A stretch of 51,987 nucleotides of DNA, from IMG/VR virus record IMGVR_UViG_3300037070_002091, positions 1 through 51,987 of that record. One strand, 5' to 3'. Each line of letters begins with the position of its first letter. Position 1 is the stretch's first letter. Positions 1 through 51,987 of the stretch are shown here, one piece after another. The translations under genes were made by a program, and so were the position numbers. Under the pieces are notes generated by a model. It did no database searches. It was not told the DNA's origin and was given only the letters and a program-made list of their open reading frames with translations. Source of the DNA: a virus.

Positions 1-57
1 AGGGAGCCGCCCGCGCCGCCCGCGCCGCCCGCCGCGGAGGAGCCGGGTGATGGCTGA
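1..57 (+). CDS. C-terminal end of the Pro-Ala-rich gene that begins at 51819 (crosses the contig ends)
   Basis: Read from base 1, this gives EPPAPPAPPA-type repeats and then AAEEPGDG and a stop at 55-57. It continues the Pro-Pro-Ala repeat with which the right end of the window finishes. If the ends are joined base to base the frame shifts, reads Gly-Ala-Ala-Arg repeats and stops at 48-50. The repeat-preserving frame therefore needs a few bases more or fewer at the junction, which is expected where an assembler stops inside a CCGCCCGCG repeat. The end overlaps the start of the next gene (ATG at 50), so the two are probably translationally coupled. Function unknown. Confidence 0.5.
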   Translation, partial: REPPAPPAPPAAEEPGDG

Positions 58-862
58 GCCGACCGGCTACAGCGTCAGCTACTCTTTCGCCGGCTGGCAG
101 GCGACAAACCCGGCTGACCCGTTGCCGGCGGCGCCGGTCGACACCGAGTTCGAGAATATCGAGACGTCAATCGCCTCGATCGTAGCGGCGCTCAACGAGG
201 TTCGGCGCTCGGACGGGTTCCTGATGAACGGTATCGTCGGGCTCGATCAGCTCGACGAGCAGCTCGCGGCGTTGGTCGGCGGCGACCCACGTATCCTCGT
301 CTCTGATCTCAACCCAGCCAGCTTCGCGACGCAGACGCAGGCCGAGGTCGGCGCGGCCAACGACCGGCTGATGACGCCGCTGCGGACGAAACAGGCGATC
401 GACGCCCAGCGCGCATATGCCTCCCAGGCTGAGGCCGAGGCCGGGGTAGAGGCCACGCACGTTATGACGCCGGCGACGGTGGCGCAGGCGCTTGGTACGC
501 TCCGGGCCTACGCCTCCAAAGCCGAAGCCGAGGCTGGGGAGGAGAACACCAAGGTCATGACGGCACTGCGTGTCCTTCAGGCCATCGCTGCGCAGCGCAC
601 GGTCTACAGTGCGACGCAGTCGATCACCTGGGGCACGATCGGCACGCTGGCCGCGTCGACGCAGTCGGTCAACGTCGCCGGCGCCGCGGTTGGCGATAAG
701 GTTGTTGTCGGCTACCCCGCCGCCGGGCTCAACGACGGGCTGCGCGTCCGGGCGTGGGTGTCCTCGGCCGACACTGTTTCCATCCGGGCCTACAACACGA
801 CAGGCAGCGGAATAACGCCGACCGCGGCGCAAAGCTACAAAGTTACTGTCCTGCATTTTTGA
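50..862 (+). CDS. Short tail-fibre-like protein with two AEAEAG repeats
   Basis: A 270-residue product. ATG at 50 is preferred to the GTG at 47 because GGAGGA lies about 8 nt upstream. Residues about 10-75 contain FENI...AALNEVRRSDG...NGIVGLDQL, which matches the N-terminus of the protein at 50113 (AL..IQRSDG...NGTIGNEQL), so the two look like fibres sharing one virion-anchoring domain. The middle holds two copies of a 40-residue unit, A-(S/K)-(Q/K)-AEAEAG...T-(H/K)-VMT followed by a helix ending in AYA, typical of phage tail-fibre shafts. The last 85 residues form a beta-rich tip (SITWGTIG...YKVTVLHF). It probably trimerises at the virion surface for host recognition; the receptor is unknown. 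Confidence 0.72.
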   Translation: MAEPTGYSVSYSFAGWQATNPADPLPAAPVDTEFENIETSIASIVAALNEVRRSDGFLMNGIVGLDQLDEQLAALVGGDPRILVSDLNPASFATQTQAEVGAANDRLMTPLRTKQAIDAQRAYASQAEAEAGVEATHVMTPATVAQALGTLRAYASKAEAEAGEENTKVMTALRVLQAIAAQRTVYSATQSITWGTIGTLAASTQSVNVAGAAVGDKVVVGYPAAGLNDGLRVRAWVSSADTVSIRAYNTTGSGITPTAAQSYKVTVLHF

Positions 863-871
863 GAAGAGAAT

Positions 872-1222
872 GTGGAGTTGGCCGTTCCGGAACCACCTAA
901 AGATCAGGAACCGCCGGGCTACCTTAGACGTTACTCGCAAGAGGATAGTGAAAGGCATTTTCAGTTCTACCTGGAGGTTATGAGTAGGTGGATTACCCCT
1001 GCGCAGCTCGATCGGCTATTGCGGCTGATTGGTACGCCGGAGCAAGCGGAGGAGATGCTTCGTCTGCTCAAGGACCGAGAATTGCGGTGGCGGTGGAATC
1101 GCGAGTTCTGGGCCAACGTGAAGACCGTCCTGTTGTGGCTTGGATACGGGGGTGGGGCGCTCGGCTTTGTGATCGCGGTGCGCGTTCTCTGGCTGGCGTT
1201 CGCCGGAGAGTTAAGGCAATGA
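872..1222 (+). CDS. Small membrane protein, unknown function
   Basis: A 116-residue product with a GTG start and GAAGAG just upstream. Residues 1-80 are charged and helical (ERHFQFYLEVMSRW, EQAEEMLRLLKDRELRWRW). A single membrane segment lies near residues 85-110 (VLLWLGYGGGALGFVIAVRVLWL). The arrangement suggests a soluble helical domain facing the cytoplasm and a C-terminal membrane anchor. It overlaps the next gene by ATGA, so the two are translationally coupled, and both sit just ahead of the terminase. I do not recognise the family. A lysis or superinfection role is possible for a small membrane protein here, but nothing in the sequence proves it. Confidence 0.6.
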   Translation: MELAVPEPPKDQEPPGYLRRYSQEDSERHFQFYLEVMSRWITPAQLDRLLRLIGTPEQAEEMLRLLKDRELRWRWNREFWANVKTVLLWLGYGGGALGFVIAVRVLWLAFAGELRQ

Positions 1223-1728
1223 CACGCGCGTCGTGGTTCGCCGCGATATTTTCGGTCGTCGTTTGGTCGACGATAACGGTGAACCTGGACCCAATCGCGA
1301 GTAGGCTCATCCCGCACAGCTGGTGGTACGACTTACGCGCGGCGCAAGTCCGCAGCGTGACGAATGGGGGCTCGCCGCTAGTGATCTTTGACCGCAACAT
1401 CGCCCGGGACATAGACGGCGTTCGCATTCGCAGCGTGCTCTACCCCGTAGCCGGGGAGGACTACCGGGCTTGCGAGCGAGTGAGGGCGCTCCGGCCGAAG
1501 ACGAAAGGCGAGGCGTTCGCCTCCCAGGGGTCGGTCACGCTGGCCGAGATTCAGGATTCGCCGCCGAACCCGCCGTGCATCTTCGAGGACGGCGGTGACT
1601 ACCGCGTAGATTTCACGCCCGAGGCCAAGAATGTGTTCTGGTGGCTCCCGGGGGTGACGCTTTCGTACACGGTGCCGTCGAACATCTTCAACTGGCGTGA
1701 CGACACCCCTGATCGCGAGCACGACTAG
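1219..1728 (+). CDS. Membrane-anchored or exported protein, unknown function
   Basis: A 169-residue product. The ATG at 1219 is chosen because it overlaps the previous stop (ATGA); an open frame extends upstream to 988 but crosses the preceding gene. Residues 5-22 (SWFAAIFSVVVWSTITVNL) form one hydrophobic segment after an Arg, so the protein is either anchored or exported with the rest in the periplasm. The remainder is rich in aromatic residues and prolines and has two Cys that could form a disulfide outside the cytoplasm. Its 3' end overlaps the terminase start by 32 nt. No family recognised. Confidence 0.62.
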   Translation: MTRASWFAAIFSVVVWSTITVNLDPIASRLIPHSWWYDLRAAQVRSVTNGGSPLVIFDRNIARDIDGVRIRSVLYPVAGEDYRACERVRALRPKTKGEAFASQGSVTLAEIQDSPPNPPCIFEDGGDYRVDFTPEAKNVFWWLPGVTLSYTVPSNIFNWRDDTPDREHD

Positions 1729-3355
1729 CTTGGCCCGGCCCCCGTTCCCCAAGCCGGCGCGCCAGGCCGCGGCCGAGTACGCTGACGTCGAGAAGGGCGT
1801 CCAAAACCTGCTGCGGCAGAAGAAGACCCACGCCGCGACGCAGAACCTCCTCGACTATATCCAGTTCACGATGCCCGATCCGGAGGACATTAACGACGTC
1901 ACGAAGAGCGCCTATGTCGTCGGCCGCCCGCACAAGGCCATCTGCGACGGGGTGCAGAAGTTCGTCGAGGGAGGCTTCCCCGGGTACTCGATCCTGATTC
2001 TCGAGGCGCCGCCGCGCCACGGCAAGAGCGAGATCGTCTCCAAGCGCCTCCCGGCCTGGTACGCGGGGAAGTTCCCCCGGCAGAACATCGTCGTCGGCAC
2101 CTACAACGACGAGTTCGCCAACGACATCGGCGCCGATGTGCGCAGGGTCATCCACAGTCCCCAGCACAAGGCTGTTTTCCCCGGGCACCAGCTCATCCGC
2201 GGCGGCACGGCCAAGGATCGCCTGCAGACGACTCAAGGGGGCCTCACTGTATTCGTGGGCCGCGGCGGCGCGCTGACCGGCCGGGGCGCGCATCTCCTGA
2301 TCCTCGACGACCTCATCAAGGGCAGCGAGGAGGCCCGGTCCAAGGCGATCCGCGACCAGATATGGGATTGGTTCGTCAAGGTCGCGATGACGCGCCGCAT
2401 GGGGCGGAAGCTCGTCATCATCATGTTCACGCGCTGGCACGAGGACGATTTGATAGGCCGGCTGACGAACCCCGAGAATGAGTTCTACAAGCTCGAGATC
2501 GCGCAGAAGATCAAGGTCATCACCTTACCGGCGATCGCCGAAGAGGGCGACGATCTGGGCCGGGAGCCTGGCGAGGCTCTTTGGCCCGATGGCCCCGACA
2601 CCTTTAACGAGGCGTTCCTGCAGGAGCAGCGGGCGCTTGATCCGGTCGCTTTCAACGCGCTCTACCAGCAGCGGCCGACGGTCGAAGACGGTATCCTCTT
2701 CCGGCGCGAGACGATCGAGGCCGGCTTCTACCGGCCTGACGAGCTCCCGGGCGAGCTTCGCTATTACTGCGCCTCGGATCATGCGGTCTCGACGGCGCAG
2801 CGGGCCGACCTGACGTGCATGGGCAAGGTCGGTGTCGACCAGAACGGGCACATCTGGCTCCTCGACGAGATTTTCTGGAAGAAGGCACGGTCTGAGGAGG
2901 CCGTCGAAGCGATGCTCGCGATGGGCGGAGGCGCTCGGGCGCCCCTGATCTGGTGGGCGGAGAAGGGGCACATTTCGAAGTCGATCGGGCCGTTCCTGCA
3001 TCGCCGCATGGCGGAGACCGGTCACTATTTCAACATGGTCGAGGTGACGCCTATCGGCGACAAAGAGCAGCGCGCCCAGGCGATAAGCGCCCGGGTTGCG
3101 ATGGGCCACGTCCACTTCCCCGCGGCCGCCAGTTGGCTGATGAAGGCGGTCGACCAGATGCTCGGCTTCCCCAACGGGCAGCATGACGATTTCGTGGACT
3201 TCATGTCGCTCTTGGGCCTCGGACTGCGGACGCTGGTCTCGGCTTCTGCGCCAGTGGTACGGAAGGCAGAACCGAAGTATGGTTCGTTCGCGTGGCTTCG
3301 TGCGCAGCAGCGCCGCGGTGAGCAGCGTGAGACCGGCCGGAACGGAGGCTTCTAG
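1697..3355 (+). CDS. terL: Terminase large subunit (DNA-packaging ATPase and nuclease)
   Basis: A 552-residue product that drives genome packaging into the prohead. The ATPase domain has a Walker A-like APPRHGKSE at about 104-112, a Walker B LLILDD at about 200-205, and MFTRWHEDD near 243-251, a typical coupling segment of this family. The C-terminal RNase H-like nuclease shows Asp361 (ASDHAVS) and the Asp cluster HDDFVD at about 497-501. Length fits the usual 450-600. The start is GTG at 1697, overlapping the previous gene by 32 nt with a weak ribosome site; TTG at 1730 is an alternative. The small subunit gene is not adjacent but lies about 11 kb away across the circular junction. Confidence 0.95.
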   Translation: MTTPLIASTTSLARPPFPKPARQAAAEYADVEKGVQNLLRQKKTHAATQNLLDYIQFTMPDPEDINDVTKSAYVVGRPHKAICDGVQKFVEGGFPGYSILILEAPPRHGKSEIVSKRLPAWYAGKFPRQNIVVGTYNDEFANDIGADVRRVIHSPQHKAVFPGHQLIRGGTAKDRLQTTQGGLTVFVGRGGALTGRGAHLLILDDLIKGSEEARSKAIRDQIWDWFVKVAMTRRMGRKLVIIMFTRWHEDDLIGRLTNPENEFYKLEIAQKIKVITLPAIAEEGDDLGREPGEALWPDGPDTFNEAFLQEQRALDPVAFNALYQQRPTVEDGILFRRETIEAGFYRPDELPGELRYYCASDHAVSTAQRADLTCMGKVGVDQNGHIWLLDEIFWKKARSEEAVEAMLAMGGGARAPLIWWAEKGHISKSIGPFLHRRMAETGHYFNMVEVTPIGDKEQRAQAISARVAMGHVHFPAAASWLMKAVDQMLGFPNGQHDDFVDFMSLLGLGLRTLVSASAPVVRKAEPKYGSFAWLRAQQRRGEQRETGRNGGF

Positions 3356-5521
3356 ATGGATGACTTTGCGGGCGACTACGACACGCTCTCGGCCAACGCT
3401 CCGGACAGCGGCGAAGAGAAGGTCGGGAACCCGGTCGTCACGCCGGATGAGGAGAAGCTCGTCAAGAAAGTCCTCGGCCGGATCAAGGCCGACCGGGTAC
3501 ACTACGGCTCTGCCTACACGCGGATGAAGCGGGACCAGATCGTCGCTCGCCGCGGCGCCGATCCGGCATGGTCCGAGAAAGACTACGTCGCCAATCTTGT
3601 CGGTCGCCACATTCGCCAGTCGGTCAGCGCGCTTTACGCCAAGAACCCCAAGGCCGTCGCGCGCCGCCGGCCGCGCCTCGACTTCCAGATCTGGGATGAG
3701 AACGAGCAGACGCTCCTCGCCGCGATCCAGCTGACGCAGCAGTTCCAGATGCAGGCCGCCCCGATGGCCCAGGCGTCGGCGATGGGGCTGGCGCCGCCGG
3801 TCATGGTGCCTCCCGAGGTGCAGCAGGCGCAGGCGCTCATCGAGGACTTTCAGCTCGGCATGCAGGAGCGCGGGCTCGTCGACAAGCTGGGTAAAACACT
3901 GGAAGTGTTGTTTGACTACTACATGAAGGAGCAGAAGCCCCTCGACTTCAAGACGGGCATGAAGCAGCTTGTGCGGCGCGCGAAGACCACGGGCTGCGCC
4001 TTCGTCGAGATCGCGTTCCAGCGCGAGGTGGGGCAGGACGACGCGATCGTCAGCCAGATCGCTGACGCCCGCGCGCAGTTGAACCACATCAAGGCGCTGC
4101 AGCGCGAGGCTGCGGATGAGACTGGCACCGAGGACGACCGGGCCAAGGCCTACGAGCTCGAAGTGTCAATGGCCGCGCTGATGAAGCAGCAGTACGTCTT
4201 GCTGCGCGAAGGCATCGTCTACGACTTTCCCGAGTCCACCCGCGTCATCCCCGACAAGCGATGCCGCAATCTGACCGGGTTCCTCGGCTCGCGCTGGCTG
4301 ACCCTCCAGTACCTTTACACGCCGCAGGAGGTGCTCGGGACGTTCGGGATCGACCTGGACCGGGGCTATACCCCCTATTCGGTTGACGGTGTCGCTCGGT
4401 CAGACGGACCGGACCTGAGCCCTGACGTCGACGAGAACGGCAACACCCCCGACCATTTGGTTTGTGTTTATAAGCACTTCGACAAGGCCGCGGGCAACGT
4501 CTACTACGTCGCCGACGGCTACAAGGGGCTGCTGCGCCCCGCGGGGCCGCCGGAAGTCTACGTCGAGGATTTCTGGCCGGTCTGGGCGTTCACGATCAAC
4601 GAGTGCGACGACCCGGGGCAGGTTTTCCCCAACTCCGACGTCACCCTGATCCTCGACATGCAGACCGAGTACAACCGCTCCCGGCAAGGGAAGAGGGAGC
4701 ATAGGCAGGCCGCGCGCCCGCGCTTCTGGTCCCGTAAGGGTGCGCTGGACGACGCGGACAAGGAGCGGTTGCAGGACTCGAAGCCATTCAGTGTCACCGA
4801 GGTCAACCCCATCGGGGAGGCCGACCTGGACAAGCTGGTCGCTGCGATCCCGATGCCCGGTGTCGATCCGAACCTCTATGACACGAACGAAATCCAGATG
4901 GACATCAACTTGGTGGTCGGGGCGACGGCGAGCTCGGTTGGCGCTGAGGCAAACGGCGACACCGCGACCGGCGAGGCCATTGCGCAGGATAGCAGAGCGC
5001 TCTCCGGCGGGTCGGAGGTCGACGATCTCGACGCCTTCCTCACCGTCATCGCCCGGGCCTCGGGGCAGGTCATGCTCGCGAACCTCTCGCAGGAGACGGT
5101 GCAGAAGATCGCCGGGCGCGGCGCCGTATGGCCGCAGCTCTCGCTCGAGGACTTGGCCGGCGAGGTCTACCTGGAGACGGAGGCGGGTTCCTCTGGCAAG
5201 CCCAACGCGGCGCAGGAGATCAACAACTGGAAGATGATGCTGCCCTTCCTGATCCAGATGCCCGGTATCCGGCCGGAGTGGTTGGCGCGGGAGAGCCTCA
5301 AGCGCCTCGACGACAAGCTGGACCTGACCGACGCGCTGGCCGACGGGCTGCCGAGCATCGTACAGATGAACAGCATGTCGCAGCCCGGCGCCGAGGATCC
5401 TGGGGACACCCCAAGTGAGCAGGGTGGCGCAGGCGCGGCGAACGGCGCCCCTGCACCGACCGAACTCCCGGTTGGGGGTCCGCCCGGGATGGGCAGCAAT
5501 AATGGCATCGGCGCGATGTAG
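3356..5521 (+). CDS. Portal protein
   Basis: A 721-residue product starting directly after the terminase stop, with GGAGG 7 nt before the ATG. Its size and its position between terminase and scaffold match P22-type portals (about 725 residues). The recognisable features are an N-terminal helical region, a long helical stretch rich in Gln and Met (about 120-165), an aromatic core with FWPVWAFTINECDDPGQVFPNSD, the portal-like segment TEYNRSRQGKREHRQAARPRF, and a Pro-Gly-rich disordered C-terminus. It should form the dodecameric DNA channel at one capsid vertex and dock the terminase. The name rests on length, context and general sequence character. Confidence 0.88.
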   Translation: MDDFAGDYDTLSANAPDSGEEKVGNPVVTPDEEKLVKKVLGRIKADRVHYGSAYTRMKRDQIVARRGADPAWSEKDYVANLVGRHIRQSVSALYAKNPKAVARRRPRLDFQIWDENEQTLLAAIQLTQQFQMQAAPMAQASAMGLAPPVMVPPEVQQAQALIEDFQLGMQERGLVDKLGKTLEVLFDYYMKEQKPLDFKTGMKQLVRRAKTTGCAFVEIAFQREVGQDDAIVSQIADARAQLNHIKALQREAADETGTEDDRAKAYELEVSMAALMKQQYVLLREGIVYDFPESTRVIPDKRCRNLTGFLGSRWLTLQYLYTPQEVLGTFGIDLDRGYTPYSVDGVARSDGPDLSPDVDENGNTPDHLVCVYKHFDKAAGNVYYVADGYKGLLRPAGPPEVYVEDFWPVWAFTINECDDPGQVFPNSDVTLILDMQTEYNRSRQGKREHRQAARPRFWSRKGALDDADKERLQDSKPFSVTEVNPIGEADLDKLVAAIPMPGVDPNLYDTNEIQMDINLVVGATASSVGAEANGDTATGEAIAQDSRALSGGSEVDDLDAFLTVIARASGQVMLANLSQETVQKIAGRGAVWPQLSLEDLAGEVYLETEAGSSGKPNAAQEINNWKMMLPFLIQMPGIRPEWLARESLKRLDDKLDLTDALADGLPSIVQMNSMSQPGAEDPGDTPSEQGGAGAANGAPAPTELPVGGPPGMGSNNGIGAM

Positions 5522-5579
5522 CTTGCGACAGTGACATACGCCGTGCTACAAATTCCGCAATTCGATCTTCGGAGGTCAA

Positions 5580-6587
5580 ATGGCCGACTTGAATGAGGCT
5601 GCGGCATCGGCCGACGCAGCCACCGACGAGACCCTGGACGACGTCACCGTCGAGTCTACGGCACCGACCGTAGTCACTGACGAGGACAGCGCGGCATCGT
5701 CCCCCGCGGCGCAGGCAACGGATGCAAAGCCGGAGAGCATTCTCAGCGTCGTTCGCGACGCGGTGAAGCCGAAGGAGTCGGGGCCATCCACCGACGCGAA
5801 CCGCGATCACCCGACCGCGGCGGCGACTGCCCCGGAAGCGGACAACGAGGACTTCAAGGACGTCCCCTTCCACAAGCATCCACGGTTCCAGGATCTCGTG
5901 AGAGAGCGGAACACCCTTCGCGAGCCGGCCAAGCGGCATCAGCAACTCACCTCGTTCCTGGATGAGAATGCGATGTCCGGCGAGGACGCGGCGACCGCGC
6001 TGAACCTGTTCGCGCTGATGAAGCGCGATCCGGAAGCAGCCTGGGCAGAGATGAAGCCGCGTGTGCAGGAACTTCTCCTGCAAATCGGCGAAATCCTCCC
6101 GGCGGACCTCCGGCAGCAGGTCACGGCCGGCACCATGACGCCCGACGTGGCGAAAATGGTGGCGAAGGAGCGGGCCAAGGCGAACGTGCTCCAAGGCAAA
6201 CAGACCTTCGAGCAGTCACGCGCGGCCCGGCTGCAGCAGAACTCGGCGGCGCAGGCCGCCGCTGATCTGCAGGAGAGCATCGTTTCGACGGTGCGAGCCT
6301 GGGCAACGGCGCAGCGAGGCAAGGACATTGACTTCGCGAAGAAGGACGAGGACCTCCAGAAGGAAATCCTCTTCCAGCGACGTCAGACGGGGCAAGTGCC
6401 CAAGACGCCTGCGGAGGCGACGGCTGAATTGGACGCGGCCCTTAAGGCCGTGAACCAGCGCATCCGCTCCCAGCGTCCGGCGCTCCGCGAGGTCCGACCC
6501 GTGGTGGGTGGTGGCACGGCGACACCGTCGCGCGCCAAGCCCGAGAGCCTGCTGGACGTTGTTCGGCAGGCAGGCCAGCGCGCCTGA
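5580..6587 (+). CDS. Capsid scaffolding protein
   Basis: A 335-residue product with an excellent ribosome site (GGAGGT, 7 nt before ATG). Residues 1-90 are acidic and low in complexity (Ala, Asp, Glu, Thr, Ser). The rest is mostly predicted helix with Lys-, Glu- and Arg-rich coiled-coil stretches, and it ends in a basic tail with a second copy of the PES-(I/L)-L-(S/D)-VVR motif seen near residue 50. This composition and the position between portal and major capsid protein are those of scaffolding proteins, which guide coat assembly and leave before DNA entry. A protease domain is not visible. Confidence 0.85.
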   Translation: MADLNEAAASADAATDETLDDVTVESTAPTVVTDEDSAASSPAAQATDAKPESILSVVRDAVKPKESGPSTDANRDHPTAAATAPEADNEDFKDVPFHKHPRFQDLVRERNTLREPAKRHQQLTSFLDENAMSGEDAATALNLFALMKRDPEAAWAEMKPRVQELLLQIGEILPADLRQQVTAGTMTPDVAKMVAKERAKANVLQGKQTFEQSRAARLQQNSAAQAAADLQESIVSTVRAWATAQRGKDIDFAKKDEDLQKEILFQRRQTGQVPKTPAEATAELDAALKAVNQRIRSQRPALREVRPVVGGGTATPSRAKPESLLDVVRQAGQRA

Positions 6588-6604
6588 TCCAGGGTTAGAA
6601 GGAC

Positions 6605-7696
6605 ATGGCCTACACGGCTGCAGAGCTTGCCAACATCCAGAACTCCGCACTCGATTTCTACATCGACAAGGGGAAGCTGGGCATCCAGAACGTCCAGGAT
6701 ATGCCGATGAGCGCCGCGTTCGACGCGGCCGCCGGCAGCTTCTCGGGCGGCAAGGAAGTCAGCGTCGGCGTGAAGACCGGCCAGGGCGGCGGGACGATCG
6801 TTGGCTACGAGGGTGACGATCAGGTCACTTACTACAACCCGACGCCGGCGAAGCGCGCGCACTACCCGTGGAAGGAGCAGTTCCTCGGGATCGGCTGCAC
6901 CATCTCCGAGCTCAAGGTTGACGGTATCACCGTCAACGAGTCGGGCGCCGACCAGACGACCTCGGCGAAGGACGGCCGCGAAGAGCACGCCCTCGCGAAC
7001 ATCCTCGACGAGAAGCTCGAGGTCTTCGCCCAGGACTGGAAGGAAGGCTGGGATGGCCTGATCCACGGTGACGGCACCACCGACACCAAGGCCATCGCGG
7101 GTGTCCGTGCATTCATCCTCGCCGACCCGGCTCTCGGTTCGACCGGGGGCATCAACCGCACCACGAATACCTGGTGGCGGAACCGGGCGGCGACCGCTGC
7201 CGCCAACAGCGCCGGCACCGGTAACAACGTCATCACCTCGGCCGTGGCCGACGGTGGCGCGCTGCTGACCTTCCTGCAGAAGGAGCGCCGCCAGCTTCGC
7301 CGGTACTCGAAGGGCGCGGGCGTCAAGCACCGCTGCTTCGCTGGCTCCGACTTCATGGCCGCGATGGAGAAGGAAATCCGGGCCAACGGCAACTACAGCC
7401 AGTCCGGCTTCCGCGACCGCTCGACGAACGACGGCTCCCAGGCGACCGACGAGGGCATCCCGTTTGGGAATTGGAACATCGTCTACGACCCGGTCATGGA
7501 CGATCTCAGCCTGCAGAAGCGGCTGTACGTCATCGACATGAACGGCATCAAGTTGCTGTACATGCAGGACGAGAAGATGAAGAAGAGCAACCCGGCGCGG
7601 CCCTACGACCGCTTCGTGATGTACCAGGGCCTCACGTCGACCGCCGTTATGGTCGCCAAGAAGCTCCGGACCTCCGGCGTCTACGACATCGCCTGA
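6605..7696 (+). CDS. Major capsid protein
   Basis: A 363-residue product with AAGGA before the ATG. It follows portal and scaffold in the standard order and has the size expected of an HK97-fold coat protein. Sequence clues are LGIGCTISELKVDGITVNES, a helical segment with ILDEKLEVFAQDWKEGWDGLIHGDG, and the C-terminal sheet region PARPYDRFVMYQGLTSTAVMVAKK. The helical region near residues 120-165 would be the spine helix. No delta-domain propeptide or protease is apparent, so the scaffold is probably separate and unprocessed. Expected to be the most abundant virion protein. Confidence 0.9.
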   Translation: MAYTAAELANIQNSALDFYIDKGKLGIQNVQDMPMSAAFDAAAGSFSGGKEVSVGVKTGQGGGTIVGYEGDDQVTYYNPTPAKRAHYPWKEQFLGIGCTISELKVDGITVNESGADQTTSAKDGREEHALANILDEKLEVFAQDWKEGWDGLIHGDGTTDTKAIAGVRAFILADPALGSTGGINRTTNTWWRNRAATAAANSAGTGNNVITSAVADGGALLTFLQKERRQLRRYSKGAGVKHRCFAGSDFMAAMEKEIRANGNYSQSGFRDRSTNDGSQATDEGIPFGNWNIVYDPVMDDLSLQKRLYVIDMNGIKLLYMQDEKMKKSNPARPYDRFVMYQGLTSTAVMVAKKLRTSGVYDIA

Positions 7697-7721
7697 GATC
7701 AGAGCGAAGGGAGATCAAATC

Positions 7722-8495
7722 ATGGGCTTCAAGATCATCGAAATCACTCTCGGGTCGGCAATCGCCGATGACGGGACGCTGACCGGGATCGCCTACCCGA
7801 GCGGGACCAACCAGGCCTACTTCACGGGCGGGGCGCTCTCGAACACCGGCAAGGCGATCATCAACTACAACGACGTCTACAATCAGGCCGATCCCGGCAT
7901 CGGGATCACCTATGGGGCGTCGACGATCACGCTGACGAACCTATCGGGCGTCACTTGGCCGGCGACGTCGCATGTGACCTTGCAGCTCGGCTACGCGGCC
8001 GGGCTCACGGTGTCGGACTTGTCGGGCCTCACCGCCACCGTGGCAGAGATGAACCGCGTGGCCGATGTCTCGACGCGGGTGGTCTCAATCACCGCTACCG
8101 GGTCGATCACCGAGGCGGCGAACGAGGGCAAGCGGAACCTCCTGAACGCCTCGGCGCTGGTGACGCTCACCATGCCGGCCTCGACGGGCAGTGGCGCGCG
8201 CTACCGATTCATCGTCGGGACGGTGAACACCTCGAACTACGTCATCCAGAAGGCGGGTTCGGACGTGTTCTCGGGCCAGGTGCAGATCTGGGATCGGGAC
8301 GCGGCCACCAGCGTCAGCTTCTTCGACGCGGCCGGCTCCTCGTCCTCGGACGTGTTCACGCTGAACGGGACCACGACCGGCGGCTCGCGGGTCGGCGATT
8401 GGGTCGAATTTGCCGATGACGCCGCGGGTATCTGGACCGTGACGGGCGTTTTGTCGTGCCCGACCAGCTCGAACCCGGCGACGCCGTTCGCCTGA
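7722..8495 (+). CDS. Head decoration or head-fibre protein (paralog of the protein at 42959)
   Basis: A 257-residue product; GGGAGATCAAATC precedes the ATG. It directly follows the coat gene, the usual place for decoration proteins. Residues about 15-85 (DDGTL, YPSG, QAYFTGG, INYNDVY, ITYGAS, NLSGVTWPA) align closely with the N-terminus of the product at 42959, which lies in a different part of the virion arm. The C-terminal half is beta-rich (residues 120-257, with NLLNASALVTLTMP and GDWVEF). I infer a shared capsid-binding or virion-binding domain with different outer domains. It is not a coat protein: no HK97 features are seen. Confidence 0.72.
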   Translation: MGFKIIEITLGSAIADDGTLTGIAYPSGTNQAYFTGGALSNTGKAIINYNDVYNQADPGIGITYGASTITLTNLSGVTWPATSHVTLQLGYAAGLTVSDLSGLTATVAEMNRVADVSTRVVSITATGSITEAANEGKRNLLNASALVTLTMPASTGSGARYRFIVGTVNTSNYVIQKAGSDVFSGQVQIWDRDAATSVSFFDAAGSSSSDVFTLNGTTTGGSRVGDWVEFADDAAGIWTVTGVLSCPTSSNPATPFA

Positions 8496-8504
8496 GCCTA
8501 GCAG

Positions 8505-8530
8505 GCGCGGCGGGCTTCGGCTCGCCGCGC
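8505..8530 (+). terminator. Strong hairpin with UUCG tetraloop after the capsid genes
   Basis: An 11-bp stem (8505-8515 with 8520-8530, one G-U pair) closes a TTCG loop. No T-run follows, so it may attenuate transcription or protect the upstream capsid and decoration mRNA rather than fully terminate. It sits 10 nt after the decoration gene stop. Confidence 0.6.
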
Positions 8531-8550
8531 ATCACCCCAAGGAGAAGCCA

Positions 8551-8967
8551 ATGCAGCGCATCGACTGCCTCGTTGCCCTCGGAAGCGACAACCGGAACAC
8601 GGTGCCCAAGATGGGGATCACGGTGGCCGAAGCGCACGCGCTGCGGGCGATTCACGGGGCCGAGGCGCTCCTCGACGTCCAGCCCCTCGAAGGTGACGAG
8701 CCCGTCAGCTTGCGCGGCGAGATCACGCGGCTGCGGGAGAAGTACCAGGGCAAGGACGAGGACGGCCGCCCCATCATCGAGGCGCTCTTCGCCGGCGGCG
8801 GGTCAAGCGTCCCCGAGACGGTCGACGACCTGCAGCTCCCCGAGCAGTGCTTCCGGACGCTGACCCGCGTGACCGCGGCGCCGCGGCCCGAGGGACGTCA
8901 GCTCAAGTCCATCGCGCCGGTCTCCGGCGAGGATGACGGCGGGACGGTCGACCATCTCTTCGACTGA
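8551..8967 (+). CDS. Hypothetical protein of the head module
   Basis: A 138-residue acidic product with AAGGAGAAG before the ATG. It lies between the decoration gene and the adaptor-tailspike gene. It has a possible short helical domain (ITVAEAHALRAIHGAEALLDV), a charged linker, and an acidic C-terminus ending DHLFD. The tail faintly recalls the acidic-Phe C-termini found on several replication proteins of this genome, but is too divergent to count. A structural or head-completion role is inferred only from location. Confidence 0.7.
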   Translation: MQRIDCLVALGSDNRNTVPKMGITVAEAHALRAIHGAEALLDVQPLEGDEPVSLRGEITRLREKYQGKDEDGRPIIEALFAGGGSSVPETVDDLQLPEQCFRTLTRVTAAPRPEGRQLKSIAPVSGEDDGGTVDHLFD

Positions 8968-8991
8968 GCCCGTTCGCGGGTAGGAGGACCA

Positions 8992-11601
8992 ATGCGGAAC
9001 CAGGCGCTCTCCTCGGTCCTCCGAAAGTACCGGCAGGAAATCCACGTTTCCGACAACCCGGCGCACAACGCCTCGGTTCGCGACAGCCAGGTCTACGAAT
9101 TGCAGACCGAGCAGGAGCGGCTCTGGAAAAAGCATTCGTGGCCCTTTCTGCGTGTCGAAAGGTACATCGACCTCCAGGCAGGCCAGCGGTTCTACGACAC
9201 GCGCGGCGCCAAGCTCTACGACGGCACCCCGAAGAGCGACCTAGGCATCGAACGCCTCGAGAAGGTCGAACTACGCTGGGGGCCGGGCTGGTACGAGCTG
9301 CGCCCGGACATCGGCCCCGGGGAGTATCAGAGGGTCGATAGCGAGCTAGGCACCCGCGGGTGGCCGTGCGAGGCGTGGCGAGTCTACGAGGACGAGCAGT
9401 TCGAGATCTGGCCCATCCCGTCGGAAAACGCCGATCCGGTCAGCATCGACGGCCGGCTCCGACTGACCGGGATCCGCGACCTCCGCCCCTTCATAGCCGA
9501 CGATGACCGCTGCGACCTCGACGACAACATGGTCATCAAGTTCGCGGCGGCCCGGTACAAGGCGGGCTCCGGCGGGAAGGACGCGCAGATCGTCCTCGAC
9601 GAGGGTAAGGGCCTCGAAACCGACCTGACCGGCAACTTCGTGAAAGCGAAGGTGTTTAGTCTAGGCGGGAGCGAGCTTACGGCGTTCCGCGGGCGGCGCG
9701 GCCCCCAAGGGCCGCTCGGCGGGGGTGCGGGCGTGTCCGCTCCCTCGGGGTCTTCGTCGAGCGGGGGCGGCTCGGGTAGCAGCAGCGCCCCCAGCGTCAC
9801 CAACGTCACGAATATCTACCAGGTCTCCGCCGACAGCGAGGTCATCCGGCCGGAGGACTATACCCTCGGAGCTGATGACCTGAACATCGCACAGGCGTTC
9901 ACGGATGGCATGCTGACCGGCCGCCCGGTCCGCCTCGATGGCAGCTACGCGCTCTCAGGGTCGCTCTCGACCGTCGCCATGACGACCGAGCACCTGACGA
10001 TTCTTGGCTCCGGCCTGATAACCTACACCGCCAACGTGGGCGTCGGGATGTCTTTCCACGCCACCTACCCGGCCGCGGTTGCGGTTTCAGCGGTAACGCA
10101 GACGACGCGCTCGTTCCCGGGTACTGGTACGACGGCCTGCGAATGCACCCAGATCGCCGCGGCGGGCCACGGCTGCACCGTTGGCGACATCATCAAGATC
10201 GTCTCGGACGACCAGATCGTCCCGCAGGCAGCAGTGAACCACCGCCAGGGCGAGTTCTGCTACGTCGCCGATGTAGATGGGAATGACCTCTACGTCGCCG
10301 GCTACCTGCACGACACCTACACGACAACCGTGCGGATCGTTCGGGTGCGGACCGAGGCGAAGCTGGCCATAGAAGGGCTACGTTTCGCCGCGACGCCGGA
10401 TCAAATGAGCTGGTCGCTGACGATGCTCAAGGTGACGGGTTTTGCCTTCCCACGCATCCGGACAAGTTGCGTGTCCGGCTACAGCCAGGGGCTCTATCTG
10501 TCATCCTGTTTCATGGCTGACGTCGATATCGACGGCACCGAAATGCTCAATCGCATCGGGAGCGGGAGCAGCAACGGATATCTGCTCCTCGACAGCACGT
10601 CGGCCTACACGTTGGCCAAAGTTAAGGCGGTCGATGCGCGGCACGCCTACACGACAAGCACCCCAGCCTCGAGCACGAGCGATGAAGCGTACCTCTACGG
10701 TCGCACCTATGGTGCGGAGGTTACTGGAACGGCGCACGGCTGCTCCTCGGCGGCTTTCGACACTCATTCCGAGGCTGTGGACGTCACCTTCCGGGGCATC
10801 TCGACCGGCGGCGCCCGGAACGGCGAGGAGGCTTCCGGCATTGGCGCGCAGCTCCGTGGCACGGGAACCCAGCTCATCGGTGGCCGCGACTTCATGTCCA
10901 CCTACGGGGCCAACGTCCATGTCCAGGTCGAGGGGGACTGTGTCGATAACGAGATCATCGACTGGAACTTCACCGGCCTTGGGGACGGCGTTCGGATAAA
11001 CTTCCCCAGCGCCGCCTTCCCCGCGGTCCGCCCGATAGTGCGTGGCGGGAAATTCCGCTCCAACTTCACGAGATGCGCCGCGCTCTGGCTTTGCTCCGGT
11101 GCGATCATCGAGAACCTATACCTCGCTCCCTACGGCTCCACGGCCAACATGGAAGGCATCTACATCGGCAATGACGTCGAGGTGCTGGTCCGTAACCTGA
11201 CCGTCGATCTCTCGGGTTACAGCGGCTCAACGTTCCGTGTTTTCGGCATCCACGCCGCCGGCAGCACCCTCGTTGTCGATGGTGCCAGGGTCATCGGGGC
11301 GTCCGGCAAGCTCCAGGCCTGGATCACCGGCGGGAGCAATGCGGGGACTTACCGGCGGTCTAGGCTAGTCACTGACGCGGCGCCGAGTAGCGGCGAGATC
11401 ATCAACGGCGGCTCGCTCACCACCCAGCTACTCGGGGCGATGAAGCCGGAGGCTTTCGCGATCGCCAGTCTGCCGTCCGCGGCGGCCGAGGGTGCCGGGA
11501 CGATCGTCTGGACGACCAACGGCTACGCCGGCGCGGCCGGCATGGCGTATTCGAACGGGACAGATTGGAAGCGATTTGATACCGGCGCGACGGTCTCGTA
11601 A
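8992..11601 (+). CDS. Fused head-to-tail adaptor and tailspike (beta-helix) protein
   Basis: An 869-residue product with AGGAGG before the ATG. Residues 1-235 look like a podovirus adaptor or tubular-tail-A protein: an N-terminal helix, QERLWKKHSWPFLRVERYIDLQ, EAWRVYEDEQFEIWPIPS, and the late helix MVIKFAAARYKAGSG. Residues 240-265 form a Gly-Ser linker. From about 285, PEDYTLGADDLNIAQAF (a typical tailspike head-binding start) leads into a long repetitive beta region with TILGSGLI, EIIDWNFTGLGDGVRI, and RNLTVDLSGYSG, consistent with a right-handed beta-helix. No catalytic residues can be assigned. It probably binds the portal ring with one end and surface polysaccharide with the other. The gene ends by overlapping the next start (TAATG). 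Confidence 0.8.
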   Translation: MRNQALSSVLRKYRQEIHVSDNPAHNASVRDSQVYELQTEQERLWKKHSWPFLRVERYIDLQAGQRFYDTRGAKLYDGTPKSDLGIERLEKVELRWGPGWYELRPDIGPGEYQRVDSELGTRGWPCEAWRVYEDEQFEIWPIPSENADPVSIDGRLRLTGIRDLRPFIADDDRCDLDDNMVIKFAAARYKAGSGGKDAQIVLDEGKGLETDLTGNFVKAKVFSLGGSELTAFRGRRGPQGPLGGGAGVSAPSGSSSSGGGSGSSSAPSVTNVTNIYQVSADSEVIRPEDYTLGADDLNIAQAFTDGMLTGRPVRLDGSYALSGSLSTVAMTTEHLTILGSGLITYTANVGVGMSFHATYPAAVAVSAVTQTTRSFPGTGTTACECTQIAAAGHGCTVGDIIKIVSDDQIVPQAAVNHRQGEFCYVADVDGNDLYVAGYLHDTYTTTVRIVRVRTEAKLAIEGLRFAATPDQMSWSLTMLKVTGFAFPRIRTSCVSGYSQGLYLSSCFMADVDIDGTEMLNRIGSGSSNGYLLLDSTSAYTLAKVKAVDARHAYTTSTPASSTSDEAYLYGRTYGAEVTGTAHGCSSAAFDTHSEAVDVTFRGISTGGARNGEEASGIGAQLRGTGTQLIGGRDFMSTYGANVHVQVEGDCVDNEIIDWNFTGLGDGVRINFPSAAFPAVRPIVRGGKFRSNFTRCAALWLCSGAIIENLYLAPYGSTANMEGIYIGNDVEVLVRNLTVDLSGYSGSTFRVFGIHAAGSTLVVDGARVIGASGKLQAWITGGSNAGTYRRSRLVTDAAPSSGEIINGGSLTTQLLGAMKPEAFAIASLPSAAAEGAGTIVWTTNGYAGAAGMAYSNGTDWKRFDTGATVS

Positions 11602-13010
11602 TGGGCACCATCTGGATCAAGGAGTTCAAGGGCGGCCTCGACACCCGGCGGCTCCCCGAGACGACGTCCGGCGGGACGCTGATCCGCTGCTACGATGGCC
11701 ACCTCACGCAAGGCGGCGAGATCGAGCAGCGCGCGATCTTCGAGCTCGTCTGGGCCTCGCCGCAGGGCTCGTCGAAGGGGCTGGCGTCGACGCCCGAGAG
11801 CCTCGTGATCTTCGGCCACGCCTCGGAGCCAGCCGGGCTCCCGGCCAACTTCATCTACCAGCAGCTCGCCCACCCGAGCGGGGAGGCCCTGGTCGCGGTA
11901 CCCGGCTGGGACAACTTCGGTGGCGAGATCGTCGCGGCGGCGCGCTTCGCCGACAACTCGCGCTACCTCTTCGTCGACGGCACGCTCGTCACTGACGGCG
12001 GCGTGCCTGAGGAGCCGACTAGCGTTTTGACCGCCAACTCGAAGATCAACGTCGGCTCGGGAACGTCGGTTGTCTTCTCCAAGATCCGGGATGCGACCGA
12101 CTTCACCGGCACGGGCTATGGCTTCATAGATATGGCCTTCGAGATCGGCGATGACGCCTCGGTTATAGCCATCGCCGAGTACGACACCGAGGTTGCGGTC
12201 TTCTTCCCCCGCAACATCATGATCTGGCATTTCGACACCGATCCGGACAACACGGCGCCGGTCCAGCGTCTCAACGCGGCGGGAACGTTCGGCGCCCGGG
12301 CCGTGGTGCCGTTCAGCGACAGTGACCTGATCTTCTACGACCAGACCGGGCTCCGCTCGCTCCGCGCCCGTGATTCGTCCAGGGCCGCCATGACGGTCGA
12401 CATCGGCAGCGCGATCGACGCGCTCACGGTCGCCGCCTACGCAGCCGCGAGCGACTTGCAGCGCGAGCTCACCGTCGGCGTCGTCGACCCCGCGACCGGG
12501 CGGCTCTGGATGGCGATTGGCGACACGATCTTCATTCTCTCGAGCTATCAGGCGACGAAGGTCACGGCCTGGTCGATCTACCGGCCCGGGTTTAGCGTCG
12601 ATGCTATGGTGGCCTGGAACGACCATATCTACCTGCGATCCGGCGACGATTTCTACGTCTACGGCGGCGAGGGCGAGCCGGCGTACAGCGACACCGTCGA
12701 GACTGAGGTTTGGCTGCCCTATCTCGACGCCAACGTGCCAGCGCAGGCGAAGACGCTGCACGGCGTCGACGTCGCCTGTCGCGGCGTGTGGGAAGTCCGC
12801 GTTGGTTTCGACCCGAGGAACCTCAACGCCTCCGACCTTCTGGGCCGGGTGAACGGGACGACTTACGGGATTCGACCGGTCAGCGTGACCGGGCGTGGGA
12901 CGCACATCGGCCTGCGCTTCCGCGTCCTTGGCCCCGTCAGCGCCACGGAGCCGGCCGTGCTTGCCGCCGCGGCCATCCACCACGACCTCGACGACCAGAC
13001 GGACAGCTGA
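11601..13010 (+). CDS. Packaged-DNA stabilisation / tail nozzle protein (P22 gp10-like)
   Basis: A 469-residue product translationally coupled to the adaptor-tailspike gene. It begins MGTIWIKEFKGGLDTRRLPETTSGG and has repeated blade-like strands (FADNSRYLFVDGTLV, DLIFYDQTGLRSLRA, RLWMAIGDTIFIL, DHIYLRSGDDFYVY) consistent with the beta-propeller of P22 gp10-type tail plug proteins. The family closes the portal channel after packaging and forms the tail tube on which spikes and fibres sit. Order after the adaptor supports this call. Confidence 0.78.
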   Translation: MGTIWIKEFKGGLDTRRLPETTSGGTLIRCYDGHLTQGGEIEQRAIFELVWASPQGSSKGLASTPESLVIFGHASEPAGLPANFIYQQLAHPSGEALVAVPGWDNFGGEIVAAARFADNSRYLFVDGTLVTDGGVPEEPTSVLTANSKINVGSGTSVVFSKIRDATDFTGTGYGFIDMAFEIGDDASVIAIAEYDTEVAVFFPRNIMIWHFDTDPDNTAPVQRLNAAGTFGARAVVPFSDSDLIFYDQTGLRSLRARDSSRAAMTVDIGSAIDALTVAAYAAASDLQRELTVGVVDPATGRLWMAIGDTIFILSSYQATKVTAWSIYRPGFSVDAMVAWNDHIYLRSGDDFYVYGGEGEPAYSDTVETEVWLPYLDANVPAQAKTLHGVDVACRGVWEVRVGFDPRNLNASDLLGRVNGTTYGIRPVSVTGRGTHIGLRFRVLGPVSATEPAVLAAAAIHHDLDDQTDS

Positions 13011-13456
13011 TGTTCGTGCGTCTCTTGATGCCCCACGACCGCGAGGCGGTGCGGGCGCTGGTGCGGGCTGGTATCGAGGAGAGCGCGCCGGACCTGGGCT
13101 TCGACGAAGAGGTGTTCAACCGCACCTTCGACGCCAGTGTCACGACTGGCCACCCGACGTGTTTCGTCGTCGTTGACCCCCCGGCCGGGGTAGTCGGGGT
13201 GCTTTTGTGCGTGATCGAGGGCTTCTACTTCCACGCTGGCCTTTCAACAGCGGTGCATGTAATCTACGTCGCGCCCGCCAAGCGCGGCACTCGGGCTCCC
13301 GCACTCCTGATGCAAGCCTTCCTCGCATGGAGTGAACAAGTGGGCGCCCGGCGAAAGCACCTCGGAATCGGCAACTCCCTCCACCCCGATCGCACCGCTC
13401 GGTTCTTCGAGCGTTTCGGCGCGCGGCGTGTAGGCTATGAGCTCGTGATCGAATGA
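13010..13456 (+). CDS. GNAT-family N-acetyltransferase
   Basis: A 148-residue product starting at the ATG that overlaps the previous stop (TGATG). The GNAT core is visible: an N-terminal strand MFVRLLMPHDREAV, a central beta hairpin around VVGVLLCVIEGF, the acetyl-CoA loop region VIYVAPAKRGTRAPALLMQAFLAW (basic Gly-containing turn then helix), and a last strand-helix FFERFGARRVGYELVI. Its substrate is unknown. Similar single-domain acetyltransferases occur in the tail modules of several podoviruses, where modification of a virion or host protein is suspected but unproven. Confidence 0.8.
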   Translation: MFVRLLMPHDREAVRALVRAGIEESAPDLGFDEEVFNRTFDASVTTGHPTCFVVVDPPAGVVGVLLCVIEGFYFHAGLSTAVHVIYVAPAKRGTRAPALLMQAFLAWSEQVGARRKHLGIGNSLHPDRTARFFERFGARRVGYELVIE

Positions 13457-14064
13457 ACGGTGGAAGCGCCAGCAAGGAAGCGAAGCAGGCTCGACGGGCG
13501 GAGGACGAGCGCCAGTCCGAGATCCGCAGCGGCACGAACAAGACGAACTACATCTTCGACAAGCAGTTCGATCCTGCATTTTTTGCCAAGCAGTCGAAGG
13601 CGTACACCGACTATGCGACGCCGCAGCTGGAAGACCAGTACAAGGACACCGGCGAGGCCCTGACCTACGACCTCGCCCGGCGCGGGCTGACCGACAGCAG
13701 CGTGCGCGGTGAGAAGACGGCGGACCTGACGAAGCTCTACACGCTGTCGAAGCAGGACATCACCGGCAAGGCGCGCGAGTTCAGCACCGATGCGAAGAAC
13801 AGGGTCGAGGACGCCCGCGCCGATGTGATCGGCCAGCTCCAGGCCACCGGCGACGCCAAGGGCGCCGCCTCGTCCGCGCTCGCCCGCGCCGATGCGCTAT
13901 CGAAGCCCCCGGCCTATTCGCCGCTGGAGAATCTCTTCGTCGACTTCACCGACGCCCTCGGCACGCAGGCCGGGCTCGAGCGGGCCTACGCCGCCGGCTC
14001 GCCGATGCGCCCGCGGTACAACCTCGGGCTCTACGACAACAACCGATCGGTGCGGGTGAGCTGA
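13453..14064 (+). CDS. Internal virion (ejection) protein, small
   Basis: A 203-residue product with an ATGA overlap to the GNAT gene. It is highly helical and charged (EAKQARRAEDERQ, SKAYTDYATPQLEDQYKDTGEALTYDLARRGL) with an Ala-rich coiled-coil section (RVEDARADVIGQLQATGDAKG) and a Tyr- and Pro-rich tail. First of four consecutive genes with this character placed between the tail nozzle and the peptidase, the standard site of ejection proteins that enter the cell before the DNA. Specific homology was not recognised. Confidence 0.68.
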   Translation: MNGGSASKEAKQARRAEDERQSEIRSGTNKTNYIFDKQFDPAFFAKQSKAYTDYATPQLEDQYKDTGEALTYDLARRGLTDSSVRGEKTADLTKLYTLSKQDITGKAREFSTDAKNRVEDARADVIGQLQATGDAKGAASSALARADALSKPPAYSPLENLFVDFTDALGTQAGLERAYAAGSPMRPRYNLGLYDNNRSVRVS

Positions 14065-14065
14065 C

Positions 14066-14740
14066 ATGGACCCGATTACCCTAGCCCTCCTCGCGGCCGC
14101 CCTCACGGCGGGCGGCGTCGGGGCCAACTACGTCGGAGCGCAGCGGGCGCAGGACGCGCAGGCTGGCACCATGCGGCGAGAGCGCGCTCGCGAGAGCAAG
14201 CTCGACGCGCAGGCCTTCGACGTCAACAAGCGGACGCAGAGCCGCTACAAAGACTTCGGAGACGACCAGGCAGCACGGGAGCAGGCGCTCACCGCCCTCT
14301 ACCAGGAGCCGGGCGCCAACGCGCCGGAGTTTGGCCCCGCGCCCTCGGACAGCAACATCACCGTGCAGCATGAGGCCGGCGAGAAGGCCAAGGCCAAGGG
14401 GTACACCGACCAGCAGGGCGCAGCGAAGGCCAAGCTCCTGTCTTTCGGTGATCTGACCGGCGACATCAGCCGCGGCCAGAGCCGCGACGCGACGCAGCTG
14501 CATGGGATCGAGGGCTTCCGGCGCGGGTCGCAGGGCGTGCTCCCGGTGGAGCTCGATGCGGCGCAGGGCCAGGGAGCGGGCTGGCGGCTCGGCGGCGACA
14601 TCCTGACTGGCCTGGGGTCCGTCGCGACGATGGGCGCGCTCTCGGGTGCCACGCTGCCCGGCGCGTCGGGCATCTTGTCGAAGCTGGGTCTGGGCGCGAA
14701 GAAGGCCGTTCCTGCGTCGAATCTCCTCGGGCTCTACTGA
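14066..14740 (+). CDS. Internal virion (ejection) protein with N-terminal hydrophobic segment
   Basis: A 224-residue product. Residues 3-25 (PITLALLAAALTAGGVGANYVG) form a hydrophobic helix followed by a long charged helical region (RRERARESKLDAQAFDVNKRTQSRYKDFGDDQAAREQAL). A Gly- and Leu-rich C-terminal stretch (ILTGLGSVATMGALSGATLPG) could be a second membrane-active segment. This fits a protein that inserts in the host envelope during DNA ejection, similar in layout to T7 gp14. It overlaps the next start (TGATG). Inference from context and composition only. Confidence 0.65.
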   Translation: MDPITLALLAAALTAGGVGANYVGAQRAQDAQAGTMRRERARESKLDAQAFDVNKRTQSRYKDFGDDQAAREQALTALYQEPGANAPEFGPAPSDSNITVQHEAGEKAKAKGYTDQQGAAKAKLLSFGDLTGDISRGQSRDATQLHGIEGFRRGSQGVLPVELDAAQGQGAGWRLGGDILTGLGSVATMGALSGATLPGASGILSKLGLGAKKAVPASNLLGLY

Positions 14741-16224
14741 TGGGAACCCGTTTGAACCGCTACTATAACGACCCGAACATCGGTGCGGCGTTCCAAAACC
14801 TGTCGTCGATCTTCGCGCCACAGGCCCCGGCTGACATCCTCGCCTACGCGCAGGCCGCGAAGGTACAGCGCGAGACGCAAGGCCTCGATACGCTATACGG
14901 TCTCGACCCGGCCGCCGATCCGAACGCATATGACCGCGCGGCCATCGCCGCGGGCCGGTACTCGCCGACGCAGAGCTACAAGGCCCTCGGCATGGGCGAC
15001 GCCACCGATCGACGCGGGCAGGATGTCGCGGCCGGGGCCTCGCGCTACGGTTCCGATCGAGGCTACGCGGCGTCGACCGAGAACAACGTGCGCGACAACA
15101 AGACCAACCTCGCCAAGACGGTGTTTGGCAACCTAGGCCAGGGGGACACGCGGCCCGACATTACCGCCGAGTGGGCCGGTGCCCTCGGCGTGCCGACCCT
15201 AGGCGCGACGGCAGGCACTCCGAAGCCCTTGAGCCAGGACGAGGTGGAGGCGCAGCTTCTTACTGACGCGATCGGTAAGGGTATGGTCGGACCGCAGGAC
15301 GCGGCGACCGCGATGAAGAGCGACATCCCGGTTGAGCAGATCGTCAGCGCGGTCAGCGGTCAGCCGGAGATCGTCAACCGTGCTGACGCTGTCGGCCAGA
15401 AGCCCTACGCTACGCCGGGCTCGCTGCCGGCGAAGGTGCTGAAAACCTACACTATTCGCGACGCGGCCGGGAACGTCATCCGCAACGGTTCGGCGGTCTT
15501 CGATCCCGGCTCGGGCACGATGACCGACGAGGCCACCGGCCAGCGGCTTCCCGAAGGAACGACGATCGGTGACATCCAGGACACGCAGGCCGGGATGACG
15601 ACCACGACGAACTCCAACGTCCAGAATCAGGGCTTGGCCTCGGTAGACGCCATCAAGACGATCGACCGGCTTACGTCGCTCATCTCGCTCCACCCTGGAT
15701 CGCAGGGCCTCGCCGGGCAGCTGCGGGGCACGGTGCAGGACGTCATCGCTACAATGGGCGACGTGGGCCAGCAGTTCGGTGGCGAAGTCGAAGCGATGCA
15801 GCGCGCCGTCGCCGCCGACCCGAGTCTGCGGGCGGTGATGGGCGACGACGTCTTTGACCCGAGCATCCCCGCGATCGAGATGCAGGCCAACATCCTCGCG
15901 TGGCAGGTCGCGAAGGTAATGGCTGGTGGCGACCGCGTCTCAAACCAGCAGTTGATCGAGGCCAAGAATCAGGTCGGCGCGAGTGGCATCTTCGCCCCGA
16001 ACACATCGAACACCCCGGCTCGACTGGCTGAACTCCGGCAGCACATGATCGACATGGCCGACACACGTGAAGGCATCCAGGCCAGCCCGATCCAGCGGCA
16101 GATCGACGCGCTGCGCACGCCGCCAGGGACGCCCCCGGCCGCCGCGCCGCTCAACACGCCGACCGCGACCGGCCCGAACGGCGAGAAGCTCAAGCTGGTG
16201 AACGGCCAATGGGTTCCGCAGTAG
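14740..16224 (+). CDS. Internal virion (ejection) protein, mid-size
   Basis: A 494-residue product with mixed helical and coil segments. The N-terminus (LNRYYNDPNIGAAFQNLSSIFAPQAPADILAYAQA) is a common opening for podovirus internal proteins. A central beta-like block (KTYTIRDAAGNVIRNGSAVFDPG) is followed by a helical part (TIDRLTSLISLHPGSQGLAGQLRGTVQDV). It ends KLVNGQWVPQ. It overlaps the start of the large protein downstream by 16 nt. A role in DNA ejection is inferred from its place in the block. Confidence 0.68.
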   Translation: MGTRLNRYYNDPNIGAAFQNLSSIFAPQAPADILAYAQAAKVQRETQGLDTLYGLDPAADPNAYDRAAIAAGRYSPTQSYKALGMGDATDRRGQDVAAGASRYGSDRGYAASTENNVRDNKTNLAKTVFGNLGQGDTRPDITAEWAGALGVPTLGATAGTPKPLSQDEVEAQLLTDAIGKGMVGPQDAATAMKSDIPVEQIVSAVSGQPEIVNRADAVGQKPYATPGSLPAKVLKTYTIRDAAGNVIRNGSAVFDPGSGTMTDEATGQRLPEGTTIGDIQDTQAGMTTTTNSNVQNQGLASVDAIKTIDRLTSLISLHPGSQGLAGQLRGTVQDVIATMGDVGQQFGGEVEAMQRAVAADPSLRAVMGDDVFDPSIPAIEMQANILAWQVAKVMAGGDRVSNQQLIEAKNQVGASGIFAPNTSNTPARLAELRQHMIDMADTREGIQASPIQRQIDALRTPPGTPPAAAPLNTPTATGPNGEKLKLVNGQWVPQ

Positions 16225-19109
16225 CCCTTCCGCCCCTGCCGCCGGGGTTCACGCTCGACGCACAGCCGGGCGCCATCCCGCCGCTGCCGCCCGGGTTCAC
16301 GATGGACCCGCCGCCCACCGTGGCCGGAGTCGCGGGCGACGTCGCGGGGCAGGCCGAGACTGGTGCCGACGAGCTGATGGGCTACCTGGGTGACACGATG
16401 TTCCCTGACAACGGGGGGACTGACGCGCCGACGCCGCTCTGGAAGCGCGCGGCGGCCACGGCGCTGTCCATCCCGACGTCGCTCGCCGCCGGCGCCAACC
16501 GTGGGCTCGCGGGCCTCGCCGGCGCCCCTGTCGACCTCGTCAACGCCTCGCCGATGCTGCTAAACCTGCTTCCGGGTACGCAGGGCTTCGCGCCGATCTC
16601 GCCGCACCCCTTTGGCGGCTCGGCGGATGTGCAGGCAGTCATGGACGCCCCGGCGCAGGCCGTGGGCGAGACGAGCTTCCCCGAGCCCGAGAATATGGTG
16701 GAGCGGTTCGCCCAGCGCATCGGTATGGAAATCGGCGCGACGGTTCCGTTTCTCGGCGCCGGGGCGAAGCTCGCTTCCACCGGCCGCGCGCTTGAGGAGA
16801 TGAACCCCGTCGCGCGCCACCTCGCGGCGCCGATGCGGGCGAACCCCGAGGGCGCGGTCCAGCGCGAGCTCTCGTTCGGCACGGCCGCGGGCACCGGCGC
16901 GCAGATAGCCAACGAGGCCACCACCGAGGACAATCGCGGCACTCTCGCCAGTGACGTCGGCGGCTCGATCGCGGGGGCCGCGAGCTACGGCGGCGCCTCG
17001 GGCATCCTGGGCCTGTTCCGCAATCTCCTCGCCGGCGCGACCAACAACCCGAGATGGATGGACAATCTCGCCGGCCAGGCCGTCACCGACCAGATCATCG
17101 ACAACTCGACCGAGATGGGCCGACAGGCCGAGCCCTTCATGCTGCGGGGGGAAGCCCCAAAGCTTGATACGGCGCCGCTGGCCGAGGCCCTGCGCACCCC
17201 GGCCGAGGTGGAGCGGCTGGTGCCCGGGTACACCGCCGACATCGGTACGCGGTCGCAGGATCCTAAGCTGCAGACCTTCGCCTCGGACGCCAACTCGCGC
17301 AGCGCCGGCGCGGGTAACGCGGCGCGCACAAGGAACACGGCCGCCGTCAACACCGAGGTCGGACGGCTGGCGCCGCAGGGCGACCCCGCGGAGTTCCGCC
17401 TCGCCTTGCAGCAGGGCGTCGACGAGCAGATTCGCAGCTTGTTTGAAACCGAGCAGCAGGCCCAGGCCGCCGCAGCGCAGTCGGGGGCCGCCGTCACGCC
17501 GCACCTCCCGCACGAGACCGCCCGTGGTTCCATCATGCGCACGGGGCTGCAGGGCTCCTACGACGAGGCCCTCGACCAGGTCGCTCAGATGTACCAGGCG
17601 ATCGAGGGCGGTACGATCGACCCCCAGGCCCTCGCCGCCCGCTTCGCGGAGATGGGCGACACGCTGCCAGTCGAGGCGCCGCGGCCGGCGGCGGCCGGCG
17701 GACCGGCGCGGGTGCTGGAGGCGCGCGGCGAGGCCCCCGTGCCCTTCTCCGAGGCGCAAGCCATCCGGTCGAACCTCTCCGACGAGCAGCGGGCCGCGCG
17801 TGCCGGCAGCGAGCCTTACAGAGCCAGCATCGCCGGACAGTACCGCGACACCCTTGACGAGTATCTCAACGAGTCGATGGACCCCGAGGCGTCGGCGCAG
17901 TACCGCGACGCCAACCGGGCGCGCTTCGACGTGGGGCAGCGGTTCGAGGAGGGCAACACGGCCATCGCGCAGTCGCTCCGGCGCACCGAGCGCGGCGGCT
18001 ACCAGCTTGACGCGAGCGCGCTGCCGCGCAAGTTCATCCAGCCTGACACCGGCAAGATCGGCGACTACGGCATGCTGATGAAGGAAGCGGGCGGTGATGT
18101 GAACGTGCGCGATGCCATCGCCGACCAGATTCTCGCCGACGCCCAGCCTGCCATCAGGCAGGGGGACGCGGCCGTGCGCCAGTTCTTGAACGAGCACAAC
18201 GTCATTCTCTCCGACTTCCCCGAGGTCCGCGGTCGCCTCGAGGAAGCCGGCGTGTCCATGAGTACCATGCGCGACGCTGAGGAGGCGCGTCGGACCGGCG
18301 AGGCGCGTCTCACCACTCCGGGTCGCTCTCCCGAGGCCGACTACCTCAACAAGGCGCCGGGGCAACCCTTTGGTAACGACGAGAGCCGCCGCAGCGTGGC
18401 GCGCATCATCAACGCGGCCGACCCGCGCGCCGCGACGCGCCAGCTGCTCGAGACGGCGGGGAGTGACCCCGAGGCCGCGGTGAACCTGCGCTCCGCTTTC
18501 TGGGAAGAGGTCAGCGGGCGGGGGCACAACAGCGCGACCGACATGGGCGGCCAGGACGTGTGGAACGCGCGCAAGGTGCGCGACATGCTGAACGATCCGA
18601 AGACTTCGGCGGTGGCCGAAGAGTTGTGGAGGGACAACCCTGACGATCTGCAGGCCATTCGCGACGTGTTTACCGCACTGGAAGCGGCGACCCCGGGCAA
18701 AGCTCGGGCGCCGGGCTCCTCCGGTACGGCGCAGTCGATCCAGGGAAAGCTTGACCCCTCCCTCACGACTACCAGCATCGCCAGTCGCGCCCGAAGCGTG
18801 AAGCGCGGGCAGATGTCGCTCCCGATCGCCACCATCGACATCTTGTCGACCTGGATGCGAAACAAGAGCACACAGGTCCAGGCTCGGGCCATCGACACGC
18901 TGGCCGCGCAGGTCGTGAACAACCCCGGCCTCGCCGCCGACCTGCTCGACAAGTTCAACCCGGCCACCTACGCGGCGAGCCGGCAGATGCTCGTGCAGAA
19001 ATACGGCGTGCGCGTCACGAGCCTATTGAAACTGCTCGACGAAGTGAACGGCGGCGAAGAGGATCCGGACGCGGAGATGAAAGGAGCGATCGGCGATGGC
19101 TCTGACTGA
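16209..19109 (+). CDS. Large internal virion (ejection) protein
   Basis: A 966-residue product, the largest of the ejection block. Two copies of a (P)LPPLPPGFT-(L/M)-D motif occur at residues about 8-32. Residues about 80-115 and 175-190 are hydrophobic and Gly- and Ala-rich, and could be membrane-active. The rest is long, charged helix with Gln- and Ala-rich coiled coils, and the C-terminus has paired helices (TIDILSTWMRNKSTQVQARAI). No lysozyme or transglycosylase motif is seen; the adjacent gene supplies a peptidase instead. Probably forms part of the trans-envelope DNA channel, as large ejection proteins do in P22 and T7. Confidence 0.75.
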   Translation: MGSAVALPPLPPGFTLDAQPGAIPPLPPGFTMDPPPTVAGVAGDVAGQAETGADELMGYLGDTMFPDNGGTDAPTPLWKRAAATALSIPTSLAAGANRGLAGLAGAPVDLVNASPMLLNLLPGTQGFAPISPHPFGGSADVQAVMDAPAQAVGETSFPEPENMVERFAQRIGMEIGATVPFLGAGAKLASTGRALEEMNPVARHLAAPMRANPEGAVQRELSFGTAAGTGAQIANEATTEDNRGTLASDVGGSIAGAASYGGASGILGLFRNLLAGATNNPRWMDNLAGQAVTDQIIDNSTEMGRQAEPFMLRGEAPKLDTAPLAEALRTPAEVERLVPGYTADIGTRSQDPKLQTFASDANSRSAGAGNAARTRNTAAVNTEVGRLAPQGDPAEFRLALQQGVDEQIRSLFETEQQAQAAAAQSGAAVTPHLPHETARGSIMRTGLQGSYDEALDQVAQMYQAIEGGTIDPQALAARFAEMGDTLPVEAPRPAAAGGPARVLEARGEAPVPFSEAQAIRSNLSDEQRAARAGSEPYRASIAGQYRDTLDEYLNESMDPEASAQYRDANRARFDVGQRFEEGNTAIAQSLRRTERGGYQLDASALPRKFIQPDTGKIGDYGMLMKEAGGDVNVRDAIADQILADAQPAIRQGDAAVRQFLNEHNVILSDFPEVRGRLEEAGVSMSTMRDAEEARRTGEARLTTPGRSPEADYLNKAPGQPFGNDESRRSVARIINAADPRAATRQLLETAGSDPEAAVNLRSAFWEEVSGRGHNSATDMGGQDVWNARKVRDMLNDPKTSAVAEELWRDNPDDLQAIRDVFTALEAATPGKARAPGSSGTAQSIQGKLDPSLTTTSIASRARSVKRGQMSLPIATIDILSTWMRNKSTQVQARAIDTLAAQVVNNPGLAADLLDKFNPATYAASRQMLVQKYGVRVTSLLKLLDEVNGGEEDPDAEMKGAIGDGSD

Positions 19110-19680
19110 TCTCTACGCCTCGCCGGTGGCCGCGGCTTCGTCGATGGTAGGCGCCAATGAGCGTGACGCGGCCGTGGCCGACTTCCTCCGGACCGGCGGC
19201 GCCAATCTCGACCCAGCGACGCAGGCCTGGTGCGCCGCTTTCGTCAATGCGAGCCTCGGCCACGCGGGAGTGCAGGGCACCGGCGCCATGAACGCGCGAT
19301 CGTTCCTCGATTGGGGGCAGCCGGTCGACCAGCCGCAGCCTGGTGACGTCGCGGTCTTCTCCCGCGGCGACCCGGGCGGCTGGCAGGGTCACGTCGGCTT
19401 CTTCGAGGGCTTCGGCCCCGGCGGGCAGATCAACGTCCTCGGGGGCAACCAGGGCGACAGCGTCAGCGTCGCTGGCTTCGACCCGAGCTCGCTGCTAGGC
19501 TTCCGCCGTGCGCCGGGCGACCCCAGCGCGGCGCGCCAGAGTGGCGGCCTCGACGATCTCTACCTGCCGCCACAGCAAGCCCAGGCCGCGCAGGAGCCCA
19601 ACGAGCAGACGGCGCGCGCTGAAGCGGAGAAGCTCAAGCGCAAGGCGTTGTTCGATACGCTGCCGGGCTTGTATGGTTAG
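19096..19680 (+). CDS. Virion-associated NlpC/P60- or CHAP-like peptidase (TIGR02594 type)
   Basis: A 194-residue product. Its catalytic pattern is clear: Cys46 in AWCAAFVNASLG, His99 in GHVGFFEG, and a polar residue near 118 in LGGNQGDSV; PQPGDVAVFSRGD sits between, as in this family. It would cut peptidoglycan stem peptides or cross-links locally while the DNA enters. The C-terminal 55 residues are Gln-, Ala- and Glu-rich helix, likely for docking in the virion. It overlaps the large ejection gene by 14 nt. Since a GH19 endolysin is encoded elsewhere, this is more likely an entry enzyme than the lysis enzyme. Confidence 0.82.
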   Translation: MALTDLYASPVAAASSMVGANERDAAVADFLRTGGANLDPATQAWCAAFVNASLGHAGVQGTGAMNARSFLDWGQPVDQPQPGDVAVFSRGDPGGWQGHVGFFEGFGPGGQINVLGGNQGDSVSVAGFDPSSLLGFRRAPGDPSAARQSGGLDDLYLPPQQAQAAQEPNEQTARAEAEKLKRKALFDTLPGLYG

Positions 19681-19690
19681 GAGATAGACA

Positions 19691-20917
19691 ATGGCCGTCG
19701 CTGCCGCAACACCCATCACCCTGTCGGCCTCGTGGACGCTGCTCAGCGACGCGGGCGACACCTGGATCATCGACGTTCTCCAGGGTGACGCTCTCGTCGC
19801 CTTCTCATCGGGCACGCCGGGGGCCACCGTGCAAGGCCACGCAGTCGTGTCAGGCGAGACACTGGCCCCCGACACCGGCCTCGCCATCTACGCCCGGTCG
19901 AACGGCGGGACGGCGATCGTCAGCATGTCGCAGGTATCCGATGGGGGCGGAGGCGTAGGGGGCGGCGGGGACGCCTCGGCCGCGAATCAGACGACGATGA
20001 TCGCTTCGCTCAGCGTCATGGATGATTGGGACGAGACTGACCGAGCGAAGGTCAACCCGATCGTCGGTCAGGCCGGCGTAGCCGCGGGCGCGGGCCCGGT
20101 CAGCGCGACGGTTCAGCGGCATACTCTCGCCTCAGACGACCCGGCGGTGACGGTGCTCGGAGCGCAGGCGGACGCTGCATCGGCCTCGACGTCGATCAAG
20201 GGTGCGCTTCGCGGTATCGCGACGGCGCTGGGCATCACCGCTCTGGACTTGGGCGCCGGCACGGGCGGCACGCGCACGATCCGGACTATGCTCGACTCGG
20301 CGTCGACACTCGTCCTCGCGGCGGGCACCGCTCTCGTCGGTAAATTCGGCATCGACCAGACCACCCCAGGCACCACCAACGCCGTCGCGCCGATCAGCGG
20401 GCAGGCGGGCGTGGCCGGGGGTGCTGGCGCGATCACTGCCCTGACCCAGCGCGTCGTTCCGGCGTCGGACACGACGTTCGGCTATACCAGCACGGCGTCG
20501 TTCACCCCAGCGGCGGCCTCGCACGTGGGCAACGACGTCGTCGGTGGAGCGCAGAGCTTCGCGTCGATCGGCCCGAGTGCCGGGCTGATTAGGATCATCG
20601 GCGCGACGCTGGAGATCGACAACTCCAGCGCCGAGGCAACGGCGTGGCGGCTGCATCTCTACAACGTGACGCCGACTTCGGCCATCGCCGACGATGGTGC
20701 CTGGAACTACGCCGACACCGACCGGTCGCAGTACCTCGGCTACGTCGATTTGCCGTCGACCGCTACCGATCTCGGTTCGAATCAGTGGGCGGAGGCCGAT
20801 CCTGGCAAAACTATCAGGCTCTCGGGGACGGGTGTCTGGGGCTACCTCACGAACCTGACCACGCTGACACCCGGCGCCGTCGTGCATAAAGTCACTCTTC
20901 ACGCGGTCTCTATCTGA
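19691..20917 (+). CDS. Structural protein, probably surface-exposed (tail or fibre)
   Basis: A 408-residue product with AGGAGATAGACA before the ATG. Residues 1-80 are a beta-sandwich-like domain (TLSASWTLLSDAGDTWIIDVLQGD), followed by a Gly-rich linker (SDGGGGVGGGGD). A duplicated motif appears at about 123-145 and 235-255: (V/A)-(N/A)-PI-(V/S)-GQAGVA-(A/G)-GAG followed by an (S/T)-A-X-(V/L)-(T/Q)-(Q/R) strand. The C-terminal 140 residues (RIIGATLEIDNSSAEATAWRLHLYN) look like a jelly-roll. TGATG couples it to the next gene. Function is inferred from its position at the end of the structural arm. Confidence 0.65.
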   Translation: MAVAAATPITLSASWTLLSDAGDTWIIDVLQGDALVAFSSGTPGATVQGHAVVSGETLAPDTGLAIYARSNGGTAIVSMSQVSDGGGGVGGGGDASAANQTTMIASLSVMDDWDETDRAKVNPIVGQAGVAAGAGPVSATVQRHTLASDDPAVTVLGAQADAASASTSIKGALRGIATALGITALDLGAGTGGTRTIRTMLDSASTLVLAAGTALVGKFGIDQTTPGTTNAVAPISGQAGVAGGAGAITALTQRVVPASDTTFGYTSTASFTPAAASHVGNDVVGGAQSFASIGPSAGLIRIIGATLEIDNSSAEATAWRLHLYNVTPTSAIADDGAWNYADTDRSQYLGYVDLPSTATDLGSNQWAEADPGKTIRLSGTGVWGYLTNLTTLTPGAVVHKVTLHAVSI

Positions 20918-21588
20918 TGATCTCCTCTCTTCGCCCGGGGGTGTCCTACGCGCTCCGCTACCCACCGGTCCCTTCGCGCGTCCCGATCTTCAAGACCACG
21001 CTGACCGACACGACGGATGCAGACACCTCGACGTTCACCGAGGTCGACATCGGCGTGCCGCACCCGCGGCGGGTCGTGATCCTGGCGACGATGCACGGGG
21101 TCATCGCCAACGTCACGGCGACGGTGCAGGGCAGCCTCGGCAGGGTGTCGTCTGCCTCGCAGAGCAGCCGCTACACGTCGATCATGTCCTACCGGGTGCC
21201 AAAGGGGTTCACGACGGAGATTGTCGTCACCTCAGCCGCTTCGTTGCGCAAGGCAGTCGGGGTCTTCGTTGCCTACCCGCTATCCCACCTGATCGAATCC
21301 AGCGACGACACTACCCAGGCCACCACGACAGATGCGGTTCTGACAGTTAACGGGATGGCCGATGGGTTCGTCATCTACTCCGGCGCGCAGCTCAACATCC
21401 TCGGCGCCTTCGGTGCGACCTGGAGCGGAACGGATGCCGCAGTCGAGAGTGTCGACGCGCAGCTCGAAGCCACGAGCTCCTACTCCTTCGGCTATGTGCC
21501 GCTGACCCAGACCCTAGTCGGGGCTACCCTGACCATTGCCGAAACCACTTCGGGTACGAAGCACGCGACCGCCGCTGCGTTCCACTAG
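20917..21588 (+). CDS. Structural protein at the end of the late transcript
   Basis: A 223-residue product, beta-rich and Ser- and Thr-rich (TTLTDTTDADTSTFTEVDIGVPHPRRVVILATMHG), without cysteine and ending in KHATAAAFH. It starts on the ATG of the preceding gene's TGATG junction. Composition matches small virion surface or tail proteins. Its last 65 bases overlap, antisense, the minus-strand gene at 21524-21802. No clear T-run terminator follows. Confidence 0.65.
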   Translation: MISSLRPGVSYALRYPPVPSRVPIFKTTLTDTTDADTSTFTEVDIGVPHPRRVVILATMHGVIANVTATVQGSLGRVSSASQSSRYTSIMSYRVPKGFTTEIVVTSAASLRKAVGVFVAYPLSHLIESSDDTTQATTTDAVLTVNGMADGFVIYSGAQLNILGAFGATWSGTDAAVESVDAQLEATSSYSFGYVPLTQTLVGATLTIAETTSGTKHATAAAFH

Positions 21589-21802
21589 CCCGGTTCTGCC
21601 ACCACGGATTTTCGGCGCGGTTGATGCCGCCGTAGCTCACCGTGAACAGGGGGAGCCGGAACCCCCGGCGTCGCCGCCAGCGACCCTTGCGGGTCTGCTT
21701 CCACTGTATCGCGGCGATCACCGCCCCGCAGCCCTCTTCGTCGACCCGCTCCTGGGCCTCGGATACCCGTATGAGTATCTCTCCGGTTCCGAGTACGAAC
21801 AT
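21524..21802 (-). CDS. Small basic protein at the divergent control region
   Basis: A 92-residue product on the minus strand. The ATG at 21802 has a very strong ribosome site (GGGAGGAAAG) and a promoter of the TGACATAC family 38 nt further up (21840-21868), which is why I take it as real. The first 40 residues form a plausible small domain (ILIRVSEAQERVDEEGCGAVIAAIQW) and the rest is Arg-rich (KGRWRRRRGFRLP, TQRRSRAS), suggesting nucleic-acid binding. Its end runs antisense into the last structural gene. It could be an early regulator; no family is recognised. Confidence 0.5.
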   Translation of the reverse strand: MFVLGTGEILIRVSEAQERVDEEGCGAVIAAIQWKQTRKGRWRRRRGFRLPLFTVSYGGINRAENPWWQNRASGTQRRSRASYPKWFRQWSG

Positions 21803-21839
21803 CAGCCTTTCCTCCCCTGCCAGGCCATCACGTCTCCTG

Positions 21840-21868
21840 TATGTATGTCAGTCGTATATCACCGTCTC
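21840..21868 (-). promoter_or_regulatory. Minus-strand promoter P1 of the TGACATAC family
   Basis: On the minus strand this reads GAGACG, a 17-nt spacer, TACATA. The spacer (GTGATATACGACTGACA) is nearly the same as those of the promoters at 30078 and 41732. The -35 is weak, the -10 fair. It would drive the gene at 21802. Confidence 0.6.
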
Positions 21869-21887
21869 CCTCGGTCGGCAACCCCCG

Positions 21888-21917
21888 TTGACAGATTGTC
21901 CGGACAGGTTGTAGGTT
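21888..21917 (+). promoter_or_regulatory. Plus-strand promoter with two abutting operators, for the repressor-like gene
   Basis: TTGACA at 21888-21893 is followed, 18 nt later, by TAGGTT at 21912-21917. Two 13-bp sites, at 21889-21901 and 21902-21914, each match the GGACA-N3-TGTCC palindrome at about 10 of 13 positions and fill the spacer; their junction makes TGTCCGGACA. Transcription would begin at about 21924, on the start codon itself, suggesting autoregulation. Confidence 0.6.
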
Positions 21918-21922
21918 GGCTC

Positions 21923-22216
21923 ATGCTCTCCTTCGATGCAGCCCGGTTCCTCACCCACCACTTTCGCGACAGTTCTGACATCCAGGACGCGGTGCGCGAG
22001 TGTGACGTCGAGCCTCCGTCGCTGGAGCAGATCCGAAAGTGGCGGGAGCGCAACAGCATCCCCGCCGACTGGTTGACTATTTTGGCTTTTATTCTTGAAG
22101 CAAGGACGGGACGCCCCGTATCTTTATCCTATTTCATGGTGGTACCATGTCCAACAAGCCCACAACCGAGCAGCAAGTCCGCAGTTACTGGCGAACGTGC
22201 CACGATCTTCGACTAG
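21923..22216 (+). CDS. Repressor-like DNA-binding protein (probable HTH), leaderless
   Basis: A 97-residue product. The ATG at 21923 is chosen because the promoter at 21888-21917 predicts a transcript beginning right there, and no ribosome site exists, as in leaderless phage repressor mRNAs. The N-terminal 65 residues are helical (LSFDAARFLTHHF, ECDVEPPSLEQIRKWRERNSIPADWLTILAFILEA), with a pattern like the second half of Cro/CI-type HTH domains (I-x-K-W...IP). No cleavage or dimerisation domain follows. Probably binds the GGACA-N3-TGTCC sites. The last 70 bases overlap the next gene. Confidence 0.55.
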   Translation: MLSFDAARFLTHHFRDSSDIQDAVRECDVEPPSLEQIRKWRERNSIPADWLTILAFILEARTGRPVSLSYFMVVPCPTSPQPSSKSAVTGERATIFD

Positions 22217-22341
22217 CGCGAAACACGAAGATGGACGATACTCTCGAACTTGATGAATTGTCCTACCTCGCGCGGTTCACCAACCTCCCAAGGTTACGCG
22301 CGGCCTGCCTCTCGCACCTCCACTGCACGGTCACAGCATGA
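22147..22341 (+). CDS. Small hypothetical protein
   Basis: A 64-residue product (MSNKPTTEQQVRSYWRTC then a helical stretch), starting inside the end of the repressor-like gene with a weak GGTGGT upstream. The ATGA overlap with the following zinc-finger-like gene supports it being translated. Composition is helical with three Arg clusters; no family recognised. It might be a regulatory partner of the upstream protein, but this is only position. Confidence 0.5.
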   Translation: MSNKPTTEQQVRSYWRTCHDLRLARNTKMDDTLELDELSYLARFTNLPRLRAACLSHLHCTVTA

Positions 22342-22577
22342 AAGACGACAGTTGGAAAGGCGAGCACCTGATTCGCAGCGTTCCGCGCGCCGCCCATAAT
22401 CCGTTGGGCGGAATCCAGCGGGACGCGCAAGGCAAGCGCCGCAACGCACCTTACAAGATATGCGCCGTGCCTAACTGCGGGCGCCGGCTGTCGCAAGCGA
22501 ACCATTCGGACGTCTGCCGGCGCCACAACCACGCCGTCGGCTACTGCCACTGCACTGAATGCCGGATGCGACGGTGA
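22338..22577 (+). CDS. Small zinc-finger-like protein
   Basis: A 79-residue basic product coupled upstream and downstream by ATGA and GTGA. The Cys/His arrangement, ICAVPNCGRRL, then C-RRHNHAV and YCHCTECRMRR, offers enough ligands for one or two zinc sites. Pro- and Arg-rich N-terminus. Similar small Cys-His proteins occur in phage early regions, sometimes as DNA-binding or HNH-like factors, but the HNH catalytic pattern is not complete here. Confidence 0.6.
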   Translation: MKDDSWKGEHLIRSVPRAAHNPLGGIQRDAQGKRRNAPYKICAVPNCGRRLSQANHSDVCRRHNHAVGYCHCTECRMRR

Positions 22578-23065
22578 AAGTCCTCGGCGTCGACCCGGGG
22601 GCGACCGGGGCCTTCGTGATGCTCAGCGAAACCGGGCTGGTCGTGCTCGACATGCCCACGTTTCTCATCACGCGCGGCCGGTCCGAGAAGGCCGAGGTCG
22701 ACGTGCGCCACCTCGCCGAATGGCTTGCAAGCTTGAGGCCCGACGTTTGCTACTTCGAACAGGTCGGCGGAATGAAGGGGCAAGCGGCGGGCGCCGCGTT
22801 CAACTTTGGCCGCAGCACGGGCCTGGCCGAGGCCGCCGTCAAGCTCTCGGGCGCCCGGTTCGTTGCGGTTCCACCCGCCACCTGGAAGCGGCGCATGGGG
22901 TTGCTCGGCGCCGGCAAGGACGCGGCGCGGCAAATGGCGGCCAACCAGTTCCCCGACGCCGCGGCGTTCTTTCGCCGTGCCAAGGACGATGGCCGAGCCG
23001 AGGCGGCGCTGCTCGCAGAGTACGGTCGCCGCATCGAGGCCCCCAAAGAGGACATCTTCGCATGA
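22574..23065 (+). CDS. RuvC-like Holliday-junction resolvase
   Basis: A 163-residue product. I prefer GTG at 22574 (GTGA overlap, product begins MKVLGVDPGATG) to the ATG at 22559. RuvC hallmarks: Asp7 in GVDPG, Glu62 in CYFEQ, and the C-terminal acidic cluster DDGRAEAALLAEYG, with a Glu at a site often Asp. It should cut four-way junctions to free branched DNA before packaging. Its C-terminus is APKEDIFA, one of the shared acidic-Phe tails of this genome. Confidence 0.85.
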   Translation: MKVLGVDPGATGAFVMLSETGLVVLDMPTFLITRGRSEKAEVDVRHLAEWLASLRPDVCYFEQVGGMKGQAAGAAFNFGRSTGLAEAAVKLSGARFVAVPPATWKRRMGLLGAGKDAARQMAANQFPDAAAFFRRAKDDGRAEAALLAEYGRRIEAPKEDIFA

Positions 23066-23259
23066 ACGAACCCTACGACGGCCCGAGCCGCCTCACCGGC
23101 GAGATCGCTACCGCCAAGTACGCTGAGACGGCGGTGCTCAAGCTGCCTGCGACCGGGCAGTCCGTGCGCGGCCTGGTCCTGCAGCGACACGAGCTTGGAC
23201 AGGTCACGATCGAGTGGGCGGGGATGCGGATCACCGGCTTTCCGGAGCCGACAGCGTGA
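23062..23259 (+). CDS. Small hypothetical protein
   Basis: A 65-residue product coupled to the resolvase by ATGA and to the next gene by GTGA. It is beta-rich (AVLKLPATGQSVRGLVLQRHELGQVTIEWAGMRITGF), with no hydrophobic segment. No family recognised. Confidence 0.6.
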   Translation: MNEPYDGPSRLTGEIATAKYAETAVLKLPATGQSVRGLVLQRHELGQVTIEWAGMRITGFPEPTA

Positions 23260-23588
23260 CTCGCACGCCACTCCCCGCCCGTCGCATCAGTCGCCTCGTC
23301 GATATCCAGTTCGACGGGCGTAGTTACACGATCTGCGTGGGCTACGACGAGGCAGGGCAGCCGCGTGAGGCCTTCGTCGACGGAGCCAAAGAGGGCTCAG
23401 GCATGCGCGCCATGCTCTCAGACGCCTGTATCCTCGCGTCGATCGCGCTCCAGTATGGCGCCAAGCCTTTCGAGCTCCGCCACTCTCTCGGCATGGTCCC
23501 CGCCTTCCACGATGGCCGGGAGACGCAGATCCGCGCCTCGCTGATTGGCGTGCTCATCGACGCCCTGGTGCCCATCACCGAATTTTAA
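23256..23588 (+). CDS. TSCPD-domain protein
   Basis: A 110-residue product from the GTG at 23256. The middle (EAFVDGAKEGSGMRAMLSDACILASIALQYGAKPFELRHSLG) matches the layout of TSCPD domains, which occur at the C-terminus of some ribonucleotide reductases and as stand-alone phage proteins. Here no TSCPD cysteine string is visible, so the assignment is by the helical G-x2-x-A-x-LSDA...ALQYG core. No ribonucleotide reductase is encoded. Role unknown; nucleotide metabolism is a guess. It ends just before the promoter at 23598. Confidence 0.6.
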   Translation: MTRTPLPARRISRLVDIQFDGRSYTICVGYDEAGQPREAFVDGAKEGSGMRAMLSDACILASIALQYGAKPFELRHSLGMVPAFHDGRETQIRASLIGVLIDALVPITEF

Positions 23589-23597
23589 TTGTATGTC

Positions 23598-23626
23598 TTG
23601 ACGGACGACTTGTCCGGGCGTACACC
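23598..23626 (+). promoter_or_regulatory. Plus-strand promoter with overlapping operator (P4)
   Basis: TTGACG at 23598, 17-nt spacer, TACACC at 23621. A 13-bp palindrome, GGACGACTTGTCC (23603-23615), lies over the -35 and spacer and differs at two positions from the perfect one at 42708. A single GTATGTC half-site of the other family abuts the -35. It would drive the genes from 23652. Confidence 0.6.
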
Positions 23627-23651
23627 CAGCAACGACCGACACGGACCGCAC

Positions 23652-24065
23652 ATGACCCTGACCCTGACCCTCCACGGTGAAACGCTTGGCAATGTCATCG
23701 ACCAGATGCGTTTCCTGCTGGACACCGTCGAAACAGACGAGGGTCGGGCTCTCCTGGCGGCGATGCACGGAGAAATGCCCGCAGCGCAGCGCAGAGCGCC
23801 GCTGGAGCACTTCATCAGCCCCGAGGCTATCGAGGCCAGCGCAGATGGACAGGCGTCCGAGTGCAGTTCTGACGACGTCCGCGCGGCGCTGAAAGAGTAC
23901 GTGTCGCGCTTCGGCGAGGACGCCGCGGTCAAGCACATCCCCACGATCATCGGCTGGAACCGGATCTCCGAAGTCCCGCCCGAAAAGCTCTGGCGCGCCA
24001 GAGCCGCAATTCACGTCGCCATCCAGTCCGGCAAGCCTGCCGGTCGCAACCCCAGAAGAGGATAA
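23652..24065 (+). CDS. Hypothetical protein, first gene after the 23598 promoter
   Basis: A 137-residue product. The ATG at 23652 gives a leader of about 20 nt after the predicted start of transcription; upstream codons to 23589 lie inside the promoter. N-terminal strands (TLTLTLHGETLGNVI), then charged helix, and a C-terminal half with EVPPEKLWRARAAIHVAIQSG. Followed 4 nt later by the AT-hook-bearing gene. Possibly a single operon of DNA-binding or recombination accessory factors; no family recognised. Confidence 0.65.
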   Translation: MTLTLTLHGETLGNVIDQMRFLLDTVETDEGRALLAAMHGEMPAAQRRAPLEHFISPEAIEASADGQASECSSDDVRAALKEYVSRFGEDAAVKHIPTIIGWNRISEVPPEKLWRARAAIHVAIQSGKPAGRNPRRG

Positions 24066-24069
24066 TCGC

Positions 24070-24591
24070 ATGGGTATCACTGTCACGATCGAAGCCATCA
24101 GCGCGGATGAGGCGCGCTCCGAAATGCAGCGTCTCCTTGGCGGCACGTCGACCGGCCTCGCGAGCGCCACGGACCGCTTCGATGTCTCGGGCAACGAAGT
24201 CGTCGCGCCCGCGGTTGTCGTCACCGCCCCGGCCGTCGAAGCCCCGAAGCGCGGCCGCGGTCGTCCCGCCGCCGCGACGAAGGCCCCCGAGCCCGAGAAG
24301 ACCCCGGAGCCTGCCGCCGCGCCTGCTGGCAACCTCTTCGACGAAGATGAAGACAAAGACAAAGACGAAACCGCGGAGCCCGATGACCTGATTGGCGGCT
24401 TCGTCATCACCCCCGAAGGCGTCAAGGCGGCGATGACGCGCTATAGCGAGGTCTTCGGCATCGAGAAGTCCCGCGAGAACCTCCCCGGCATGCTCGGCTT
24501 CCCGAAGTGGTCGTCGCTCCGGGACGAGGCGACGCCGGAGCAGGTAGCGGAGGCTCTCAAAGCCATCACCACGGCCCTCGCGGCGGCTTGA
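24070..24591 (+). CDS. Protein with AT-hook-like motif and acidic linker
   Basis: A 173-residue product with AGAGGAT upstream. Three parts: an N-terminal domain (1-50), a low-complexity linker holding an AT-hook-like APKRGRGRPAAATK at about 58-71 and an acidic run NLFDEDEDKDKDETAEP, and a C-terminal helical domain (VKAAMTRYSEVFGIEKSRENLPGMLG). Position just before the DUF2800 nuclease and SSB suggests an accessory role in recombination or replication. The AT-hook would favour the minor groove of A/T-rich DNA. Confidence 0.65.
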   Translation: MGITVTIEAISADEARSEMQRLLGGTSTGLASATDRFDVSGNEVVAPAVVVTAPAVEAPKRGRGRPAAATKAPEPEKTPEPAAAPAGNLFDEDEDKDKDETAEPDDLIGGFVITPEGVKAAMTRYSEVFGIEKSRENLPGMLGFPKWSSLRDEATPEQVAEALKAITTALAAA

Positions 24592-24593
24592 CC

Positions 24594-25931
24594 ATGTCAA
24601 CGCACGGGGCACGCGAGCACGCACGCTGGAGCGCATCATCGAGCGCGCGGAACTTCGCGTGTCCCGGGGCGCTGGCGCTCATCGAGAAGATGGGCTTCGT
24701 CGACAAGGAGAGCCGTGCCGCGGCATGGGGCACGGTCTGCCACCAGGTTGCAGAGATATGCCTCCACGACGGCAAGGACGCTGCGGACTTCGTCGGCTCG
24801 ACCGTCACGGCGAAGGACTTCTCCTTCGAGTTCGACGACGAGATGGCCGAGACGACGCAGGTCTTCCTCGACTACGTGCGCGGCCGGATGGAGGAGTACG
24901 AGCAGACCGCTCGCGACGACGCGAACCCGCACGAGACCAGCCCCGCCACCCTGCTCATCGAGCAGAAGTTCGACCTCGCCCCCCTCAACCCGCCCTTCGA
25001 GGCCGGCGGCACGGGCGACGCCGTCATGCTCTTCCCGGCGTGGGGGCTCATCGAGGTCGTCGACCTCAAGACGGGCCGGGGCTGGGTAGACGCCGTCGGC
25101 AACCCGCAGACCCGCACCTACGCCCTCGGCGCCGCCCTCGCCAACCCCGGCGCGTGGAGCGCTGTGAAGTCGACGATCGTGCAGCCCCGCGCCAGCGGCG
25201 ACCCCATCCGCAGTGAGACGATCGACGTTATCGACTTGATGGACTGGACGACCGACCTCATCGCTGCGATGAACGATTGCGGGGAGGCGATGGCGATGCT
25301 TGAGTGCGTCGGCGGCGTTGTCTTCGGCTCCCTCGATACGGAGGAGGAATGGGCCGCGGGATATCTGCGCCCCGGCGACCACTGCCACGACACCTATTGC
25401 CCCGCAGCGAAGGCCTGCCCGGCCCTAGAGGCCCGCGCGCTGGCCGCCGCCCGCACGCTCTTGCAGCCGATCGCCGACGGTGAGTTCGCCGTCCCGACGC
25501 CGCCGGAGCCGCGCACGCTGCCCATTGAGAAGATCGTCGCCGTCCTCGACGCCGCAGACATGATCGAGGGCTGGCTCAACAGCGTCCGCGCCTACGCTCG
25601 TGAACTCGTCGAGGGGGGCGTGCCAGTGGGCAACTACATCCTCGTCGACAAGCAGGCGCGACGGAAGTGGAAGGACGCTGACGCCCCGGCGAATGTCGCA
25701 GCGGAAATCTCCAAGACGACGCACATCTCGACGAGCGCCTGCTTCACCGAACCAGTGCTCAAGAGCCCCGCGCAGATTGACGCCCTTGTTGGGAAAACCG
25801 GGGCGAAGCTCATCACCGACCTGTGGACCAAAGAGAGCAGCGGCACGAACCTCGTGCGCTCCGACAAGACGACGCGCCCGGCCGCGCTGCCGGCCTCGCA
25901 GAAATTCTTCCAACCCATCAACGAGGAGTAA
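24594..25931 (+). CDS. DUF2800 PD-(D/E)XK nuclease (Cas4/RecB-like), probable Fe-S cluster
   Basis: A 445-residue product from the ATG at 24594; the open frame upstream crosses the previous gene. Nuclease motifs: GTVCHQVAE (His50), GGTGDAVM (Asp142) and IEVVDLKTG (Asp157, Lys159). Cys23 near the start and Cys264, Cys269 and Cys275 (CHDTYCPAAKAC) match the one-plus-three Cys layout of the 4Fe-4S cluster in AddB and Cas4. The family sits next to DUF2815 SSB and a family A polymerase in many phages, as here, and is thought to resect DNA ends for recombination-dependent replication. Confidence 0.85.
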   Translation: MSTHGAREHARWSASSSARNFACPGALALIEKMGFVDKESRAAAWGTVCHQVAEICLHDGKDAADFVGSTVTAKDFSFEFDDEMAETTQVFLDYVRGRMEEYEQTARDDANPHETSPATLLIEQKFDLAPLNPPFEAGGTGDAVMLFPAWGLIEVVDLKTGRGWVDAVGNPQTRTYALGAALANPGAWSAVKSTIVQPRASGDPIRSETIDVIDLMDWTTDLIAAMNDCGEAMAMLECVGGVVFGSLDTEEEWAAGYLRPGDHCHDTYCPAAKACPALEARALAAARTLLQPIADGEFAVPTPPEPRTLPIEKIVAVLDAADMIEGWLNSVRAYARELVEGGVPVGNYILVDKQARRKWKDADAPANVAAEISKTTHISTSACFTEPVLKSPAQIDALVGKTGAKLITDLWTKESSGTNLVRSDKTTRPAALPASQKFFQPINEE

Positions 25932-25936
25932 CCCCT

Positions 25937-26575
25937 ATGGCTGCATCCAAGATGTACCGCACCGAGCACTTCCGGGGTCCGCTGATGCGGGTCTCCTACG
26001 CCTGGCAGCTGTTCAAGCTGCGCGAGGACGAAGGCTACCGCCCAAGCTACGGCTGCACCCTGATTGCGCCGAACGACGGCTTCGGCCCGATCATCGAGAG
26101 GGTCAAGGAAGTCGTCGTCGGCCAGTGGGGCGAGACCAAGGGGCCGGAGAAGTGGAAGGCAGGGCTCATCAAGAACCCTATCCTCCCGGGTGACGGCAAG
26201 GAGGCGCGGGCCAAGGATACGGGTGAGCTTCACCCCGGCATGGGGGAGGACGTGAAGTTCATCCGCGTCACCAGCGGCGCCGAGCGCAAGCCACTGATCT
26301 TCGCCAAGGACGCCGTGACGCGCATCGACGACCCCGAGGATCTGCCCTCCGGCTCCTGGGTCTATCCTGTGCTCAACTGCTTCGCATGGCACAACGACAA
26401 AAACGGCGACGGCGTCGGCATCGGGCTCGAGATGATCCAGCTCGCCAAGATCGCCACTGGCGATGAAATCCTCGGCGGTAGCGGTCGGTCCGATCCGTCG
26501 AAGTTCTTCGAAGCGATCAAGGACGACTCGGGCGGCGAGAGCAAGCCCGCGTCGGCCGCCGACCTCTTCGGCTAG
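25937..26575 (+). CDS. DUF2815 single-stranded DNA-binding protein (T7 gp2.5-like)
   Basis: A 212-residue product, ATG at 25937. It has the DUF2815 layout: an opening strand with TEHFRGPLMRVSYAWQLF, a long OB-type beta body (SYGCTLIAPNDGF, SGSWVYPVLNCFAWHNDKNGDGVGIGLEMIQL) and an acidic tail ending SAADLFG. The acidic-aromatic tail is functionally important in SSBs, binding polymerase and helicase. Paired with the DUF2800 nuclease upstream, as usual. Its terminal tripeptide resembles the EDIFG tails of other proteins in this genome. Confidence 0.85.
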   Translation: MAASKMYRTEHFRGPLMRVSYAWQLFKLREDEGYRPSYGCTLIAPNDGFGPIIERVKEVVVGQWGETKGPEKWKAGLIKNPILPGDGKEARAKDTGELHPGMGEDVKFIRVTSGAERKPLIFAKDAVTRIDDPEDLPSGSWVYPVLNCFAWHNDKNGDGVGIGLEMIQLAKIATGDEILGGSGRSDPSKFFEAIKDDSGGESKPASAADLFG

Positions 26576-26608
26576 AAACCCGCAGAAAGGAGAACTTGCA
26601 TGGAGCCT

Positions 26609-26630
26609 TGGCGGCCGACACCGGCCGCCA
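26609..26630 (+). terminator. GC-rich perfect hairpin between SSB and the next gene
   Basis: A perfect 9-bp stem (26609-26617 with 26622-26630) with a 4-nt loop, about 35 nt after the SSB stop. No T-run follows. It could lower transcription into the polymerase genes or protect the SSB mRNA. An ATG at 26600 with a strong AAAGGAG just upstream might encode a leader peptide reading into it. Confidence 0.5.
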
Positions 26631-26651
26631 CCCCTTCCCCGGAGAAACCCC

Positions 26652-26891
26652 ATGACCCTCCACGACATCGCCAAGAGTTTCATCGGCATGGACGCGGCCA
26701 TGCTCTCGTTCTCCTACGTCAACGGGCGCTGGCAGGCCAACCTCCGGCTCGCGCGCAGCAGCGGGTGGAAGATCGCCACCGAGGACACGATCGAGGCGGC
26801 CATCGCCGCTGTGCTCGTGCTTGGGCGCGCTGAGGCTGACGCCTACGCGCGACCCGCGCCGCCCGTCGAGGAAGAGGACATCTTCGGATGA
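26652..26891 (+). CDS. Small protein with shared acidic-Phe C-terminus
   Basis: A 79-residue product; ATG at 26652 with CCGGAG before it. The fold appears to be beta-hairpin plus helix (AAMLSFSYVNGRWQANLRLAR, EDTIEAAIAAVLVLG), then a linker and the tail VEEEDIFG. It resembles the protein at 31251 in length, the Ser-Tyr strand start and the tail, so the two may be paralogs. ATGA-coupled to the next gene. Confidence 0.65.
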   Translation: MTLHDIAKSFIGMDAAMLSFSYVNGRWQANLRLARSSGWKIATEDTIEAAIAAVLVLGRAEADAYARPAPPVEEEDIFG

Positions 26892-27277
26892 CCGGGGAAG
26901 AGACGATGCGGCATATCCGCGAGGACACGCCGCTCAACAAACTCCGGGCGCTTTTCTCCTCGGAGTGCGGGCGGATAGAACAAGCCGGGATGCAACGGAC
27001 CCCGCTAGGCCCCGTCGAAATGCGCGCGATGGAGTTCGACGCGATAGCTCGCATCATGCGCGCGGCGGGGATGACCCTTGACGAGTTCGGCGCCCTGCTG
27101 CGCGAGCACGAGGTCGAAGCCTTCACGCTGCGCGTCGAACGCGGCTGCTGGGTAGCCAGCGTGCGCCGCGGGCATGCCGTCACCTGCGGGCGCCTCTCGG
27201 CTTCGGCCGAGGCCGCGATCCTCGATGCCTTGCATTTCGACCAGACCCCCGTGCCGAACGAGGACGTCTTCGGGTGA
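26888..27277 (+). CDS. Small protein with shared acidic-Phe C-terminus
   Basis: A 129-residue product coupled by ATGA upstream and GTGA to the polymerase. N-terminal helices (IREDTPLNKLRALFSSECGRIEQAG; EMRAMEFDAIARIMRAAGMTLDEF) and a C-terminal strand-helix (TLRVERGCWVASVRRGHAVTCG) whose pattern recalls the small protein at 26652, with the tail PNEDVFG. Position right before the polymerase hints at a replisome accessory factor. Confidence 0.65.
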   Translation: MTGEETMRHIREDTPLNKLRALFSSECGRIEQAGMQRTPLGPVEMRAMEFDAIARIMRAAGMTLDEFGALLREHEVEAFTLRVERGCWVASVRRGHAVTCGRLSASAEAAILDALHFDQTPVPNEDVFG

Positions 27278-29343
27278 TCTTCCTCGACTACGAAACGCGC
27301 TCCACCGTCGATCTCAAAAAAGCCGGCGCGCACCGCTACGCCGAGGACCCGACGACCGACATCTGGTGCGCCTGCTACGCCCTCGATGACGGCCCCGTGA
27401 AGACCTGGGTGCCGGGCGATCCCTGCCCTGACGAAATATTCGACGCCGTGCTCGCTGGCGACACTATCAGCGGGTGGAACGTCGCTTTCGAGAAGGCGAT
27501 CTGGCGGGCGATCTCAGGCCCTCGCTACGACTGGCCCGTCCCGCTCCCCGAGCAGTTCGATGACACGGCTGCGGCGGCCGCCGCAATGGGCCTGCCGCGT
27601 AACCTCGGCGACGCCACGAAGGCAATGGGCAGCGTCCACGAGAAGGACGACGCCGGGCACCGCCTGATGATGCAGATGGCTAGACCGCGGCGCGGCGGCG
27701 AGGGCCTGCGCTGGTGGGATGACGACGAGCGCAAGGGCAGGCTCTTCGATTACTGCGCCGATGACGTGCATGCCGAGCGCGAGATGCGCCGGCTACTCGT
27801 CCCCCTGCCCCCTGAGGAACGCGAGACGTGGCTTTTTGACCAGCGGATGAACGATCGCGGCGTCGCCCTGGACCTCCCCCTCATCCACGCGCTCCTGCGC
27901 ATCGTCGACCAGGAGAAAAAACGCCTCGACGACCTGATGGCAGACGTCACGAACGGCGCGGTGACAGCCTGCACCCAGGTCGCCCGGCTGTCCGCGTGGC
28001 TGCGCGAGCAAGGCGTTCCAGCTGAAAGCTTGGCCAAGGCTGCGATCGAAGACCTGCTGCTCGACGTGTGGATGCCGGAGCGAGCACGCGAGGCCATCCT
28101 CCTGCGCAAGGAGGCGGCCAAGTCCTCGACGGCCAAGCTGCAGGCCATGCTCAACTGCGTCTGCGCCGACGGCCGCGCCCGAGGCCTCCACCTCTACCAC
28201 GGCGCGGGGACCGGCAGATGGAGCGGCAGGCTCATCCAGCCGCAAAACATGCCGCGGGGCACTGGCACCGTCGACGACCCCGAGGCCGCCGCAGAGGACT
28301 TTCTGCACGGCGACGCGGGCTGGATCAGGCTCCTCTATGGCAACCCCATGTCGGCTGTCTCCGACATGCTGCGCGCCTGCTTGGTAGGGAAGCGCCTCCT
28401 TGCCGCCGACTTCTCCGCGATCGAGGGCCGCGTCACGGCCTGGCTCGCCGGCGAGGCGTGGAAGATCGAGGCCTTCGAAGCGGCTGACGCCGGGACTGGC
28501 CCCGGTATCTACGAGCTCACGGCTGCGGGGATTCTCTCGAAGGACATCACCGCCGTCACGAAGGCCGAGAGGCAGGCCTACGGGAAGGTGCCTGAGCTGG
28601 CGCTCGGCTTCCAGGGCGGCGTCAGCGCCTTTGACTCAATGGCCCGTGTCTACGCCGTCGACATGGCCGACGCCTACGAGCCCCTGATGCGCACGACGGA
28701 TGACGAGGTTTGGACGCGGGCGGAGAAACGCTACGCCGAGTGCCTCGAGCGCCTGGACACCGGCACCGACACGATGACGCGCGAGGCCTGGATCGCCTCT
28801 GAGGTGACGAAGGTGCTCTGGCGCAAGAAGCACCCGGCGACGGTGGCGCTGTGGAAGGGGCTAGAGGAAGCGGCCTTCGATGCCGTGCTCGCCCCTGGCA
28901 ACGTCATCAGCTTCCGCGGCATCGGCTTCGTCGTGAAGCGCGGGTTCCTCTGGTGCAAGCTGCCGAGCAGCCGGTGCCTGGCCTACGGCTCGCCCAAGAT
29001 CCAGGATCGGAAGCAGCCTTGGGGCGCGGTCAAGGCCGTCGTGACCGCGCTGGGCGTCGACAGCACCACGAAGCGGTGGCTGAGGTTCGCGCTCTACGGC
29101 GGGCTCATCACGGAGAACTGCGTCCAGGCCATCGCCCGCGACGTCATGCGCGACGGGATGCTCGCTGTCGAGGCAGCAGGATACCCCGTCGTCCTCACGG
29201 TGCATGACGAGGCCGTGGCCGAGGTAGACGAGGGCTTCGGCGGCGTGGAGGACTTCGAGCGCCTTCTCGCCACGACAGCGCCGTGGGCTGCCGGGCTGCC
29301 CGTCGTCGCAAGCGGATTCGAGGCAAAGAGGTACAGGAAGTGA
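27274..29343 (+). CDS. DNA polymerase, family A, with 3'-5' exonuclease
   Basis: A 689-residue product from GTG at 27274 (GTGA overlap; begins MIFLDYETRS). Exonuclease: Asp5 and Glu7 in DYETRS, Asn69-Glu73 region GWNVAFEK, and DYCADD at about 159-164. Polymerase: GRWSGRLIQPQN (314-325), motif A LLAADFSAIEGR with Asp379, motif B region TKAERQAYGK and ALGFQGG, and motif C TVHDEAVAEV with Asp645. No 5' nuclease domain; length is short, as for phage pol A. It is the replicative polymerase, working with the SSB upstream and the primase-helicase at 36650. Confidence 0.95.
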   Translation: MIFLDYETRSTVDLKKAGAHRYAEDPTTDIWCACYALDDGPVKTWVPGDPCPDEIFDAVLAGDTISGWNVAFEKAIWRAISGPRYDWPVPLPEQFDDTAAAAAAMGLPRNLGDATKAMGSVHEKDDAGHRLMMQMARPRRGGEGLRWWDDDERKGRLFDYCADDVHAEREMRRLLVPLPPEERETWLFDQRMNDRGVALDLPLIHALLRIVDQEKKRLDDLMADVTNGAVTACTQVARLSAWLREQGVPAESLAKAAIEDLLLDVWMPERAREAILLRKEAAKSSTAKLQAMLNCVCADGRARGLHLYHGAGTGRWSGRLIQPQNMPRGTGTVDDPEAAAEDFLHGDAGWIRLLYGNPMSAVSDMLRACLVGKRLLAADFSAIEGRVTAWLAGEAWKIEAFEAADAGTGPGIYELTAAGILSKDITAVTKAERQAYGKVPELALGFQGGVSAFDSMARVYAVDMADAYEPLMRTTDDEVWTRAEKRYAECLERLDTGTDTMTREAWIASEVTKVLWRKKHPATVALWKGLEEAAFDAVLAPGNVISFRGIGFVVKRGFLWCKLPSSRCLAYGSPKIQDRKQPWGAVKAVVTALGVDSTTKRWLRFALYGGLITENCVQAIARDVMRDGMLAVEAAGYPVVLTVHDEAVAEVDEGFGGVEDFERLLATTAPWAAGLPVVASGFEAKRYRK

Positions 29344-30077
29344 ACCAGCTCCTCGTCGGGGATTGTCGCGAGGTGCTCGCCACACTGCCCGCTGCCTCGA
29401 TCGACTGCATCATTGCCGATCCGCCCTACCAGCAGACCAGCCTCGAATGGGATCGTTGGCCTGCTGGGTGGCCCGCCGCCTGCCGCCGCGTGCTCAAGCC
29501 GTCGGGCAGCATGTGGGTCTTCGGCTCGCTGCGCATGTTCACGGAGCGGTGGCCGGAGTTCGCCGGCTGGCGCTTCGCCCAAGACATCGTCTGGGAGAAG
29601 CACAACGGCAGCGGCTTTCATGCCGACCGCTTCCGCCGCGTACACGAGCAGGCAGCGCAGTTTTACCGCGATGACGCTCCTTGGTCTGGGGTCTACAAGG
29701 CCCCGGTCACGACGCCAGACGCAGTTGCGAAGTCGGTCAAGCGCAGGACCAGCCGCAGCCCCGCCCATATGGGGCGCATCGGAGACGGGGTCTACGATTC
29801 CGAAGACGGCGGTCCCCGGCTTATGCGCAGCGTCGTCTACTGTCGCTCAGAGCACAGGCGGGCGATCCACCCTACCCAGAAACCAACGGGCATCGTCGAG
29901 CCGCTGATCCTGAACGCCTGCCCGCCGGGGGGCGTGATCCTCGACCCCTTCTTCGGTTCGGGAACCACCGGCGAGGTGGCAGCTGCCTTCGGCCGGGGGT
30001 GCATCGGCATCGAGGCCCGGGAGGACTACGCAGCCCTCGCGCGCGCCCGCCTCGGCATCGAGGACGTCTTCGCCTGA
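29340..30077 (+). CDS. DNA methyltransferase (N6-adenine or N4-cytosine, beta class)
   Basis: A 245-residue product from GTG at 29340 (overlap with polymerase stop). Catalytic DPPY at 27-30 comes first and the AdoMet motif LDPFFGSGTTG at about 201-211 last, the beta-class order. HPTQKP also fits this family. The segment between them (HMGRIGDGVYD, RRAIHPTQKP) includes the target-recognition region. No restriction enzyme is adjacent, so it is probably an orphan methylase protecting phage DNA or marking it for regulation. The C-terminus GIEDVFA is another copy of the shared tail. Confidence 0.9.
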   Translation: MNQLLVGDCREVLATLPAASIDCIIADPPYQQTSLEWDRWPAGWPAACRRVLKPSGSMWVFGSLRMFTERWPEFAGWRFAQDIVWEKHNGSGFHADRFRRVHEQAAQFYRDDAPWSGVYKAPVTTPDAVAKSVKRRTSRSPAHMGRIGDGVYDSEDGGPRLMRSVVYCRSEHRRAIHPTQKPTGIVEPLILNACPPGGVILDPFFGSGTTGEVAAAFGRGCIGIEAREDYAALARARLGIEDVFA

Positions 30078-30106
30078 TTGACACTGACATACGCCTGACA
30101 TACATT
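30078..30106 (+). promoter_or_regulatory. Plus-strand promoter P2 of the TGACATAC family
   Basis: TTGACA (30078-30083), 17-nt spacer, TACATT (30101-30106), starting on the stop codon of the methylase. The spacer contains CTGACATACGC followed by CTGACA; a further GACATAC lies at 30109. The 11-bp step places half-sites on one face of DNA. Drives the small-gene chain from 30144. Confidence 0.72.
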
Positions 30107-30143
30107 AAGACATACACAACGAATCATCAGGAGACCTCGCCCC

Positions 30144-30437
30144 GTGTCCTCCCCCCTCTACATCCTCACTGCCTTGACGCTCGCAACCCCGGTGCTCGCC
30201 GCCGACGCGACCTTCAAGATGGACTGCGCGCTAGGCGCCGTTCCCCGCCCCCCTATCATCGTGTTGGGAGAGGACGGCGGCGCGTCGCGCTGGGCGGTCA
30301 CGGTGGACGAGGACGGTCGCTGGGTGCTCCTCGCGCTGCCCACGCAGGACACGGTCTGCCGCGTCGACAGTGGAACCTTCCTCGGGCTCGACATCGAGAA
30401 CTTTAGCCTTCGGAGCAAGAAGGAGCCGTCACTGTAA
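30144..30437 (+). CDS. Small exported (periplasmic) protein
   Basis: A 97-residue product; GTG start with AGGAG about 10 nt upstream and the P2 promoter before it. Residues 1-20 (PLYILTALTLATPVLAAD) look like a Sec signal with cleavage after VLA-A. The mature part has two Cys (MDCALG, DTVCRVD) likely in a disulfide. First gene of an early transcript, so it may be an envelope-acting early protein, such as superinfection exclusion; untested. TAATG couples to the next gene. Confidence 0.65.
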   Translation: MSSPLYILTALTLATPVLAADATFKMDCALGAVPRPPIIVLGEDGGASRWAVTVDEDGRWVLLALPTQDTVCRVDSGTFLGLDIENFSLRSKKEPSL

Positions 30438-30640
30438 TGCCCATCTTCCCTGGTTCCCGAGCCTGGTGGGTTGCCCGGCGGAAGCGCGACGTCGCAGACC
30501 GCGCCGAACTCATCGCGGCGGTCGAGGCGCTGTTGGCTGACGTCGGCATGGCGACGGAGCCCGGGCTCGCCGAACGGTTTTCCGACGCCTTGATCGAAGC
30601 CGACTGGTTCAAATTCCACGAGGAAGACGAGAATGCCTAG
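30437..30640 (+). CDS. Small hypothetical protein
   Basis: A 67-residue product, helical and charged (RKRDVADRAELIAAVEALLADVGM, FKFHEEDENA). It starts on the A of the previous TAA and overlaps the next gene. Part of a chain of nine coupled small genes. No family recognised. Confidence 0.6.
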   Translation: MPIFPGSRAWWVARRKRDVADRAELIAAVEALLADVGMATEPGLAERFSDALIEADWFKFHEEDENA

Positions 30641-30842
30641 ACCCCGCCAGCAGACCACCATGCGCCTCGCGCCCGACCTGCTCGCGGCGCTCCGGCAGGC
30701 CGCTCACCGCCGCGGCGTGACGCGCTCGCGCCTCGTCGAACTCGTGCTCATCGACTTCGTGAACGGCACCCGGCGGAGCAAGCCGCAGCTCAACGCCAGC
30801 GGCCAGACCCCGACCCTTGACGATGAAGGAGTGTTCCAGTGA
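30633..30842 (+). CDS. Ribbon-helix-helix (Arc/CopG-like) DNA-binding protein
   Basis: A 69-residue product. RQQTTMRLAPDLLAALRQAAHRRGVTRSRLVELVLIDF has the RHH form: one strand (TTMRL), helix A, a GVTRS turn, and helix B. It would bind DNA as a dimer and could regulate the P2 promoter just upstream. The C-terminus LDDEGVFQ resembles the shared acidic-Phe tails in degenerate form. GTGA-coupled to the next gene. Confidence 0.75.
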   Translation: MPRPRQQTTMRLAPDLLAALRQAAHRRGVTRSRLVELVLIDFVNGTRRSKPQLNASGQTPTLDDEGVFQ

Positions 30843-31063
30843 CCCGCATCCTGCCCCGCCTGACCGACCTTCGCCTCTCGGTGCTCGGCATCGAATTTGG
30901 CCTCGACGACAACGATAAGCAGGCCATTCGCGACATGCGCCAAATCGTCATCGGCAAGGGACCGATCCGGAAGTGCGACCTGTTCATCGACACGACCTGT
31001 GTCCGTCCGAGCGAGGCCCGCGCGCTCTACAAGGTGCTGCGCAAGAAGGGTCTGGGCGCATGA
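30839..31063 (+). CDS. Small hypothetical protein
   Basis: A 74-residue product from GTG, coupled both ways. It has basic segments and KCDLFIDTTCVRPSEARALYKVLRKKG, an opening strand then helix. Position after an RHH gene allows a toxin-antitoxin pair, but no toxin family is recognised and I do not call one. Confidence 0.6.
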   Translation: MTRILPRLTDLRLSVLGIEFGLDDNDKQAIRDMRQIVIGKGPIRKCDLFIDTTCVRPSEARALYKVLRKKGLGA

Positions 31064-31254
31064 GGCATCCCGAGCGCCTGCGCGACCGCGACTGGATGGC
31101 CAAGGCCTACGCCAAGGGCAGCACCAACTCGATCGCCGCGGAGACCGGCTACACCCCGACCCAGGTCCGCAAATGGCTCCACAAGCATCGCATCCCGGTG
31201 CGGCCGTCGACCGGCAACAGCCTACTGTCTTACAGCTTACGGGCTCGCGCATGA
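31060..31254 (+). CDS. Small helix-turn-helix protein
   Basis: A 64-residue product, ATG at 31060 (ATGA). WMAKAYAKGSTNSIAAETGYTPTQVRKWLHKHRIPVR is a homeodomain-like HTH of the transposase/resolvase kind (S-x-A-A-x-x-G-x-T...V-R-K-W). Basic overall. Likely a regulator or a small DNA-binding factor of the early region. Confidence 0.7.
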   Translation: MRHPERLRDRDWMAKAYAKGSTNSIAAETGYTPTQVRKWLHKHRIPVRPSTGNSLLSYSLRARA

Positions 31255-31454
31255 CTTTCGACGACCTCCGCGCCGCGCATCCTGACCTGGGCTTCGCACT
31301 CTACGCCTACTCGGCAGGCGAGCCCGTGACGCTCGAGGTCATCGACGCCGACAAGAGCTACACTTTCACCGGCTGGTCGGCCTCAGCCGCCATAGCCGCC
31401 GCCTTCCCTGAACCCGAGCCCGCAGTCCAAGAAGAAGAGGACATTTTCTCATGA
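31251..31454 (+). CDS. Small protein with shared acidic-Phe C-terminus
   Basis: A 67-residue product, ATGA-coupled on both sides. LGFALYAYSAGEPVTLEVIDADKSYTFTGWSASAAIAAAF is a beta-hairpin plus helix, then a Pro-Glu linker and the tail EEEDIFS. Same layout as the 79-residue protein at 26652, so probably a diverged copy. The fold-plus-linker-plus-tail design suggests an adaptor that docks to a common partner. Confidence 0.6.
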   Translation: MTFDDLRAAHPDLGFALYAYSAGEPVTLEVIDADKSYTFTGWSASAAIAAAFPEPEPAVQEEEDIFS

Positions 31455-31531
31455 TGCTCATCTACGCCCTCGGCTTCACCTGCATCGTCATGGCGCCGCT
31501 TTTCATCATGGCCTTCTACAACTTCGGGTGA
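31451..31531 (+). CDS. 26-residue single-span membrane peptide
   Basis: Begins in the previous stop (ATGA) and ends in the GTGA of the next gene, which supports translation. Residues 2-23 (LIYALGFTCIVMAPLFIMAF) are a membrane helix. Too short for most gene callers. Role unknown; small membrane peptides can act in lysis timing or envelope exclusion. Confidence 0.5.
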   Translation: MMLIYALGFTCIVMAPLFIMAFYNFG

Positions 31532-31824
31532 CAATCATGCCCTACATCTACTACCTCGGCAGCCCCCTCGAAGTCTTCCCCAGCGTGCTCCACCGGTACA
31601 AGCTCGAACCCGGTGCGCGCATCGAGGATCCCAAGGTCTACGCCCGCCTCGTTAGAGACCAAGCCATCGCCCAGCGCACGGCTTGGGGACTGCACCACTC
31701 TCATCACTGGAGCCCCGACATGCGCGACGAAAACGACGACGGCAACTTCTTCCAAGGCCTGCTCATCGCCTTCCTGCTCTCGCTGCCTGTCTGGCTTCCC
31801 TTGCTGTTCTGGCTGTTTGGTTAG
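31528..31824 (+). CDS. Membrane protein with C-terminal anchor
   Basis: A 98-residue product from GTG at 31528 (ATG at 31537 is an alternative start). A soluble domain (IYYLGSPLEVFPSVLHRY, WGLHHSHHWSPDMRDEND with clustered His) ends in a membrane helix at about 76-97 (GLLIAFLLSLPVWLPLLFWLFG). The order resembles tail-anchored proteins. Follows the membrane peptide, suggesting the two work together. Confidence 0.6.
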   Translation: MTIMPYIYYLGSPLEVFPSVLHRYKLEPGARIEDPKVYARLVRDQAIAQRTAWGLHHSHHWSPDMRDENDDGNFFQGLLIAFLLSLPVWLPLLFWLFG

Positions 31825-31833
31825 GAGCCCGAC

Positions 31834-32043
31834 ATGACTCGCCTTCCCCGGACGCACCCTGACCCCGGCACGCGTGTCCAGTTCCTCGAGGCCACGATAA
31901 CCCGGGCCGCGCGGACCCTGAACACCTGGTACGCCCTGAGCGTTCTCGGAAGCGCGCCCACGGCCCTACAACTCTATGACCTCTCACTGGAGCTCCGAGG
32001 CGCAGCCGATGCCCCTGCTCCCGCCCTGGACAGCGCGCCATGA
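31834..32043 (+). CDS. Small hypothetical protein
   Basis: A 69-residue product with AGGAG upstream. Helical (FLEATITRAARTLNTWYALSVLG, ALQLYDLSLELRGAAD), no membrane segment, ATGA-coupled to the next. No family recognised. Confidence 0.55.
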   Translation: MTRLPRTHPDPGTRVQFLEATITRAARTLNTWYALSVLGSAPTALQLYDLSLELRGAADAPAPALDSAP

Positions 32044-32222
32044 GAAACACCGACGAGGTGTGGAACGAGGCGATCGAGGCCGCGGCCCAGGAGGTCAATC
32101 TGAGTTGCGGGGGGCTGGATCACCTACTTGTTGAGCGCATCCGCGCCCTGAAAAAGCCCGCCCCGACACCACGGAGACTGCCGCCGGCGGCCTACCGCGA
32201 AATTGACCCCTTCGAGCCATGA
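32040..32222 (+). CDS. Small hypothetical protein
   Basis: A 60-residue product (EVWNEAIEAAAQEVNL, DHLLVERIRALKK), helical then Pro-rich, ending DPFEP. ATGA-coupled on both sides. No family recognised. Confidence 0.55.
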   Translation: MRNTDEVWNEAIEAAAQEVNLSCGGLDHLLVERIRALKKPAPTPRRLPPAAYREIDPFEP

Positions 32223-32530
32223 ACCCCTTCCGCGGCACCTTCACCGTCAAGCCGCACCACTGGCGGCGCTGGGCGGAGATCCGCGCCGCGGCCACCCCAG
32301 GCCACTCGTGCGGGGTGCCAGCATTCCTCGACGCCCTCATCGGCCTGGAGCGCGTCAACTGGGTTGAATGGAAGGACGGCGCGGGCGGCGAGTGGGGGTT
32401 CTACTGGCCGATAGGCGCCAAGCCGCCCCGCAGCATGCCCGAGCATCTTTACGCCACTTGGCTCGCCACCGAAATCGAGCGCGCCGTAGCCCAGCGCGCG
32501 TCCCTTTCCCCCGATCTCAGGAGACACTGA
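32219..32530 (+). CDS. Small Trp-rich hypothetical protein
   Basis: A 103-residue product with many Trp (HHWRRWAEI, WVEWKDG, WGFYWPIG, YATWLATEIERA). Soluble. ATGA-coupled upstream. No family recognised. Confidence 0.55.
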   Translation: MNPFRGTFTVKPHHWRRWAEIRAAATPGHSCGVPAFLDALIGLERVNWVEWKDGAGGEWGFYWPIGAKPPRSMPEHLYATWLATEIERAVAQRASLSPDLRRH

Positions 32531-32533
32531 CAG

Positions 32534-32608
32534 ATGATTGCACCACCGCACCACGACGGCGAACCTCGCAGGGTGAATCCTCTCGCCCGTGATACTGCAT
32601 CCTTTTAA
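32534..32608 (+). CDS. Possible 24-residue peptide
   Basis: ATG at 32534 with AGGAGA about 10 nt upstream, ending at TAA 32606-32608. Sequence begins MIAPPHHDGEPRR. It fills the gap between two genes, but there is no other support; it may be only leader for the gene at 32627. Confidence 0.25.
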   Translation: MIAPPHHDGEPRRVNPLARDTASF

Positions 32609-32626
32609 CCTCGAGGAGATACGATA

Positions 32627-33208
32627 ATGCCGACTACTGTTACCCTATCCTCTGACGTCAACCTCTTCCCCGAGGGACCACTGATCCCCCTCGCTCTCGT
32701 CCGCACGATCTACGCGGGCGCTCCCGGCCTCGCCGTGTGGCGAGACGCCGGCCGGCCGATCATCACCAACGCTACGGAGATGGTCGCCAACACAGGCGTC
32801 CACGCATCATTCGGCCGGGAGACGTTGAAGCTCGATCCAACCGCTCTTTTCTGGAACAGCAATGACGTCCGCGAGGGGGCCATGCGTTTTCGCACCGATG
32901 GGCAGCAGCACAATCGCGACCTCGACCACGACGGCAAGGACGCGGACACCTTCGTGTTCCGGTTCGCCGACATTGAGGACATCGCGAAAGACCGCAGCGG
33001 TGCGGTCGGTCACGGGACCGATCTCTGGTTCAACGGCGAGCGCTTGCACTTCGATCATCAGGCCAACGGCACTGTCAACATCGTCGAGGTCCGCACGGAC
33101 GCCGACTTTATCACCCTGCGCTGGGACACCGGCCACGACGACGCCGCTGATGGTTTCTGCTTCCAGCCGCCCTGCATTTCAGCGGTCAACCTGCCTGATC
33201 TGCTCTGA
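32627..33208 (+). CDS. Hypothetical protein ahead of the sulfatase
   Basis: A 193-residue product with CGAGGAGATACGATA before ATG. Beta-rich, Asp-rich (DLDHDGKDADTFVFRFADIEDIAKDRSG, DFITLRWDTGHDDAADGF); the DLDHDGKDAD stretch resembles a calcium-binding EF-like or dockerin-like loop, which is common in secreted carbohydrate-active proteins, but no signal peptide is visible. It lies 15 nt before the sulfatase, so the two are probably co-expressed. Function unknown. Confidence 0.65.
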   Translation: MPTTVTLSSDVNLFPEGPLIPLALVRTIYAGAPGLAVWRDAGRPIITNATEMVANTGVHASFGRETLKLDPTALFWNSNDVREGAMRFRTDGQQHNRDLDHDGKDADTFVFRFADIEDIAKDRSGAVGHGTDLWFNGERLHFDHQANGTVNIVEVRTDADFITLRWDTGHDDAADGFCFQPPCISAVNLPDLL

Positions 33209-33223
33209 AAAGGTAGTACGAGT

Positions 33224-34678
33224 ATGCTTTGCCTAATTGCCTGCGCATTACTGCTCTTCTCCTCCCCGCCGGCCCAAGCCGCCAATAACGTGCTGATGAT
33301 TATCGTTGACGATCTCAACGACATGGTCGGCTACATGAACGGCGAGCCTGGCGGCGGGCCGCCGTCACAGGCAGCAAACAAGACGCCCAACATCGACGCG
33401 CTCGCAGCAACAGGCGTAGCCTTCACCCGGGCCTACACCGCTGCCCCGGTCTGCACGCCATCCAGGGCGGCCTTCCTCGGAGGTCGTAGACCGGGGTTCA
33501 CTGGTGTCTACGACCTCGCCCACGACTACAAGACTGCCTGGAGCAACCTAGGCATCGTGCCGCTGACCAAGCAGTTCAAGGCCAATGGCTACGACGTCTT
33601 CGGGATGGGCAAGGTCTACCATCCGTCAGACAGCCCTGTGGCGGCCTACAGCGACGCGCAGCTCTTCACCACCTACACCTTTGGCCCAGGCAAGGGCGGC
33701 ACCGGCTGGACCGGACAGTTCTGGGGCACGCCTACCAACTCGGACACCGACCAGGAGATGAAGGACTATACCATCGCTACGGCCGCGATAGACAAGATCA
33801 ACCAGGCGCATCCGCGGCCATTCTTCATTACGGTCGGCTTCAACAAGCCGCACGTCCCATGGTATGTGCCGCGCAAATACTTCGACAAGTTCACGCTCAA
33901 CAACAACCTACGGCCGCCGGTGATCGCGAACGACTTGGCAGACGTGCCGCCAACGGGCGTATTCTTGGCGCATGATGCCTACAGGGACGGCCGGCACCTC
34001 GAGCACTCCGTCTTAAACTCGGCGGAGGACAACAAGTGGAACAACGCAGCCCGGGCCTACCTCGCTGCTGTCAACTTCGTCGATGGACAGGTCGGCCGCG
34101 TCATGGCGGCGCTGAACGCCAGCCCCTACAAGAACAGCACCATCGTTGTCCTAGTCGGCGACCACGGCTTCCACCTCGGCGAGAAGGAGCATTGGGCCAA
34201 GGCTGCGCTGTGGGAACGGACACTCCGGGTCCCGCTGATCTTCCGCGGCCCGGGGATCGCCACAGGCCGGTCGTCGAGGCCCGTCGACCTGATGGACCTC
34301 TACCCGACGCTGCTCGCGCTCACGGGCGTGCCAGCGCCCTCCTCGGGCTTGGATGGCGTGTCGATCAAGCCGCTGCTACGGAACCCCGCCGCGGCCGCGC
34401 CACGCCCCTACGCCCTCAGCACCTACTGGAACGGCGTGCAGGGCGCCGGGGGCAAGGCGGTGCACTCGGTTCGAACCGCACGCTACCGCTATATCCGGTA
34501 TGCGGACGGAACCGAGGAGTTCTATGACGAGCTGGCCGACCCGAACGAGTGGGTGAACCAGGCGGCGAATCCAGCCTTTGCGGCTGCCAAGGCAGAGGTG
34601 AAAGCGTTCATCCCGACTGCGGCAAACCGCAACAAGCCGCCGGCACCCTGTTACCCCACATGCAGCGCAGGAGAGTAA
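33224..34678 (+). CDS. Secreted type I sulfatase (iduronate-2-sulfatase-like)
   Basis: A 484-residue product with a Sec signal at 1-19 (LIACALLLFSSPPAQA-A). Catalytic motif: CTPSR at 77-81, where Cys is converted to formylglycine, followed by AAFLGGRR. Metal ligands: Asp29-Asp30 (IVDDLN) and Asp313-His314 in GDHGFHLGEKEHWAK, with Lys at 326. GMGKVYHPS and NKPHVPWYVPRKYF match the S1 subfamily of iduronate-2-sulfatases and their bacterial relatives. It should remove sulfate esters from sugars outside the cytoplasm. The maturation enzyme (FGE or anSME) is not encoded, so the host must supply it. Very unusual in a phage; probably acquired from a bacterium. Confidence 0.9.
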   Translation: MLCLIACALLLFSSPPAQAANNVLMIIVDDLNDMVGYMNGEPGGGPPSQAANKTPNIDALAATGVAFTRAYTAAPVCTPSRAAFLGGRRPGFTGVYDLAHDYKTAWSNLGIVPLTKQFKANGYDVFGMGKVYHPSDSPVAAYSDAQLFTTYTFGPGKGGTGWTGQFWGTPTNSDTDQEMKDYTIATAAIDKINQAHPRPFFITVGFNKPHVPWYVPRKYFDKFTLNNNLRPPVIANDLADVPPTGVFLAHDAYRDGRHLEHSVLNSAEDNKWNNAARAYLAAVNFVDGQVGRVMAALNASPYKNSTIVVLVGDHGFHLGEKEHWAKAALWERTLRVPLIFRGPGIATGRSSRPVDLMDLYPTLLALTGVPAPSSGLDGVSIKPLLRNPAAAAPRPYALSTYWNGVQGAGGKAVHSVRTARYRYIRYADGTEEFYDELADPNEWVNQAANPAFAAAKAEVKAFIPTAANRNKPPAPCYPTCSAGE

Positions 34679-34681
34679 GCC

Positions 34682-34999
34682 ATGATCGACGTTAACCCCC
34701 CGGAGCGGGACGATCTGCTGGCGAGGCTAGAGGCGGTTAGCGGTATAAACTATGGTCCAGTCCTGCGTAAAGCCGCCATCGCCGAAATCCGCTCCCTCCG
34801 CGCGCAACTCGCCCAAGTGACCGCGGAGAGGGAAGCGATGCGGGTCGCGCTTGGCGACTTGCTCCACGCCGTCTGCGGAGAAACAGGGTTCGCCAAGTGC
34901 GTGCGCAGGGACAGCGGCACAGCGTACCCGTGGCCGGCGCTGGACATTGCAGAAGAGAAAGCCATCCGAGCCCTCGCATCCAAGGGAGCCCACAAATGA
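34682..34999 (+). CDS. Small coiled-coil protein
   Basis: A 105-residue product 3 nt after the sulfatase. Heptad-like helix around AAIAEIRSLRAQLAQVTAEREAMRVAL. Ends with HK and couples to the next by ATGA. Such ORFs (LRAQLAQVTAERE) are common phage fillers of unknown role, not evidently part of the sulfatase function. Confidence 0.6.
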   Translation: MIDVNPPERDDLLARLEAVSGINYGPVLRKAAIAEIRSLRAQLAQVTAEREAMRVALGDLLHAVCGETGFAKCVRRDSGTAYPWPALDIAEEKAIRALASKGAHK

Positions 35000-35196
35000 G
35001 TCATGCCATCGAACGTACAAGCCCGAAGGGTCCAGGCCAGAAATTCATCGGCCGCTGCGTCAAATGCGGTCGAGATGGTCTCGGTATTGGAGACGGGTTG
35101 AAGGATTGCCCAGCCGATGCCGTCATGAGTGACGAAGCCGCTCTCTTGTCGCTGATCGAACCGCCAGCCTCCAAGGGAGACCGCAACGATGACTGA
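34996..35196 (+). CDS. Small zinc-ribbon-like protein
   Basis: A 66-residue product, ATG at 34996. KFIGRCVKCGRDGLGIGDGLKDCPAD has a CxxC pair and one more Cys, so a partial zinc site at best. Overlaps the next start by 8 nt. No family recognised. Confidence 0.55.
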   Translation: MSHAIERTSPKGPGQKFIGRCVKCGRDGLGIGDGLKDCPADAVMSDEAALLSLIEPPASKGDRNDD

Positions 35197-35446
35197 CAAG
35201 CTGATCGAGGCGATAGCCGAGTTCGTGGAGGGTATCTCGGAGACTACAGGGTTCGGTCGCCAGATAGCCGCCGAACTACTCCAAGTCATGCGCACGGAGC
35301 CGGTGCTGGGGGAGATGGTGGAGCGTGCGGTCGCCGCCTACAACGCTGAAGGATGCGATATTGGTATAGCTCAACTCATCCTCTCCGCCCTGACCCCAGA
35401 CGAACAAGACACCGGAGGACTGAACGATGGTCACGGTCGGCGATAG
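35189..35446 (+). CDS. Small hypothetical protein
   Basis: An 85-residue acidic helical product (LIEAIAEFVEGISETTGFGRQIAAELLQVM), ATG at 35189 after AAGGGAGA. It overlaps the GH16 gene by 20 nt. No family recognised. Confidence 0.55.
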   Translation: MTDKLIEAIAEFVEGISETTGFGRQIAAELLQVMRTEPVLGEMVERAVAAYNAEGCDIGIAQLILSALTPDEQDTGGLNDGHGRR

Positions 35447-36290
35447 CTTGGACCTGAGCGGCTACAGACAGGTATTCTTCGATCCCTGCAAAACGTTCTC
35501 GCCTTACGATCCGGTGAGCAACCCGGATGGGCATTGGGCGACTGCCGGTGTGCGAGCATTCGACGGCACGCTGGGCGCCAGGACTCTGGCGGAGATCGAC
35601 GCGGACGAAGACCTCTGCGTCCGCCATCGCTGCCCGGGCTGGGCCGGCGAGATCGCCATGTTCACCGACGCCACGATGGGGCCGGAGTTCGCGACCACCA
35701 CCGCAAGAGGTGGCAACCTGCGCCTGGTCGCACGTCCAATCCCGGACGCTCTCAGGGCTCGGGCATTCGGCCGTGAATACATGGCGCCTCGCATCTGGCT
35801 CACCGACCACGGCGCGCCGCGCACGTTCCGCTATGGCTACTTCGAAGCCACCATGACGATCAACACCGGCAACTCTTCGCACGCGGCTTTCTGGCTGATG
35901 TCGGTCGGGGGGTGGACGCTCGAGATCGACATCATGGAGTACCTCGGCCACTGGTCGATCAAGGGTCCCGATCGTGACCAATACCACACCAGCATCCACT
36001 TGGAGTGGAACGCGCAAAAGTTCGGGGAGATGATCGTCGGGCACCCGATCAACGGTCAGCAGCGCCGCTTCGGACTGCTCTGGACGAAGGACGAGATCAG
36101 CTTTTTCCTGGACCGGAAGGCGGTCAGAACCTTGCCCAACCCCGGCGCGCACGAGCCGCTCTACCCGATCATCAATCTCGCCATCGGCTCACCGTGGGCG
36201 CTCCAGAGATACCGCGGTGGCGGTGGGCCACCTAACCCGGCAGATTTCCCGATGGGCCTGATCGTGAACCACGTGATCATTTCGCAGTGA
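35427..36290 (+). CDS. Glycoside hydrolase family 16 (endo-glycanase)
   Basis: A 287-residue product. Catalytic motif: E-I-D-I-M-E at 166-171 (nucleophile Glu166, assisting Asp168, acid/base Glu171), the GH16 signature. RYGYFEATMTINTGNSSHAAFWLM (136-159) is the usual preceding strand pair. Family members cut beta-1,4 or beta-1,3 glucans and galactans such as agar, carrageenan, laminarin and succinoglycan; the substrate here is not readable. There is no signal peptide, unlike the sulfatase upstream, so it may be released at lysis. Start is the ATG at 35427; no in-frame ATG closely upstream. Gene lies outside the virion module. Confidence 0.87.
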   Translation: MVTVGDSLDLSGYRQVFFDPCKTFSPYDPVSNPDGHWATAGVRAFDGTLGARTLAEIDADEDLCVRHRCPGWAGEIAMFTDATMGPEFATTTARGGNLRLVARPIPDALRARAFGREYMAPRIWLTDHGAPRTFRYGYFEATMTINTGNSSHAAFWLMSVGGWTLEIDIMEYLGHWSIKGPDRDQYHTSIHLEWNAQKFGEMIVGHPINGQQRRFGLLWTKDEISFFLDRKAVRTLPNPGAHEPLYPIINLAIGSPWALQRYRGGGGPPNPADFPMGLIVNHVIISQ

Positions 36291-36317
36291 AGGGCCCGCC
36301 GTCCCTGGGAGGCACCG

Positions 36318-36542
36318 ATGGCAACTAAGCAACAGGTCATCAGTCTGCACGCGCGCGACCCTAGCCTTACCTCAACCGAGATAGCGGCGCTACTCGGCTG
36401 CGAGCCTGAGTACGTGCGGGCAACGTTCTACCGCAACGGCCTGAAACTGCCGGGCAGGCAGGTGACGCCGAGCCTGCTCCGCTTGCGCGCCCGGAAGCTT
36501 ATCGCAATGGCAGAGGAGCTAGAGGGAGGCACCGATGGCTAG
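36318..36542 (+). CDS. Small helix-turn-helix protein
   Basis: A 74-residue product, ATG after GGGAGGCACCG. QQVISLHARDPSLTSTEIAALLGCEPEYVRATFYRNGLKLPGR is a clear HTH (T-x-x-E-I-A-x-L-L-G-x-x-x-x-V-R). Basic. Likely a regulator placed after the accessory block and before replication initiation. Confidence 0.7.
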   Translation: MATKQQVISLHARDPSLTSTEIAALLGCEPEYVRATFYRNGLKLPGRQVTPSLLRLRARKLIAMAEELEGGTDG

Positions 36543-36592
36543 CTTTGCGGGCGACAGCAGCGTAGCCTGACAGATGTTCGCCCCACAAGGAA

Positions 36593-36626
36593 GAGGGGCG
36601 ACCCCTACCCCTAAGGATCGCCCCTC
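36593..36626 (+). repeat. Inverted repeat before the primase-helicase gene
   Basis: A 9-bp stem (36593-36601 with 36618-36626, sequence GAGGGGCGA and its complement) with a 16-nt loop, 24 nt ahead of the primase start. No T-run. May be a regulatory or terminator-like RNA hairpin. Confidence 0.45.
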
Positions 36627-36649
36627 CATGACCAGACCCACCCCAGCCG

Positions 36650-38791
36650 ATGAGTGACATTGTATCCGATCTCGCCACCGCAGGCAACCTATTCAGTTTC
36701 ATGTTCGCACGCGGCTACCACCGCTTGTGTCCCGTCATTCCCCCAGGCGCAGAGATAGACCCAACCTCGCGCATCGCGAGCAGGATCAACGGCCCCGCCG
36801 ACCCCCGGGGCAAGGCCCCCGGAATCAGGCAGCCAACGGGCCTGTGGAACGGTATCCGTTTCACGACGATGCCCGAGGCGACGGAGGAAGACCTCAAGCG
36901 CTGGTTTCGCATGGGCGCAAACGTCGGCGTCCGGACGGGCCGGGGCCTCGTGGCCATCGACATCGACGTAACGAACCGAGAGCTCGCGGTCATCCTCACC
37001 CAGCTCACATGGGACCTGCTAGGCCACGCGCCCGTCCGCTTCGGCCGCCAACCCAAGTCCCTTCTCATCTACCGCATCACCGGCGACGTCCCTTACTCCA
37101 AGGTCAGCTTCTCAACCCCGACCGAGGCCAAGGCCGCGGTAGAAATCCTCTACGAAGGCCGCCAGTTCGTCGCGAAGGGCATCCACCCAGGCACGGGCCG
37201 CCCCTACGAGTGGCGAGGCCTCGTGCATCGCGACGCGCTCCCTGAGATCACGCCCGAGCAGCTCGAGACCTACCTCGAAGCCGTGGCCACGCGGACCAAG
37301 GGCGTCGCGCATCATGCCTCGGGCGAGGAAGGCAGCTGGTCCGAGCAGTGGAAGCTCCGGGGCGACCCCGCGCTCGTCCGCGACGCCGTGGCCCACCTTC
37401 CCAACCGCCAGGACGACTATCCTACGCGCGATGCCTACATCTCGACGGGCTACGCGATCAAGTCGGCGATGGGGCCTGACCTCGTCGACGAAGCCCTCGA
37501 CCTCTACCTGCAATGGTGCGGCCGCTGGGATGGCGGGGACAACAACGTAGAGGACACGATCGAGGAATGGGAGCGCATGCACCCGCCCTTCCGTGTAGGC
37601 GCCCAGACCCTCTACCTCGCCGCGGAGAAGCTGGGCAACTGGACAGGCCGGGCGCGCCTCTACCTCGAGCCGGTGCTCGGGCCTGTAGACATCCCCGACG
37701 CCATCGCAGGACCCCAGCGCATGAGCGCGCAGCCCAACGAGCCCTTGCACGCTGACGGCAAGAAACGCTTCGAGCTCCTGTCCGTCACAGACATCCTCGC
37801 CCTCCCCGACCCCAAGTTCCTCGTCGATCGCCACATCCCTGAGATAGGCCTCGGGTTCCTCTATGGCCGGCCAGGCTGCGGCAAGAGCTTCATGTGCCTC
37901 GACCTCGCCCTCCACGCTGCCTATGGGCTTCCCAGCTGGCACCAGGACGCGCTCAACCTCCGCCCCGAAGCCCACGTGCTCTATCTCGCTAGAGAGGGCA
38001 GCTCAGGCTTCAAGGCGCGCATCAAGGCGTGGCAAGGGATGCACGCGGAGCAAATATCCGGGCGAAATTTCGCTCCGAGATTCAGCCTTATTCGCCAAAC
38101 CATCAACTTCATGCAGCCAGACGACATAGGCGCGATCGTGCGCACGGTCCGCGAGGCGGAACTTGGGCCTATGGACCTCATCGTCGTCGACACGGTGAGC
38201 CGGGTCCTCCCGGGCGCAGACGAAAACCTGCAGAAGGAGATGACGATCTTCGTCCAGGCCTGCGACGCGCTCAACGACGCCTTTGGGGGCATCGTCCTGG
38301 GCGTCCACCATGCAGGTAAGAACGGCGACATGCGCGGGAGCAGCGTGCTGCGTGGCGCCGGCGACTTCGTGTTCAGGCTTGATCGCGAGCCAGGGAGCAG
38401 CGTCGCGCAGCTCTGGTGCGAGAAGCAGAAGGACGCGCAAGACGGTTGGTGCGACCGCTACCGCATGCTCGAGAGCCTGGGCAGCCTAGTACCGTTCAGG
38501 GTCAGCGCGGAAGAAGACGACGCCCTGGACGCCGGTGCGGAGGCCAAGGTTCTAGCGGCCATAGGAGAGGCGTGGGAGGCGGGGAAGCCCTGGTCCCGCG
38601 AGCCGCACACGGCGACGGCAAAGGGCGGGCGCACGCCCCGCTACGGGCCGCTGCTGGCCTCCCGCATCCTGGAAATATCGGCGGCTGCGTGCGAAACGCT
38701 CATCGAGGATCTCCATCGCCGAGGCCTGCTGGAGCATGCGCACTTCGATCGAAAGACGTCTGGGTGGCGGGTTAAAGACGTCTTCAATTAA
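36650..38791 (+). CDS. Primase-helicase (PrimPol fused to RepA-like AAA ATPase)
   Basis: A 713-residue product. N-terminal bifunctional primase-polymerase domain: GRGLVAIDIDV with Asp104 and Asp106, and FGRQPKSLLIYRI at about 131-143. C-terminal ATPase: Walker A GRPGCGKS at 406-413 and Walker B LIVVDT with Asp514, then GIVLGVHHAGKNG and MRGSSVLRGAGD as in RepA/RecA-fold helicases. It would prime and unwind the phage DNA together with the family A polymerase. The tail VKDVFN is a degenerate version of the shared C-terminus. The putative origin follows directly. The ribosome site is weak. Confidence 0.9.
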   Translation: MSDIVSDLATAGNLFSFMFARGYHRLCPVIPPGAEIDPTSRIASRINGPADPRGKAPGIRQPTGLWNGIRFTTMPEATEEDLKRWFRMGANVGVRTGRGLVAIDIDVTNRELAVILTQLTWDLLGHAPVRFGRQPKSLLIYRITGDVPYSKVSFSTPTEAKAAVEILYEGRQFVAKGIHPGTGRPYEWRGLVHRDALPEITPEQLETYLEAVATRTKGVAHHASGEEGSWSEQWKLRGDPALVRDAVAHLPNRQDDYPTRDAYISTGYAIKSAMGPDLVDEALDLYLQWCGRWDGGDNNVEDTIEEWERMHPPFRVGAQTLYLAAEKLGNWTGRARLYLEPVLGPVDIPDAIAGPQRMSAQPNEPLHADGKKRFELLSVTDILALPDPKFLVDRHIPEIGLGFLYGRPGCGKSFMCLDLALHAAYGLPSWHQDALNLRPEAHVLYLAREGSSGFKARIKAWQGMHAEQISGRNFAPRFSLIRQTINFMQPDDIGAIVRTVREAELGPMDLIVVDTVSRVLPGADENLQKEMTIFVQACDALNDAFGGIVLGVHHAGKNGDMRGSSVLRGAGDFVFRLDREPGSSVAQLWCEKQKDAQDGWCDRYRMLESLGSLVPFRVSAEEDDALDAGAEAKVLAAIGEAWEAGKPWSREPHTATAKGGRTPRYGPLLASRILEISAAACETLIEDLHRRGLLEHAHFDRKTSGWRVKDVFN

Positions 38792-38799
38792 TCCGGAAT

Positions 38800-39140
38800 T
38801 AGGGGGTGGGGTAATTCAAAAATTGCCCCATTCTTTTTTGGAATATGATCTGAATCTAACGATATCAAGGGCTTCTAGAGGCTTCGGCGCTTTCGGCGGG
38901 GGTATATTAGGAAAATTACCCCAATCATTTTTGGGCCGGACAGTCTGGGGATCAACATCAATGGGTTACGGGGTATCCCGGCGTTTCGGCGGTCATTGGG
39001 CATTTAGGTGCTTTTTGAACGTTTTCAAGGGGTTCTAGAGGGTCCCGGCGTTTCGCTAGGCAGATAGTCCCTCCGAAACCGCCTAGACATACGTATAAGC
39101 CATTGATAAAGCACAAAGCGCCGAAACGCCGAAACCCCTC
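38800..39140 (+). repeat. A+T-richer repeat region, candidate replication origin
   Basis: Non-coding stretch between the primase gene and the minus-strand cluster. Direct repeats at 38821-38841 and 38914-38934 (AATT-R-CCCCA-W-TC-W-TTTTTGG), each the right arm of a GGGGTAATT-type inverted repeat; repeats at 38866-38899 and 39026-39060 (CAAGG, TTCTAGAGG); TTTCGGCG at 38891 and 38982 and its complement near 39118-39133. The location next to the primase-helicase and the base composition fit an origin. An ORF at 38736-39038 runs through it but looks incidental. Confidence 0.5.
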
Positions 39141-39223
39141 CCTACTACGTAGGGTCTAGCCGCCCGCTCTGCGGCGGCGGCATAGCCTCCTATCTGCGTA
39201 GCAGTAGCACCTGGACGCAATTA

Positions 39224-39248
39224 CGCCCCGGACAGATCGTCCGGGGCG
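39224..39248. terminator. Bidirectional hairpin terminator between convergent transcripts
   Basis: A 10-bp stem (39224-39233 with 39239-39248) with loop AGATC, GC-rich, without a long T-run. It lies between the rightward primase transcript and the leftward operon ending at 39255, so it can serve both. The loop region contains GGACAGATCGTCC, close to the palindrome found in operators. Confidence 0.6.
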
Positions 39249-39254
39249 CAAGGC

Positions 39255-39464
39255 TTACAGGCCTAGGCTGCGGATTAAATCAAGCTCGGCTTGCGCAGCT
39301 GCATCGCGATCGGGGAACGTCGGCGGGTCTGGTCGCGGGTCACAAGCGATGCACCATTTGTGCTCTGCGATTTTGGCGACGCACCCGACGGCGCCGGAAG
39401 CATACCGCACGTTGTCGACGTACCATCCGCCATGGCGCCAAGGGGAATATTGAAACGCGGTCAC
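39255..39464 (-). CDS. Small hypothetical protein, last gene of the minus operon
   Basis: A 69-residue product. GTG at 39464 with AAAGGA upstream and a GTGA overlap to the previous gene; a longer open frame exists but would run antiparallel through two coupled genes. The beta-rich MTAFQYSPWRHGGWYVDNVRY and CVAKIAEHKWCIACD suggest a small domain with Cys. No family recognised. Confidence 0.6.
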   Translation of the reverse strand: MTAFQYSPWRHGGWYVDNVRYASGAVGCVAKIAEHKWCIACDPRPDPPTFPDRDAAAQAELDLIRSLGL

Positions 39465-39610
39465 TTCGGGGATCCTTTCTGAGAATGGCCGCAGACGCGC
39501 CACAGGGCACCGCAGAGGCGCAAGAGGCCTCCCGCGGCTATCCCGGCTGCTGCGGCGGGAAGAACGGCACACACGGTCAGCACAACGGCTATGGCGAGGA
39601 GCTTTAGCAT
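39461..39610 (-). CDS. Small single-span membrane protein
   Basis: A 49-residue product, starting on the last base of the previous stop (TGATG) and ending in the GTGA of the next. Residues 3-25 are hydrophobic (LLAIAVVLTVCAVLPAAAAGIA), then a basic tail with three Cys. Too short for the usual length limit. It may be a signal-anchored peptide. Coupling supports expression. Confidence 0.5.
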   Translation of the reverse strand: MLKLLAIAVVLTVCAVLPAAAAGIAAGGLLRLCGALWRVCGHSQKGSPK

Positions 39611-39840
39611 CAGCGAACGATCCCCGCATAAGCTTGCGCGTCATTCGAGAGGGCGACGATGCCATGACCGTCATGCGACTCGACTTCGCCCGTCACGTCG
39701 ACTAGGTCGCCATTGCGCTTATCGAATGTGAACGACATCGCGCGGCGCGGGCCAAAACATGGCCACCGACTCGCGAACGTCTCGACTTCGCGTCGGGAGA
39801 CGGTGACGCGCACGAAGCAGCCTTCATCATGTTTCCGCAT
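39610..39840 (-). CDS. Small hypothetical protein
   Basis: A 76-residue product, ATG at 39840 with GGGAG and AGGA before it (an earlier ATG at 39951 lacks support). Strand-rich (GCFVRVTVSRREVETF, MSFTFDKRNGDLVDVTGEVESHDGHGIVALS), likely an OB-like or SH3-like small fold. No family recognised. Confidence 0.6.
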   Translation of the reverse strand: MRKHDEGCFVRVTVSRREVETFASRWPCFGPRRAMSFTFDKRNGDLVDVTGEVESHDGHGIVALSNDAQAYAGIVR

Positions 39841-39844
39841 GGTC

Positions 39845-40246
39845 CTAGCTCCCAACGTAGAAATAGATTTGACCGTTGTCGCCACGGTACATCCGCCCGC
39901 CGCAGGTTCCCGCTTCCGACAGGCGTTCGTATTCCTCCCAATCGTCGCCACACAGAGATTCCATTTCGCGGATATCCCCCGAGATGAGCTGTATCAGGAG
40001 TGCTTCGATCTCGGCGTTGGACCATGCAGCAATTTCCTCCTCCTCCCAGGCGCCAAATTCAGCGAACCAATCGCGCAAGGCCTCGTATTCGCTTTCGTGG
40101 TTTAGAAGGGGCCACTCGCGCGTTGTCGCCGCTTCGAGCGCGCTCGCCCAGGTTTCCGGGCCAGCGTTGGCGCCACGTTCGAACATGCTTGCAGAGTATT
40201 CGAAGGGCTCAGCTTCGTCGAAAAACTTAGTAATGTTGATTTCCAC
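39845..40246 (-). CDS. Acidic hypothetical protein
   Basis: A 133-residue product; GTG with AGGAGG, an excellent ribosome site. Very acidic and Trp-rich (FDEAEPFEYSAS, DWFAEFGAWEEEEIAAW, CGDDWEEYERLSEAGTCGGRMYRGDNGQIYFYVG). The charge is suggestive of a DNA mimic (an anti-restriction or anti-defence style), but no named family is recognised. This is the most DNA-mimic-like product of the window. Confidence 0.65.
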   Translation of the reverse strand: MEINITKFFDEAEPFEYSASMFERGANAGPETWASALEAATTREWPLLNHESEYEALRDWFAEFGAWEEEEIAAWSNAEIEALLIQLISGDIREMESLCGDDWEEYERLSEAGTCGGRMYRGDNGQIYFYVGS

Positions 40247-40259
40247 GGTTTGTCCTCCT

Positions 40260-40454
40260 TTATATTTTCCGTGAGCCTCGGGTGTCGTGGAGAAGTAGAA
40301 GTATGTCCTTCATCTCGTCTCTAGTATAGCCAATGTCCACGACTAGAGCTAACGCATAGTACGCGCCTTTATCCGCAGAAATGTCGACTAGCATCTCTGC
40401 GGTTCTGCGGTATTCGGCTTTTTTAGTGCCATATTCGGATTTTTGGTAAGCCAT
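40260..40454 (-). CDS. Small hypothetical protein
   Basis: A 64-residue product from ATG 40454, with GAGGGAAC upstream (ATG 40490 is an alternative). YQKSEYGTKKAEYRRTAEMLVDISADKGAYYALALVVDIGYTRDEM is mixed helix and strand. No family recognised. Confidence 0.55.
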   Translation of the reverse strand: MAYQKSEYGTKKAEYRRTAEMLVDISADKGAYYALALVVDIGYTRDEMKDILLLLHDTRGSRKI

Positions 40455-40467
40455 AGCCTGTTCCCTC

Positions 40468-40830
40468 TTAGACCGCTTGCCAGATTTCAAAGCCCGCTTT
40501 GCGCAGACGCGAATCCCAGGTTTCCCCGTCGTCCGGCGTCAATGCGTCGCGGAAGCTCGCCCAGGGTTCGGGGTTTGCGTCTGGCGTGTCGGGCGGAGTG
40601 AGCTTGTGCGCTGCGTTCGAGCACGCTGCAGACCGCTTGTCATAGCCATAGCCATAGGCGAAACCTCGTACCATTGGCTCACCTAGCCAATGGACATAGG
40701 CATAAAGTCGACCTACGCCATCGCGGGGAAATTTAAACGCGATGGTCGCAACGCGTTTGCCTTTGAGTGCAACCACGAAAGCCGAGACGTTCGAAAACGT
40801 CTTGTCGTGCTGTTCATAGATCGTTGTCAT
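40468..40830 (-). CDS. Hypothetical protein
   Basis: A 120-residue product coupled to the previous gene by ATGA. Beta-rich N-terminus (FVVALKGKRVATIAFKFPRDGVGRLYAYVHWLGEP) and a Pro- and Asp-rich C-terminus. YGYGYDKRSAACSNAAHKL is reminiscent of small phage proteins that vary quickly. No family recognised. Confidence 0.6.
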   Translation of the reverse strand: MTTIYEQHDKTFSNVSAFVVALKGKRVATIAFKFPRDGVGRLYAYVHWLGEPMVRGFAYGYGYDKRSAACSNAAHKLTPPDTPDANPEPWASFRDALTPDDGETWDSRLRKAGFEIWQAV

Positions 40831-41177
40831 AGGTTTTGCTCCTGCGCTTCGAGGTATTCGTCGCGCGTTATCGGATTGACTTGGATCCCGAACGCGTCAT
40901 TGGTTCCATAGGGTAAGACGGTTGACAGGTAGGAATCGCGGTCTGTTGGGCGCCGGCGCCAGAGTGCAGCCGCTACGCTGGCAATGTCGCGGTCAGAATG
41001 GCGATAGAGCTGGCTAGCGGCGCGGCATTCCTCGCGCGTCATGTCGTTATCCGTCATGCGATCCGACTCGTCGCGAAGAATAGCCTTCAGCGCGCGTCTA
41101 GTGCTGACCGCGACTGAATAGCTATCGTCGGGCATGTAGCAGCCGCGCAAGCCTGTCATTATACAGAAATACCTCAT
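40827..41177 (-). CDS. Hypothetical protein
   Basis: A 116-residue product, ATGA overlaps on both sides. Charged helical (RRALKAILRDESDRMTDNDMTREECRAASQLYRHSDRD). No membrane segment. No family recognised. Confidence 0.6.
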   Translation of the reverse strand: MRYFCIMTGLRGCYMPDDSYSVAVSTRRALKAILRDESDRMTDNDMTREECRAASQLYRHSDRDIASVAAALWRRRPTDRDSYLSTVLPYGTNDAFGIQVNPITRDEYLEAQEQNL

Positions 41178-41545
41178 AGTGCGTCCTCCTCATCTTCGAA
41201 GTGAACCGGACCTTCCCAATCGTCGCGCCGCATGTCTGCGATGCTCGGGAACATGGCCAAGGGAAAGTCGCGAACATGGCGCGAGGCGCCGTTGCGCCGT
41301 TCGATCGTTAGCCAGCCATCGGCTAGATCGCAGCCGCGGAAGTCGCCACCTTCGTGCGTCACGAGTGCGTCGACGTGCTCCCGCAACGTGAGCCGCACAG
41401 GCTCGTCAGGGTAGCGTGAGTCGACGCAACGCGCTTCATAGGCGGTCGCGTCCCAGCGGACCTCGCGCCACGCTTCGGTGCATGGCATCCAGATGTCCCC
41501 GACTAGAAAGCCGGTGATTGTGATTTGAGTGGTTGCGTATGACAT
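41174..41545 (-). CDS. Acidic hypothetical protein
   Basis: A 123-residue product from ATG 41545, chosen for the AAAGGAGAATCACC ribosome site; the open frame upstream overlaps the 43-residue gene. Strand-rich start (TTQITITGFLVGDIWMPC), central RWDATAYEARCVDSRYPDEPVRLTLREHV, acidic end (HFEDEEDAL). Could be another anti-defence candidate by charge. No family recognised. Confidence 0.6.
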   Translation of the reverse strand: MSYATTQITITGFLVGDIWMPCTEAWREVRWDATAYEARCVDSRYPDEPVRLTLREHVDALVTHEGGDFRGCDLADGWLTIERRNGASRHVRDFPLAMFPSIADMRRDDWEGPVHFEDEEDAL

Positions 41546-41559
41546 CGGTGATTCTCCTT

Positions 41560-41691
41560 TCACTGCATCATCCTCCGCGTGCGGAGCGCAGCTTCGAGAC
41601 GATCTACCGCCTGCTTGCGTGTGGCGCCGAACTTGAACAGGCCGCGGGCGCAGGCAAGCCACGTGCCGTTGTCCATTTGCCTTACAGTCAT
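41560..41691 (-). CDS. 43-residue HicB-like peptide, first gene of the minus operon
   Basis: ATG at 41691 with AAAGGAGAATCACGAG upstream, nearly identical to the ribosome site of the next gene. RQMDNGTWLACARGLFKFGATRKQAVDRLEAALRTR resembles the small strand-helix fold of HicB-type antitoxins without the remaining HicB part. No HicA-like gene is adjacent. It is too short for standard gene callers. Confidence 0.55.
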   Translation of the reverse strand: MTVRQMDNGTWLACARGLFKFGATRKQAVDRLEAALRTRRMMQ

Positions 41692-41731
41692 CTCGTGATT
41701 CTCCTTTGCGGTTCAACGAGGATATGCCCGA

Positions 41732-41760
41732 AATGTATGTCAGGTGTATGTCACCGTCAA
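41732..41760 (-). promoter_or_regulatory. Minus-strand promoter P3 of the TGACATAC family
   Basis: Reads, on the minus strand, TTGACG, spacer GTGACATACACCTGACA (17 nt), TACATT. It is about 41 nt ahead of the first gene of the operon (41691). The spacer differs from those of P1 and P2 at only 2-3 positions. Confidence 0.72.
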
Positions 41761-41839
41761 GGGGGATTATCGCGTGAAATATGTTGCTGCAAGATGTTGC
41801 AGTTTGCGTAAGTAACTGATTGGTGATAAGCGTCTGGCG

Positions 41840-41849
41840 TGTCCGGACA
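41840..41849. promoter_or_regulatory. Operator-like palindrome before the terminase small subunit
   Basis: TGTCCGGACA, identical to the site at 21897-21906. It lies 5 nt before the GGAGGAG ribosome site, so a bound protein could block transcription of the terminase gene. A plain promoter for this gene could not be assigned. Confidence 0.45.
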
Positions 41850-41868
41850 AAGTGGAGGAGCGCAAAAC

Positions 41869-42336
41869 GTGCCGCTAAAGAATGGACGGCTGACCACGCA
41901 AGAGTATGATTTTGCTAAGGTTTTAGCCGTTACGGGTGATCGTGACTATGCGATGTATCGAGCTGGGTACAAGTCATCAGCCTCGACGATGAAGGCGAGC
42001 GATCCGGCGATTCAGGCTGTAATCCGTGCCGAGCGTCGGGCGAAGCTCACGCTCCTTGATGAGCGTGCGTTTGTCGTTATCGAGGAGTGCATGCGCGACG
42101 GTGTGGCCAATGGAACGCGTCTGGAAGCGGTCAAAACCCTGTGGAGGGAGCTGCGGGAGGAGCGCGCAGACCAAGCTGCAGCTAATCCTGACGTGGATCC
42201 TGCTCAGCTGGACGCTGGCCAGCTAGATGAGCATGTTAAGCGAGGCCTAGAACTCATGGCGACGCTGCGGGAGCGCATGGCCCAGGAAGGCACGATTGAG
42301 GGCGAGCTCGTCGACGATGAGGACGTCTTCGGCTGA
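41869..42336 (+). CDS. terS: Terminase small subunit
   Basis: A 155-residue product. GTG at 41869 is chosen for the GGAGGAG site 8 nt upstream; the frame extends to 41839 through the palindrome. N-terminal HTH-like DNA-recognition region (LTTQEYDFAKVLAVTGDRDYAMYRAGYKSSASTMKASDPAIQAVIRAE), typical of small terminases, then an oligomerisation helix and an acidic tail (EGELVDDEDVFG). It recognises the packaging site and stimulates the large subunit. The tail is one of the shared C-termini. Unusually, terL is over 11 kb away. Confidence 0.85.
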   Translation: MPLKNGRLTTQEYDFAKVLAVTGDRDYAMYRAGYKSSASTMKASDPAIQAVIRAERRAKLTLLDERAFVVIEECMRDGVANGTRLEAVKTLWRELREERADQAAANPDVDPAQLDAGQLDEHVKRGLELMATLRERMAQEGTIEGELVDDEDVFG

Positions 42337-42414
42337 ACAAGGGTGGATATAGAGGGGGGACGCCAGCTCCGACGCTCCGATACCTGCTAGCGATATCAAT
42401 GGGTTAGGGGCTTA

Positions 42415-42477
42415 GTTCGGTGCTTAGTACATGCACCGAACAAGCACCTGGGCGCCGGCAATCGCCATTCCGGCGCC
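42415..42477 (+). repeat. Two perfect inverted repeats downstream of terS
   Basis: First: GTTCGGTGC at 42415-42423 with its complement at 42433-42441 (9-nt loop). Second: GGCGCCGG at 42451-42458 with CCGGCGCC at 42470-42477. Neither has a T-run. They may end the terS transcript, or be structural parts of a packaging site. Confidence 0.55.
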
Positions 42478-42538
42478 ATCGTCGACGTCGACCGGCCCCC
42501 CGGGTGACGGCCCGCCGCGCGACCAGAAGCCGGTGCCC

Positions 42539-42730
42539 GATGCGCCCACAAAAATGCGCCTCCCCGCGACCTCCGGACAATGTGTCCTAGCTTCGCCTCA
42601 GCCTAGATGCGCCCACAAAAATGCGCCTCCCCGCAACCTCCGGACAATGTGTCCTAGCTTATCCTCAACCTAGACGCGTACAAAAATGCCGCCCCTCCAC
42701 AACTTCCGGACAAGTTGTCCCAGACCGATA
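42539..42730 (+). repeat. Three tandem 66-67 bp repeats, each with a GGACA-N3-TGTCC palindrome
   Basis: Units begin at 42539, 42606 and 42673. Units 1 and 2 differ at few positions; unit 3 is more diverged. Each carries ACAAAAATGC early and a palindrome (42575-42587, 42642-42654, 42708-42720; the last is GGACAAGTTGTCC, perfect). No gene is supported across them. Candidates: an operator array, packaging site or phage centromere-like site. Confidence 0.7.
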
Positions 42731-42866
42731 CAACCATCGCGTTAAAAAAAATCTCGCCCCGTAACCCCCGCACCGGCCGCGCGATGCCGCTTGACGATTC
42801 GAGTTTCTGGGCAGACAGTGCCCGACACTGCATCTCGCAACGGTTTCCTCCCGAAACCAAAACTAG

Positions 42867-42899
42867 GCCCCCGTAGCTCCCCCGCTGCGGGGGCTTTTT
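42867..42899 (+). terminator. Rho-independent terminator
   Basis: A GC-rich stem ending in GGGGGC followed by TTTTT (42895-42899). CCCCC at 42879-42883 pairs with GGGGG at 42889-42893 around GCTGC, or the GCCCCC at 42867-42872 pairs instead. It isolates the terS and repeat region from the virion gene at 42959. Confidence 0.75.
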
Positions 42900-42958
42900 C
42901 GTTGCCTGTTGCGCATTAGGAGCTTGTCGGGTAGTCTCCCCCCGAAATCGGAGGAAGC

Positions 42959-43846
42959 ATGGCCTACGTTCCGCTTGGGCTCCAGACGCTCACCACGGCC
43001 GTCGCGAACAACGGAACCCTCACGTTTCCCTATCCTGTCGGCCTGGTACAGGCTGATTTTACTGGCGATTTTGCCCTGGAGCGGGGCAGCGTCGCGATCA
43101 ACAGCAACGAGGTCTATGAGGAGTTTGACGAGGAGGTGCTCTTCACCTACGGAGCCTCGCTCGTCACGGTCCAGAACCTCTCGGGGGTGGCCTGGGTTGC
43201 GGGATCGCTGATCGCGGCCGTCGGCTCGCGGCTCACCGAAGCGGCGTCGAGCGGTGGCGGCGGGGGTGGTTCCGACGGCATCGACGATGGGGACTATGGC
43301 GATTTCGCAGTCGAGGACGACATCGCGACCATCGACAGGACGGAGCGCACCCTCGCCGAGGTTCTGGGCGTCACCGCCGGCGGGGTAGTCGGCACGGCAA
43401 CGGCCAACGCCGTCGTCGAGACGCCGGGGACATGGTGGCACCAGGGCGTCGGCGGCGCCGAGGGCAAGACGGACGCTGAGGCGCAGGCCCTCATCATCCC
43501 GATCAACACCCTAACGGCCCGGGCCACGGGCGCGACTGACAGCGTGGTTCCGGACACCGACTGCAAGGTTATCGTCGCCGCCTTCGCCACCGATGCGAAC
43601 GACTGGATCGTGCTGCCGACGCCGACGCCCGGGCGCGAAATCCGGGGGTATTCGGCAGTAGCGCACGAGATACGCACGGTCGCTTCGTCGAACGTCAAGA
43701 TCAACAACGTCGACGGCGACGGGACGCAGGAAGCAGCGATACCAGCCACGACTTTCTGGGTCGCGAACTGCACCTCGGCGACGACATGGATACTTCGTGC
43801 GTGGAACAACCTCGCGGCACCAATCACCGCCATCATTCCGGACTGA
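42959..43846 (+). CDS. Virion protein, paralog of the head decoration protein at 7722
   Basis: A 295-residue product with CGGAGGAAGC before the ATG. Residues about 15-85 (NNGTL, YPVG, QADFTGD, INSNEVYEE, FTYGAS, NLSGVAWVA) match the N-terminus of the 7722 product. A Gly-rich linker (SSGGGGGGSDG) follows, then a beta-rich outer part (KTDAEAQALIIPINTLTARATG, GREIRGYSAVAHEIRTV). I infer a decoration or fibre anchored by the shared domain. It precedes the giant adhesin-like gene, so it could be its attachment partner. Confidence 0.7.
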   Translation: MAYVPLGLQTLTTAVANNGTLTFPYPVGLVQADFTGDFALERGSVAINSNEVYEEFDEEVLFTYGASLVTVQNLSGVAWVAGSLIAAVGSRLTEAASSGGGGGGSDGIDDGDYGDFAVEDDIATIDRTERTLAEVLGVTAGGVVGTATANAVVETPGTWWHQGVGGAEGKTDAEAQALIIPINTLTARATGATDSVVPDTDCKVIVAAFATDANDWIVLPTPTPGREIRGYSAVAHEIRTVASSNVKINNVDGDGTQEAAIPATTFWVANCTSATTWILRAWNNLAAPITAIIPD

Positions 43847-43850
43847 GCTA

Positions 43851-46800
43851 TTGGGCGTCTCAGCTTACTACGACGACGAAGGCAGCCTGGTCTTTCAGAC
43901 GACACCCGTTCCGACGCGGTTCTTCGCTGATCGCGAGGAGTTCACCCGCCTGACGCTGCCGGTGCTGGACGGGTCGACGGAGTCCGAAGAGGGGGTCGTC
44001 TATGTCCAGGTCGGAGATACGATTTCCGTTGACCCCGCCGGCACCTACTCGGACGACGCGACTCTGGTCTACACGTTGCGTCGGTACGATACGGAGGGCG
44101 TGGAGCAGGGCAGCGACGTAGGCACGAGCTGGGTCGTCCCCGATCATGTGGGGCAGACGCTCGTGATTGAGGAGAAGGCGACGGACGCCCTTGGGCGCAT
44201 CCTGTTCGTCTCCACCAGCTCCGTTGTCATCCTTCCCGTCGACCTCGATGCCATTCCGCCTGTCGTCGCCCAAGCGCCGACGATCGCCGGCCTGGCCGCC
44301 GTCGGGGAGACGCTCTCCGTGGTGAGCTCGGGCGTCTGGCTGGGCGAGCCCGCGCCCACCATCGCCACCAACTGGCAGCGGGACGGGGTCGACATCGGCG
44401 GCGCGACGAGTAGCACCTACGTCCTACAAGTCGCTGACGATCACACCGATATCCGCCTGCGAGCCACGGCTACGAATGCCTCTGGCAGCGCTACGGCGTA
44501 CAGCGACGCCATCCCGATCACGACTCCCACGATCATCGCGACGCAGGGGCGCTCGGGCGCGACGTTGACCCCGTTCGACAACGCCGCGGCCGGGGCCGAG
44601 GCGGGGCACATGATCGTGCTCGCGGCCTTCGTCCACAACTCGACGACGCCCCCGCCGCTTGTCGATGACGAGACCTGGGTTTCGCCGCCCAACGGCACCT
44701 CGGCATCGAGCAACTCGGCCGCCCGGCTATCCTACCATATCGTGCAGGAGAGCGACGCCGACGCCACATGGACGGTGCTGGGCGCCACGCGAGCAGTCGC
44801 GGCCTACGTCAAGGACTTCTACCCGGGCGACCCCCTTTCCTTCTCGGGCTGGGTTGCCAGTGGGGACTCAACCCCAGACTGGCCCGCGTTCGACGTCGAC
44901 CTGGCCGGGCTGATGATGGCTTTCCGCTGCATTCGCGGCAGCAACAAGCCCGTGCGAGTTTATCCTGGGATGCAGACCCTGGTGGACACGAACAACTCGC
45001 AGATGCAGCTCCAGGCCGCCGTCACGGGGGATAGCGCGCCCTATGTGACCGTGCCAACCGGCGATCTCGCTGCCTACTCCGAAGTCGATCTTGGCAGCGC
45101 CTCGCAGCAGGCTCACACCGGGCTCGTGCTCATCAACGACTGGTCGAGCAACGTCGTCGCCCCCATCAACTACCAGCTGCCCACCTTCGCCGGCGTGCCG
45201 ACAGTCGGGCAGACCCTCACCAAGCTCCACGACGGCCTTTGGTTTGGTCTGCCGGTGCCCACCTACGCCTACCAGTGGCGGCGCGACGGCGCGAGCATCG
45301 GCGGGGCCACCAGCACCTCCTACGTCCTGCAGGCGGCCGACGCCGGCACGCAGGTCAGCCTCCAGGTGACGGCGACGAACAGCCAAGGCAGTGCGCAGGC
45401 TGCCGCGAACTCGGTTTCCGTGGCGGCCGCGCTGGTTTCGCCGGTCAACACCGCGATTCCGACGATCACCGGAACCCCGGCGGTCGGGCAGACTCTCACC
45501 GCGGCCAGCGACGGCACCTGGACGGGCACGCCGGCCCCGACGCTCACGCGCAAATGGCAGCGAGACGGCGTCGACATCGCCAGCGCCACGGCTTCGACCT
45601 ACCTCCTGGTGACGGCGGACGCCGGGCACAACGTCAGCGTGCTGGTGACGGGCACAAACGCCTCGGGGAGCTCGAGCGCCAGCAGCAACCCGGTCGCCAT
45701 CCCCGCGGTCACGGTGGCCCCGGTCAACACCGTCCTCCCGACGATCAGCGGCACCCCGACCGAGGGCCAGACCCTTACGGCGGCCGACGGCACCTGGACG
45801 GGGACCCCCTCTCCGACGCTCACGCGGAAGTGGCAGCGCGATGGCGTCGACATCGGCGGCGCCACCGGCACGACCTACGTGCTGGTGACTGCGGATGTCG
45901 GAACCGAGGTAAGGGTGCTGGTCACGGGGACCAACACGGCAGGAAGTTCCGCTGCGGCCAGCAGTCCGGTCACGGTGGCTCCGATCTCGGTCGCGCCGTC
46001 GAATACGGCAGTACCGACCATCTCGGGCACGCCGACCGTAGGGCAGACGCTCACCGCAACCAGTGATGGCACATGGACCGGTACGCCGACGCCGACGCTC
46101 GCGCGCAACTGGCAACGGGATGGAGTGGACATCGGTGGCGCCACCGGCACGACCTACGTGCTCCAGGCCGGGGACGCGACGCATCAGATAAGTGTTCTGG
46201 TAACAGCGACCAATACGGCGGGCAGCGCCACCGCGAGCAGCACATCCCTGACGATCGACCCGGCGGCCCAGGCCCCCGTTAACACGGTCGCTCCGACGAT
46301 TTCCGGCACCGGCACCGTCGGGCTGACGCTCACGCGCGTCAGCGACGGCACATGGACCGGGACGCCAACTCCGACGCTCGCCCGCAACTGGCAGCGCGGA
46401 GGCGTCGACATCGCTGGGGCTACGGGCACAACCTACGTGCTGCAAGCGGCGGATAGTGGGCAGCAGATTCGCCTGCGGGTCACGGGAACGAACTCGCAGG
46501 GCTCATCGAACGGGTTCAGCATCGCAACCTCTGTCACCGCCCTTACTGCCCCGGTCAACACAGTCGCTCCGACGATCTCGGGGACAGGCACGATCGGCAA
46601 TACTCTCTCGCAAGTCAGTGCCGGCACCTGGACGGGCAACCCCACGCCGACTCTCACGCGCAACTGGCAGCGGAACGGCGTCGACATCGCCGGCGCGACC
46701 GCGACGACCTACGTCCTACAGGCGGCCGACGGCGGCCAGAACATCCGCCTACGGGTCACGGGAACGAACAGCCAAGGCGTCGCCTCCGGGTTTAGCATCG

Positions 46801-48695
46801 CAACCGCCGTGGCCGCGGCCGTGGCCCCGGCCAACGTCTCGCTTCCCGCGATCTCGGGCACGGGGGCGGTCGGGCAGACGCTCACGATGGAGGATGCCGG
46901 CGGCTGGACCGGCACGGATCCTATCACCTACGCACGCAACTGGCAGCGGTCTGGCGTCGACATCGTCGGCGCGACCGGGACGACCTATGTCCTGCAGGCG
47001 GCCGATGCCGGCCTCAACGTCCGCCTGAGCGTCACCGCCACCAACATCGCCGGATCGGCGACGGCGCGCAGCGCGGTAGTCAACGTCGCCGCCACGGATG
47101 TCCCGGTCAACACGGTGCTGCCTGACATCACTGGCTCCGCGGTTGTCGGATCGACGCTCAATGGCACCCTAGGCACGTGGACGGGCTCGACCCCCATCAC
47201 CTACGCCCGCCAGTGGCAGCGCGACGGCGTGAATATCTCCGGGGAGACCTCGAGCGCCTATACGCTGGTCGCCGCCGACGCGGGGCACAACGTTCGCGTA
47301 CGGGTGGTGGCGACGAACAGCGCCGGATCGACGACGGCGTTCAGCGCGGCCGAGCTGATCGAGAGCGGTGCCTCCGGCGATTGGGCCGTCGTCAACGTCA
47401 CCCCGAGCAACTATCTGACGCAGTTTCGGGCTGCGCGGACCAAGAAGACCAGCTATAGGCTCGCGGCGGGAATCTACGACGATTTCCTGTGGCCGACCAA
47501 TATCACCGACTTTGAGATCGAGATCGTTCCGCAGGACCGGAATAATCCACCGACTATGCGCGCAGTTGCGTTCGGGGCAAATGCTGACCGGGGAAAACGG
47601 CGCAACTTCGCGCACATCACCTACTCGTTCGGCAGCAATTTCACCAAGAAGGTCACGTTTGACGGTATTGATTTCATCGGGGAGCGGTGGACTAGCTGCG
47701 AGAGTGTTTTGGGCGGAACGCAGAGCTTCACGAACGCCGCGCAGGGCGGCATGCCGGACAGCGGAACACCTACTGATAGCCCCTTCCTGGCGGGCAACGA
47801 GGGCGGCATTGCCTGGCGTATCTACGGCACAACGCATCCGGCGTGGAAGTCGGGATTTCTCGGGAAAAAGGAAAGTGCCGGATATATCGGTCTTGACGTT
47901 AACTCAAGCGTCGTCATGGAGGTGAAGAACTGCCTGTTTAACGGTTACTCCATCCAGTTCAACTTTAGCGGCAACGGGTCGATAAACTGCCATCACAATA
48001 CATTCGAGGATGTCTGCGAAGACGGGATGAAACCTACTAGTAACAACGTCTGGTTTCATCACAACGAATGCAGGTATTCGAGGGTGCCGACGGAGGAGAT
48101 CGCGAACGCCTCGGGTGGGCCGGGGAGACCGCATCCTGACTTCTGGCAGCAGCCATCCGGTGCCGTTAGCGACCTGGTCTTCGAGAAGAACGTGTTCATC
48201 GACTTCGAGAATGGCGCGGCACGCCCGGGCCAGATGCACGGCGCTCTCATTCGCAACGGCTCGAGCACCGGCCGCGCCGAGCGCGTCGTGGTCAGGTGGA
48301 ACGAATGGCGCATCTGCAGTGACAGCGGCGTGCTTCTCAGCGACGTGCAGCATGATGGCGGTAGCGGCATCAACGGCAGCAATCTGGACCTGATCATTGA
48401 GGGAAATAAAGTGTGGACCGGCGGGAAGCCGGGATCAGAGAACAGTGGCGGTCCTCAGTTCCCATTCTACAAAGACTTCGACGCTTCGGTTGCCGCTGGT
48501 GGAACGCGTATTCGCTGCACGAACAACGTCTCTATTCCGAACCGCGGGGCTTACCACGGCATCGGGACCAACAATCGCGAAAGCAATTCCGCTACCGTAT
48601 GGCCCGATAATTGGGTGGAGATCGCCCGGGATCGTGTTGGCCCGGGTCAGCCCTTCTCCGGCCGGTATGGCGCGACCGCCGGCGTGCCGGCATGA
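43851..48695 (+). CDS. Giant virion protein: Ig-like repeats plus beta-helix domain (adhesin or tailspike)
   Basis: About 1,614 residues from TTG at 43851 (an open frame extends to 43797, inside the preceding gene; start uncertain). N-terminal beta domain, then one Ig-like repeat, a 230-residue insert, and eight more repeats of about 92 residues, each with PTISGTPTVGQTLT, W-x-G-x-P-x-P-T, WQRDGVDIGGATGTTYVL and L-x-V-TGTN. The last 430 residues are a right-handed beta-helix (VTFDGIDFIGERW, CLFNGYSIQFNF, HHNTFEDVCEDGM, HPDFWQQPSG), as in polysaccharide lyases and tailspikes, but no catalytic site can be named. Likely a long-reach receptor-binding or depolymerising fibre. ATGA-coupled to the endolysin. 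Confidence 0.82.
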   Translation: MGVSAYYDDEGSLVFQTTPVPTRFFADREEFTRLTLPVLDGSTESEEGVVYVQVGDTISVDPAGTYSDDATLVYTLRRYDTEGVEQGSDVGTSWVVPDHVGQTLVIEEKATDALGRILFVSTSSVVILPVDLDAIPPVVAQAPTIAGLAAVGETLSVVSSGVWLGEPAPTIATNWQRDGVDIGGATSSTYVLQVADDHTDIRLRATATNASGSATAYSDAIPITTPTIIATQGRSGATLTPFDNAAAGAEAGHMIVLAAFVHNSTTPPPLVDDETWVSPPNGTSASSNSAARLSYHIVQESDADATWTVLGATRAVAAYVKDFYPGDPLSFSGWVASGDSTPDWPAFDVDLAGLMMAFRCIRGSNKPVRVYPGMQTLVDTNNSQMQLQAAVTGDSAPYVTVPTGDLAAYSEVDLGSASQQAHTGLVLINDWSSNVVAPINYQLPTFAGVPTVGQTLTKLHDGLWFGLPVPTYAYQWRRDGASIGGATSTSYVLQAADAGTQVSLQVTATNSQGSAQAAANSVSVAAALVSPVNTAIPTITGTPAVGQTLTAASDGTWTGTPAPTLTRKWQRDGVDIASATASTYLLVTADAGHNVSVLVTGTNASGSSSASSNPVAIPAVTVAPVNTVLPTISGTPTEGQTLTAADGTWTGTPSPTLTRKWQRDGVDIGGATGTTYVLVTADVGTEVRVLVTGTNTAGSSAAASSPVTVAPISVAPSNTAVPTISGTPTVGQTLTATSDGTWTGTPTPTLARNWQRDGVDIGGATGTTYVLQAGDATHQISVLVTATNTAGSATASSTSLTIDPAAQAPVNTVAPTISGTGTVGLTLTRVSDGTWTGTPTPTLARNWQRGGVDIAGATGTTYVLQAADSGQQIRLRVTGTNSQGSSNGFSIATSVTALTAPVNTVAPTISGTGTIGNTLSQVSAGTWTGNPTPTLTRNWQRNGVDIAGATATTYVLQAADGGQNIRLRVTGTNSQGVASGFSIATAVAAAVAPANVSLPAISGTGAVGQTLTMEDAGGWTGTDPITYARNWQRSGVDIVGATGTTYVLQAADAGLNVRLSVTATNIAGSATARSAVVNVAATDVPVNTVLPDITGSAVVGSTLNGTLGTWTGSTPITYARQWQRDGVNISGETSSAYTLVAADAGHNVRVRVVATNSAGSTTAFSAAELIESGASGDWAVVNVTPSNYLTQFRAARTKKTSYRLAAGIYDDFLWPTNITDFEIEIVPQDRNNPPTMRAVAFGANADRGKRRNFAHITYSFGSNFTKKVTFDGIDFIGERWTSCESVLGGTQSFTNAAQGGMPDSGTPTDSPFLAGNEGGIAWRIYGTTHPAWKSGFLGKKESAGYIGLDVNSSVVMEVKNCLFNGYSIQFNFSGNGSINCHHNTFEDVCEDGMKPTSNNVWFHHNECRYSRVPTEEIANASGGPGRPHPDFWQQPSGAVSDLVFEKNVFIDFENGAARPGQMHGALIRNGSSTGRAERVVVRWNEWRICSDSGVLLSDVQHDGGSGINGSNLDLIIEGNKVWTGGKPGSENSGGPQFPFYKDFDASVAAGGTRIRCTNNVSIPNRGAYHGIGTNNRESNSATVWPDNWVEIARDRVGPGQPFSGRYGATAGVPA
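45177..47358 (+). repeat. Tandem coding repeats for eight Ig-like domains (about 277 bp each)
   Basis: Unit starts include 45177, 45456 and 47118; DNA identity between central units is high, for instance the GACGGCACCTGGACGGG and GGCGTCGACATCG segments. A ninth, more distant unit lies near 44272. Such arrays change length by recombination and may be collapsed or mis-assembled. Confidence 0.8.
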
Positions 48696-49378
48696 TCGCA
48701 GACGCCAGCGCCTTCTTCACGAAGTGGAGGGACGGCTTCGGCCCGATCTCGCAGAAAGAGGTCGACGGGCTGAACGCGCTCTTCGCCGAGATGGAGGGGC
48801 GCGGTTGGACCGACAGGCGGTGGTGGGCCTACGTGCTCGCGACGGCCTGGCACGAGACGGCGTCCACGATGCAGCCGCTCGCCGAGTACGGCAGGGGCAA
48901 GGGCCGCCCCTACGGTCAGCCCGACGCCACCACCGGCAAGACCTACTATGGCCGCGGCTTCGTGCAGCTGACGTGGAAGGAGAATTACGCCAAGCTCGGC
49001 GCCCTTCTCGGGATCGACTTGGTCGGCAATCCCGATCTTGCGTTGCAGCCCGAGCCGGCCGCCGAGATCATGGCGCTCGGGATGGAGAAGGGGCTTTTCA
49101 CCGGCAAGGCGCTTGGCGACTACTTCGATGCGGACACCGACGACCCGATCAACGCCCGGCGCATCGTCAACGGCACCGACAAGGCCAGTCTGATCGCCGG
49201 CTACTACGCCAAGGCTCTCGCCGCGGTCGACACCGGGTGGGGTGCGCCTGTTCCAAAAGATCGTATGACCGAAATCGAGGCGGATTTCGCCGCCCAGGCC
49301 GATCGTCTCGCCGCGCTGGAAACATGGGCCGCCTCCGTCAACGCAGCCCTGGACCGACTGGAGACCCGCCGTGCTTGA
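48692..49378 (+). CDS. Endolysin, GH19 chitinase-like
   Basis: A 228-residue product, ATG at 48692 (ATGA overlap). GH19 signature: WAYVLATAWHETASTMQPLAEYG with Glu55, and TYYGRGFVQLTWKENY at about 84-99. Such enzymes cut the glycan strand of peptidoglycan at lysis. No signal peptide, so it needs the holin-like protein encoded next. A C-terminal helix (MTEIEADFAAQADRLAALETWAASVNAALDRLETRRA) is a coiled-coil-like extension of unknown use. Confidence 0.88.
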   Translation: MIADASAFFTKWRDGFGPISQKEVDGLNALFAEMEGRGWTDRRWWAYVLATAWHETASTMQPLAEYGRGKGRPYGQPDATTGKTYYGRGFVQLTWKENYAKLGALLGIDLVGNPDLALQPEPAAEIMALGMEKGLFTGKALGDYFDADTDDPINARRIVNGTDKASLIAGYYAKALAAVDTGWGAPVPKDRMTEIEADFAAQADRLAALETWAASVNAALDRLETRRA

Positions 49379-49706
49379 ACCCCGCACCGCGCCTTCCGAG
49401 GTCTCCGCTCCCGCCGCTGTAGCGGTACAGGTCGGTCCTCAGCCGACCAACAAGGTCTCGGCCGCGGCCAATGCCGGCGGGGGCATCGGCGGCATCATCG
49501 CCGGCGCCATGACGCTCTACGGTGATGACGCCCTTCGCGAGGTTCTGGCGATGACCGCGCTAGGGCCAAAGATGACCGACCTCGTGTGCCTGATAGTCGT
49601 CTCGGCCGCGGTCTATCTGGGCACCAAGTACGGCGCGCAGGCTGCCGCATACAACGTGCTCGACAAACCTAACGTCCCCCTAGCTCCGGTGGAGAATACG
49701 CCATGA
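49371..49706 (+). CDS. Putative holin
   Basis: A 111-residue product, GTG start overlapping the endolysin end. Two hydrophobic segments: about 34-50 (NAGGGIGGIIAGAMTLYG) and 70-85 (DLVCLIVVSAAVYLG), with a charged N-terminus and C-terminal tail. Size, topology and position right after the endolysin fit a two-span holin. No unique family motif; called by context. Confidence 0.65.
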   Translation: MLEPRTAPSEVSAPAAVAVQVGPQPTNKVSAAANAGGGIGGIIAGAMTLYGDDALREVLAMTALGPKMTDLVCLIVVSAAVYLGTKYGAQAAAYNVLDKPNVPLAPVENTP

Positions 49707-49930
49707 AACGTGCCTTTATGCTTCCGCTGCTCCTTCTCCCGCTCGGCGCCTGCGCCGGTGGCGGCGCGCCCACCGCCGACGAGTGTGCGACCGCTCGCGC
49801 CGGCCTCGCCGCCGCGCAGGCCTTGGCTGTCGGTGTCGATTTCACCCCCGAGCACCAGGCCACCGCCGACGAGGCGGCCGCCGCCGCTGCCGCTCTCGTC
49901 GGAGCTCTCTGCCCGGCGCCCGCGGCCTGA
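49703..49930 (+). CDS. Small lipoprotein (possible o-spanin)
   Basis: A 75-residue product. Signal MKRAFMLPLLLLPLGAC contains the lipobox LPLGA-C (Cys17), so the mature form would be lipid-anchored to the outer membrane. The mature part is Ala-rich helix with DECATARAGLAAAQAL and CPAPAA. In a lysis cassette it could be an outer spanin, but it lacks the Pro-rich character typical of Rz1 proteins and no Rz is obvious except possibly the small protein after it. Confidence 0.6.
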   Translation: MKRAFMLPLLLLPLGACAGGGAPTADECATARAGLAAAQALAVGVDFTPEHQATADEAAAAAAALVGALCPAPAA

Positions 49931-49932
49931 CG

Positions 49933-50067
49933 ATGATCGGGGAGGAGCTTGGTCTCCCCGAGGAATTGCAGCGGGACCCTGACAGCGCCCCACCGCGGCG
50001 CCCCTGGCGCCTATGGCTCGCTCTCGGGATCGCGTTGGCGCTTCTCGTCGCCGTCATTGCCTTGTAG
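49933..50067 (+). CDS. 44-residue tail-anchored membrane peptide
   Basis: ATG at 49933, 2 nt after the lipoprotein stop. Charged N-half (GEELGLPEELQRDPDSAPPRRPWRLW) and a C-terminal membrane helix (LALGIALALLVAVIAL). Could be a lysis regulator. Too short to name. Ribosome site weak. Confidence 0.5.
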   Translation: MIGEELGLPEELQRDPDSAPPRRPWRLWLALGIALALLVAVIAL

Positions 50068-50112
50068 GCCGCAGTCCAGTATCGTCTGGCAGTCTCATCC
50101 GCAGGATCCGAC

Positions 50113-51822
50113 ATGACCTACCCTGTCGCGCCGACGATCGCCACGAGCTACACGGCGTTTCAGCAGGCGCAGGGCGATAATTCGTTTCCTGGGGCGCAGC
50201 TCGACGCCGATCTTCGGAACCTGCGAGACGCGATCACCGCCGTCAACAACGCGCTCAAGCTGATCCAGCGTTCCGACGGCGAGGTGGCCAACGGCACGAT
50301 CGGGAACGAGCAGCTGGCCGCGGGACTGGTCCTCGGGATCGAGCCGCCGACGGGGTGGATCACGGGCACGGTTTACGCCTACGCCGCTACGGTGTTCGCT
50401 GAGAACGGCTACTACGTCTGCATGACCGGCCACACCGCGGGCGACTTCTCCTCCGATCTCTCCGCCGGCTACTGGCTGCTGCTCATCAACTTCGAACCCT
50501 ACATCCAGGAGTCGGTCGACGACGCGATCGGCGATACTATCGACGAGGCGGCCGGCGATGCCGTGGACGCCTCGATTGCCGCGTCAAACCTGGTGCCGCA
50601 GACCGCATCGACCACGGCGCTCATTGGCACCGCCGCGACGGCAAACCGCGGGGTCCGGCTCACGGACTCGATCCGCGACGCGACGTTCCTCTGGGACGCC
50701 GCCATCACCCCGGCGGAGTACGCCCTTGACCCGGAGGGGCTGGTCTACGTCGTTCCTGTTGACGGTGAGAACGGCGCGTGGGTCAACCCGCTCGCCGACC
50801 GGCGCCGCGGCCTCTGGACGGATAGCGCCATCCCGGGTCGGAGGCTCCGCGTCACCTCCGGGCTCTTCGCCGGCAAGAACGCCGTCACGTACCTTGGCGC
50901 CACCGAAGGTAACAACGGAGATTCCGAGTTCTGGGTTCACGACGACGATGACGACCATTGGTGGGTAGCCAATGCGGGGAATTTGCTTGAGCGAGACGGG
51001 GGCAGCATCAACACCGCCATCGTGTCGCGCGGCCCGGTGACGGGCTCCGGTTACACGGTCGGGCTCCTGATCGGCACCGTCGGCCGGAACACTGGCGTCG
51101 GGGCCAACACCAGCCATTGCGTCTACTTTGAGAGCGTCGCTTCGGCGACCCACGCCTCGAACGCCGGTGTGGGCGAGTTCGAGATCATCAACCAGCGCGG
51201 CGCGAGCTCGGTTTCCGACGGCGAGAAGCCCTACATCGCTGCGACCAGCCTGACCTACCTCTTGGGCCTGGGCGCCGGCGGCGGGCGCGGGGTGAACGCC
51301 GGCGACAACGTCGATCACCTCTTCCGCGTCGTCGGCAACGGCGCGAAGTTCAAGGCGGGCATCACGTTCAAGAACGGCGCGCTCGTCGCTGATGGGAATA
51401 CCGAGCATCGGGCGATGCAGCTCTACACGGGCAACAGCTTCGTTTGGTATCGCTCGGGCGACACCGAGTCGGCGCGCATCGTTTGTAACTCAACTACCGG
51501 CGATATGTGGCGGATGGCCTTTGGCGACAGCCTGTTCGCCATCAGTCGTGGCGGCGACCTGGGCATCGTTTTCGAGCCTGTGGCGGACGCGACCCGCTAC
51601 CTCAAGATCACCAGCGCCGCGGGTACGGACCCGGTGAAGGTCGAGGCCGTTGGCGGCAACGCCGACTTGATGCTCAAGCCGGCCGGCTCCGGTGTGGTTC
51701 GGTTCGGCAACACCCGTCAGGCAGCCTCGAACGCGGCCAATTTCACCGCCACTGGCTACCTCGAGATCAAGGATTCGTCGGGCACCAGTTACTACGTCCC
51801 TGCACGAGGAGCGACTTGGTGA
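50113..51822 (+). CDS. Tail fibre protein
   Basis: A 569-residue product with GCAGGATCCGAC before ATG. N-terminal residues 15-75 (FPGAQLDADLRNLRDAITAVNNALKLIQRSDGEVANGTIG) match the start of the fibre protein at 50, indicating a shared attachment domain. A helical trimer-like segment (YIQESVDDAIGDTIDEAAGDAVDASIA) then leads to a Gly- and Asp-rich beta shaft and a C-terminal region with NADLMLKPAGSGVVRFG and GYLEIKDSSGTSYYVPA, common near phage fibre tips and before cleaved chaperones, though no chaperone is evident. GTGA-coupled to the following small gene. Confidence 0.75.
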   Translation: MTYPVAPTIATSYTAFQQAQGDNSFPGAQLDADLRNLRDAITAVNNALKLIQRSDGEVANGTIGNEQLAAGLVLGIEPPTGWITGTVYAYAATVFAENGYYVCMTGHTAGDFSSDLSAGYWLLLINFEPYIQESVDDAIGDTIDEAAGDAVDASIAASNLVPQTASTTALIGTAATANRGVRLTDSIRDATFLWDAAITPAEYALDPEGLVYVVPVDGENGAWVNPLADRRRGLWTDSAIPGRRLRVTSGLFAGKNAVTYLGATEGNNGDSEFWVHDDDDDHWWVANAGNLLERDGGSINTAIVSRGPVTGSGYTVGLLIGTVGRNTGVGANTSHCVYFESVASATHASNAGVGEFEIINQRGASSVSDGEKPYIAATSLTYLLGLGAGGGRGVNAGDNVDHLFRVVGNGAKFKAGITFKNGALVADGNTEHRAMQLYTGNSFVWYRSGDTESARIVCNSTTGDMWRMAFGDSLFAISRGGDLGIVFEPVADATRYLKITSAAGTDPVKVEAVGGNADLMLKPAGSGVVRFGNTRQAASNAANFTATGYLEIKDSSGTSYYVPARGATW

Positions 51823-51987
51823 ACCCTAGCACCGATACCGTCGTCACGCCCAAGGGATTGCTGCCGGCGATCCATCGCTACCTGGGGACGCAGCCGTTCG
51901 CCCAGGTGCGCCTGTTCGTTGAGGGGCTCGAGGCCTGCGTGATCCAGCCGCCCGCGCCGCCCGCGCCGCCCGCGCCGCCCGCGCCGC
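51819..51987 (+). CDS. Small Pro-Ala-rich protein crossing the window end (5' part)
   Basis: GTG at 51819 overlaps the tail-fibre stop (GTGA). MNPSTDTVVTPKGLLPAIHRYLGTQPFAQVRLFVEGLEACVIQ is followed by PPA repeats up to the last base, continued at 1-57 of the window. Total about 75 residues or more, depending on the true number of repeat units. Located between two fibre genes that share an attachment domain; possibly a fibre-associated or assembly factor. Function unknown. Confidence 0.6.
   Translation, partial: MNPSTDTVVTPKGLLPAIHRYLGTQPFAQVRLFVEGLEACVIQPPAPPAPPAPPAP

Follow-up and report, generated by a model that had tools for sequence, protein, structure and literature searches.

An adaptor-tailspike fusion protein encoded in the head-tail gene block of an uncultured short-tailed phage

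The window, a stretch of 51,987 nucleotides from an uncultured, short-tailed phage known as a metagenomic contig alone, carries on its plus strand a head-tail gene block that includes, at 3356-7696, genes for the portal (3356-5521), a scaffold-like protein (5580-6587) and the major capsid protein (6605-7696), all three assigned by PHROGs and alignment. Further along this block, between a conserved small open reading frame (8551-8967, plus strand) and the gp10/gp12-like nozzle gene (11601-13010, plus strand; alignment and tblastn over the relatives), lies a single uninterrupted reading frame (8992-11601, plus strand) that encodes 869 amino acids with no internal stop, as read directly from the sequence, and whose ATG is preceded by the ribosome-binding site AGGAGG (8982-8987). 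Three parts can be distinguished in its product: an adaptor domain made of a helix bundle and a beta-rich region (residues 1-241; 8992-9714), a Gly/Ser/Pro linker (residues ~236-276; 9697-9819), and a tailspike module of ~62 kDa, by calculated mass, built as a right-handed beta-helix (residues 277-869; 9820-11598). GC and GC3 of both halves are similar to those of the neighbouring genes. A frameshift or homopolymer origin of the frame was ruled out, as a scan found no homopolymer run of six or more within it.

The gene occupies a conserved slot. In Rhizobium phage RHph_N65 and Microcystis phage Mae-Yong1326-1 the order is terminase, portal, scaffold-like protein, capsid, small open reading frames, adaptor and nozzle, divided in RHph_N65 between the ends of its circular record; the small frame directly upstream, which has tblastn matches in 38 loci, holds the same position in both phages. 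At the boundary between the fusion and nozzle genes the sequence reads TAATG, the second A of the stop codon being the A of the next ATG, and on this overlap the nozzle gene is translationally coupled to the fusion gene. The same stop-start overlap is found in many stand-alone relatives and at loci L137 and L252, to which we return below. The insertion thus keeps the operon coupling, unlike a random misjoin, which would not respect it. The nozzle protein of most relatives has an insert of variable size (~200 amino acids in L004) at residues ~132-142, which reads as a further place in this tail where a surface domain varies; it is missing from the window, L005, L003, L053 and L069. Two N-acetyltransferase-like genes that follow the nozzle gene in RHph_N65 (5004-5919 of L002) are absent from the window at 13010-13453, as is the single such gene found after the nozzle gene of the Microcystis phage.

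Among 50,697 phage records searched by tblastn, residues 1-241 matched two, RHph_N65 and Mae-Yong1326-1. The RHph_N65 counterpart, EVC08_004 (QIG74316.1), is a stand-alone, spike-free protein of 237 amino acids in the same gene slot and with the same neighbours (major capsid protein, small frames, nozzle), and is 43% identical to the adaptor part over 225 residues (E 3e-45); the Microcystis one, a stand-alone 238-residue protein annotated as 'tail tubular protein' in the same slot, shows 30% to the window's adaptor. Single-sequence scans of viral contigs with the adaptor or the spike gave no matches; alignment searches of IMG/VR retrieved hundreds of further adaptor relatives, and the one relative among genome contigs (38%, on a MAG contig) sits in an open frame of about 230 residues, as expected of a stand-alone protein. 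The Pfam family SU10_adaptor (PF24175) matches 55 of 62 family members; RHph_N65 scores above its cut-off, and the window slightly below the curated value of 27 (24.2 bits, E 5e-5).

Since sequence comparison alone yielded no solved homologue for either half, the folds had to be compared, each half being modelled separately. The AlphaFold (AF2) model of the adaptor, built from 62 sequences, reached a pLDDT of 89, with the residues after ~218 (218-241) predicted to be disordered in the monomer. Its best Foldseek matches among solved structures are all phage adaptor chains (from E 4e-8, probability 1.00), those of cyanophage A4, VP1, SU10, Pa223, KHP30, N4 and GP4, with T7 gp11 lower down; the probability is 1.00 for SU10, VP1, A4 and Pa223. 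Homology and the predicted model together show that residues 1-217 fold as an adaptor of the T7/SU10 type. Like the SU10 gp11 and T7 gp11 proteins of this family, the domain combines the adaptor fold with a slot before the nozzle and a beta-rich region at the fibre-dock position, and this region would be the fibre dock. A profile of the 62 adaptors found no second adaptor in the six frames of the 52-kb contig, so that the presence of another copy elsewhere in it was rejected. As the sole copy, and provided that the contig is complete, the domain must fill the adaptor role in this phage.

The C-terminal half resembles tailspikes at several levels. It matches phrog_29932 (E 3e-18), the tail-spike family phrog_7458 (E 2e-6) and phrog_13768 (tail), and in tblastn against phage records it is 36% identical over 266 amino acids to the tailspike of Klebsiella phage 37P2 (E 3e-23), with weaker matches in jumbo, Ackermannviridae and Gordonia phages. 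The AF2 model is a beta-helix with a pTM of 0.75, whose last ~100 residues are unreliable (pLDDT <50), and Foldseek aligned it with phi297 gp61 (4RU5, E 1e-11), LKA1 gp49 (4RU4), AP22 gp54 and the K1 capsule lyase (7W1C). Taken together, the alignments and the model show that residues 277-869 fold as a beta-helix spike. The body is common to the 37P2 tailspike, phi297 gp61, LKA1 gp49 and the K1 capsule lyase, and the motifs RHAYTT and FDTH (residues ~550-592; 10639-10767), invariant columns in two alignments of related tailspikes, are shared with the 37P2 group and mark a candidate substrate-binding or catalytic patch. By analogy with these proteins, the spike would bind or cut a cell-surface glycan. 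Two differences stand out. The tailspikes and depolymerases inspected are separate proteins without an adaptor, and most of the 37P2 group carry the depolymerase C-terminal sandwich (Phage_depo_C), which is present in five of the six members of the tailspike alignment and was not detected in the window's spike. On the basis of homology and of the adaptor copy search, attachment of the spike to the virion is supplied by the adaptor domain and not by a head-binding domain.

The junction between the two halves can be placed by aligning adaptor C-termini. The closest stand-alone adaptors (L085, L087, L089 and L005) end in GPxRVHYR and a few more residues, an RVHYRxNE-like motif, whereas the window's chain reads GPQGPLGGGAG at the same point and runs on into the linker, which is about 35 residues long and in which 22 of the 41 residues at ~236-276 are Gly or Ser. 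Homology to other spikes starts at about residue 277. The fusion thus exchanged the final eight to ten residues of the adaptor for new sequence and placed the spike ahead of the nozzle gene. This sets the window apart from the known members of the SU10/T7 adaptor family, whose chains finish in a short, portal-embracing arm; the window has a linker and a 62-kDa spike in place of the terminal motif. The original prediction, which had described one 869-residue protein with an adaptor-like N-terminal domain, a Gly-Ser linker and a beta-helix tailspike, is thus borne out: its gene boundaries are reproduced exactly, the linker is a Gly/Ser/Pro stretch, and structure prediction of each half, which it had proposed as a check, gave models with Foldseek matches that agree with the homology and gene slot of the adaptor and with the PHROGs and 37P2 matches of the spike. 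These sequence comparisons and models confirm that the fusion of an adaptor and a tailspike in one chain is real.

How rare such a fusion is was assessed over all loci fetched, which gave 224 distinct adaptor sequences, a non-random set made of the best-scoring matches of each search with many weaker relatives left unretrieved; 223 have a closed frame. In 216 of these 223, the adaptor ends within 20 residues of the profile's last match, and in one more at 22 residues. Three adaptors (L125, L126 and L128, near 6001-6822) carry ~45 extra C-terminal residues after Gly-rich linkers, and three have a domain-sized C-terminal extension: the window, L137 and L252. L137 (535-1662) carries GGGGSPPPSPAP and ~115 residues after a Gly-rich linker, an extension with no detectable relatives. 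L252, the IMG/VR contig 3300022920_000021, encodes a 1029-residue adaptor-fibre protein (4001-7090) in which an adaptor domain that passes the Pfam cut-off (SU10_adaptor, E 1.5e-7) is followed by GGGGGSGGGG, a repeat fibre and a C-terminal Peptidase_S74 domain (Pfam, E 1.5e-10); the contig holds the fused adaptor copy only. Domains of the S74 type are chaperones of trimeric fibres, as in endosialidase-type proteins, so that the L252 ring protein too would bear a trimer.

The window and L252 thus share an adaptor, a Gly-rich linker, a receptor-binding module of trimeric type and the TAATG start of the nozzle gene, but the module is a repeat fibre with an S74 chaperone in one and a beta-helix spike in the other, and the adaptors belong to different branches. 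In the adaptor tree the window groups with L085 and L087 (support 1.0) and L252 with the L130-L139 group (0.96), a distance most simply explained by independent fusions; the L252 fusion is probably independent of the window's, judging from this tree, and its sequence shows that the adaptor C-terminus tolerates a large receptor-binding module. The nearest adaptors, L085 and L087 (56-58% over the alignment), are unfused, and the adaptor-spike fusion consequently rests on one contig. The premise of the original prediction that adaptor and spike are separate in known podoviruses holds for nearly all relatives, though not without exception, L252 being fused. In the open-access literature searched, we found no description of an adaptor-spike fusion, and to our knowledge no described virion protein joins an adaptor and a tailspike. 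Both halves belong to known families; joining them in one chain appears new, in that we did not find it described.

A published parallel is the hybrid tailspike of Vibrio phage Peru-2, where modular exchange puts a pectin-lyase-fold spike on a T7-like tail (PMC13320782). In Peru-2 the fusion partner of the spike is a T7 gp17-like tail-binding domain and the adaptor is a protein of its own, whereas in the window the adaptor itself is fused.

The phage also encodes ordinary fibres. Two tail-fibre genes (47-862 and 50113-51822, both plus strand; found by alignment, the former also with a PHROG tail collar fibre match) start with the lineage's N-terminal anchor domain, which is shared with the fibre-like genes of RHph_N65, separate genes in that phage, and is present in 21 of the 22 relatives' contigs checked. 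From its place at the start of fibre-like genes, the anchor would serve in docking. Since the two anchored fibre genes coexist with the fusion, the fused spike appears to be an added receptor-binding protein, supplementing the ordinary fibres. An alignment search, run without a positive control, found no other copy of this spike in the 22 relatives' contigs. A further candidate adhesin, of 1632 amino acids, lies at 43797-48695; it contains about nine Ig-like repeats, each of ~92 residues, and towards its C-terminus the sequence resembles a beta-helix. An apparently intergenic stretch at 42539-42672 holds a tandem pair of 67-nt repeats, 94% identical. The contig ends (5-45 and 51946-51986) share a GC-rich repeat, 85% identical over 41 nt, with no exact overlap of at least 20, and the fibre genes that flank the contig end lie together as a single block in RHph_N65; the contig may represent an almost entire genome in circularly permuted form.

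How could one chain serve as ring and spike? In T7 and SU10 the adaptor is dodecameric: its C-terminal helix or loop clasps the portal, and six trimeric fibres sit in the fibre docks (PMC6702177, PMC9509320). We propose that a tailspike module was joined in frame to the 3' end of a functional adaptor gene, displacing the last few adaptor codons. Twelve copies of the fusion would form the ring under the portal, and the adaptor C-terminus, wrapped around the portal clip or stem in T7, SU10 and P22, would here lead through the linker to the outside. From a tether origin near the portal clip, a linker of at most ~120 A when extended could gather three neighbouring spike chains, whose domains would trimerise, so that twelve chains would ideally give each virion four spikes. 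Their target, for binding or cutting, would be a cell-surface glycan, and the ordinary fibres would keep their usual docking sites. The simplest reading has twelve adaptors bearing four spike trimers, a sound deduction that is unproven. It would divide the chains cleanly with none left over, but would stand off the nozzle's sixfold symmetry. Two points speak against the proposed model: by analogy with T7 and SU10, where the C-terminal end of the adaptor packs on the portal beneath the capsid, the site would be a crowded one for a 62-kDa domain, and the spike C-terminus is poorly modelled and devoid of the depolymerase sandwich, leaving trimerisation of the spike putative.

Taking the best explanation as a whole, we regard it as quite probable that the fusion yields one virion protein with two functions, each assigned from homology. 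We lean more tentatively, with a little less than even confidence, to its specific form: a fusion uncut in the virion, with four covalently tethered trimers in quasi-fourfold arrangement besides the ordinary fibres, arising on two or more occasions as the portal-embracing arm was replaced or extended. A maturation or assembly protease might instead cut the linker, making the gene product a polyprotein that yields an ordinary ring and free spike trimers. By its composition the linker is long, flexible and exposed; neither fold needs it, and its cutting would relieve the crowding at the portal; a cut spike, however, would begin at its body, without a recognisable anchor such as the phage's other fibres use, and in L252 the self-cleaving S74 domain sits at the far C-terminus, where it would not separate fibre from adaptor. 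We therefore consider cleavage unlikely. Quite improbable, in our view, is a second product, a free spike started inside the gene, which would let a trimer be tethered through just one or two of its chains and raise the number of mountable spikes above four, resolving the arithmetic of twelve versus three. A scan of in-frame start codons pointed to a GTG at the domain boundary (residue 248; 9733-9735, plus strand) with a G-rich stretch ~7 nt upstream. No other internal start for a free spike is plausible, and this one is weak, since Gly codons would give such a stretch by chance and an AGGAGG-like site is absent.

An assembly or sequencing artefact that joined an adaptor gene to a tailspike gene would account for a fusion seen in a single metagenomic contig with unfused closest relatives, but it would require two seamless junctions (adaptor to linker in frame, spike to nozzle as TAATG) in a stretch of uniform composition free of homopolymer runs, and L252 is an independent fusion of the same design; we hold it to be very improbable. 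Finally, an N-terminal head-binding domain is usual in tailspikes, and the part that precedes the spike is N-terminal here, so it could be such a domain merely resembling an adaptor; this scarcely credible reading, which the original prediction had weighed together with an adaptor encoded elsewhere, was rejected on the stand-alone adaptor homologues, the normal gene slot of the lineage's adaptor, the Foldseek adaptor matches and the lack of a second copy in the contig.

We conclude that the uncut adaptor-spike fusion, tentative as its stoichiometry is, would depart from the described short-tailed phages, in which receptor-binding proteins use a dedicated anchor to dock where adaptor and nozzle meet; in this phage it would be the ring that carries the module. 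Such a ring-borne module would break the usual arrangement of six trimers, and the matching of 12-fold rings to 6-fold nozzles and 3-fold spikes could be tested on it directly. The fusions point to the adaptor C-terminus as a site where evolution can readily attach additional host-recognition modules, and proteins annotated only as 'tail tubular protein' would be a new place to seek hidden spikes.
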